The position numbers were made by a program, and so were the translations under genes. Source: Nitrospirales bacterium (GTDB taxonomy: Bacteria; Nitrospirota; Nitrospiria; Nitrospirales; UBA8639). Taken from it: DNA of 38,285 bases. Under the pieces are notes generated by a model that ran no database searches, was not told the origin of the DNA, and worked only from the letters and a program-made list of their open reading frames with translations. Each line of letters begins with the position of its first letter. Position 1 is the first letter of the stretch. Shown here one piece after another: positions 1 to 38,285 of the stretch. The stretch is from NCBI GenBank assembly GCA_022825885.1, contig JAJDVY010000026.1, positions 1 to 38,285 of the forward strand. The letters are read 5' to 3'.

Positions 1-626
1 ACCAGCGTCTTCCCCAACCGCCGCACTTGCTCCAACTCCGCCAGCGCCTGCTGCCGGACTTCTTCTTCTTGCACTTCCGCGACTTCCGCTTCGTCCAGGT
101 CGTCTTCCCCGGGCTCGTGCACCAGCACCACGTCCCCCACGTGCACTTCCCGTTTCTTCAGCCGCCCCCGCCAGGCCTCCAGCGTCTCCAGGGTCATCGG
201 CATCCCCGCGATCGCCCGCGTCATCTCTTCTTTCCCTTCTTCGATCTTCTTCGCTAACTCAATCTCCCCTTCCCTTGAGAGAAGAGAGACGCCGGCCATC
301 TCGTTGAGATATAAACGGACGGGATCATCGATCCTGTTGACCGTACCGGGAGTCAGATCGATTTCTTTCTCGGCTTCCGGCAACGCGTCTCCTTGTTCAT
401 CGACCGGGGTCACGGGCTCCGTCTTCATTTGGGAATCGAGGCTTTCATTTTGAAAGGCGGCCGTCTGCTCAACGGTCTCCTCCTCCAACGTGGCAAACAA
501 CGTGGAAAACTCTTGGGAAGAGCCTTTTTCCGCCAGCAAGGGGGAGGACATCCCTTCAAGGTTGGTTGGTTCTTTTTTCCTGCCCGCAATCGGTTTCCTA
601 TTCCGGAGGCCACTGTTTTTGGGCAT
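1..626 (-). CDS. rpoD: RNA polymerase sigma factor RpoD, N-terminal part (runs off window)
   Basis: Primary sigma factor that directs RNA polymerase to housekeeping promoters; only about 208 N-terminal codons are inside the window and the 3' end lies beyond base 1. Reading the minus strand from the ATG at 626 gives an open frame to the window edge. A poorly conserved acidic lead of about 100 residues is followed by DDPVRLYLNEM (residues 100-110) and LLSREGEIELAKKIEEG. This is the sigma-70 region 1.2 signature. It continues into a charged, Glu-rich stretch typical of the non-conserved region of RpoD. An AGGAA Shine-Dalgarno lies just upstream of the ATG. The remaining regions 2-4 cannot be inspected. 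A paralogous group 1/2 sigma factor is the only realistic alternative. Confidence 0.9.
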   Translation of the reverse strand, partial: MPKNSGLRNRKPIAGRKKEPTNLEGMSSPLLAEKGSSQEFSTLFATLEEETVEQTAAFQNESLDSQMKTEPVTPVDEQGDALPEAEKEIDLTPGTVNRIDDPVRLYLNEMAGVSLLSREGEIELAKKIEEGKEEMTRAIAGMPMTLETLEAWRGRLKKREVHVGDVVLVHEPGEDDLDEAEVAEVQEEEVRQQALAELEQVRRLGKTL

Positions 627-713
627 CTCTTATTCCTCTTTCACGTTTTCGGGAATGAATAATGACTTCGTTCTCGTCCAGGATGAGAGAACGCATGAAA
701 GTCGCAACTCTTT

Positions 714-743
714 ATCGTATTGAAAAGGAAACGACTATTGCAA
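714..743 (-). promoter_or_regulatory. Candidate sigma70 promoter of rpoD
   Basis: On the minus strand a TTGCAA -35-like hexamer (738-743) is separated by 18 bases from TACGAT (714-719). It lies about 90 bases upstream of the rpoD start and downstream of the XRE gene stop. The hexamers match consensus moderately. The assignment is by inspection only. Confidence 0.35.
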
Positions 744-782
744 GAAACGGGGACGAATCTGCGGCACCAGCCTTGACGGCAT

Positions 783-1256
783 TCAGTCACTTGGCGGTTC
801 AAAATGGCCGGAGGGACGAGTCTGCCATGGGACCGTCGCCGTCTTGGCTTGCTTGAGCAGACTTCGAAGATTGACTTCGGCGGCACGGAGGAGTTTGGGG
901 TCGCCATGGCGAAGCAGGGCCGTGAGGAGCACGTATAAATCCCGTTCGGCCCGACTCCCGAGGAGAATCCGTTCGGTCACGGGATCGGGAGAATCAAGGT
1001 CAGGATTAAGGGAACCTTCTTCCTCGGGATCGCCCCACAACCAATCAAGAGCCTGAGGGGAACTGTACAACCAGGAAGGAGGAATCGCGAGAGCCTTCGC
1101 CAAGGCTTCCACCGTTGAGACGGCGGGATCCGTATCTCCGGCTTCGATCGCTTCGATAACGGGTTCTTCGACGCCGGACCCTGCAGCCAACTTGACGATG
1201 GAGTACTGTCGAGCTTTCCGCCACGCTTGCAATGAAAAAGACATGTTCCTGATCAT
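783..1256 (-). CDS. XRE-family helix-turn-helix protein
   Basis: 157-residue protein. The first about 60 residues fit a Cro/CI-type DNA-binding fold: an N-terminal helix (SLQAWRKARQYSIVKLA), a turn and recognition region (GSGVEEPVIEAIEAGDTDPA), then a helix ending in LAKALAIPPSWL. The C-terminal 90 residues are acidic and then helical, and match nothing I recognise. It is probably a transcriptional regulator. It is the gene immediately upstream of rpoD on the same strand, about 156 bases away, so the two may be co-regulated. Two starts are possible: the ATG at 1256 or the internal ATG at 1244. Neither has a well-spaced Shine-Dalgarno (an AGGA lies only two bases before 1244). Confidence 0.75.
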   Translation of the reverse strand: MIRNMSFSLQAWRKARQYSIVKLAAGSGVEEPVIEAIEAGDTDPAVSTVEALAKALAIPPSWLYSSPQALDWLWGDPEEEGSLNPDLDSPDPVTERILLGSRAERDLYVLLTALLRHGDPKLLRAAEVNLRSLLKQAKTATVPWQTRPSGHFEPPSD

Positions 1257-1340
1257 AGCGAAGAAGCCCGGCCCTGTCTATCGCGGAAACGGACGACGGC
1301 AGGCCCTGAACCCTGCGCGCGCCCGCCCTCTCGAGATCCG

Positions 1341-2573
1341 TTACCGCTCCTTATGAGACGAAGGCAGCCGAAACTGATGTACCAACCCCGCATCGGGCAT
1401 CGCCTCGAGATCTCCATAGGGCGAACCCACGGCCAAATCATTTCCCGCACCGCCCAAGGAAAGCCCGAAAAGGTCGGCGACACCGGTCGCTGCCGACGGA
1501 TTGGCAATCACGGTGTGCAGCGTTCCGGTTTTTCGGTCGAAGATGAAAATCGCCCCGGCATCGGTTCCGGCGGAATCATGTCCGGGCGCGCCAACGATGA
1601 CGTACTCGGGAAGCAGAGCCACGGCTTCTCCGAAGTGATCGTCTTTCCCGGGTTCCGGGGCTTCCAGCGTGCGCAGGAATTCACCGGTTTTTGTATAGAG
1701 ATACACCGCTCCGGCCCCCGGTTGCGTACTCCCTCGTCCCAAGGCGCCAACCACCAGCAACTCCGCGTCACTCGCCAACGCCCACCCGAAATACTCATTT
1801 GTCTGAGGATCAGGCGAGATGAGAAGACGTTGCAATTTCCCGCTTTCCACATTGAAAAGAAACACCTGTCCATGATCAACCGGATCCGTGCCGCCGAGCG
1901 GGGCGCTGACCGCCAGCGTGGACCCCAGAAACGTCACCGCGTGTCCGAACCCGTCGGAGTTCCGGTTTTCCGCATACGGAGAGACAAAGGTCGAGCGGAC
2001 TGCTCCGCTGGCCGCGTCAACCAGATAGACTTCCCCCACCTCAAACTCCGTGGCGGTACTCGCCCCCGGGTCGCCAACGGCCACCAGCCGGTCTTGTGCA
2101 GCCACGGCATGCCCAAAAGCCGCCGCCGATTGATTGGGACTGATAATCACCTGCCGTGATTCTCCCGTGTTTCGGTCGAAAACCGAGACCGAGCCCACGG
2201 ACCGGCGCAACGCCCCTTTTCCCCTGGGAGCGCCCACAATTACGTAGTCCGCGGTGAGGCTCACGGACAGGCCGAACAAATCATGACCCATCGGCGAAAG
2301 AGGAGCGAATTCACGCAGCACTCTGCCTGACTCGCGCTCGAACAGGAACACTTTTCCCGTCTGCCCGCGCGCTCCTGTCGCATGGGGCGCACCGACGAGG
2401 ACGTGATCGCGTTCAGCGGATATGGAGAAACCAAAGCCGTCCAGCAACGTTGGCTTGGAAGATTGGAGACTGGGGCCTTGCTCCAAAGCCTGCCGGCCGG
2501 AGGCGCTCCCGCTCGAAAGCAACAGGAACAGAACCAGGGGGAAAAGATGGGCCACGACTCGACAAACGTTCAC
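1341..2573 (-). CDS. Secreted FG-GAP (integrin-alpha-like) seven-bladed propeller protein
   Basis: 410 residues beginning with a signal peptide (hydrophobic core LFPLVLFLLLSS, likely cleavage near residue 26). The mature part consists of seven repeats of about 50 residues. Each opens with an FG motif (FGFS, FGLS, FGHA, FGHA, FGWA, FGEA, FGLS), continues through VGAP-type loops, and ends in strands of the type GKVFLFERESG. This is the FG-GAP repeat known from integrin alpha propellers, and seven copies would close one beta-propeller. An extracytoplasmic ligand- or surface-binding role is inferred; no catalytic residues are visible. It follows the 111-residue gene by 20 bases and is probably cotranscribed with it. 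Confidence 0.85.
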   Translation of the reverse strand: MNVCRVVAHLFPLVLFLLLSSGSASGRQALEQGPSLQSSKPTLLDGFGFSISAERDHVLVGAPHATGARGQTGKVFLFERESGRVLREFAPLSPMGHDLFGLSVSLTADYVIVGAPRGKGALRRSVGSVSVFDRNTGESRQVIISPNQSAAAFGHAVAAQDRLVAVGDPGASTATEFEVGEVYLVDAASGAVRSTFVSPYAENRNSDGFGHAVTFLGSTLAVSAPLGGTDPVDHGQVFLFNVESGKLQRLLISPDPQTNEYFGWALASDAELLVVGALGRGSTQPGAGAVYLYTKTGEFLRTLEAPEPGKDDHFGEAVALLPEYVIVGAPGHDSAGTDAGAIFIFDRKTGTLHTVIANPSAATGVADLFGLSLGGAGNDLAVGSPYGDLEAMPDAGLVHQFRLPSSHKER

Positions 2574-2593
2574 GGGCGTTCCGTTACCGGGAT

Positions 2594-2929
2594 TCAGGGA
2601 TCTTCCTCTTGTTCGGCATGCAGGGAAGGCAAATCAATGACGTGACGCGTGGGCCCGCCGGAACCCGGATCGCGCCGGTACAGTTCAAACGGCGGGATAT
2701 CGACTTGTAACCGTTTGAACAACCGCCGCATAAATTTCTCTCCCGGAGCTTCGCAGGTCCACACGTACATGCCGGTTTCCAATTCGTGGAGGTGTCGCTT
2801 GAGCCGAAAGCCGGGGTCCTCCATGAAATAGGCCGACAAGAACCCCGTAATCGCCGGCATGACCCATTCATGCTCTTGCGCGTAGCGGAAACTCACGCCA
2901 ATTTCAAAGAGTGGTCCGTGCCCGTCCAT
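2594..2929 (-). CDS. Hypothetical protein, 111 residues
   Basis: I do not recognise a family. The protein is soluble, with no signal peptide or membrane segment. It is rich in aromatics and charge, for example WVMPAITGFLSAYFMEDPGF and RRLFKRLQVDIPPFELYRR. Its stop lies 20 bases before the FG-GAP gene start, so both are likely one transcript. The start at 2929 lies close to a divergent plus-strand pair. Function unknown. Confidence 0.65.
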   Translation of the reverse strand: MDGHGPLFEIGVSFRYAQEHEWVMPAITGFLSAYFMEDPGFRLKRHLHELETGMYVWTCEAPGEKFMRRLFKRLQVDIPPFELYRRDPGSGGPTRHVIDLPSLHAEQEEDP

Positions 2930-3095
2930 GGCCTTATTCTACGCTGACGATTGAGAAACTCACTCATAAAACTCTTCCTTTTAAAAGATTGGCAGCATGC
3001 ATTTCAAACCGGATGCCAAACGACGCGCTCTCCGGCTCGTTGCCGCTGGTGACGAGTTGTGGCAGAATACCCGGCACCATGATCGGAGACCACCT

Positions 3096-3314
3096 GTGTC
3101 GTTCCTGACCCAACCCAATATTGTCATTGCACGCGCCATCGGCATCATTGCGATCGCGGCGGGATTCCTGCTCGGGATCGAAGGTCTGAATCAACCGGAT
3201 TCAATATGGTTGCCGATTGCGCTGACCCTCATCGTGACGGGCTTGTGCGCCCAACTCTATGCGTTCTACCGAACGATCATGCACAAAATGCCCTCACGGC
3301 ATTCTCAGGAATAA
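3096..3314 (+). CDS. Small two-helix membrane protein
   Basis: Using the GTG at 3096 gives 72 residues with two predicted membrane helices (IVIARAIGIIAIAAGFLLGI and IWLPIALTLIVTGLCAQLYA) and a basic C-terminus. This start is preferred because GGAG lies seven bases upstream. An in-frame ATG at 2997 would add 33 residues of unremarkable sequence. The TAA stop overlaps the ATG of the next gene (TAATG), which suggests translational coupling with the lipoprotein. Function unknown. Confidence 0.6.
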   Translation: MSFLTQPNIVIARAIGIIAIAAGFLLGIEGLNQPDSIWLPIALTLIVTGLCAQLYAFYRTIMHKMPSRHSQE

Positions 3315-3766
3315 TGACGGTGACTTTGCGACACGTCCCTCTTGTGCCGGCGCGGACGCTTTGGCCTCTTGCCGCCCTTCTGATCCTGTCCCTTGCAGCC
3401 TGTAGCTCCGGACGAGAGTCGTATCTCAAAGGCGCGCAGGAGAACGCGACACAACAAGAGGTCGTTGAACGGCTCGGAGAGCCATGGAAAAAAAAGACCT
3501 CCGTGTTACGAGGGCAATCGACGTGGATCTATCGTTATGCGCTCACCCAGGATGAACTCGACCCGATGGGCGTCAACAAGCTGGGGCGGAGCGTGTTCAA
3601 GGCCACCCAGGGCGTGACCGCCATGATGGGACTTGGCGGCGGCGCCAACAACCCGTTGAATCCAAGCACCAGGCCTCGCTGTTATCACTACATCCTTACG
3701 TTTGATGACACCACCAAGATCCTCCAACGGTGGACGCGAGAAGCCTGCGCTGACACTGATCTCTGA
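3314..3766 (+). CDS. Outer-membrane-assembly-like small lipoprotein (SmpA/OmlA-like fold suspected)
   Basis: 150 residues. The N-terminus is a type II signal peptide with lipobox LAAC, so the mature protein should be lipid-anchored at the cysteine. The next segment (GAQENATQQEVVERLGEP, then WIYRYAL) resembles the SmpA/BamE-type pattern, in which a helix followed by LG-P precedes a beta sheet. I infer this from pattern only. The start at 3314 is favoured by AGGA just upstream and by overlap with the preceding stop. It forms a two-gene unit with the small membrane protein. Confidence 0.75.
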   Translation: MTVTLRHVPLVPARTLWPLAALLILSLAACSSGRESYLKGAQENATQQEVVERLGEPWKKKTSVLRGQSTWIYRYALTQDELDPMGVNKLGRSVFKATQGVTAMMGLGGGANNPLNPSTRPRCYHYILTFDDTTKILQRWTREACADTDL

Positions 3767-3881
3767 CTGCGTCGCTATGGAAACGAGTCGCATACGGGCA
3801 ACACATTCTTTTCCAGCCTGACCATTTCGCTGCCAACGCCCGGACCCCGAATGCGTAAACGTCATCAAATGGGAAAACCCT

Positions 3882-4229
3882 ATGGGTAACGTTTTTCAAT
3901 CCGGCGCATTTTTGCAACAATGCTTTTCCGTTCACCCCCTTTCTCTGAATTTCAAACTGTTCACCATGCCCGGCACCATCGGCATCTTTTGCATGAACTG
4001 CAAATCCCGGCATCGCCTGACCGTTGGAACCATTACGCGCATCATCGGAGACGCGAAGTGGAGCGAAGAAGGCGCGAGCGCCAAGCTGGAGACCTGTGCC
4101 GGCCACCACCAGGAAGCCTTGCACGTCACGGAAGTCAGCGTGGAACGCGACATCGTTCAATTTCGTTGCCGCGAATGCCGCGTCGGCTTCCAGGCCACAG
4201 TCTCCCGGTTTGAAACCTACCAACCGTAA
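3882..4229 (+). CDS. Small protein with two CxxC motifs (possible zinc ribbon)
   Basis: 115 residues as given. The C-terminal 80 contain CMNCKSRH and CRECRVGF, two CxxC knuckles about 60 residues apart, consistent with a metal-binding ribbon. The first 28 residues show no recognisable pattern. An internal ATG at 3966 (beginning MPGTIGIF) would give an 87-residue protein starting just before the first CxxC, and may be the true start. Neither start has a strong Shine-Dalgarno. The gene ends shortly before a bidirectional terminator. Confidence 0.55.
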   Translation: MGNVFQSGAFLQQCFSVHPLSLNFKLFTMPGTIGIFCMNCKSRHRLTVGTITRIIGDAKWSEEGASAKLETCAGHHQEALHVTEVSVERDIVQFRCRECRVGFQATVSRFETYQP

Positions 4230-4257
4230 TCAAGGGCTCTCGTTCGGAAATCCTCGT

Positions 4258-4295
4258 AAAAAAAGAGCCGCCCCTTCACAGAGGCGGCTCTTTTT
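4258..4295. terminator. Bidirectional rho-independent terminator
   Basis: A hairpin with GAGCCGCC (4265-4272) pairing with GGCGGCTC (4283-4290) is flanked by A- and T-runs on both sides. It can therefore stop transcription from the CxxC gene on plus and from the peroxiredoxin gene on minus. It lies exactly between the two convergent stops. Confidence 0.85.
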
Positions 4296-4323
4296 CGGAA
4301 TGAACGAGGCCTGCGCGAAAGCC

Positions 4324-4959
4324 TTATCTGTTAGGCTGTGGCGTGTACCGAAGATACGGCTTAACCGCCCGGTGGCCCTTGGGAAACTTGGCGGGAATTT
4401 CCTCATCCTTCACCGCAGGGACAATGATACAATCTTCCCCGTCCTTCCAATTGGCAGGGGTAGCCACCTGATGCTTGGCTGTCAGTTGCAACGAGTCCAC
4501 TACACGAAGAATCTCATCAAAATTCCTTCCGGTCGATGCCGGATAGGTGAGGGTCAATTTGATTTTCTTATCGGGCCCGACCACAAAAACCGAGCGTACG
4601 GTCATATTGTCCAACGCGTTGGGATGAATCATGTCGTACAGGTTCGCTACTTGTCGGTCGGGGTCCGCAATGATCGGATACTGAACCGTACACTGCTGTG
4701 TTTCATTGATGTCATTGATCCAGCCTTTATGTGAGTCCAATGGATCCACGCTTACGGCAAGGACTTTGACGTTACGCTTGGCAAATTCACCGGTGATTTT
4801 CGCCACGGTTCCCAACTCCGTGGTACAAACCGGGGTAAAATCTTTCGGATGGGAAAACAAAATCCCCCATCCATCACCGAGCCATTCATGAAAATTTATC
4901 GTACCTGCCGTTGTTTCGGCAGTAAAATTGGGTGCCTCATCCCCTAGACGAAGTGCCAT
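4324..4959 (-). CDS. 1-Cys peroxiredoxin (Prx6/AhpC-TSA family)
   Basis: Thiol peroxidase that reduces H2O2 and organic hydroperoxides through one peroxidatic cysteine. The 211-residue protein starts at the ATG at 4959, chosen over an upstream in-frame start because AGGAGG precedes it. The active-site motif DFTPVCTTELG places the peroxidatic cysteine at residue 45 with the conserved Thr at 42. The C-terminal domain (LRVVDSLQLT, then TPANWKDGEDCIIVPAVKDE, ending in KPYLRYTPQP) is the extension of Prx6-type enzymes. It is a cytoplasmic antioxidant, bounded by terminators on both sides and therefore likely monocistronic. Confidence 0.93.
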   Translation of the reverse strand: MALRLGDEAPNFTAETTAGTINFHEWLGDGWGILFSHPKDFTPVCTTELGTVAKITGEFAKRNVKVLAVSVDPLDSHKGWINDINETQQCTVQYPIIADPDRQVANLYDMIHPNALDNMTVRSVFVVGPDKKIKLTLTYPASTGRNFDEILRVVDSLQLTAKHQVATPANWKDGEDCIIVPAVKDEEIPAKFPKGHRAVKPYLRYTPQPNR

Positions 4960-5103
4960 GATGTGGTTCCTCCTCTTCAAACTTTCCGATAAGCATTGGC
5001 GGCAAAAACGAATCCGCGTTTTTACCATTATTTAAAGTCGGAACTATACGCCTCACGGAAAAAGACAGTCAACAAGAGAACAATCCTTAGGGAAAATACC
5101 GCA

Positions 5104-5145
5104 ATAAAAAACCCAAAAGGGCGGGATTGACCGCCCTTTTGGGTT
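5104..5145 (-). terminator. Rho-independent terminator of the cold-shock gene
   Basis: A perfect 15-base-pair stem (5110-5124 with 5131-5145, loop GATTGA) is followed on the minus strand by a T-rich run. It sits 40 bases downstream of the cold-shock gene stop and upstream of the peroxiredoxin gene. Confidence 0.88.
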
Positions 5146-5184
5146 CCACTTCGTTATCTGAAATCCGACTCTTAAAAAACGGTA

Positions 5185-5415
5185 TCAGGCCGATTGTTGA
5201 GCTGCGGCTGTTTTGACCACGTTGGCCGCCTGAGGACCTTTGGCCCCCTCCACCAGATCAAATTCAACGGGTTCGCCCTCTTTGAGGGTTTTAAAGCCCT
5301 CACCCTGAAGAGCCGAATAATGCACAAAGACATCCTGCTCTCCTTCGACTCGAATGAATCCAAAACCTTTTCGATCGTTAAACCATTTGACGGTTCCCGA
5401 CTTGCGATCACTCAT
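5185..5415 (-). CDS. Cold-shock domain protein (CspA family)
   Basis: 76-residue single-domain RNA/ssDNA-binding chaperone. The RNP1-type motif GFGFI and RNP2-type motif VFVHYSAL are both present after the usual [11 protein letters not shown] start. The ATG at 5415 is chosen because GGGGGAGG lies six bases upstream; a start at 5430 would place the Shine-Dalgarno inside the frame. The tail is Ala/Gln-rich. The gene is followed by a 15-bp terminator stem. Autoregulation by 5' leader structure is common in this family, but I could not show a specific structure here. Confidence 0.93.
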
Positions 5416-5470
5416 AGGTACCTCCCCCATTTCGGACCAAGAAAAACCACGGGTTTTCCTTAAAAGGCCC

Positions 5471-5505
5471 TAAAAAAACCGCAGGAAGCATGTTCGCTTC
5501 TGCGG
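5471..5505 (-). terminator. Terminator downstream of the ABC exporter gene
   Basis: CCGCAGGAAGC (5479-5489) pairs with GCTTCTGCGG (5496-5505) with one bulged base. On the minus strand this is followed by seven T residues. It ends transcription coming from the exporter about 180 bases upstream and insulates the cold-shock promoter. Confidence 0.75.
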
Positions 5506-5682
5506 CAGAGCTAATAAAATATAAATACCATTTATGAAGCCATGTTTGGAACAAATATTCATCTGTCGATGTATCACAAGAGTACGGAGCCTGTCAATAA
5601 CATTATGCAGACCACCACAGACGAAACATGGTATGCCGAAAAAAGAGCAGAGCGTCTCTAAACCGTCGACGGGGCAGACCAA

Positions 5683-7407
5683 TCAGACCTGAAACTGTGC
5701 TTCATACAAATTGGCATACAGCCCCTTTTCCTTCAGCAACTCGGCGTGGGTCCCCTCTTCGACCGTCTGTCCCCGCTCGAGGACGATGATCCGGTCAACC
5801 TGTTGGAGAGTGGTCAGCCGATGCGCGATAAAGATGGTGGTGCGACCCTGGGTGAGCACGGCCAACGCTTCGCGAATTTTGACTTCCGTCTCCGTATCGA
5901 TATTCGACGTGGCTTCGTCGAAGACCACGATGGGAGGATTTTTCAATAACACCCGGGCGATCGCCACTCGCTGTTTTTGGCCAACGGACAATTTCACGCC
6001 CCGTTCTCCGATTCTGGTGTCGTACCGGTCCGGGAGATCCATAATGAACTCATGCGCCCGAGCCGCGATGGCGACGTGTTCCATGGCCTCGTCGGTGGCT
6101 GAGAGATCGCCGTAGACGATATTTTCTCGAATGGTCCCGTTAAAGAGAAACGGTTCCTGTTGCACCAGACCGATTTGCGACCGCAGAAACGCCAGCGGCA
6201 TATTTCGCACGTCGACGCCGTCCAACGCCACCATGCCGCCCGTCACGTCGTAGAACCGCAGCAGGAGTTTGATGATCGTACTCTTACCCGCGCCACTCGG
6301 GCCCACCAGGGCTATGCGCTCTCCGGCCTCCACGTCGAAGGAAACGTCGCGCAACACCTGCACTGCCGGCTTATAGGAAAAGTCCACGCCTTCGAACTGC
6401 ACGCTCCCGCGAAAACGGGCGGCGGGAGCTACCACGCCGGGGCGATCCCGCACATCGGGTTCCGCATCCAACACGTCAAAGAGGCGTTCGCTCGAGGCCA
6501 GGGCGTGCTGGAGCATGTGGTTGACGGAATGGATTTGGTTCACCGGCACGTAGAACAGGGCCAGATACGACGCGAACATCACGAGTTCTCCCACTTTCAG
6601 GTTCCCCTGCGCGACCTCAACCGATCCCACCCACAAGATCAGCACCGTGCCCATGGCCCCCAGAAAAATCATCGCCGGCGAATAGACGGACCACAAAAAC
6701 ATGGCCTTGAGATTGCTCCGGCTGACCTCGCGATTCCTGGCGTCGAACCGTTCCCGTTCAAACGCGTGACGATTGAAGGCCATGGTTTCCCGGATACCGG
6801 ACAGGGAATCCTGGAGATAGCCGCTCAATTCGGCGGTGTTTTGTCGAATTTCGTGGTAATACCCGTGAACCCGTCGTGAAAATTTCACGGCGGACACCAT
6901 CAAGACCGGGATGGGCACCAGCGCCAGGAGCGCCAATTGCCAATTGACCACGAAAAGAATCACGGTGATCCCGATCAACGTCAACGACGCGGTCAACATC
7001 CCCTCCAACCCATCGACAAAAATACGCTCCACGTGTTCGGTATCGTTCATGATACGGGACATGATTTCTCCGGTCGACCGGTCCTCGTAAAACCTGACCG
7101 AGAGCCGCTGAAGCGCATGAAACACCTGTTGACGGAGTTGGACCACGACGCGTTGCTCCAGGATATTGTTGAACCGGATTCGCAGGGAATTCGCGACGTT
7201 CTTGAACGCATACGCGAGCACCAAGCCACCCAACACCCACGGCAACAAGGAGAATTGGTCCGCCTGGATCACGTCGTCGATAATCACTTTCACCAGCCAA
7301 GGCGGCAACAGGTCGAACATCGTGGTCAGGACGGCGAAGGACAGGGTTGTCAGGGCCAGAGACCGGTGCGGCCGCAGATACCCAAGAATGCGAAGGAGAA
7401 CGTTCAC
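5683..7407 (-). CDS. ABC exporter, fused permease-ATPase (MsbA-like)
   Basis: 574-residue half-transporter that works as a dimer in the inner membrane and exports lipids, drugs or peptides. The membrane domain covers about residues 1-310, with helices around 20-35, 55-72, 138-175 and 240-290. The nucleotide-binding domain follows, with Walker A GPSGAGKST (369-377), ABC signature LSVGQ (473-477), Walker B IVVFDE (493-498) and the H-loop histidine near 529. All catalytic residues are present. The start is a GTG at 7407 with AGGGTG upstream. Substrate cannot be deduced; MsbA-type lipid flippase is the closest general match. It ends in a terminator and precedes the cold-shock gene. Confidence 0.9.
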   Translation of the reverse strand: MNVLLRILGYLRPHRSLALTTLSFAVLTTMFDLLPPWLVKVIIDDVIQADQFSLLPWVLGGLVLAYAFKNVANSLRIRFNNILEQRVVVQLRQQVFHALQRLSVRFYEDRSTGEIMSRIMNDTEHVERIFVDGLEGMLTASLTLIGITVILFVVNWQLALLALVPIPVLMVSAVKFSRRVHGYYHEIRQNTAELSGYLQDSLSGIRETMAFNRHAFERERFDARNREVSRSNLKAMFLWSVYSPAMIFLGAMGTVLILWVGSVEVAQGNLKVGELVMFASYLALFYVPVNQIHSVNHMLQHALASSERLFDVLDAEPDVRDRPGVVAPAARFRGSVQFEGVDFSYKPAVQVLRDVSFDVEAGERIALVGPSGAGKSTIIKLLLRFYDVTGGMVALDGVDVRNMPLAFLRSQIGLVQQEPFLFNGTIRENIVYGDLSATDEAMEHVAIAARAHEFIMDLPDRYDTRIGERGVKLSVGQKQRVAIARVLLKNPPIVVFDEATSNIDTETEVKIREALAVLTQGRTTIFIAHRLTTLQQVDRIIVLERGQTVEEGTHAELLKEKGLYANLYEAQFQV

Positions 7408-7636
7408 GTTGTTTCACACCCTGCGACCGGTTTCAGAAACGGCCGCGTGAGAGCAGGTCCATGTTGACCGAGGGGGAACAAGTCAGGGAGGGACGCCGGA
7501 CCAAAGACCTCTGATTGCTTGTGATCCCGGGATGCAGGGCAGGACGTCCCACAACAAAACCCGAGACGGATCACAGAGACAGGCGAGGGGTGAGCGAGGA
7601 CACAACGCCGCCATGCGCCCGGTCGTGCAAGACACC

Positions 7637-8167
7637 CTAGATCACTGTTGAAGGTTCCTGTTTCCAGTACGCGTCGAATTCCTTCAACTGAGTCAGCGTG
7701 GAGAGATCCGTCATCCGGTCCACAAACAATTTGCCGATCAGATGATCCATTTCATGTTGGATACACACGGCAAACAACCCCGTGGCCTCGAAATCCACGG
7801 CACGGCCTTCCCGGTCCAACGCCTGGACTCGAATAGACGACGGCCGCGTCACTTGGCCGCGCAGCCCGTCCACGCTTAAACAGCCTTCCCACATTTCGAC
7901 TTGAACCGGGCCGTAAAACACGATCCGGGGATTGATCAGGACCGTCTCGGGAAACGCATCCTGGCCGTCACAGCGCATCACGACGAGTTGTTCGGACCGT
8001 GAGACCTGAGGCGCCGCCAACCCGATCCCCTCGTGCGCGTCCATCGTCGCGAACATGTCGTCGATAAATTGCTGATAGGCGCGGGTAGGGATGATCGCCG
8101 GATCAACCGGTTCGGCCATTCTCCGTAAGACGGGGTTCCCTATTTTGGCAATCGGCAACGTGGCCAT
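7637..8167 (-). CDS. def: Peptide deformylase
   Basis: Removes the formyl group from the N-terminal methionine of nascent proteins. 176 residues with all three family motifs: GIGLAAPQ (47-54), EGCLSV (94-99, metal ligand Cys96) and QHEMDH (137-142, ligands His138 and His142, catalytic Glu139). Iron or zinc is the usual metal. The ATG at 8167 is preferred over a GTG two codons earlier because GGGAG then lies five bases upstream. The gene is 54 bases downstream of the HEAT-repeat gene on the same strand. Unusually, fmt is not next to it within the window. Confidence 0.95.
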   Translation of the reverse strand: MATLPIAKIGNPVLRRMAEPVDPAIIPTRAYQQFIDDMFATMDAHEGIGLAAPQVSRSEQLVVMRCDGQDAFPETVLINPRIVFYGPVQVEMWEGCLSVDGLRGQVTRPSSIRVQALDREGRAVDFEATGLFAVCIQHEMDHLIGKLFVDRMTDLSTLTQLKEFDAYWKQEPSTVI

Positions 8168-8221
8168 GATCACTCCCTTGATGATCGTCCCTTGTCCGGC
8201 AGAGTCCGGAACGGCGCGTCG

Positions 8222-9025
8222 TCAGGAAACAGGCTCGGATTGTGGCTTGTTCGGCGGGGCTCCGCGATTCTTGAGGGCTTCCTCCCACCACGCCTTCCAT
8301 TCCTTGGACCATGCGATCCGCTGTTCATGGGTAGACCCCTGCCAATCATGCGGCGGCCCCCCTCGCCGGGTCAACCGCCAAAGCGAATCGCGAGCCGTAA
8401 TGGAAACGTATTTTTCTTCATCGGCCAGCAAGTCGATGAGGAGTGACACCGATTCCGGACGTCTCACGTTCTGGCACTCAAACGCCACGGCTCGCCGGAC
8501 GGTATCCGCGGGATCCTTCATCAACGTTTGCAGCGTCGGCAGCGCCTCCACGGGCGCCAACCGGACGGCGACGCGCAGGGCATGAGCCCGCACCCTCGTG
8601 ACTTCCTCGCCATCCTTGGCCACGTCGAGCAAATCCGGTACGGCTTGAGGATCCTTGATAATCGACAGCGTTTCAATCGCGTTATACCGAAGCCGGCTTC
8701 CGGACATTTTGAGGGCTTTCACCAGGACCGGCACGACCGGTTTTCCCAAATGGACGAATTCACCGATCACGTACAGTTCCTGACGTCCTTCCAATAACGG
8801 CAACAAGGCTTCCGCCCGTTGCAGGTCCTTCTCGGACAGGACGTCCGGCGCGGGAGTGGCCTGCTCGACTTCCGGAAATTCCGGCTCGGGCGGAGCGTTA
8901 TAGGGGATTTGAACCGGCATGACGTATGCCGGTTGAGCCACAGGCGGGGCGATTTCCGCCAGGGAGACTGAGGCGTAGCACAGGAAAGCCCACCCCGCCA
9001 CAACCCATACGAGATTCACGTTCAT
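8222..9025 (-). CDS. Secreted HEAT-repeat protein
   Basis: 267 residues from the ATG at 9025, which has a GAGAG Shine-Dalgarno-like sequence. A signal peptide (VNLVWVVAGWAFLCYASVSLA) is followed by a Pro-rich linker. Then come helical repeats of the HEAT/PBS type, such as PVVPVLVKALKMSGSRLRYN, AVPDLLDVAKD, RRAVAFECQNV and SLLIDLLADEEKYVSITARDSLWRL. Such repeats make scaffolds for protein binding. The tail is basic and Trp-rich. It should act outside the cytoplasm. It may be cotranscribed with def, 54 bases downstream, but a functional link is not evident. Confidence 0.8.
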   Translation of the reverse strand: MNVNLVWVVAGWAFLCYASVSLAEIAPPVAQPAYVMPVQIPYNAPPEPEFPEVEQATPAPDVLSEKDLQRAEALLPLLEGRQELYVIGEFVHLGKPVVPVLVKALKMSGSRLRYNAIETLSIIKDPQAVPDLLDVAKDGEEVTRVRAHALRVAVRLAPVEALPTLQTLMKDPADTVRRAVAFECQNVRRPESVSLLIDLLADEEKYVSITARDSLWRLTRRGGPPHDWQGSTHEQRIAWSKEWKAWWEEALKNRGAPPNKPQSEPVS

Positions 9026-9268
9026 CCACTCTCTCTTTGTCCGATAAACCATCGCGTTGTTTGAAGGAATCTTTGATTGAGTGCGATAAATCAGAGATGC
9101 TTTAGTCTAGTGGGTTTCCCGCGTGCCGGTCAAGCGCCGGGCCCTCAGTCCATAGAGCCGGACCCGGCTTCAGGACCCCAACGCCCGGTTCTTTCATCTT
9201 GATGTCATGAATGGTAGAATGTGTCTTTTTATCAGCACGTGCATGGCATCTTTATGGGAGGGCTCTCT

Positions 9269-10186
9269 ATGAAACCGGTGGGATTGCTCCTTGGCTTGGG
9301 ACTGGCGGTTGGACTGAGCACAAGCCCGAGTTGGGGATATGAAGAAGTCCCCGTCTCCGACGGGGGAACCTTGCAGGGGAAGGTCACGTTGATCGGGAAA
9401 GTTCCCAGACCCAAGGGATACAACCTCGTCACCCTACCGGACGCCGTGTATTGCGGCCGCATCTCAACCGGAACGGGGTGGCGGCTCCTGCAACCTTTTG
9501 TCATCGGCCCCAACGGCGGATTCAAAAACGTCGTCATTTATATTGAAGAACTCCGCAAGGGGAAACCCTTCCATTACGATCCACCCATGATTGAGGCGAT
9601 CGACTGCAAATTCGAACCGTATATCACCATTGTCCGGGACAGACACGAGATCGAAGTGGTGAACAAGGACCCGGTCTTTCATGACATTCAAGGCTATGAA
9701 ACCTCGAAGTTCGGCGCCCGGGTCCTCTTCAACGTGCCCCTGCCGATGAGCAAAAAATTGCGCAAGGCCGAGTTGCTGGCCGGCAAGACGGTCAAGAATC
9801 GAGCCGGCAAGGTCCTGACCCAACCCATCAAAATGGGGAAACAGCGCAACCTGTTCGTGATGCAATGCGGGTTTCACGCGTACATGGAAAGTTGGGGGTT
9901 CGCGGTCAAAAACCCCTACTACGCGCTCAGTGCCAAAGACGGCTCGTATGCCATAACCGACGTCCCCCCGGGAACCTATACAGTCCAGGTCTGGCATCCC
10001 ATGGTGAACAAAGAATACACCGTGACCATCGCGCCGAACGGCACCACGGATTTGCAGATCGACATCGATGCCCCGAAAGGCCGGCTCTACGCCAATGAAG
10101 TGAGCGAAGGGACGCGTTTCGGCATGGAATTGCTCGGGGACGTCGCCATCAAACCCATCGTGGAACGCCAGACCTACGAACCGTAA
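9269..10186 (+). CDS. Secreted cupredoxin/carboxypeptidase-regulatory-like protein
   Basis: 305 residues from the ATG at 9269 (GGGAGG eight bases upstream), with a signal peptide ending near AWGYEE-like residues 18-23. An N-terminal beta domain (GGTLQGKVTLIGKVPRP) leads to a cupredoxin-like core. Likely type 1 copper ligands are His138 (VFHDIQGYE), Cys200, His203 and Met206 (CGFHAYM). The C-terminal part (DGSYAITDVPPGTYTVQVWHP) is a carboxypeptidase-regulatory/transthyretin-like beta sandwich. This arrangement is typical of periplasmic 'methylamine utilisation-like' or plastocyanin-like proteins common in Nitrospirota. Electron transfer or copper handling is inferred. No partner gene is adjacent. 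Confidence 0.75.
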   Translation: MKPVGLLLGLGLAVGLSTSPSWGYEEVPVSDGGTLQGKVTLIGKVPRPKGYNLVTLPDAVYCGRISTGTGWRLLQPFVIGPNGGFKNVVIYIEELRKGKPFHYDPPMIEAIDCKFEPYITIVRDRHEIEVVNKDPVFHDIQGYETSKFGARVLFNVPLPMSKKLRKAELLAGKTVKNRAGKVLTQPIKMGKQRNLFVMQCGFHAYMESWGFAVKNPYYALSAKDGSYAITDVPPGTYTVQVWHPMVNKEYTVTIAPNGTTDLQIDIDAPKGRLYANEVSEGTRFGMELLGDVAIKPIVERQTYEP

Positions 10187-10249
10187 ACTCCCATCCCCGG
10201 TCTGTATTTTCTGATATCCTCTCCGCGGACGGGCGAGAGAACCTGATCG

Positions 10250-10300
10250 GCCGTTATCCTCTCTCTCGATGGGAGAGGACAACGGTGAGGGTGATGCGCG
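10250..10300 (+). repeat. Palindromic intergenic element after the cupredoxin gene
   Basis: TCCTCTC and GAGAGGA flank a short loop (about 10257-10279), followed by a GGTGAGGGTGATG tail. This composition is common in dispersed intergenic repeats of high-GC genomes. It could also act as a weak terminator for the upstream gene. A second full copy was not found in the window. Confidence 0.3.
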
Positions 10301-10313
10301 CCGGTGCGAGAAC

Positions 10314-10718
10314 CTACAGCCAATTTTCCACGGAGAGGCCGGGCACCCGCTTGAAGTATTGGGGAGTCGAGGAAACCAGGACGAGATCCCGGACCAGCGC
10401 AACCGCCGCGATACGCAAGGCCGTCTCACTCACCGGCGACCCTTTCCGCGCCAACGAAGCGTGTAGTTCGCCATAACGCCTCGCCGCCGCGGCATCGAAA
10501 GGCAGGACCTGCAAGTTGGGGATGAGCCGCGTGTCGATCTGGCTCAGCAAGGCAGCCAACCGACGGCCAAACCGGCTTGAGCCCACGATCAACTCCTCAA
10601 GCGTGATACTGGACGTGCATTGCTGCTCGGGCGGCACCGACGCCAGTTTCGCAATCAACGCCGTCGAAGGGCAACGGCCCATCAGGTTCGCCAGGACGTC
10701 CGTATCCAGCAGGTACAT
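10314..10718 (-). CDS. VapC-like PIN-domain toxin with altered active site
   Basis: 134 residues from the ATG at 10718, whose A overlaps the antitoxin stop (TGATG) with GGGAGGGG upstream. PIN-domain RNase toxins carry four acidic residues. Here the first is present (LLDTDVLANL) and the second is probable (TLEELIVG). Two later positions look changed. The segment PVSETALRIAAVAL has Ala where the family usually has Asp before LxIAA. LVSSTPQYFKRVPGL lacks the Asn/Asp usual after LVT. The fold signature and C-terminal KRVPGLSVENWL are otherwise intact. The protein may be weakened or inactive as an RNase. It is paired with a Phd-type antitoxin. Confidence 0.8.
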   Translation of the reverse strand: MYLLDTDVLANLMGRCPSTALIAKLASVPPEQQCTSSITLEELIVGSSRFGRRLAALLSQIDTRLIPNLQVLPFDAAAARRYGELHASLARKGSPVSETALRIAAVALVRDLVLVSSTPQYFKRVPGLSVENWL

Positions 10719-11014
10719 CAGTCTTTCCCCTCCCTGCACGCGGCGCCACCCCGCGCGGCATGGACGTCCGCCAGCAGGGCGTCCATCTCCCGCTCTTTCA
10801 ATTCGCTCCAGGCCCCGGTCAGCGCCAAGGCCCCCTGGGGATCGGCAGAAGTCGTCTTCTGTTGTTTTATCAATTTGAACGCATCGACGCTGACGAGTGC
10901 GGCCAGGGGCTCGCCCCGCTTCTCGATGATACAGTGCCGGCCGTGCTCGACCACGCCGGCCAGAAGCGACGCCAGATCTTTTCTCAACTCGACCGTGCTG
11001 ACTTTCTTGACCAT
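10718..11014 (-). CDS. Phd/YefM-type antitoxin
   Basis: 98 residues. The N-terminus (VSTVELRKDLASLLAGVVEH, then IIEKRGEPLAALVSVDAF) is the Phd/YefM DNA-binding and dimerisation fold. The C-terminal half is an acidic, helical toxin-binding tail. Its stop overlaps the toxin start by one base, the usual coupling of type II modules. An AGGAG lies upstream of the ATG at 11014. Upstream is an AT-rich array of TGTACA-like sites, probably its operator, so autorepression is likely. Confidence 0.85.
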   Translation of the reverse strand: MVKKVSTVELRKDLASLLAGVVEHGRHCIIEKRGEPLAALVSVDAFKLIKQQKTTSADPQGALALTGAWSELKEREMDALLADVHAARGGAACREGKD

Positions 11015-11035
11015 GTATCTCCTGTTTTGACTTTT

Positions 11036-11115
11036 TTACAAAACATTAAATTTTGTACATATGTTACAAAACAATACAAGATGTACATTTTGTAAATATT
11101 GTACAATATGTAAAC
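11036..11115 (-). promoter_or_regulatory. AT-rich operator/promoter array with repeated TGTA/TACA half-sites
   Basis: Eighty bases in an otherwise GC-rich window hold about nine TACA or TGTA half-sites. They include TTGTACAT, a second TGTACA and TTGTACAA, several arranged as inverted pairs. The segment lies directly upstream of the Phd antitoxin start. The antitoxin dimer and toxin-antitoxin complex are the expected binders, by analogy with the family. Confidence 0.5.
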
Positions 11116-11269
11116 TTTATGACTCATGATACATTTCGCATTGTCAATGCGCAATATTCAAATTCATCACCGTGCATGCCAAATGACCCGGCTTACGTCT
11201 GCATCGTATTGTTCCACGTTCACAAACCATGAGTGACTGCCCCCTCCAGAGACAAGGAATTGTCATGGC

Positions 11270-11298
11270 TTGACTCATTTCCATGCTATTCTTATTAT
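11270..11298 (+). promoter_or_regulatory. Sigma70 promoter of the RHH-like/PIN module
   Basis: TTGACT (11270-11275) and TATTAT (11293-11298) are separated by exactly 17 bases. They lie about 50 bases upstream of the antitoxin ATG, which has an AGGGA Shine-Dalgarno-like sequence. This is the best promoter match seen in the window. Confidence 0.65.
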
Positions 11299-11350
11299 GG
11301 CTTAAACTTAATATGTGGATATTTGAATTTTTCAAACAAGGGACAGAGTC

Positions 11351-11602
11351 ATGAATATTACGCTGAGCATCGACGAGAAAATCGTCAAAAAGGTCCGCAA
11401 GATCGCCATTGACAAAGATACGACCCTCACGGCGATGGTGAGGGCCTACCTGACTTCTCTGGCCCAAAACGACGCGACGACGCGGGAAGCGCACACAGAC
11501 AAACTAATGGAGACTTTCGAGAGATTGAGCCGCGATATGAGCCCCCGCACGTGGACGCGAGAAAATCTGTATGAGGAGCGCCTGGGGAAATATGGCAGAT
11601 AG
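11351..11602 (+). CDS. Ribbon-helix-helix-like antitoxin
   Basis: 83 residues beginning MNITLSIDEKIVKKVRKIAI, a beta strand followed by helices as in RHH/CopG-type or DUF6364-type antitoxins, then a charged C-terminal tail for toxin binding. The frame overlaps the following PIN gene by 11 bases. A clear promoter lies upstream and autorepression is expected. I cannot separate RHH from the related DUF6364 group by eye. Confidence 0.75.
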   Translation: MNITLSIDEKIVKKVRKIAIDKDTTLTAMVRAYLTSLAQNDATTREAHTDKLMETFERLSRDMSPRTWTRENLYEERLGKYGR

Positions 11603-12008
11603 AGCGTTCTTCGACACCAATATCCTGATCTATGCAAGTGACCGCAGTGCGCCGGAGAAACAATCGCAAGCCAGACGATTGCTGAAGAACGCCATAGAAA
11701 ATGAGACCGGGGTTATCTCTGCCCAAGTGCTCAGCGAGTTCTTTACCGTGGTGACACGACGCATTCAGCACCCGCTCGCCGTTGAGGAAGCGGAACTCGT
11801 GATCGAGCAACTCGCCATTCTGCCCGTCGTGGAAGTCGATTGGGCGCTGGTCCGGGAGGCCATCAGCACTTGCCGGCGATACCAGATCTCCTATTGGGAT
11901 GCCCTGATTGTCGCAGCCGCAGAACGAAAGGGCTGTACCCGGATTCTCTCCGAAGATCTCAACCCGGGGCAAACCTACCATAACATCGCCGTCGTAAATC
12001 CCTTTTGA
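11592..12008 (+). CDS. PIN-domain ribonuclease toxin (VapC-like)
   Basis: 138 residues from the ATG at 11592, inside the antitoxin 3' end and preceded by GGGGAAA. All acidic positions of the PIN active site are visible: FFDTNILIYASD, VLSEFFTVV, SYWDALIVAAAE and ILSEDLNPG. It is therefore expected to be a competent Mg-dependent RNase, in contrast to the neighbouring VapC at 10.3 kb. Typical targets are tRNA or rRNA, but the target here cannot be deduced. Confidence 0.88.
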   Translation: MADRAFFDTNILIYASDRSAPEKQSQARRLLKNAIENETGVISAQVLSEFFTVVTRRIQHPLAVEEAELVIEQLAILPVVEVDWALVREAISTCRRYQISYWDALIVAAAERKGCTRILSEDLNPGQTYHNIAVVNPF

Positions 12009-12101
12009 AGCCTCCAAAAAAGAGACGTACATGGCCGGCTTTGCCAACTCGACCAACGGACTGATTTCTTGACATTTGCTTGATAAGCCACCATGGCAAG
12101 G

Positions 12102-13124
12102 CTATCCCCAGCACTCCTTCAGGCCCTGTTCGACGGAGAGAGACGGGATTCCTGAAACGGGCTCATCGGTAACCAGGGCCACGCCCGTGTCATGGAAATC
12201 CAGACCCGGCGTATTCTCCGGCTTCCGGCCGGTCCTGGCGAATTCGACCACGGCCTCGATCCCGAGGGAGGCCATTCGAAGGGGGTACTGCATGGAAGTG
12301 GCGCCGAGCGTGCCGGTGGCCACGTTCCTGACACCCGGACAGCCGCCGTCCACCGACACGATCAGCACGTCGTTCTCCATACCGAGTGCCTTGAGCGCCG
12401 CAGCGGCACCGGCCGCTGCCGGTTCGTTGAGCGTATACACCACATTGATCCCCGGGTCTTTCCGCACCAGACGCTCCATGGCGGCTCGCCCGCCTGCTTC
12501 CGTGCCCATCGTCACTCCACTGCCGACGAGACGAGGATCGTCTTCGTCGCCGATCTTCCCGGGGTCCTTGACGTCGATCCCAAAGCCCTTGAGAAACCCC
12601 TGGTTGCGTAACACGTCCACCGTGATCCGGGCCTCGTACCCGTCCAGCGTGACGATCTTTGCGGCCTTTGCAGAAGCGTCCATTCTTGCCCTGGCCCACG
12701 TGCCGATCAGTTCACCGGCCCTGAAGTTGTCAGTGGCGAAGGTGGCATCAACGGCATTCGCCGGGTCGAAGGGGGTATCCAGCGCGATGACCAGCACACC
12801 GGCCTCTCGCGCCTTCCTGACCGCATCGGCAAGAGCCGCAGGATCCGAGGGCGTGAGGAGAATCCCCTGTGCGCCGGCAGCGACCAGGCCCTCGATCGCC
12901 TCGATCTGGGCCTCTGAGTCTACCTGGTCCTTGCCGGTAAAGGTGCGCAGTTCGATCCCGAGTTCACCGGCTTTCCGGAGTGCAGCATCCTTCATCGTCA
13001 CAAAAAACGGGTTGGTATCGGTCTTGGTGATCAGCCCAACCAGCAGGTCCCCGGCCATCCCGGGGGAAGTGAACAGGCTGCATGTCAATCCCGCTGTTGC
13101 GAGCAGGTGGATAATAAGCTTCAT
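12102..13124 (-). CDS. Periplasmic sugar-binding protein (RbsB-like, orphan)
   Basis: 340 residues. The signal peptide ends near PGMAG (about residue 24). The mature part begins [18 protein letters not shown], the hallmark of pentose/hexose-binding proteins of the peripla_BP_4 family. It continues with [33 protein letters not shown] and VSVDGGCPG. It should bind a sugar and feed an ABC importer or chemoreceptor. No permease or ATPase gene lies within the window, so it is an orphan here. The start has AGGAGA nine bases upstream. The ATG overlaps the stop of an upstream Phd-like fragment (ATGA), and toxin-antitoxin genes flank it on both sides. Confidence 0.87.
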
Positions 13125-13324
13125 CTCAATCTCCTCTCACTGGAGCGTGTATGGCAAGCGTCGCAGAACGTCACAGGTGGAATCTCGGCTACGGGCTTTC
13201 CCCGATGGGAAATCGTCACCGTCTTCCCATCGCGTACCTGACGGATGACCTCGGAAAATGATGCGACGGCTTCGTGCTCGCTCGATACATGCCTTGTCGG
13301 CCATACAGGCGCGGGCGACGGCAA
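13121..13324 (-). pseudogene. Phd/YefM-like antitoxin fragment
   Basis: The frame contains VASFSEVIRQVRDGKTVTIS followed by HRGKPVAEIPP. This is the conserved Phd/YefM core. The N-terminal region before it (MPSPAPVWPTRHVSSEHEA) looks like read-through sequence with no proper start. The C-terminus ([15 protein letters not shown]) replaces the normal toxin-binding tail. No toxin gene follows; the frame instead runs by an ATGA overlap into the sugar-binding protein. I read it as a remnant, though a short functional regulator cannot be excluded. Confidence 0.5.
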
Positions 13325-13415
13325 CCGAAGTACGTCTCTCCTGGAGATTCAAGCATCTCACAGGATTTCTGGCACCTACGTGACTGGATTTGAGACGTAT
13401 TGAGGCTGGATGGGA

Positions 13416-13760
13416 TTAGTGTTGATGCCTGGTCAAATACTCTCTCACCCTATGACGATCTTCGTTTTCCTTGTCTCCTTTATAATAAATCTCGATAAAT
13501 TCAATGCGTTGTTCCTGCTCACAATACGAGTAGATGACGCGAAGGGACGACCCTTTCAGATATCGACAAAATAAACGGGCTTTGACAATGTGCACATTCT
13601 CGTTCCGTGCGATGACGGCAAAATGCTTCCGGTTCCCAAGCGGGACAACGGAAACAACGTTCTGAAACTCCCGGAGATCTTCGGAAAGCGATCGGTATTT
13701 CCTGGCAAGGCGCTTACGTTCTTTTTGAAATTCCGGCAGTTCATCAAAGGTCATCGTCAT
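13416..13760 (-). CDS. RelE/HigB-like toxin paired with Panacea antitoxin
   Basis: 114 residues from the ATG at 13760 (an ATG two codons later is also possible). The pattern is that of RelE-superfamily ribonucleases: N-terminal helices (FQKERKRLARKYRSLSEDL), then strands AVIARNENVHIVKARLFCR, LRVIYSYCEQEQRIEFIEIYY and a basic tail. Such toxins cleave mRNA on the ribosome. The gene overlaps the 3' end of the upstream antitoxin gene by about 17 bases. The order is antitoxin first, toxin second. Confidence 0.75.
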   Translation of the reverse strand: MTMTFDELPEFQKERKRLARKYRSLSEDLREFQNVVSVVPLGNRKHFAVIARNENVHIVKARLFCRYLKGSSLRVIYSYCEQEQRIEFIEIYYKGDKENEDRHRVREYLTRHQH

Positions 13761-14511
13761 AGTTTCGTACGGAGTATCTCTCGTCACGATAAAAAACACT
13801 CTCATACGAGAGCGGCTGGCCGTCTTCCGCTGATTTCCAGGGAATATCTTCGTGAGAATAGAGTTCTATTTCTTTCGCGTTTTTATCGGAGAGACGGGCG
13901 AGCACACCGTCAATATGTTCAACGTCGCGCGCAGACAGTATGGCAAGGTTCGGTCGCTGGAGGGGAAGGTACTTCTTTTGAGTGTATTTAAAATACTGGC
14001 TGTTGACCGCCTCGATTTCTCCATCCTCTTGCATCTTTTCCAGAATCTTCCCCAATTCAAGCGCGGTGGGACCATGATGATTCTTGATATACGTCGCACC
14101 CATCAGGTTTTCCTCGAATTGTTCGTAATAATCAAAATCGATGAAATACAACAGCTTATGAAGCATGGTCTCCCCCACGTTCGGCTTACCGCCGACTTTA
14201 TTCAAAACATACAGAAGCACCTGCTTGAATACGTCGAGATTTTTATTCTCAACGCGAATACGGAGGTCTCCGGTTTTTCGTGCAGGCCGTTTCGTAAGCG
14301 TCACGGTACGTCTGGATTCGCGGCCAGCCAAAAAATCATCGAGCGACATATCAAAAATTCCCGCAAGCGTTCGGGCTTCGATAACCGTAAGCTCCCGCTC
14401 GCCGCGCTCAATATGCATATAGGTGGGGCGAGACATCCCAAGCTCTGACGCAAGATACGCTTGCGTCATGTTGCGCTCGGTTCGTTGCCGTTGAATAAAT
14501 TTTCCCAGCAT
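13744..14511 (-). CDS. Antitoxin with XRE HTH and Panacea (DUF4065/SocA-like) domain
   Basis: 255 residues. Residues 1-62 form a classic HTH_3 domain (RTERNMTQAYLASELGMSRP, then HIERGERELTVIEARTLAGI). The C-terminal domain, about 90-200, has the Panacea/SocA hallmarks: VLLYVLNKVG, ETMLHKLLYFIDFDYYEQFE and NHHGPTALEL. Panacea domains are known neutralisers of many unrelated toxins. The HTH part should autorepress the operon. The toxin gene overlaps the 3' end. A palindrome TTTACA-N7-TGTAAA occurs upstream at about 14750-14768, but an intergenic repeat lies between it and the gene. Confidence 0.88.
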   Translation of the reverse strand: MLGKFIQRQRTERNMTQAYLASELGMSRPTYMHIERGERELTVIEARTLAGIFDMSLDDFLAGRESRRTVTLTKRPARKTGDLRIRVENKNLDVFKQVLLYVLNKVGGKPNVGETMLHKLLYFIDFDYYEQFEENLMGATYIKNHHGPTALELGKILEKMQEDGEIEAVNSQYFKYTQKKYLPLQRPNLAILSARDVEHIDGVLARLSDKNAKEIELYSHEDIPWKSAEDGQPLSYESVFYRDERYSVRNYDDDL

Positions 14512-14560
14512 GGGTCTATCTTGTCTCGCTTGCTGTTATTGGCATGAAAATAGCCACTTT

Positions 14561-14635
14561 TGTCATTCCCGATCCTCGGTTAAGAACGTCAAGGACAGGC
14601 TGCTAGTAATCGGGAATCCAGTGTCTTTCTCTTCC
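14561..14635 (+). repeat. Dispersed intergenic repeat, copy A
   Basis: About 75 bases starting TGTCATTCCCGATCC, with internal TTAAGAACGTCAAGGACAGG and ending near AATCCAGTGTCTTT. The outer arms ATTCCCGAT and ATCGGGAAT are inverted repeats. Related copies lie at 25173-25247 (same orientation), 24221-24286 (reverse) and 25269-25302 (shortened, reverse). Confidence 0.75.
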
Positions 14636-14682
14636 TTTTCATCTCCTGGCGTACAGGCTACCAGCCTGCAAGGAGAAGCCTC

Positions 14683-14736
14683 ATGAAGATGGTGATGCTT
14701 CGACTTCCTGACGACGTGAAGGTTTTCTTAGTATAA
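14683..14736 (+). pseudogene. Arc/RHH-type antitoxin 5' fragment
   Basis: A 17-codon frame with AAGGAG upstream reads MKMVMLRLPDDVKVFLV. This resembles the first strand and helix of Arc/RHH antitoxins (xLRLPDDVKxxL) and then stops. It is most likely the truncated start of a lost antitoxin gene. The evidence is short, so chance is possible. Confidence 0.3.
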
Positions 14737-14872
14737 GCCATGTCTATTTTATTTACAAATATAATGTAAAATATTTATACATGAGAGGCATTGCAACCTT
14801 GGCAGGGATAACTTCACTCCAAGCTGCTGGATTGCTCCGGACCTGCCCTTTCCACTTTTCCGTGTGTTGAGC

Positions 14873-15321
14873 CTATACGAAAACCGAGGGAGAGACACCG
14901 AAGCGTTGTAACAAAGCGCGAATCTATCTGACGTTCAGTTCCCGCTTGCCGCTCAGAATCTCCGACGCGCCCCCCTGGGACCCGACCTCCGGCAAGTCAG
15001 ATTGACTCAGATCGTGCTCTTCCATGAAGAACCTGAGCACATCCGCTCCCCCGCATTCAGGCATGGCATGGTGTTGTTCTTCCCAGGCGTGAAGTACGGT
15101 GCCAAGCGTATCAAACAGAGAGTAGAGCGGATGCTGCTCATCGGTGCCACCTCATCAAGGAGTGCATTGAGGCGCTCCACCGCCAAATCATAGTCCTGCT
15201 CGTTTCGAATCCTGAACAGAATGCACGCCTTTCCTCGATTGAAGTGAAGAGACGCAATCAGGCGGTACCAGATAGCACGTGTACAACCAATGATTATGAA
15301 AACGGTTCTTGACTGGCTCAA
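14873..15321 (-). pseudogene. Decayed higBA-like toxin-antitoxin locus
   Basis: Three decay marks are visible. First, the frame from 15321 to about 15214 reads like the end of a HigB toxin (YRLIASLHFNRGKACILF). It is fused directly to a HigA-like start (IRNEQDYDLAVERLNALLDEV), implying deletion of the junction. Second, a one-base loss at about 15148 shifts frame. Beyond it the HigA protein continues as GTDEQHPLYSLFDTLGTV, RFFMEEHDLSQSDLPEVG and ASEILSGKRELNVR. Third, a TAG (14924-14926) replaces a Gln codon before IRALLQRFGVSPSVFV. Together these form a recognisable but inactive module. Confidence 0.75.
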
Positions 15322-15464
15322 TATAAGGACAGATAGCCATCATACTAACCTGCCCTCTAAAGGACAAATTCTAGGCGCCCTGTAGGAGGTCGGAGTACTG
15401 TTCGGATAGTAGCTGGTTGAGAATTACCTTGAGGTAAATTTAAGATACAATTACAATCATCAGA

Positions 15465-16613
15465 ATGAGAGCCCCTACTATGTCCGCAAAACCGTCCATC
15501 ACAGAACTTCATCTTCCAAGCCTGTCGATCAGAGGATTTCGTGGAATCGAGAATCTTTCGGTGGCACGATTGGGCCGAGTAACGCTTTTCACCGGAAAGA
15601 ATGGGGTTGGTAAAACAACCCTCCTTGATGCCGTCCGGCTCTATGCGTCGCGTGGCCGCCACCCTGTTCTGACGAGCATATTGCAACGTAGGGAGGAGCT
15701 TACTGAAAGTGTCGATGAAGACGGCGACGAAATTTTTATGCCTGATTGGGAAGCCCTTTTCCATAATTGGAATACTTCATCAGATGCTTGTATTGAAATA
15801 GGTCCGGTGAACAAAAGCCAACAACTCAGAATCAAGACAGCTTTGCTTAGTAGTTCAAGGGAGGCTAAGCGATGGAAGAAGTTCTTGCCACCTTATGCCT
15901 CAGAGAATGATGGGCAGTTGCTTGATATCGAGTTCCAGGGCGCAAAACAAGAAGTCCCAATACCCTTGCTTTCAAGGGCGGCAGATTTCACTTATCGCAG
16001 ATTGTCTAGAGAGGAACCTGACCTTCCACCTGAAATTCACTGCGAGTCTCTGGGACCAAGTTTGCCGAACAATTGGGACATCGCTCGATTCTGGGATAAG
16101 GTAGCCCTAACAGATGATGAAATCCGAGCAGTGGAGGCACTGAATCTGATCTTCGGTAGCAAGGTGGATCGTGTTGCGATGATCGGAGGCGAAAGATCAC
16201 GTCGAGCACCTTATGGCCGGCGAGTAGTCGCGAAGATCGAAGGACAAATTCGTCCTCTTCCCCTGAAAAGCCTTGGGGATGGGGCCGTGCGTTTGTTCGG
16301 CGTAGCCTTGGCTCTCGCTAACAGCATGGACGGTTTTCTGGTTATTGACGAAGCGGAAAACGGCATCCACCATTCGGTGCAACGCGACTTCTGGAAGATG
16401 GTTATCAAAACAGCCCACGAGAACAACGTCCAGATTTTCGCAACTACGCATGGCTGGGATTGCGTAGCAGGTTTTGCGCAAGCAGCAACGGAATCGGAAG
16501 AAGTGGAAGGAGTTCTAGTTCGCCTTGAAACCAACGGCGATGGAATTCAAGCGGTGGAGTATTCTGAAGATGAACTCCAAATCGTTGCTGAACAAGGCAT
16601 TGAAGTTCGATAG
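15465..16613 (+). CDS. ABC-type AAA ATPase of a two-gene defence-like pair
   Basis: 382 residues of the RecF/SMC-like AAA_15/AAA_21 group. Walker A is GKNGVGKTT (44-52), the signature-like segment KSLGDGAVR lies at 268-276, Walker B LVIDEAENG at 292-300, and the switch region TTHGWD at 327-332. The N-terminal strand SIRGFRGIENLSV is typical of these ATPases. In this group the ATPase often senses or gates a nuclease partner. The next gene, three bases after the stop, encodes a TOPRIM/DUF3226-like protein, as in split OLD-type systems. An internal ATG at 15480 is an equally possible start. No Shine-Dalgarno decides it. Confidence 0.85.
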   Translation: MRAPTMSAKPSITELHLPSLSIRGFRGIENLSVARLGRVTLFTGKNGVGKTTLLDAVRLYASRGRHPVLTSILQRREELTESVDEDGDEIFMPDWEALFHNWNTSSDACIEIGPVNKSQQLRIKTALLSSSREAKRWKKFLPPYASENDGQLLDIEFQGAKQEVPIPLLSRAADFTYRRLSREEPDLPPEIHCESLGPSLPNNWDIARFWDKVALTDDEIRAVEALNLIFGSKVDRVAMIGGERSRRAPYGRRVVAKIEGQIRPLPLKSLGDGAVRLFGVALALANSMDGFLVIDEAENGIHHSVQRDFWKMVIKTAHENNVQIFATTHGWDCVAGFAQAATESEEVEGVLVRLETNGDGIQAVEYSEDELQIVAEQGIEVR

Positions 16614-16616
16614 CTG

Positions 16617-17237
16617 ATGGCCAGCTTGCCCTCGCCGTCATCGGAACGCATTCTTTTAGTTGAAGGACAGGACGACAAACACGTCATTCGCCACCTCCAT
16701 GATCGCCACCAACTCAAGCCAACCTTTTGCATTTCGGAGAAGGAAAACATCGATAAATTACTTGATTCGATTACTCTGGAAATTAAAAGGCATGGACGGC
16801 TGGCCGTTGGTATTCTCGTGGACGCAAACGACGATTTAAACGCACGTTGGCAGGCTGTAACAGATAGGCTTCGGAAAGCCAAGATCCAAGCACCCACTTC
16901 ACCCAACCCAACGGGAACAATCATAAATAGCAAGCCTCGCGTCGGCATTTGGTTGATGCCGAACAACACCATGCCCGGCGAAATTGAAGATTTCGTCATA
17001 ACCATGATTCCTGAAGGTGATCCGGTATGGCCGCGGTCTCAACACTACATAGACGATATTCCGAAAGCAGAGAGAAAGTTTTCAGATGGCAAGATACAGC
17101 GGGCGAGACTTCATGCTTGGCTAGCAACTAGGGCGGACCCCAGAAAAATGGGTTCAGCCGTAGGCGCGTGTGATTTGAATATTAACGGCACTCTTTGTCA
17201 GGATCTTATCGCTTGGCTTACGAAACTGTTCGCTTAG
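16617..17237 (+). CDS. TOPRIM-like DUF3226-type partner protein
   Basis: 206 residues. The first strand and motif ILLVEGQDDKHVI carry the TOPRIM-type glutamate (Glu16). GILVDANDDLNARW (about 65-78) carries the acidic DxxD/DD cluster expected for Mg binding. Later segments (VGIWLMPNNTMPGEIEDFV, KAERKF, LHAWLATRADPRKMG) match the DUF3226/DUF4435-like pattern. It starts three bases after the ATPase stop. The likely role is the nuclease or effector of an abortive-infection type defence module. PARIS and OLD/Gabija-like systems are the nearest described comparators, but identity to any of them is not established. Confidence 0.78.
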   Translation: MASLPSPSSERILLVEGQDDKHVIRHLHDRHQLKPTFCISEKENIDKLLDSITLEIKRHGRLAVGILVDANDDLNARWQAVTDRLRKAKIQAPTSPNPTGTIINSKPRVGIWLMPNNTMPGEIEDFVITMIPEGDPVWPRSQHYIDDIPKAERKFSDGKIQRARLHAWLATRADPRKMGSAVGACDLNINGTLCQDLIAWLTKLFA

Positions 17238-17273
17238 AAATCTTCCCCGCCGGACCGCTGCCTTACCACCTGT

Positions 17274-17450
17274 TCAACGGCCTCCCAAACTTCCCCTACA
17301 TGCTCTTCCAATTAAAGACAACGATTTTTTATCTACTCGCTTCAAGTCTGCTGCACTATAAAGAAGATCTGTTGTATAAGCGACAAAATCCTCAACAAAA
17401 GGGTCGCTGACATCCTGCTCATAGCCCACAGCCAAAACCTCGCCACTCAC
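17274..17450 (-). CDS. Possible 58-residue small protein or gene remnant
   Basis: From a GTG at 17450 the frame reads 58 residues, including VSDPFVEDFVAYTTDLLYSA and DLKRVDKKSLSLIGRACRG, with protein-like composition. It follows the 73-residue gene on the same strand and ends just past the convergent TOPRIM gene. There is no clear Shine-Dalgarno. It may be the C-terminal remnant of a larger gene. Confidence 0.3.
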   Translation of the reverse strand: MSGEVLAVGYEQDVSDPFVEDFVAYTTDLLYSAADLKRVDKKSLSLIGRACRGSLGGR

Positions 17451-17510
17451 TCATAATTATACAGACTTTTGTCCAAGACCTATTAGATTCGAAGGAGATA
17501 CAGGTGGCAT

Positions 17511-17732
17511 CTAAATCGACACCTGCGTCTCCGTGTCGCCGTCCGAGAGGGCGTTCATGTAGGCGAGGATGAGGTCGCGGGCGCGATAGCGGCCAAATCG
17601 AGAACGTAAACTTTCAGTACGCCTACCCCAAAACTCCAACTCTTCTTGTTTCGACTTCTCTGATAATAATTGCCCAACGTATTCCGCACCATGTCGTTTC
17701 AGGGCGACACATTGAGGTTCACGAGTTGTCAT
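17511..17732 (-). CDS. Small protein of SDH-protease cassette with grafted C-terminus
   Basis: 73 residues. The first about 47 (RHGAEYVGQLLSEKSKQEEL, then FWGRRTESLRSR) form a helical, charged small protein I cannot assign. The last about 25 residues ([20 protein letters not shown] and beyond) repeat the end of a methylase remnant at 20.4 kb nearly exactly. The graft suggests recombination replaced its native end. It starts six bases after the SDH-protease stop, and its MTTRE start resembles that of the 69-residue gene upstream of the protease. Confidence 0.55.
   Translation of the reverse strand: MTTREPQCVALKRHGAEYVGQLLSEKSKQEELEFWGRRTESLRSRFGRYRARDLILAYMNALSDGDTETQVSI
17521..17593 (-). repeat. 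Direct repeat copy 1 (methylase C-terminal sequence)
   Basis: About 73 bases, of which roughly 64-65 match 20400-20472 in the same orientation, with a 39-base perfect core (17546-17584). It encodes [18 protein letters not shown]. The two copies bracket the SDH-protease and TIR genes. Confidence 0.8.
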
Positions 17733-17738
17733 AGCTCG

Positions 17739-18737
17739 CTATTTCCCTTTCTTTTGCTGGCGTCGCCGTTCCGCTCGATTACCTGCCTGGATGGGTTTGG
17801 CAGGCGGTATCGGGATCAGACCTCCCATTCTAACCCAAGCGCGCCCGTGATGATTTTCTATAATCTTCTGTGCTGGCGTACCAGCAAAAGTGTGCATTGT
17901 TGCATGATGGACTGAAAGCACTGCATCCTGAAGTTGCGCATCCTCTTCCAGATCCACGACCCTGACACCTATATCACGAGCTTGATCACGGCCAACCCGT
18001 CGGCCATGTGAGTGAAACGATTCATAGTCGGCGAACCAATCCGCAACCTTCTTGGACTTGATCTCTGCGTCTTCCTCTCCAAAAAACATATAGCGCTCTA
18101 GCCAGCCGGCAACCATACCAGACGCCAATCTTTGGGAGTCTTCACATTGGGTCAGAAGACCGGGTGCGTACGTCCTGAGAATTGGCATCCAGGCAGCAAG
18201 ATTCTCCGGTGTTTTACATTCGCGCTTGGCGAGCTCAAACTGATTGAGGATTGCTTTGGCGGGTGCTGATCGCGCCCCTTCAGGAGTGGAAATGATAAAC
18301 TGTGGATCAATTGGTCCCAGTTGTGAATGCTGCCCCATGACCAATTCGTTGGCGGAAAGCGCCATCATCGTCGCTGCGGACATAGCCGCAACAGGCACGA
18401 AAACCCGGATATGATCAAACCGTTTCCTGATGTACTCCACTAGTGATTCGGCAGCTTCTGCGGAGCCGCCAGGACTGTGTATGATGAGATCCAGGTCCCG
18501 CTCGTGGACATTGGAGACGGCCTCCATAAGACCTTGAATGTCCGGAAGTCCGACTTGTAGTTCAGCAGGTGAAATCGGGCGCGACTCAAGCCAAGCAGTC
18601 GCATAGATTATGACTGCCCTCCCAGTCAGATCGTGTAGACGTTGCAAGTATTGTCTGCGAACGCGGTCGTAGTCTGGTGTGCCGTCAGGAGTAGAGGCCT
18701 TGTTGAGTTCAGTGAGGATCTCGCCCCAAGTAGGCAT
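17739..18737 (-). CDS. SDH-family Clp-fold serine protease
   Basis: 332 residues from the ATG at 18737 (MPTWGEILTEL, the usual start of this family). ClpP/SppA-like serine protease of the 'serine dehydrogenase proteinase' group. IIHSPGGSAEAAE (86-98) forms the oxyanion-hole strand and helix. AAMSAATMMAL places the nucleophile at Ser120. GQHSQLGPIDPQF (135-147) supplies the conserved His/Asp-containing loop. The C-terminus is basic (RAERRRQQKKGK). No signal peptide is visible with this start. It overlaps the 69-residue gene by 29 bases and precedes the 73-residue gene by six, a tight three-gene unit. Longer starts at 18779 or 18833 are possible but less typical. Confidence 0.85.
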   Translation of the reverse strand: MPTWGEILTELNKASTPDGTPDYDRVRRQYLQRLHDLTGRAVIIYATAWLESRPISPAELQVGLPDIQGLMEAVSNVHERDLDLIIHSPGGSAEAAESLVEYIRKRFDHIRVFVPVAAMSAATMMALSANELVMGQHSQLGPIDPQFIISTPEGARSAPAKAILNQFELAKRECKTPENLAAWMPILRTYAPGLLTQCEDSQRLASGMVAGWLERYMFFGEEDAEIKSKKVADWFADYESFHSHGRRVGRDQARDIGVRVVDLEEDAQLQDAVLSVHHATMHTFAGTPAQKIIENHHGRAWVRMGGLIPIPPAKPIQAGNRAERRRQQKKGK

Positions 18738-18918
18738 TAGGTCTCGCTGTGTTCGTTGAATTCGAGGAGTAAACGACATCACTTCCAGAGGCCGAGGCAG
18801 ATGCCTGGATGTAAATATCTTCGACCTTTTCATAAAATTTCATCAAATCGGCCACTCCAGCTTCCTGCTTTTCAAACTCGACCTCCAGCAATTTCATCTC
18901 CCGCTCTCTAGTCGTCAT
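18709..18918 (-). CDS. Small helical protein upstream of SDH protease
   Basis: 69 residues. An amphipathic helical N-terminus (KLLEVEFEKQEAGVADLMKF, then YEKVEDIYIQASAS) leads to a Ser/Asn-rich tail (VVYSSNSTNTARPN). I recognise no named family. Translation starts at 18918 with GGGAGG seven bases upstream, and this Shine-Dalgarno lies inside a 6-bp hairpin (18926-18940). The 3' end overlaps the protease start by 29 bases. Adaptor or substrate of the protease is a guess. Confidence 0.65.
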   Translation of the reverse strand: MTTREREMKLLEVEFEKQEAGVADLMKFYEKVEDIYIQASASASGSDVVYSSNSTNTARPNAYLGRDPH

Positions 18919-18925
18919 AGCGCTG

Positions 18926-18940
18926 CCTCCCTGTGGGAGG
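18926..18940 (-). promoter_or_regulatory. Hairpin sequestering the ribosome binding site
   Basis: On the minus strand CCTCCC, a 3-base loop ACA, and GGGAGG form a perfect 6-bp hairpin, with GGGAGG as the Shine-Dalgarno of the 69-residue gene. Translation could be blocked until the hairpin opens. Confidence 0.45.
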
Positions 18941-19023
18941 ATAATGATAAACTATATCATGCACTTGTGTCCATGGCTAAAGGCTTGTTAAACAGCTGAA
19001 ATACGTGTAACCCTTTCAGATTC

Positions 19024-19884
19024 CTATACATTACCGAACTCTGTGAAAGTGTCTGAACCATTTGATTGAATGGCGTATCGGAATCGGAGTTCGTCCTTGT
19101 CGTCCCTTCTGGTATCATCCTTGATATCAAGCACGTGCACAGCGGCGTAGAAACCTTTTACATTCCGTAATACGACGACCTCCCTGCGTTGAAGAGTCCG
19201 AGCCCTTGACGTGAAGTCCAACAGAGCAGCATGCGAAACTTTTGCGATGGATGCACATCCTCGTGCCAAAGCAACGCCGTTGATTGATAGAGGATCATTG
19301 TAAATATGGATGCTAGTGTCGCCTGCTTTACTCCAACGCGTTTCAAATTCCAGCGGTCCCCGACCGATAAGATAGCGCCCATTATGGCTGCTGTAATCGA
19401 ATACTGCCTCGCCAGTCGGTGACGTCATTCGCGGAGGCGGCACATCCGAAGCCTTGCCCCCAAAACGGTTGATCCCAAGCTTTTCGGCGATCATAGCTGC
19501 AAGTTCTGCTGGCGAATGACTGTCGGCTTGTTCGTACTTGATGGAATCCGGCAAGCCGGGAACAGGCGTGTCATCAAAACGCACTGGCAAAACATACTCG
19601 GATTTCTCGCCGACTGCACGACTCAGGATCGACCGTCTTTCATGTCGTGGCCAAACCTTTTTAACGTACTCTTTTGAGATAAACATTACGGCAAAAGCAG
19701 CCCTATGCTCGAATACTTCATTCAATTCTTCTACGAGGTCTTTGCCCCAGAGTTGGACTTTCTCAAAATCATCATAGAATACTGCAATGCCGATGCTTTG
19801 GAGACACCGGGCCACATCCTCAACATACTCACGTTGTTCGCCAGCAAAGGATAGTGCTACTTCATATTGAGTGTTTTTGTTCAT
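19024..19884 (-). CDS. TIR-domain protein (probable NAD-consuming effector)
   Basis: 286 residues from the ATG at 19884; an in-frame GTG at 19911 would add nine. Residues 5-135 are a TIR domain: YEVALSFAGEQREYVEDVA (BB-loop region after), GIAVFYDDFEKVQLWGKDL, and VMFISKEYVKKVWPRHERRS with the likely catalytic Glu82. Bacterial TIR domains of this type hydrolyse NAD in phage defence. The C-terminal domain (about 150-286) is beta-rich (GRYLIGRGPLEFETRWSKAG, SIHIYNDPLSINGVALA, VVVLRNVKGFYAAVHVLDIK) and of unknown function, perhaps the sensor. The frame stays open 130 bases upstream without an ATG, so a lost N-terminal extension is possible. Confidence 0.88.
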   Translation of the reverse strand: MNKNTQYEVALSFAGEQREYVEDVARCLQSIGIAVFYDDFEKVQLWGKDLVEELNEVFEHRAAFAVMFISKEYVKKVWPRHERRSILSRAVGEKSEYVLPVRFDDTPVPGLPDSIKYEQADSHSPAELAAMIAEKLGINRFGGKASDVPPPRMTSPTGEAVFDYSSHNGRYLIGRGPLEFETRWSKAGDTSIHIYNDPLSINGVALARGCASIAKVSHAALLDFTSRARTLQRREVVVLRNVKGFYAAVHVLDIKDDTRRDDKDELRFRYAIQSNGSDTFTEFGNV

Positions 19885-20048
19885 TGATCGATCTTTCTTC
19901 TCCGTCCTCACTCTAGCGGGAGATGGCGGTTTGGGTTCTTGCTTGAAGCCGTCGATCAGATCGTGGTTGGCAGCAACAAGAACTTGCTCGGCGGAACATT
20001 GACTGTCCTGAATCTGTTACATAGGTAGTAAAGATGATGAAGGCGATC

Positions 20049-20288
20049 TCATTTTTCAGCAAATTTCTGGACGGCTTTTGGCGCAAAGGCTGCCACCAAG
20101 AAATACAAGACGAGTTCAGTCTTGCTCCCGTTTGAGCCCCATCCCATTACTTCCACGAACGCTAAAACAGCAGCAACAATTAACGCCAACATGGACATGA
20201 GTCGCATAGACGACGGGTTTCCTTTGTCATCCGACAGGAAACGTTTGTCTTTGTCTTGTGTGAGATTGCCTGTCTGAGATTCGGCCAT
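20049..20288 (-). CDS. Small holin-like membrane protein
   Basis: 79 residues: a charged N-terminal 25, then two hydrophobic segments (SMRLMSMLALIVAAVLAFVE and LVLYFLVAAFAPKAVQKFAE). The pattern resembles small phage-associated membrane proteins with SSMR and FAPKAVQKF motifs. It is 164 bases upstream of the TIR gene on the same strand. It may be a phage-derived passenger or a membrane partner. No catalytic function is visible. Confidence 0.6.
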   Translation of the reverse strand: MAESQTGNLTQDKDKRFLSDDKGNPSSMRLMSMLALIVAAVLAFVEVMGWGSNGSKTELVLYFLVAAFAPKAVQKFAEK

Positions 20289-20396
20289 ATCAAAGCCTCC
20301 ATGTTAACAACATCTTAAAACCGGCTGCTTACATCTTACCCTAGAGAAACTTCTTCGTCATCTTCCCCCTAACACTGGTCAAGAGCTGCCTAAACT

Positions 20397-20655
20397 GCTA
20401 CCTGCGTTTCCGTGTCGCCGGCGGAGAGGGCGTTCATGTAGGCGAGGATGAGGTCGCGGGTAAGGTAGCGGCCGAAGGCGGCTTCGTCTTCTTTGCGGAC
20501 GATGGGGAAGGTGTCCAAGACGTATTCCGCGTCTTCCTTGGTCAGGCCGTAGAGGTGGAAGTAGAGCGCGTCGAGGCGGGCGCGCAGGTGGCGGCGTTCT
20601 TCTTCGTTCCAGACAAATGGCGGGCCATCGTAGCCAAGGTCGCAGGAAGCCGTGA
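20397..20655 (-). pseudogene. C-terminal remnant of an Eco57I-like restriction/methylase protein
   Basis: Reading minus from just after the RM enzyme stop, the frame continues without a start as [60 protein letters not shown] and [18 protein letters not shown], then stops. This is the typical tail of large Eco57I/type IIG-related proteins. Its frame is the same as that of the upstream RM gene, separated only by its TAA. It is most likely left over from a replaced RM gene. Its last 73 bases are duplicated at 17.5 kb. Confidence 0.75.
20400..20472 (-). repeat. Direct repeat copy 2 (methylase C-terminal sequence)
   Basis: Partner of 17521-17593, same orientation. This copy sits in the longer remnant and is likely the source. 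Confidence 0.8.
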
Positions 20656-20656
20656 T

Positions 20657-23600
20657 TTACCCACTTGATTGATCTTCGCTCACATCGACTTCGATTTGCA
20701 CGAAATGCTTCTCGGCTTCAGGGTAAAGGACATCAATTTGTTCCTGGATCGTGTACATATGTCCAATGGCTGTCACAATCCGGCAATAGGTGCGGATATC
20801 GTTGAGGTCGAGACGTCGTTCCTTGCGATCTTTCAACCACTTGTCGCAGACTTGGTAGCCACCGATCTGATATTTATAAACCTCCGGGGAAACAGGACCG
20901 AAGTACTGCGTATTGTTGATGTACATGCGTTGCGAGTCGTCATCATAGCGAAAGCCTTGCGCCTTCGTCCTTGCGACGACCGAATCACCTTGGCCCTCGA
21001 AGCGACAAGTCGGTGGATCGAGTTCCGGTAATTTGAGAAGATGCAGATCAGCTAGTCGTTTACCAAAAACGGCGAGTCGTGTAAATAGTTTCAGGTCCTT
21101 TGTGAACGGAACGCGCGGAAAATCGATCCGTAGAAACTCAGCGTATTTTTCGCGGTAGGATGGAGCATACAGAATAGCGTAGATATAGTGGAAAATTTCT
21201 TCGGGCGAGGGAGTTCGACCGTGTGCCACTGTTAGAGCCGCAACTAGCTCGGAGTTCAGATTCGGTTGGCGTTCGGATGCCTCGTGGTGAGCAAATAGGT
21301 CGCCGCCATCGTTGGTGGGATACAGGTAGAGAGGGAAATGGTAATCGATAGTCTTCAGTGAAACGGCGACATGTTCGGAGATGTCGGTTGTGGCAAAAGC
21401 ATGTTTCCAGGTCCCTACATGCTCAACACGCTTCGGCACCATTAGAGCCAGATTCTCCCCAGCCAGCATGTGACGCATGACCCCGGAGCGGGGCCTGCAG
21501 ATAAAGCCCTGCGACCGGCCCGTGTAATAGGTGTGGCGTACGTCAAAAGGCCGATACAGTATCGGGACGACTTTCTCACGGGTGAGGCTAGGATCAAGCA
21601 AATCCTTCTGCGCCGTTTTCACTTTCCAGTCTTGTGCGTCATCGCCGAGTTGATACGCCTGTCTGGCCAATTCCGGGTCCATATGGGAAAAAATTCGTAC
21701 TGTATCCCATGCTTCTTGCTCTGACCAGCAAATCGTCAGGCGATCGCGGGCGGTGACGATGCCGACGCTGTTGATCGGGAACACTTCGGGAATGGAAGTA
21801 AATCGGCGATATTTGGCTTCGAGTGCATCATTACGCGGCGCGAACAGATAGAACGGTGAAGTTGGATTTATCTGTTGCCATTTGGTATCGCACCGATTGT
21901 GATCGTCCAGCCAGTCGTACTTGCTCTCGCGAGTTCCGTACAGTTCGGCGTGATGAACCCGAGCATAGTGCTCTTTTTTGCTATCACGCTTGACAAAAAA
22001 AGCAATGGCCACACCTTGCCGAATATCAAAAACGTTCCGGTCCAGACTCCCATTGGGACCAGTTTCCTTCTTCAGCGAATTGCCGTGCAGATCGAAAATA
22101 TAAATATCATCGAAGGTACGCATTAGACTCTGGCGCATACCGCGAAAGGTGGGATTGTCGAGGTAGCTATGGTTGGTAATCATCCCCACGATGCCGCGTC
22201 CAGCTTGCTCGATTTTCCACTGGGCAAAACGGAGGAACTTGACGTAATCGTCCTGAAGCCATTTCGGGTTTTTCTCGCCCAGCGGCTTGCCATCCATCTG
22301 CTTGTAATCGTCGATTAAATTTCGTATCCACTCACCCGTATTGCTTGAATGGCCCGAATAAGGCGGATTGCCCAAGATAAGCAGGATCGGGGTTTGATTC
22401 TTGACCGCACCGGCCAAACGGGATTCTTCGGCCAAAGCGGAGAGACCGGGCAAACGGCTCTGTTCCAATTCCTCCGTATCGAGCGTATTGGTGAGATAGA
22501 AGGGCACACGCTCGTCGTTGGCAAGACGGTGGCCGAGTTCATCCAGAAAAAAGCTCATTTTAAGGTGGCCAACCGCGTAGGGCGCCATCATCAGTTCAAG
22601 AGCATAGAAATTTCTGAGAATATGTCGGCGGATGAAATCTGATCGTCCACCGCTCCCGTATTTGTTCTCAAACTCAGCAACAGCTTCTTGGGCAGCACGG
22701 GCTACAAAGGTCATGGTGCCAGCCGCCGGATCAAGCAACGTCACACCATCAGAAGCAAGGCCGTCGGGCTTGCCAAATTCCATCTTGAGCAGATCATGTA
22801 GGGAACGAACAATGTAACCAACCACTGGTTCAGGCGTATAGTAAACGCCCCGCCGCTCCCGCTCGTCGGGATCGTATTGCACCAGAAAGGTCTCATAGAA
22901 ATGTACAATTGGGTCGCTACCTTTGCCTTCACGGTAATAGCGATCAAGAATACCCTGCGCGTCAGCCACGGCCAGGACTTCGGCTAGGTCGTCCACGCAC
23001 CATGCAAGCGGATCGGGCAAATCGTCGAGTGAGATAAAGCGAAACAGATCGCGCAAGACGCCGATTGTGTGAGGAATGTTGTCGAACGCAGCGCGCCGAT
23101 TGAAGCCCTCGCCAGCCCGCGTGCGGGCAACAAAGAGTCCATAGGTAATAGTTTGGGCAAACAGATCGGCGAAATCTTCCGGCGTCAACGATCCTATGAG
23201 GTAGGTCTGAAATGCCTCGAAAAAGCCGGAGAGCTGATCTGGATTCGCCCGCTCCTGTTGGAACTGTTCGCCGATCACATCGCGGAGGAGGCGCGTACGC
23301 TTGGCTAGTTCGCCCGCGAGCAATTCGGCGGTAAACGTCTGGGGTAACGCAAAGTCTAGAAAGCACTTGAGCAAGGAGTAGAGTTCATCTTGATTTTCAA
23401 GCGGCGGCGTGGTGCGCACTGCGTTAAGTATCAAGGGCCGACCTGCCTGTACCGTTTGGATGCGCTCGCCGTTCCGGTACAGACGGAATTCGAGGAAGTT
23501 AGTGAGGATGAGATTCGGAAATGTAGCGCGATAGCGTTTGAGTTGTTCGGAGTTTTCGATGCTATCCAGTTGCTCTTCGGTCGGCTTCTTCGCCTCGACA

Positions 23601-23827
23601 TAGCCGATGATCCGGTCCGTCCCATTCCAGAGTCGGAAGTCCGGGTTGCCGCCCTCGGTGGGTCGGGGGAGCGTAGTGACGTGTACATCCGTCTTTCCAG
23701 CGGAGCGGGCCATTTCCTTCAGCATCTCCGCCAGTGCTGGATAAAAGCTCTCCTCCCGTGCGTCGCCTTGGCGAGCCACATCGGTCAGATTTTTGAAATA
23801 TGTTGAAAAAATAGCTTTACCGCTCAC
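20657..23827 (-). CDS. Single-chain restriction-modification enzyme (type ISP/IIG-like, no helicase)
   Basis: 1056 residues. The N-terminal nuclease has a PD-(D/E)XK pattern: Asp63 in NPDFRLWNG, Glu78 and Lys80 in GYVEAKKP. The N6-adenine methylase domain has YYTP (329-332), the SAM-binding DPAAGTMTF (366-374) and catalytic NPPY (487-490). The remaining about 500 residues should recognise DNA (for example IHYRPFDVRHTYYTG-like core with RPFDVRHTYYTGRSQGF). No helicase motifs are seen between nuclease and methylase, unlike classical LlaGI-type ISP enzymes. The start is a GTG at 23827 with AGGAGA ten bases upstream. One protein would both methylate and cut, so no separate subunit is needed. Confidence 0.88.
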   Translation of the reverse strand: MSGKAIFSTYFKNLTDVARQGDAREESFYPALAEMLKEMARSAGKTDVHVTTLPRPTEGGNPDFRLWNGTDRIIGYVEAKKPTEEQLDSIENSEQLKRYRATFPNLILTNFLEFRLYRNGERIQTVQAGRPLILNAVRTTPPLENQDELYSLLKCFLDFALPQTFTAELLAGELAKRTRLLRDVIGEQFQQERANPDQLSGFFEAFQTYLIGSLTPEDFADLFAQTITYGLFVARTRAGEGFNRRAAFDNIPHTIGVLRDLFRFISLDDLPDPLAWCVDDLAEVLAVADAQGILDRYYREGKGSDPIVHFYETFLVQYDPDERERRGVYYTPEPVVGYIVRSLHDLLKMEFGKPDGLASDGVTLLDPAAGTMTFVARAAQEAVAEFENKYGSGGRSDFIRRHILRNFYALELMMAPYAVGHLKMSFFLDELGHRLANDERVPFYLTNTLDTEELEQSRLPGLSALAEESRLAGAVKNQTPILLILGNPPYSGHSSNTGEWIRNLIDDYKQMDGKPLGEKNPKWLQDDYVKFLRFAQWKIEQAGRGIVGMITNHSYLDNPTFRGMRQSLMRTFDDIYIFDLHGNSLKKETGPNGSLDRNVFDIRQGVAIAFFVKRDSKKEHYARVHHAELYGTRESKYDWLDDHNRCDTKWQQINPTSPFYLFAPRNDALEAKYRRFTSIPEVFPINSVGIVTARDRLTICWSEQEAWDTVRIFSHMDPELARQAYQLGDDAQDWKVKTAQKDLLDPSLTREKVVPILYRPFDVRHTYYTGRSQGFICRPRSGVMRHMLAGENLALMVPKRVEHVGTWKHAFATTDISEHVAVSLKTIDYHFPLYLYPTNDGGDLFAHHEASERQPNLNSELVAALTVAHGRTPSPEEIFHYIYAILYAPSYREKYAEFLRIDFPRVPFTKDLKLFTRLAVFGKRLADLHLLKLPELDPPTCRFEGQGDSVVARTKAQGFRYDDDSQRMYINNTQYFGPVSPEVYKYQIGGYQVCDKWLKDRKERRLDLNDIRTYCRIVTAIGHMYTIQEQIDVLYPEAEKHFVQIEVDVSEDQSSG

Positions 23828-24180
23828 ACTGTGATTCTCCTGCGACGTAATCTCATGGTAAACACTTCAGGCTTGGAAAGGAAAGTCTCATACTCAACTG
23901 TAGACTTTTTATGCCGTCGGTGAGGAAGTAGTGGGTGAATAATTGGCCGGGCACGTCAGTTTCTCAGGGGCTTACCTTGGACTTGTTCCTTGCCGGCCGG
24001 GGGGTCTTCGTGCGGGCAGTGTCTTTCTTTACGTGCTTCCCAAGCGATTGTTGACTCTGTACTTATAGCCTATCCGGGCTTACAGGCCAAGAGTTTGTAT
24101 GGGATTACAAAGGAGGAGAAAAGAAAAACGCCATGAGGCATGTCCCGGCCTTTGAGCAGGGATGGCGTGGCTGCAAATGC

Positions 24181-24216
24181 CTCTACCTCCCCTCGCCCCT
24201 CCTTACAAAGGAGGGG
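24181..24216 (-). repeat. Palindromic dispersed repeat, copy 1
   Basis: CCCCTCCTT, three bases, then AAGGAGGGG forms a perfect 9-bp hairpin, extended by a GAGGGGAGGTAGAG flank. A second copy with the same flank lies at 38063-38097. Confidence 0.8.
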
Positions 24217-24220
24217 AACA

Positions 24221-24286
24221 GAAGACGCCGGATTCCCCGATCAGAGCTTGTCCTTGACGTTCTTAATCAAGGACCGGGGATGACTC
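24221..24286 (-). repeat. Dispersed intergenic repeat, copy C
   Basis: Reverse-oriented relative of 14561-14635. The core TTAAGAACGTCAAGGACA is identical, and the arms have changed together to ATCCCCGGT-type and GATCGGGGA. Confidence 0.75.
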
Positions 24287-24340
24287 AGGGAGCAGGGTCA
24301 TCTTTAAGGGGTATTCGGGGAGATGCCATGAAGTGAGCGG

Positions 24341-24727
24341 TCACAGCGCCCGGATCGGGCCTGGGTAGCGCGTGACGACTTCATCCGCGGTCAAAAGCAT
24401 GAGCCCTTCGATCTGAGCCTGTGCCACCAGGATACGATCGAACGGATCCTTGTGGATTGGCGGAAGCAGATCCACCGCCACGGCATGAGTACCGGTCACG
24501 GGTAATTCCACATAACCGTTCTCCAATAACCCTCGGCGTAGCAGTCGCGGGTCAGCACTGAACTCCTTTCGCCCCAGCCCATTCTTGATGGCAACCTCCC
24601 AAAGCGACGCGGCACTAAAGACTAACTCGTTCTCCGGGTTTTCGATCAGGGCACGCGCATCACCCGGCAACCGACGCGATGCACTCGCAGCCCAAAGCAA
24701 AACCTGCGTGTCGAGAAGGAGATTCAA
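24341..24727 (-). CDS. VapC-like PIN-domain toxin
   Basis: 128 residues. The PIN motifs are intact: LLLDTQVLLWAAS, SLWEVAIKNGLGR, HKDPFDRILVAQAQ and LLTADEVVTRYPG. This is the PilT-N/VapC subgroup with WEVAIK. It starts at a TTG (24727) that overlaps the antitoxin stop as TTGA, an unusual but plausible coupled start. It is likely an Mg-dependent RNase held by the Phd-type antitoxin. Confidence 0.88.
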   Translation of the reverse strand: MNLLLDTQVLLWAASASRRLPGDARALIENPENELVFSAASLWEVAIKNGLGRKEFSADPRLLRRGLLENGYVELPVTGTHAVAVDLLPPIHKDPFDRILVAQAQIEGLMLLTADEVVTRYPGPIRAL

Positions 24728-24969
24728 CCGTCACCTTCGAACAGGATTCCGATCTTTTCGGAACCCATGCGGTCGAAATCCTCAGGCACGGAAATTTTCC
24801 CGGCCATGAAGCCGACTCGCCGAGGGGAACCGACGCCCGGCACTTCCACGGCGACGACTTTGACGACGGGCTTGCCGGCACGCGCAATAATAAACGGTTC
24901 GCCCTTGGCGGCGGCTTCGACGAGACGGGAAAGATGGGTCTTGGCTTCGTGCATGTTGACGGTACGCAT
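24724..24969 (-). CDS. Phd/YefM-type antitoxin
   Basis: 81 residues from the ATG at 24969 (AGAGG upstream). MRTVNMHEAKTHLSRLVEAA, EPFIIARAGKPVVKVV is the canonical Phd/YefM N-terminus. The C-terminal part (PEDFDRMGSEKIGILFEGDG) is the acidic toxin-binding tail seen in partners of WEVAIK-type PIN toxins. A longer start at 25017 is less likely. Autorepression is expected from the family. Confidence 0.88.
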   Translation of the reverse strand: MRTVNMHEAKTHLSRLVEAAAKGEPFIIARAGKPVVKVVAVEVPGVGSPRRVGFMAGKISVPEDFDRMGSEKIGILFEGDG

Positions 24970-25028
24970 GACACCTCTCGCTAGACTTAGTCTATGAAAC
25001 TTAGTTGATCGTGTCAAGCTGGAGCCTG

Positions 25029-25178
25029 TCAGTCCATTTCGGTCAGAAATTCCTGTATGTGTTTGATAACTCGTTGTCTCTTTCCGTCATCCCTGTAAAT
25101 GCTCACTAATTTGTTGACAGAATCCCAGGCTTGATCTGAAACGAAGCCACGGTTTGGCTTTTCGCCTTTATCTGTCAT
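25029..25178 (-). CDS. 49-residue hypothetical protein starting inside a repeat
   Basis: Starts at the ATG at 25178 and stops at 25029. The sequence MTDKGEKPNRGFVSDQAWDS, VNKLVSIYRDDGKRQRVIKH, IQEFLTEMD is hydrophilic and helix-prone, with protein-like composition throughout. The start codon and a GAGG upstream belong to repeat copy B, so the repeat may supply its expression signals. Twenty-odd bases of its 3' half recur inverted at 25291-25318. Function unknown. Confidence 0.45.
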   Translation of the reverse strand: MTDKGEKPNRGFVSDQAWDSVNKLVSIYRDDGKRQRVIKHIQEFLTEMD

Positions 25179-25247
25179 CCTCGATCCTCGATTAAAAATG
25201 TCAAGGACAGGCTATTTGCAATCGAGGATCCAGTGTCTTTATTCTTC
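25173..25247 (+). repeat. Dispersed intergenic repeat, copy B
   Basis: Same orientation as copy A. Arms ATCCTCGAT and ATCGAGGAT are inverted repeats, with core TTAAAAATGTCAAGGACAGG. Confidence 0.75.
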
Positions 25248-25268
25248 ACGGACGACGTGAAAAGCAAC

Positions 25269-25302
25269 GACCCTGGATCCCCGATCGGGGTCGGGGATGA
25301 CA
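25269..25302 (-). repeat. Dispersed intergenic repeat, shortened copy D
   Basis: Reverse-oriented copy with the two arms (TCCCCGA and TCGGGGA types) and the CTGTCATCC edge, but without the central core. It lies 22 bases from copy B, making an inverted pair. Confidence 0.6.
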
Positions 25303-25425
25303 GAAAGAGACAACGAATCTTGTCAACGAATGAGTGAACACATACGAGGATGACAGACCAAGACAAAAGACAAAGAGAAAAGGCATTGGAGAAGGAGAAC
25401 AACAAGTTTGTCAGAAAACTTTGCG

Positions 25426-26901
25426 TCAGGGCAGCGCGGCGGTGGCGGTGAGGGAGACGAGGGGCCAGGGGTAGAGGCCGAAGAGGACGACGCCGGCGAC
25501 GGCCAGGGCCAGGACGACGGTGGCGGTGGGAGACAGGGCCAAGCGCGTTTCGCCTTCCTGATCGGGAGATGGTTCGCGCATGTACATGACCATGACGACA
25601 CGCAGGTAGTAGAAGGCGGATACCGCGGCGAAGATGAGCCCGACCACGGCCAGCCAGGTCAGACCGGCGTTGACCGCGGCCATGAACAAATAGAACTTGC
25701 CGATGAATCCGGCGGTCGGCGGGATGCCCGCGAGCGAGACCATGAAGAGCAGCATCAGAAACGCGGCGCCCTTGTGGCGTTTCGCCAACCCGGTGAAGTC
25801 GCCCAGGTCTTCACCTTCTTCCCCACCCCGTCGAAGGATCGCCACGATGGAGAAGGCGCCCAGGGTCATGAAGGAATAGACGGCCAGGTACAGCATCATG
25901 CTGGACACCCCCTTCGCCGGGACCCCGGATTCGGTTCCGACCCATCCCGCCACAACCAGCCCGATCAGCGCATAGCCGGCGTGCGCGATGCTCGAGTAGG
26001 CCAGCATACGCTTCACGTTCGTTTGTACGATGGCCACGAGGTTCCCCAGGATCAGGGTCAGGATACACACGCCCAGGATCAGCCCGCTCCAATTCGGTTT
26101 CATGCCCCCGAACCCTTCCAGCATCACCCGCAGGAATGCCCCGAAACTCGCGGCTTTCGACGCCACGGCCATGAACGCGGTCACCGAGGTCGGCGCACCC
26201 TGATACACGTCCGGGGTCCACATGTGAAACGGGACGGCTGCCACCTTGAAGCCGAACCCCACGATCACCAGCATCAGGGCGATGAGGATCATCGAGTCGT
26301 CCAGGCCCCGGGCATCGACGGCCGCGGCGATCTCGACCAGACGCGTGCTGCCCGCGGCACCGAAGATGAGCGAAATCCCGTAGAGCAGGAGACCCGAGGA
26401 GAACGCGCCCAAAATGAAATACTTGGCCGATGATTCGATAGATTTGGCTTCAAACCGCTTGAAGCCCGCCATAATATAAAGCGAGATGGACATCAACTCG
26501 ATGCCCAGGTAGATGACCAGCAGGTCGGCGCCGGAGACCATGATCATCATGCCCGTCAGGGAGAGCAGTACGAACCCGTAGAATTCGGCCAGGTCGATCC
26601 GCTCTTCCTTGAGGTATCCGATGGAGAGCAGGATCGTCATGCCGCTCACGACGTAGAGCAACAGTTTCCAGAACGAGGCATACTCGTCCACGACCACGAG
26701 ATCGCTGAACGCATAGACCCGGTCGCCCATGCTTCCGGCCGTCACCATGAAACACACGCCGAGCGTGGCGACGCTCATCCACGCCAGCAGGTCTTTTTTG
26801 TTGGACGGGGTAATCGGGTCCAGGACCAGCAGGAGACAAGCCACGGACACGACGATCAGTTCCGGCAGGATCGTGACCAGGTCTGCAAGGGGAATCATCA
26901 T
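25426..26901 (-). CDS. nuoN: NADH-quinone oxidoreductase subunit N
   Basis: 491 residues, about 14 membrane helices. Antiporter-like proton-pumping subunit of complex I. The conserved discontinuous helix region with FKVAAVPFHMWTPDVYQGAP and the later KRMLAYSSIAHAGYALIG place the key Lys residues. Last gene of the nuo operon; its ATG overlaps the nuoM stop by four bases. Confidence 0.95.
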   Translation of the reverse strand: MMIPLADLVTILPELIVVSVACLLLVLDPITPSNKKDLLAWMSVATLGVCFMVTAGSMGDRVYAFSDLVVVDEYASFWKLLLYVVSGMTILLSIGYLKEERIDLAEFYGFVLLSLTGMMIMVSGADLLVIYLGIELMSISLYIMAGFKRFEAKSIESSAKYFILGAFSSGLLLYGISLIFGAAGSTRLVEIAAAVDARGLDDSMILIALMLVIVGFGFKVAAVPFHMWTPDVYQGAPTSVTAFMAVASKAASFGAFLRVMLEGFGGMKPNWSGLILGVCILTLILGNLVAIVQTNVKRMLAYSSIAHAGYALIGLVVAGWVGTESGVPAKGVSSMMLYLAVYSFMTLGAFSIVAILRRGGEEGEDLGDFTGLAKRHKGAAFLMLLFMVSLAGIPPTAGFIGKFYLFMAAVNAGLTWLAVVGLIFAAVSAFYYLRVVMVMYMREPSPDQEGETRLALSPTATVVLALAVAGVVLFGLYPWPLVSLTATAALP

Positions 26902-28463
26902 CGCGTGTCAGCCTTTGTGTCGCCGGTTTCCGGGGAAGACGGGTTGGCGGCAATGACCTGCGGTGACACCGGAGGCCCGGCGTCCACCACCATGGCTTTG
27001 GCCTGTTTGTGCACGAGGTGATCGACGCTGGCGTGCATCACGTCCAGCAGGGGCTTGGGATAGAGCCCGATCCAGAACACGAAAAAGGCCAGGGGCGCCA
27101 GGGTGCCGATTTCCCGCCAGTTCATATCGTAGAGTTTCGAGGTTACGTGTTGCGCCGGGGTGCCATAGATCACGCGTTGCAACATCCAGAGAATGTAGGC
27201 AGCCGCAAGGATGACCCCAAGGGCCGCGGCCGTGGCGACCGCCTTGCTCCACAGGAAGGCCCCGAGCAACACAAAGAACTCCCCGACGAAGCTGTTCATG
27301 CCCGGCAGCCCCACGGAGGACAACGCAAAGATCACCAGGAACGAGGCGTAGACCGGCATGGTCGCGGCGAGACCCGAGTTGTCCGCGATCTCCCGGCTGT
27401 GCGTCCGCTCGTAGACGATGCCCACGCACAGGAAGAGCGCGCCGGTGGTGATACCGTGGTTGACCATTTGCAGGATTGCGCCCTCGATTCCCTGGGCGTT
27501 CAACACGAAAATTCCCAGCGTGACGAAACCCATGTGACTCACGCTGGAATACGCGATGAGTTTTTTGAGATCGGCCTGGGCAAACGCCATGTAGGCGCCG
27601 TAGATGATGGCCACCACCGACAGGAGCAGCACCACCGGGGTGAACTGCTGCGTGGCGTCCGGCAGCATGGGCAGCGAGAAGCGCAGGAACCCGTAGGCGC
27701 CCAGTTTCAGCAATACGCTCGCCAGCATCACGCTGCCCGCGGTCGGGGCCTCCACGTGCGCGTCCGGCAACCACGTATGAAACGGGAACATCGGCACTTT
27801 CACGGCAAACGCGGCAAAGAAGGCCCAAAACAACAAGGCCTGTAGCCAGGCCGGATACTCGGCGTCGCTCAACGTGAGGATATCGAACGACTCTTTCCCG
27901 GCGTAAAAATAGAGCACGATGATCGCCACGAGCAGCAGGACGCTGCCGGCCAGGGTATACAGGAAAAACTTGATGGCCGCGTACACGCGATTGGGGCCGC
28001 CCCAGATCCCGATCAACAGGTACATGGGGATCAGCATGGTTTCCCAAAACACGTAGAACAGCACGAAATCCAACGCCGCGAACACCCCGATCGTAGCGGT
28101 CTCCATCACCAGCAGGCTGACCATGAATTCCCTGACGCGCGTCTCGATCGCCGTCCAGGAGATCAGGACGCAGAGCGGCGTCAGCAGGGTGGTCAGCAGG
28201 ACCAGGGGCAGGCTGATCCCGTCCACGCCCACCGCGTAGTTGATGGAAGGCGACGCGATCCATTGGTGCGTTTCCACGAACTGCATGGCCGGCGTGGATT
28301 TATCGAAGAGGACCCACAGTGGGAGAGAAACCAGGAAGACCAGCGACGAAACGCCCAGGGCCACCCACTTGACCAGGGCTTCTTCGACCAGGAAAATCGC
28401 CGCCACTCCCAACAAGGGCAGGAAGACGACCAGGGTCAGCCAGGGAAATCCGCCAGAAGACAT
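26898..28463 (-). CDS. nuoM: NADH-quinone oxidoreductase subunit M
   Basis: 521 residues. Antiporter-like membrane subunit of complex I. Family motifs are visible in KVPMFPFHTWLPDAHVEAPT and KKLIAYSSVSHMGFVTLG, along with the membrane-embedded Glu in FYVFWETMLIPMYLL. The gene starts 19 bases after nuoL. The C-terminal tail is hydrophilic and Pro/Ser-rich, longer than needed for the fold. Confidence 0.95.
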   Translation of the reverse strand: MSSGGFPWLTLVVFLPLLGVAAIFLVEEALVKWVALGVSSLVFLVSLPLWVLFDKSTPAMQFVETHQWIASPSINYAVGVDGISLPLVLLTTLLTPLCVLISWTAIETRVREFMVSLLVMETATIGVFAALDFVLFYVFWETMLIPMYLLIGIWGGPNRVYAAIKFFLYTLAGSVLLLVAIIVLYFYAGKESFDILTLSDAEYPAWLQALLFWAFFAAFAVKVPMFPFHTWLPDAHVEAPTAGSVMLASVLLKLGAYGFLRFSLPMLPDATQQFTPVVLLLSVVAIIYGAYMAFAQADLKKLIAYSSVSHMGFVTLGIFVLNAQGIEGAILQMVNHGITTGALFLCVGIVYERTHSREIADNSGLAATMPVYASFLVIFALSSVGLPGMNSFVGEFFVLLGAFLWSKAVATAAALGVILAAAYILWMLQRVIYGTPAQHVTSKLYDMNWREIGTLAPLAFFVFWIGLYPKPLLDVMHASVDHLVHKQAKAMVVDAGPPVSPQVIAANPSSPETGDTKADTR

Positions 28464-28482
28464 CTCGATCAGGAACTCCTCA

Positions 28483-30378
28483 TCAGAACATCAAATACGC
28501 GGTCAGGATAATGACCGCGCCCATGGCCATGCTGAGCGCGTAATTTTGCGTTTCGCCGGTTTGAATCAGGCGGGCCATCCAGCCCCACCAGGCAAACCCG
28601 CGGGCCACGCCGTTCACCGCGTTATCGATGATGGCCACGTCCACCTTTTTCCACATCCGCTCCGCCAAGACGAACGTGGGGTTCACGAACGCCTTGTCAT
28701 AGGCTTCGTCCACGTACCACTTGTTGAGCGAGCCGCGATACAACGCGTGCCATTGGTTCATCAGGCGTTCGGGCAGATCCGGCGACTTCACGTACAGGAC
28801 GTAGGCCGCGGCAATGCCGAGCACACCCGCCAACGTGGCGGCCAGCATGATGCCCGTGGCGGCCGCGCCATGGTGCCCCGCGCCTTCACTGCCGGGGAAG
28901 GCCGGCTGCAGGAACTCCGGAATGCCCAGGTAGCCCGTGACGATGCTGAGCACGGCCAGGACCAGCAGGGGAACGGTCACGACCGAAGATTGTTCATGCA
29001 CGTGATCGGCGTGATGCGGATCCACGCGAGACTCGCCACAAAAGGTCACGAATACCAACCGGAAACTGTAGAACGCCGTCAGCCCCGCGGTGAGGATGCC
29101 GGCCACGGCCAGGGCCTGCCCCAACATCCCCGCGTTCCATGCGGACAGCAGCAACGCGTCCTTGCTGAAAAATCCCGCGGTAAGGGGAAATCCGGCCAGT
29201 GCCAACGACCCGATGATAAACGTCCAATAGGTGACGGGCATTTTGTCCTTCAGCCCGCCCATGCGTTGCATGTCCTGCTCGTGATGCACGGCCAGGATGA
29301 CCGACCCGCATCCCAGGAAGAGCAGCGCCTTGAACGCGCCGTGCGTCAGCAGGTGATAGATCCCGGCCACGTACCCTCCCAACCCGCACGCCATCATCAT
29401 GTACCCGAGCTGGCTCAAGGTCGAATAGGCCACCACGCGCTTGATGTCGTTCTGCGTCAGGGCAATGGTCGCGCCAACGAACATGGTCAGGCCGCCCACG
29501 ATCGCCACCACGGTCATGGCCGCGGGAGACACGTTATAGAGGGGGGCCAACCTCGCCACCATGAACACGCCCGCGGTCACCATGGTCGCGGCGTGAATCA
29601 ACGCAGAAATGGGCGTGGGACCTTCCATGGCATCCGGCAGCCACACGTGCAACGGGACCTGTGCGGACTTGCCTACCGCGCCGACGAACAGCAGCAGGCA
29701 AATCAGCGTCATCGCGGAAACTTCCCACCCGCCCCCGAACGTAGCCAGCAGGTCGATCGTAGCTCCGGCTTTGTTTGCCACGTCGGCAAAGACCGGTTGG
29801 TATTGCAGGGTCCCGAAGACCACGAACACCAACAGGATGCCCAGCAGGAACCCGAAGTCCCCGACCCGGTTGACGATGAAAGCCTTGGTCGCCGCGGCCC
29901 GCGCCGAGTGCCGCTCGTACCAGTGCCCGATCAGCAGATAGGAACACAGGCCCACCGCCTCCCAGAACACGAACAGTTGGACGAAATTGTCGGACATGAC
30001 CAACATGAGCATGGAGAACGTGAACAACGCGATGTTGGCGAAAAACCTCGCGTAGCCCGGTTCGCCGTGCATGTATCCGATGGTGTAGACGTGTACCAAT
30101 CCGCTGACGATGGTGACCAGCAGCAACATAGCCGCGGTCAACTGATCCACGTAGAGGCCGAGCCGGATGGTGAGGTCGCCGGAAGCCGCCCAGGTATACA
30201 AGGGGATTTCCAGGACGCGCCCGCCCGCGACTTCGGAAAAGGCCATGACCGACAGCAGGAAGGACAGCCAGACCGCAGGCACGGCAATCAGGTGCGCGCG
30301 CTCCCTCAGGACGTGCCCGGCGAAGCTGAGCACGACGAAGGCCAGGAGCGGCAGGAGCGGGATCAGGGCATACAGCAT
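28483..30378 (-). CDS. nuoL: NADH-quinone oxidoreductase subunit L
   Basis: 631 residues, the largest pump subunit. FFWEAVGLCSYLLIGHWYE-like core (VFWEAVGLCSYLLIGHWYER), KSAQVPLHVWLPDAMEGPTP and KRVVAYSTLSQLGYMMMACG are the antiporter signatures. The C-terminal region should form the lateral helix that runs along the membrane arm. It lies four bases after nuoK. Confidence 0.95.
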   Translation of the reverse strand: MLYALIPLLPLLAFVVLSFAGHVLRERAHLIAVPAVWLSFLLSVMAFSEVAGGRVLEIPLYTWAASGDLTIRLGLYVDQLTAAMLLLVTIVSGLVHVYTIGYMHGEPGYARFFANIALFTFSMLMLVMSDNFVQLFVFWEAVGLCSYLLIGHWYERHSARAAATKAFIVNRVGDFGFLLGILLVFVVFGTLQYQPVFADVANKAGATIDLLATFGGGWEVSAMTLICLLLFVGAVGKSAQVPLHVWLPDAMEGPTPISALIHAATMVTAGVFMVARLAPLYNVSPAAMTVVAIVGGLTMFVGATIALTQNDIKRVVAYSTLSQLGYMMMACGLGGYVAGIYHLLTHGAFKALLFLGCGSVILAVHHEQDMQRMGGLKDKMPVTYWTFIIGSLALAGFPLTAGFFSKDALLLSAWNAGMLGQALAVAGILTAGLTAFYSFRLVFVTFCGESRVDPHHADHVHEQSSVVTVPLLVLAVLSIVTGYLGIPEFLQPAFPGSEGAGHHGAAATGIMLAATLAGVLGIAAAYVLYVKSPDLPERLMNQWHALYRGSLNKWYVDEAYDKAFVNPTFVLAERMWKKVDVAIIDNAVNGVARGFAWWGWMARLIQTGETQNYALSMAMGAVIILTAYLMF

Positions 30379-30382
30379 GGCA

Positions 30383-30688
30383 CTACCATCTCAACAGGCG
30401 GAAATCATCGACGTTGATACTGGCGTGATGACGGTAGAGGGCGATGATAATGGCGAGGCCCACCGCCACTTCGGCGGCGGCCACGGTCAGGGCAAAGAAT
30501 ACGAAGACCTGCCCGGACAGATTGCCGAGATGGGAGGAGAAGGCCACGAAATTGATGTTCGTGGCATTGAGCATCAATTCGATGGACAGCAGGATGATAA
30601 TGAGGTTCTTCCGGACCAGGACGCCGACGAGACCGATGATGAACACCAGCCCGCTCAACACCATGTAGAATTCCACGGGCACGTTCAT
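30383..30688 (-). CDS. nuoK: NADH-quinone oxidoreductase subunit K
   Basis: 101 residues with three membrane helices. Buried Glu residues occur in [20 protein letters not shown] and [20 protein letters not shown], the MrpC-like signature of NuoK. Its start overlaps the nuoJ stop by four bases. Confidence 0.95.
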
Positions 30689-31191
30689 TTCGATTCCATG
30701 ATGCCTTTCTTGGATAAAATGACCGCGCCGATCATGGCCACCAGCAGGATGAGCGAGGCGATTTCAAACGGGAACAGGTAGGTGGAGTACAGGACCTCGC
30801 CGATGGATTCCGTGTTCCCCACGGCCGCCCCTTCGCGTCCGGGGTCCGGCGTCGCCACGGTGAAGCCCCGGCTGACCGCAAGCAACGCGGCTTCGGTCAG
30901 CAACACCACCCCGAGAAACAACGCCACGGGCCCTTGCTGGTTGAACCGTTCTTCGCGTTTCACGTTCAGGAGCATCACGACGAACAGGTAGAGCACCAGG
31001 ATCGCCCCAGCGTACACGATGATCTGGATGGCGGCCAGAAACTCGGCGTGCAGCGTCACGTAAAGCCCGGCCACGTGAAAGAACATGACCAGCAGGGACA
31101 GCGCACTGTAGATGGGGTTGCGGAGCACGACGACGAGCGACGCGGCCATCACGATGACCGCGGCAAAGTACAGGAAGACGAATGTGGCCAC
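30685..31191 (-). CDS. nuoJ: NADH-quinone oxidoreductase subunit J
   Basis: 168 residues, five membrane helices. The NuoJ pattern is [20 protein letters not shown], followed by VVMLLNVK. The loop between helices is short. It contributes to the E-channel of complex I. It starts 83 bases after nuoI, the widest gap among the membrane-arm genes, in which I see no gene. Confidence 0.95.
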
Positions 31192-31274
31192 CGTTACACG
31201 TTGCTCCCGTTAAGGACGCCTGCGCGTCGCGCGGATAGAGGAATCGGCATCGGGACAGGCGGATCGGGCGAAAA

Positions 31275-31814
31275 TCAAAATTCCTTTTCCGGAATATCCT
31301 TGAAGGAGACGTTGAAATAGGCAACGTTGGGATGCTGGAATTCCAACCGTTTTTCCCGTTCCGGAAACGCTCGATCTCCGATTGCCAATAGCTGTTCTTT
31401 ATTCAACTGCAAATTGCGTTTGTCGTACACGGCCCACTCGAATTCCTGCGACATGCCCAAGGCGTCCACCGGGCAGGCATCCACGCACAGCCCGCAAAAC
31501 AGGCAGCGCGTCATGTCCATGTAATATTCCTTGGAGTACCGCTTCGTGGGCTCCCCGGGCACCTCGGCGCTCACCACGCGGATCACGCGGGAGGGACAGG
31601 CCGCCTCGCACAGGTCGCACCCCACGCATTTCTCCGTGCCATCGTCGTATCGCAGCAACCCCAACATGCCCCGGTAATTCTCGGGCAGCGGCTTCTTGAC
31701 GTGCGGATATTCCAGGGTAATGGGGCGATATTTCAGGAAATGCTTGAGCGTCTCCTTCATACCCAAGAGGATTTCATAAAAGATCAGCGACTGAATCCAC
31801 TGTTTGAGTTTCAT
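31275..31814 (-). CDS. nuoI: NADH-quinone oxidoreductase subunit I
   Basis: 179 residues. Two 4Fe-4S ferredoxin motifs, CVGCDLCEAACP and CLFCGLCVDACP, form clusters N6a and N6b. They pass electrons from the peripheral arm towards quinone. The Shine-Dalgarno GGAG lies upstream. It follows nuoH by 47 bases. Confidence 0.95.
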   Translation of the reverse strand: MKLKQWIQSLIFYEILLGMKETLKHFLKYRPITLEYPHVKKPLPENYRGMLGLLRYDDGTEKCVGCDLCEAACPSRVIRVVSAEVPGEPTKRYSKEYYMDMTRCLFCGLCVDACPVDALGMSQEFEWAVYDKRNLQLNKEQLLAIGDRAFPEREKRLEFQHPNVAYFNVSFKDIPEKEF

Positions 31815-31861
31815 CGACCCGGCTCCTCGAAACCTGTCCCCGACCCGGTCAGGGATCTAAT

Positions 31862-32923
31862 CTAATTGGGAAAGATGTAGGCCAGCAATGACGTTACCAC
31901 GATGTTCCCCAGGGCAATGGGCAACAGCACCTTCCACCCGAACCGCATCAACTGATCGTACCGCAACCGCGGCAGGGTGGCCCGTATCCAGAAAAACAGG
32001 AACAGGAAAAAATAGACCTTCGCCGTAAACCAGAAAATCCCCGTTACCCAGGCGAACATCCCCGGAGCCTGCAAGAACGGCAGAGGGGCGTGCCAGCCGC
32101 CGAAGAACAGGACGGTGGACATGCACGACACCAGGATCATGTTCGCATATTCCGCCATGAAGAAAAACGCGAACCGCATACCGCTGTATTCCGTGAAGAA
32201 CCCCGCGACCAGTTCGCTTTCCGCTTCCGGCAGATCAAAGGGCAGCCGGTTGGTTTCAGCCACGGAGGCGATCAGGAAAATGACGAAGGCGATGAACTGC
32301 GGGAAGGGCAAGGGGTCGAAGGCAAACCAGTTCCAGAACCCGCCGGCCTGGGCTTCGGTGATTTCCACCAGGCTCAAACTCCCCGCCAGCAACAATACCC
32401 CGACGATCGCCAATCCCACGTTGAGTTCATAGCTGATCAACTGAGCCGCGGACCGGAGGCCGCCCAACAACGAGTATTTGCTGTTGGAGGCCCACCCGCC
32501 CAGGATGACCCCGTAGGCCCCGATGGATGCGAACGCCAGGATGTACAGCACGCCGATGTTGATGTCGCTGATGACGAAGGGCTTGAACTCCACCCCCAGG
32601 ACGTCGATCGTCCAATTCGGACCGAACGGGATCACGGCAAACCCGATCAGGGCCGGCACCAACACGATAATGGGAGCGAGGCTGAACATGATCTTGTTCG
32701 CGCCGGCCGGAATGATGTCTTCCTTGAAAAACAGCTTCAGTCCGTCGGCCACCGGCTGCAAGACTCCATACGGGCCGACTTCCATCGGACCCATCCGGTC
32801 CTGCATCCAACTCAACACTTTTCGCTCCAACAGGGTCAGCACCGCCACGGTCAACAGGACCACGCCCATCACGGCCCCGATTTGCGATAAGGTCAACGCC
32901 AATTTAATGCTGGTCTCAAACAC
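31862..32923 (-). CDS. nuoH: NADH-quinone oxidoreductase subunit H
   Basis: 353 residues, eight membrane helices, part of the quinone-binding chamber. Conserved segments include ERKVLSWMQDRMGPMEVGPY, LLGGLRSAAQLISYELNVGL, AETNRLPFDLPEAESELVAG and YSGMRFAFFFMAEYANM. The start is a GTG at 32923 with GAGGAG eight bases upstream. A toxin gene, not nuoG, lies immediately before it. Confidence 0.95.
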   Translation of the reverse strand: MFETSIKLALTLSQIGAVMGVVLLTVAVLTLLERKVLSWMQDRMGPMEVGPYGVLQPVADGLKLFFKEDIIPAGANKIMFSLAPIIVLVPALIGFAVIPFGPNWTIDVLGVEFKPFVISDINIGVLYILAFASIGAYGVILGGWASNSKYSLLGGLRSAAQLISYELNVGLAIVGVLLLAGSLSLVEITEAQAGGFWNWFAFDPLPFPQFIAFVIFLIASVAETNRLPFDLPEAESELVAGFFTEYSGMRFAFFFMAEYANMILVSCMSTVLFFGGWHAPLPFLQAPGMFAWVTGIFWFTAKVYFFLFLFFWIRATLPRLRYDQLMRFGWKVLLPIALGNIVVTSLLAYIFPN

Positions 32924-32959
32924 GGGAACGCTCCTCTATTGATCCGACAATAATCGTTT

Positions 32960-33253
32960 TCATAGCCTGTCCTGCCAATATTGCGGGCGACGCCGGTTGT
33001 GGGCCACCGCCAGCACTTGAACTGAACCCGACGATTCACGAAACAAGACAATATATGGAAACTTTTTCATCCGTATGCGCCTGACATCCGGCTCCTTTGC
33101 AACCGGGTATCTGTGTGGTGCCTCACAAACAGCACGCATGACCCTTTCAAACTCCGCAAGATAGGAAGCACCCAGCCCAGACCTCTTCGATTCATAATAG
33201 GCGACGGACTCAAGATGCTCGGACTCTGCGGCAGGATGCAGGTCATAGGTCAT
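32960..33253 (-). CDS. RelE/ParE-family toxin inside the nuo operon
   Basis: 97 residues from the ATG at 33253, which overlaps the antitoxin stop as ATGA. RelE/ParE signatures are LHPAAESEHLESVAYYESKR, GASYLAEFERVMRAVCEAPH, VRRIRMKKFPYIVLFRES and VQVLAVAHNRRRPQYWQDRL. The fold type inhibits ribosome-bound mRNA or gyrase. Its target cannot be told by eye. It ends 36 bases before nuoH. Confidence 0.9.
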   Translation of the reverse strand: MTYDLHPAAESEHLESVAYYESKRSGLGASYLAEFERVMRAVCEAPHRYPVAKEPDVRRIRMKKFPYIVLFRESSGSVQVLAVAHNRRRPQYWQDRL

Positions 33254-33474
33254 CTGAGCAAGGCTCGCGCCTTTTTTCTGACCTCCTCTGCAGAAATTGG
33301 CTGCACAATACCTTCGTCGAGTTCCCTGGCTCGACGACGTGCTTCCATCAACCAATCTTCTTCTATTTCATCCATTGTCGGCGCATCCAGACTCAAGAGG
33401 AGTTTTTGGGCCAACGCTGCTCTTTCTTCCTCTGAGAGATGAAGGGCCTCATCTTCAATTTGTTTCAGATTCAT
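33250..33474 (-). CDS. Addiction-module antitoxin
   Basis: 74 residues from the ATG at 33474 (GGAG six bases upstream). LSEEERAALAQKLLLSLDAP, EDWLMEARRRARELDEGIVQ, ISAEEVRKKARALL is the family of short antitoxins (Unstab_antitox type) that pair with RelE/ParE toxins. It begins only 16 bases after the nuoG stop, so it rides on the nuo transcript. Confidence 0.9.
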   Translation of the reverse strand: MNLKQIEDEALHLSEEERAALAQKLLLSLDAPTMDEIEEDWLMEARRRARELDEGIVQPISAEEVRKKARALLR

Positions 33475-33490
33475 ATCTTGCTCCAAATCG

Positions 33491-36160
33491 TCATCTAACT
33501 TTTGTCACAGTGACGTGAGTGGTCTTCCATACGGGCACGCCGGTCTGCGGATCAACGTTCAACGAAAACAACGCCCGCATGGCTTCGTCGAAATGCTCGG
33601 GGAACCAAGCCACGGCATCGGGCACGCGGTCGTTCAGTTTCACGGACACGGTGGCTTGCCCCCCATCATTCGAGAGCCGGACGGCCTGACCTTCCTCGAC
33701 CCCCAATCGTCCGGCCTCACGGGCATTGACGTGAAGACGGCCTTCTCCCTCGATTTCCATCAGGCCCTTCGCGCGCGTGCTGTACTTGCCGGAATGATAC
33801 AGGGATTGGACCAACCGCAACGTCATCGCTCCTTCCGGAGCGGGAGACGGCACAGCAAGGGCGTACCGCCGGGCGACGTCCTCCGCGAACCCGCTCGTGA
33901 CGTAGCGTGCAACCGTTTGTTCGTCGACTTTCGGCGGTGTGGAGGCCGGCCCCAGCAGGCCATACCCCGGGATCACCCCGCGGATTTCCTTAAAGATTTC
34001 CTTGACCTCGCCGTACTCGATGGGATGATCCATCAACACCGATAAGGCGGAAAACATTTCCCAGTCGGGACGGCTCTCTCCAAGCGGCTCGGTCGCCTGA
34101 CGAACGGGCTGGACGTGGCCTTCCGTATTGGTGAACGTCCCGTCCTTTTCCATGGCCGAACACGCGGGAAACACCACGTGCGCCCGCTTTGCGGTTTCCG
34201 TCAAAAACAGTTCCTGGCACACCAGGAATTCCAACGCATCCAGCGCCCCGGTCACGTCGGCGTCACCCGGCAACGATTCGACCGGGTTATCGCCCACGAT
34301 GAACAAGGATTTGATCTCGCCGGTCCGGGCCCGGTTCAACAGTTCCGGCAACGTGGCGGGCTCACCGGCCGGGACAGCCTGACCCCAAGTCCGCGTCAAA
34401 GTCTTTTGACTCTCCTCATCGTGGATGTCCGCGGGACCCGGGAAATATTCGGCCACGGCGCCCATTTCCACGGCACCCTGCTCGTTGTTCGCCTCGGCCA
34501 GGCAACCCAACCCCGAGCCCGGCCTCCGGAGATGCCCGGTGAGGATCTGAAGATCCAGGAGGTTCGTCACCAGCCCTTCGCCGCCGAGCGAACGAAGCAC
34601 TTCCCGTCCGACCAGCACCACGGCGCGTTCGGCCTGCGTATACGTCCTGGCCGCCGCTTCAACTTCCGGTTGCGAAAGACCTGACTGCGCCTGGATCACA
34701 TCCCAGGAAACCTTGGCCACGTTGGTCCGGATCGTTTGCACGAACTCCAGGGCCTCATGGGTGACATCCTCATGCACGAGGTTCGACTCGACCACGGCCT
34801 TCAAGAGCCCCAGGATGGCCGCGCCGAACTGCCCGCTCCGCACCTCCAGGTGATGCCGGGAGAGCGTCGCCACGTGACTCACGGTCGAGCGGACCGGAAG
34901 CAGTGATTCGAGCGTGACCAAGTGCGCGCCTCCGCGTTTCACGGCCTGCTTCACGTGCAGGGCCGTCACGGGATTGGCCTCATTGACGTTGGTGCCCACC
35001 AGCATGATCACGCCGGCTTGGGCCACGTCTTCGTAGCGAATCGTCCAGCGATGGGTGCCCTGCACTCGCCGGAGCGCGCGCACGCCGTTGATATGCCCGT
35101 ACCGCGCGCTGCTGTCGATCTGATTCGTCCCGATCACCACGCGCATGAATTTCTGGAACAGGTACAGGTCCTCGTTGGTGCAACGAGTCGTGATGAGGCC
35201 GCCGATCGCATCGGCGCCGTGTGCGGCTTTGATCGTCGCGAACTGCCGGGCCACGCGTTCCAACGCTTCTTCCCACGTGACTTCCGCAAAGGAGCCGTCG
35301 GCCTGGCGCACGAGCGGACGTTGCACGCGATCGGGATGGACCGCGGCGTGGTAGCCGAAATACCCGCGGACGCACAGGTCCCCGTTGTTCCGGCCGGCAC
35401 CCAAGGCTGAATTCACTTCGATCAATTGATCGTTCTTTCGCTGGACCGTGATCTGACATCCATCCCCGCAATAGGAGCAAATTGTCTCCGTGCGTTTCAG
35501 CATCCACGGACGGTAGTCATACATCGACAACCGGCTGGTGATGGCTCCGACCGGACAGATCTGGATGCACCCGCCGCACATGTCGCATTCCAGTTCATTG
35601 CCGGACCAATGCGTAATCTGCGTAAGCGTACCGCGTCCTTCTGCCGCCAGCGCCTGCGCATCCATGACTTCGTCGCAATACCGCACGCACCGCATGCACG
35701 ACACGCAACGATTCATCTGCGTTTCGATGACCGGGCCGAGGTATTGTTTCGGAAAGACCCGCTTCAATTCCTTGAACCGGCTGACGGTGGGGGTGTACTC
35801 GTGCGAAAAATCCTGCAAGTCGCAACGGCCGCCCTGGTCGCAGACCGGGCAATCCAGCGGATGGTTGCCCAACAACAACTCCAGCACCGATTTCCGCGCG
35901 GACTCGACGTGGGGCACCGACGACCGCACGACCATGCCCTCGGCCACCCGGGTACTGCACGAAGTTTGGAGTTTCGGAATTTTTTCGATTTCCACCAGGC
36001 ACATGCGGCAATTGGCGTCGGGAGCCAACTTCGGATGGTAGCAGAAATGAGGCACCATGATGCCCACCTGCCGGGCCGCCTCGATCACGAGCGTCCCTTC
36101 CGGGACCTGCGTGCGGATTCCGTCGATCGTGATCGTCACCATGGTGGAAGTGTTCGACAT
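33491..36160 (-). CDS. nuoG: NADH-quinone oxidoreductase subunit G
   Basis: 889 residues. The N-terminal 2Fe-2S ligands are Cys40, Cys51, Cys54 and Cys68. The HxxxCxxCxxxGxC-type cluster is in HPLDCPVCDQGGRCDLQDF, and two 4Fe-4S groups are in CVSCMRCVRYC and CDMCGGCIQICPVGA. A further cluster, in CSYCGDGC, opens the molybdopterin-oxidoreductase-like domain. This domain ends in a formate-dehydrogenase-type C-terminal barrel (LHVNAREAGRLGVEEGQAVR). The extra cluster is typical of many bacterial NuoG proteins. The gene starts eight bases after nuoF. Confidence 0.95.
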   Translation of the reverse strand: MSNTSTMVTITIDGIRTQVPEGTLVIEAARQVGIMVPHFCYHPKLAPDANCRMCLVEIEKIPKLQTSCSTRVAEGMVVRSSVPHVESARKSVLELLLGNHPLDCPVCDQGGRCDLQDFSHEYTPTVSRFKELKRVFPKQYLGPVIETQMNRCVSCMRCVRYCDEVMDAQALAAEGRGTLTQITHWSGNELECDMCGGCIQICPVGAITSRLSMYDYRPWMLKRTETICSYCGDGCQITVQRKNDQLIEVNSALGAGRNNGDLCVRGYFGYHAAVHPDRVQRPLVRQADGSFAEVTWEEALERVARQFATIKAAHGADAIGGLITTRCTNEDLYLFQKFMRVVIGTNQIDSSARYGHINGVRALRRVQGTHRWTIRYEDVAQAGVIMLVGTNVNEANPVTALHVKQAVKRGGAHLVTLESLLPVRSTVSHVATLSRHHLEVRSGQFGAAILGLLKAVVESNLVHEDVTHEALEFVQTIRTNVAKVSWDVIQAQSGLSQPEVEAAARTYTQAERAVVLVGREVLRSLGGEGLVTNLLDLQILTGHLRRPGSGLGCLAEANNEQGAVEMGAVAEYFPGPADIHDEESQKTLTRTWGQAVPAGEPATLPELLNRARTGEIKSLFIVGDNPVESLPGDADVTGALDALEFLVCQELFLTETAKRAHVVFPACSAMEKDGTFTNTEGHVQPVRQATEPLGESRPDWEMFSALSVLMDHPIEYGEVKEIFKEIRGVIPGYGLLGPASTPPKVDEQTVARYVTSGFAEDVARRYALAVPSPAPEGAMTLRLVQSLYHSGKYSTRAKGLMEIEGEGRLHVNAREAGRLGVEEGQAVRLSNDGGQATVSVKLNDRVPDAVAWFPEHFDEAMRALFSLNVDPQTGVPVWKTTHVTVTKVR

Positions 36161-36168
36161 ACCGGTTC

Positions 36169-37479
36169 CTACGCGATGCTCAGGACGGGGATTTCTTTCC
36201 GGCTCCCCTTGAGCGCCTCGGCCTCCTCGATCAGGGCCTCGTATTCATTCCGCCAATATTTCAACGTGCTCTGCACCGGCGCGATTTCCGCGTCGCCGAA
36301 CGCGCACACCGTGCGACCGCCGATGTTTTCGCAAATCTCCGTGAGCGTCCGTACATCCTCCGGACGTCCCTGCTTGTTCAGGATCCGTTGAAGGATTTGG
36401 ACGATCCAGGAACTGCCTTCCCGGCAAGGCGTACATTTCCCGCATGATTCGTGATAGAAAAATTCCATCAAGCGAAGAGCCGCCCACACCATGCTCGTGC
36501 CTTCCTCCATTACGGTGATCCCGCCGGACCCGGACATCGAGCCGGCCAAAGCCACCGATTCGAAATCCATTTGCACGTCCACGTGCTCGGGGGTCAAAAA
36601 CGGCGCCGAGGCTCCGCCGGGGATGAACGCCTTGAGAGGCTTGTCCGATCGCATGCCCCCGCCCAGATCAAAAATCAGGTCACGGAACGTCGCGTTCACG
36701 GGCAATTCATAATTCCCCGGGCGTTTCACGTGGCCGCTCAAACAAAAAACCCGCGTGCCGGTGCTCTTGGGCGGGACGCCGATGGAGGCAAACCATTCGG
36801 CTCCCCGATTCACGATGTGCGGGACGTTCGCCAGCGTCTCGACGTTGTTGACCACCGTGGGCTTCTGGTAGAGGCCCTGCGTGGCCGGGAACGGCGGTTT
36901 GGTCCGGGGTTTCCCCCGCTTCCCTTCCAGCGACTCGAGCAACGCGGTTTCCTCGCCACAGATATAGGCCCCGGCTCCCGCGTGCACGGACACGTTCACG
37001 GTGACTCCGCTGCCGTAAATATCGGCACCCAGGTGCCCGGCCCGGCAGGCTTCGGCAATGGCCCGCTCCAGGATCTTCGCCGCCAGCCGGAATTCCCCCC
37101 GTATATAAATGTACGCGGTTTGCGCGCCGATGGCGTAACAGGAAATGGCAATGCCTTCCAGGATCTGGTGGGGGTCGCGCTCCATCAATTGACGGTCCTT
37201 GAACGTGCCGGGCTCGCTTTCATCGGCGTTACAACAGAGGTATTTGGGACCGGGATGGTCTTTCGGAATGAACCCCCATTTCACGCCGGTGGGGAACCCC
37301 GCGCCGCCACGGCCCCGCAGGCCGGCTTTTTTCACCATCTCGATAATGTCACCGGGCGGCATCTTCCCCAGGACGGTTTTCAATGCCTTGTACCCGCCAA
37401 CCCCTTCATAGTCGGTCAGCGATCCGGTGTAGCCGGGTCGCTCCATGTTGGTCAGGAGAATCTTCTCGAAAGTCTTCAT
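36169..37479 (-). CDS. nuoF: NADH-quinone oxidoreductase subunit F
   Basis: 436 residues. It binds FMN and NADH: GRGGAGFPTG at residues 56-65, and AYICGEETALLESLEGKRG. The 4Fe-4S N3 ligands lie in SCGKCTPCREG. It is the entry point for electrons. It overlaps nuoE by four bases (ATGA). Confidence 0.96.
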   Translation of the reverse strand: MKTFEKILLTNMERPGYTGSLTDYEGVGGYKALKTVLGKMPPGDIIEMVKKAGLRGRGGAGFPTGVKWGFIPKDHPGPKYLCCNADESEPGTFKDRQLMERDPHQILEGIAISCYAIGAQTAYIYIRGEFRLAAKILERAIAEACRAGHLGADIYGSGVTVNVSVHAGAGAYICGEETALLESLEGKRGKPRTKPPFPATQGLYQKPTVVNNVETLANVPHIVNRGAEWFASIGVPPKSTGTRVFCLSGHVKRPGNYELPVNATFRDLIFDLGGGMRSDKPLKAFIPGGASAPFLTPEHVDVQMDFESVALAGSMSGSGGITVMEEGTSMVWAALRLMEFFYHESCGKCTPCREGSSWIVQILQRILNKQGRPEDVRTLTEICENIGGRTVCAFGDAEIAPVQSTLKYWRNEYEALIEEAEALKGSRKEIPVLSIA

Positions 37480-38012
37480 TGTGATACGATCTCCTCACCC
37501 CGTTCGGGCACCAAAAAGGGACCGCTTTTCAATGGACAATCGCCGGTTTCCCGCAAGTCCCGCAGGATCCGCCCGACTTTGTCTTCCGTGAGCCGTTCGT
37601 AATAGTCGTCGTTGATCTGCATCATCGGTCCGGTTCCGCACGACCCCAAACATTCCACCACGCTGAGGGTGAACAGTTTATCCCCGGTGGTCTGGCCCAA
37701 GCCGACACCCAACTGTTTGCGCAACCATTCGATCAAGGGATCGGCCCCGACCAGCGCGCACATCAACGACCGGCACACCTGGATATGGAATTTCCCGATG
37801 GGTTTGAGGTTGAGCATGGTATAAAACGTCGCCGTCTCGAACACCTGGGGCGGGGTCAGGTCCAAGATTCCGGCGATCTCCCGGATCGCCGCCTGGCTCA
37901 CGTACCCCTCTTCCTTCTGCGCCAGGTTCAACAACGGCAGCATCGCCGAGCGTTTCACCGGATACCGGCTCAGGATGTCGTTCACGGTCTCCTGGTGCTT
38001 GTCGAAAATCAT
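37476..38012 (-). CDS. nuoE: NADH-quinone oxidoreductase subunit E
   Basis: 178 residues. Thioredoxin-like 2Fe-2S protein. Helical N-terminus AMLPLLNLAQKEEGYVS, then the ligand pairs CRSLMC and CLGSCGTGP (cluster N1a). First nuo gene seen. Upstream is non-coding repeat-containing sequence, so this looks like the operon head. The C-terminal tail (DCPLKSGPFLVPERGEEIVS) is slightly long. Confidence 0.95.
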   Translation of the reverse strand: MIFDKHQETVNDILSRYPVKRSAMLPLLNLAQKEEGYVSQAAIREIAGILDLTPPQVFETATFYTMLNLKPIGKFHIQVCRSLMCALVGADPLIEWLRKQLGVGLGQTTGDKLFTLSVVECLGSCGTGPMMQINDDYYERLTEDKVGRILRDLRETGDCPLKSGPFLVPERGEEIVSQ

Positions 38013-38062
38013 AGTGCCTTGGTACGAAAATAGCCTACCTCACTCAGGCCGCCCCTCCGGCA

Positions 38063-38097
38063 CCCCTCCTTTGTAAGGAGGGGTGAGGGGAGGTAGA
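38063..38097 (+). repeat. Palindromic dispersed repeat, copy 2
   Basis: CCCCTCCTTTGTAAGGAGGGG hairpin with the GAGGGGAGGTAGA flank, matching the copy at 24181-24216 in reverse orientation. It is 50 bases upstream of nuoE. Confidence 0.8.
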
Positions 38098-38204
38098 CCC
38101 GGCAGGCTAGGCTGGGAAACCCCGGAGCGCTCAACTCTACCCCACCTATCCTCCCCTTGTATCTGAAAAAGGGTGTATATTGCATGCTACTTTATTCATC
38201 TTTC

Positions 38205-38269
38205 GAGCCGAATAGCCCGACTCCCCTACGGGTTCCCAAGCCCGGTTGTAAGCCTGGTGCGTTCGGCTC
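38205..38269. repeat. Long-range inverted repeat with internal hairpins
   Basis: GAGCCGAA (38205-38212) and TTCGGCTC (38262-38269) are perfect inverted arms around 49 bases. Inside is a CCC-TAC-GGG hairpin and the near-repeats AAGCCCGG and AAGCCTGG. It could be a structured RNA or a mobile-element end. I match it to no known riboswitch. Confidence 0.4.
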
Positions 38270-38285
38270 GGCCTCTCGGCAGCCC

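Follow-up and report, generated by a model that had tools for sequence, protein, structure and literature searches.

A soluble ClpP-fold serine protease and a fast-evolving small partner protein form a candidate mobile two-gene module in bacteria, archaea and temperate phages

The window analysed here is a stretch of 38,285 nucleotides from a Nitrospirales bacterium (contig JAJDVY010000026.1, positions 1 to 38,285), in which the region between about 13 and 24 kb forms an island of low GC content (0.48-0.54 compared with 0.53-0.63 in most of the flanks). Three open reading frames (ORFs) lie in this island on the minus strand: a small gene of 69 amino acids (18709-18918), a gene for a predicted SDH-type serine protease of 332 amino acids (17739-18737) and a short ORF of 73 amino acids (17511-17732). 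The first two genes share 29 bases (18709-18737), and a gap of 6 bases separates the end of the protease gene from the 73-aa ORF, which agrees with the layout described in an earlier note on this DNA. A weak promoter-like sequence, TGGACA-18-TATCAT (18944-18973, minus strand), is located 26 bases 5' of the small gene, although the count of such sites was not above chance.

The extent of the overlap depends on the start codon of the protease. The mechanical ORF list opens the reading frame at 18833, giving a product of 364 amino acids, and this longer version was dropped in favour of the start at 18737, from which the protein reads MPTWGEIL. Since the alignment of relatives from many phyla begins at MPTWGEIL and a TGA interrupts the upstream extension in the two closest relatives (89-90% identical), the start at 18737 is correct and the 29-base overlap real. 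RefSeq places the protease start of Escherichia coli YPE10 57 bases late (12360 instead of 12303; L191 12099-12360) and leaves the small gene of that locus without annotation; the annotated protease start in E. coli Nissle 1917 (pair at NZ_CP022686, 454923-456041) is also late, the proper one being an MPNW codon further upstream.

The TIR, restriction-modification and AAA ATPase plus TOPRIM-like genes that the earlier note names as neighbours of the three ORFs were all recovered by Pfam or PADLOC matches. The AAA_15 ATPase and DUF3226/TOPRIM-like genes (15465-17237, plus strand) match the candidate system PDC-M38A/B as well as AbiLi. The TIR-domain gene (19024-19911, minus strand) is located 105 bases upstream of the small gene; its best PADLOC match is PDC-S66 and its C-terminal half is unassigned. 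Also in the island are a restriction enzyme of type ISP and an antitoxin-like gene of the HTH-Panacea (SocA-like) kind with an overlapping ORF of 129 amino acids (13416-14511, minus strand). The latter ORF, which has no Pfam match above the cut-off, may encode a toxin. Near the edges of the island there are three copies of a repeat of approximately 70 bp, one of them inverted (14561-14628, 24215-24284 and 25173-25240), and it is possible that this repeat is an island boundary element or a MITE. The TIR gene was considered as a further member of the cassette and dropped, as the long ORFs upstream of the pair in the related loci L014 and L015 differ from it in length; by this comparison of ORF lengths no TIR gene was seen there.

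The earlier note proposed an undescribed cassette of three genes with two small proteins, both starting MTTRE-, flanking the protease. Only the upstream small protein has turned out to belong to a conserved family. Residues 1-46 of the downstream 73-aa ORF were found in the genus of the window only, and two genomes (G013 and G006) have them without the protease, while residues 43-73, in its 3' half, are a relic of a restriction-enzyme gene, whose end is repeated here over 77 bp. Two copies of this repeat, 90% identical, are present in the window (17521-17597 and 20400-20476), and in relatives its counterpart is the 3' terminus of a large ORF of restriction-enzyme type (L015:93-3791). No comparable ORF was found 3' of the protease in other lineages. 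The downstream ORF is a composite left by island rearrangement and not a third component, and because it is both composite and genus-specific, the cassette is taken to consist of two genes rather than three. The shared MTTRE- start is coincidental: over their first 30 bases the two small genes have 13 letters in common. The 77-bp repeat also recurs beside several cassettes in the genus, where its copies could be relics of island rearrangement or points of recombination between cassettes.

The evidence for the upstream small gene comes from its relatives. A profile based on 25 partner sequences, with Nitrospira excluded, recovered the 69-aa ORF of the window with an E value of 2e-10, and when all ORFs of 40-200 amino acids from all fetched loci (13,277 in total) were searched, every match up to E 1 adjoined a protease gene of the subgroup described below, nearly always directly upstream. 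These matches, together with the alignment, show that the 69-aa ORF is a genuine gene of a conserved small-protein family. The core of the family reads xxPGVxDLMxxYxxxE, and the partners in enterobacterial prophages have GVxYSxxT...LYSY in common. The enterobacterial proteins form PHROG 25714, whose profile the window partner has diverged too far to hit; nor did it have a match in NCBIfam, PADLOC or the other PHROGs, and in Pfam there was only a sub-threshold chance match. Serine, threonine and asparagine make up 32% of the C-terminal 25 residues in the family compared with 16% in control C-termini, and the tail of the window partner (VVYSSNSTN) is of this type. When the partner and the protease were modelled as one chain, artificially linked through a frame-shifting reading, residues 3-17 and 22-42 of the partner were predicted as a hairpin of two helices (pLDDT about 65-70), and in this weak test the tail was disordered (pLDDT below 50) and undocked. 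The S/T/N tail may be no more than a flexible linker. No DNA-binding domain was found in the partner.

Pairing of the two genes is not restricted to the window. In a set whose viral loci are not fully dereplicated, a same-strand ORF of 45-110 amino acids ends within 60 bases of 93 out of 102 protease starts of the subgroup, whereas the same is true for 100 of the 327 other long genes used as a control from the same loci. The identity matrices of the partner and the protease are correlated (r = 0.87, a value reached in none of 5000 permutations), which shows co-inheritance, even though the partner evolves far faster (mean identity 25% against 52% for the protease). The association can also be kept in another arrangement: in G213 (L156, 1309-1491) the gene with a weak partner-profile match (E 0.16) is convergent to the protease gene and lies beside its 3' end, so the two genes can be neighbours without an operon. 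G001 and G012, both of the window's genus, have lost the protease by one shared internal deletion of about 826 bases, while the partner gene is intact. Several copies from metagenome-assembled genomes carry frameshifts, which may be sequencing errors. Taken at the level of sequence, the two-gene module is well supported.

The larger gene does encode a divergent SDH-family serine protease, which starts at 18737 and has Ser120 as its predicted nucleophile. The protein passes the PF01972 model (57.6 bits, gathering threshold 31.3) and stays below the equivalog cut-off of NF047768 (71.2 bits compared with 250), as do the E. coli members (86-96 bits). Its match to PHROG 11747 (phrog_11747) is strong (E 7e-80, residues 23-302 of 332). 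The AlphaFold2 model, computed with 65 relatives, is of high confidence (pLDDT 94.5, pTM 0.89), and ClpP chains rank first among the structures similar to it (Z about 13.9, rmsd 3.5, 168 aligned residues); SppA and 1510-N were also recovered with Foldseek, and fold families other than the ClpP type are absent from the PDB matches listed. The model thus predicts a ClpP/crotonase fold with Ser120 as the nucleophile. In the alignment Ser120 corresponds to Ser97 of 1510-N, at which position the deposited S97A mutant has alanine, and it is invariant in the 65 relatives together with S138, D144, Q146, H244, H278 and K291; the predicted nucleophile is intact. The alignment with 1510-N stops short of Lys138 of the latter, and H244, H278 or K291 are the candidate general bases. 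The window protease carries both the GG motif and the SxLGPIDPQ motif, and a weak similarity to phage head-maturation families was detected.

Judged from the sequences, the N-terminus of the window protease, MPTWGEILTELN, has no hydrophobic segment, while canonical Nitrospirota SDH proteases, picked up by the protease profile, start with a hydrophobic MxxFxxFFWxFLIIIAxQP. Among those canonical genes with a readable upstream ORF, not one has a small partner, and several follow a rhomboid-like gene. Since the canonical copies have a hydrophobic start, lack the small partner and in several cases stand behind a rhomboid-like gene, the MPxWGEIL proteases are placed in a separate, presumably soluble subgroup distinct from the canonical SDH proteases, which would be membrane-anchored. 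The possibility raised in the earlier note, that the small protein is missing beside other SDH proteases, consequently holds for the membrane-anchored subgroup only; almost all proteases of the MPxWGEIL type have the partner upstream.

Relatives occur in archaea, Chloroflexi, Actinomycetota, Nitrospirota, Bacteroidota and Proteobacteria. Plasmid copies are few (a handful among 72,556). Phage carriers include Gordonia phage BeeGee, Porphyromonas phages and Shewanella phage MuM16-1, and 221 loci were confirmed on viral contigs; on those of at least 25 kb, 24 of the 52 copies lie within 10% of the contig end (10.4 expected, p 3e-5). A match is found in 80 out of 5,426 E. coli genomes, Nissle 1917 among them, and all of these copies are chromosomal. 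In the five lambdoid E. coli prophages examined the pair is inserted in one of two gaps. One lies between Q and the lysis genes (Nissle 1917, 2022CK-00450 and ST536), and the other separates the lysis genes from the terminase genes (YPE10 and EC14). In lambdoid phages both gaps are positions of lysogenic-conversion ("moron") genes, and the region downstream of Q is usually subject to late transcription in lytic growth. The two genes have been inserted as a unit at varied accessory positions in prophages, and the pairing extends across bacteria and archaea as well as temperate phages.

The suggestion in the earlier note that the cassette lies outside the known defence systems agrees with PADLOC, in which the three ORFs of the window matched no family. 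A role in defence remains plausible, with the neighbours in the window and the moron positions in prophages speaking for it, while the PADLOC counts do not. In the flanks of host-genome copies 206 families were counted in 127 ORFs and 277 in 131 (1.6 and 2.1 per ORF), compared with 125 families in 105 ORFs (1.2 per ORF) in random control regions, a control that is small and not taxon-matched. The flanks are modestly higher and not clearly above the control; this is not a firm result, and due to the nature of the control no claim on enrichment is made. Toxin-antitoxin modules adjoin some copies (HicAB in a Porphyromonas phage, RES-Xre on an Acidiphilium plasmid), and no toxin-antitoxin or immune annotation was found among the relatives. 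A published case of phage resistance ascribed to a phage repressor of Nissle prophage 3 (PMC5987069) was considered and set aside as evidence for the pair, because the primers for that gene are not in the prophage which carries the pair.

As a working explanation we propose that the two genes are a mobile module in which the partner controls the protease and which serves superinfection exclusion or abortive infection, a reading to which we give a probability of roughly 0.4. The partner would bind the protease and hold it under control, either as an inhibitor or as a sensor or adaptor, and its helical part, which evolves fast, would be the end that does the sensing or selects the substrate. Infection by another phage would alter this control, and the released protease might then cut a host or phage protein and thereby stop the incoming phage. 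Phage exclusion as the purpose is inferred from the accessory sites that the pair occupies in prophages and from the defence genes close to it in the window; the absence of clear defence enrichment in host genomes and the undocked tail in the linked model, itself a weak test, count against it. In its strongest form the proposal would describe a two-component immune system, very widespread in bacteria, archaea and temperate phages and so far undescribed, acting by exclusion or abortive infection, in which a fast-evolving sensor or adaptor of 60-70 amino acids with an S/T/N tail of constant type gates a ClpP-fold protease without any ATPase; this is offered tentatively, as a version that we would not yet call probable.

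The order of the genes, with the small one first and overlapping the large one, would also suit a toxin-antitoxin or addiction module, in which the protease is toxic, the small upstream protein is the antitoxin and the main outcome is stabilisation of the mobile element rather than a barrier to phages. Survival of the partner in G001 and G012, where the protease has been lost, and the adjacent HicAB and RES-Xre modules fit such a view, but the partner has no DNA-binding domain, toxicity is not known for the pair and the rarity on plasmids is unusual for an addiction module, which leaves it somewhat unlikely. Placement close to Q or late genes, as in the E. coli prophages, is compatible with a lytic function too, and together with the ClpP fold it could point to a regulated protease in the service of the phage or the host itself. 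Such a protease might, for example, act on a repressor or on a host factor during lysogeny or lytic growth, and the small protein would be its activator or its substrate. The sporadic occurrence in E. coli, the varied insertion points and the presence of the pair in archaeal and bacterial chromosomal loci make this quite improbable. Carriage by temperate phages could likewise mean counter-defence, the protease destroying host defence proteins during infection; as chromosomal copies, including that of the window, stand next to defence genes too, we rate this as very improbable. A head-maturation (prohead) protease would account for the weak similarity to such families and for the copies amid head-region genes in Porphyromonas phages; yet many copies are outside phages, and the E. 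coli prophages, wherever capsid genes were seen, encode a separate prohead protease of S49 or ClpP-like type next to them, so that this role is largely refuted and scarcely credible. The phage-exclusion proposal can be approached directly through the prophage copy of Nissle 1917, a harmless strain, in which partner binding, protease activity and phage exclusion are testable. If it proves true, an ATPase-free, adaptor-gated protease would be added to prokaryotic immunity, from archaea to phages.

Neither the fold nor the protease superfamily is new, while the soluble subgroup and its near-constant small partner appear to be undescribed in the libraries and literature searched; of the novelty claimed in the earlier note, the part that concerns two genes therefore stands. 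The partner escaped notice because it is short, overlaps the protease gene and has no family model. In the literature searched, with subscription papers and preprints outside the search, nothing relevant was found on SDH proteases in defence, no family description of or experiment on either member of the pair was found, and experimental work on SDH-type proteases was almost absent. PHROG 11747, which contains the protease, and PHROG 25714, with the enterobacterial partners, have no function attached, and their pairing is not noted in the PHROG library. Similarly to the window protease, the SDH family (PF01972, NF047768) has a ClpP-like fold, the GG motif, a serine nucleophile and SxLGPIDPQ, but unlike the canonical Nitrospirota copies the window protease starts with MPxWGEIL, lacks the hydrophobic segment and has a small partner. 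The 1510-N/NfeD-type and SppA proteases share the fold, including the alignment of Ser120 with the 1510-N nucleophile position, and differ from the window protease in the neighbouring small partner of the latter. In Bacillus, the membrane-bound SppA is a ClpP-fold serine protease with a small inhibitor, SppI. The likeness of the pair to SppA-SppI, a ClpP-fold serine protease accompanied by a small regulatory protein, is one of analogy only.
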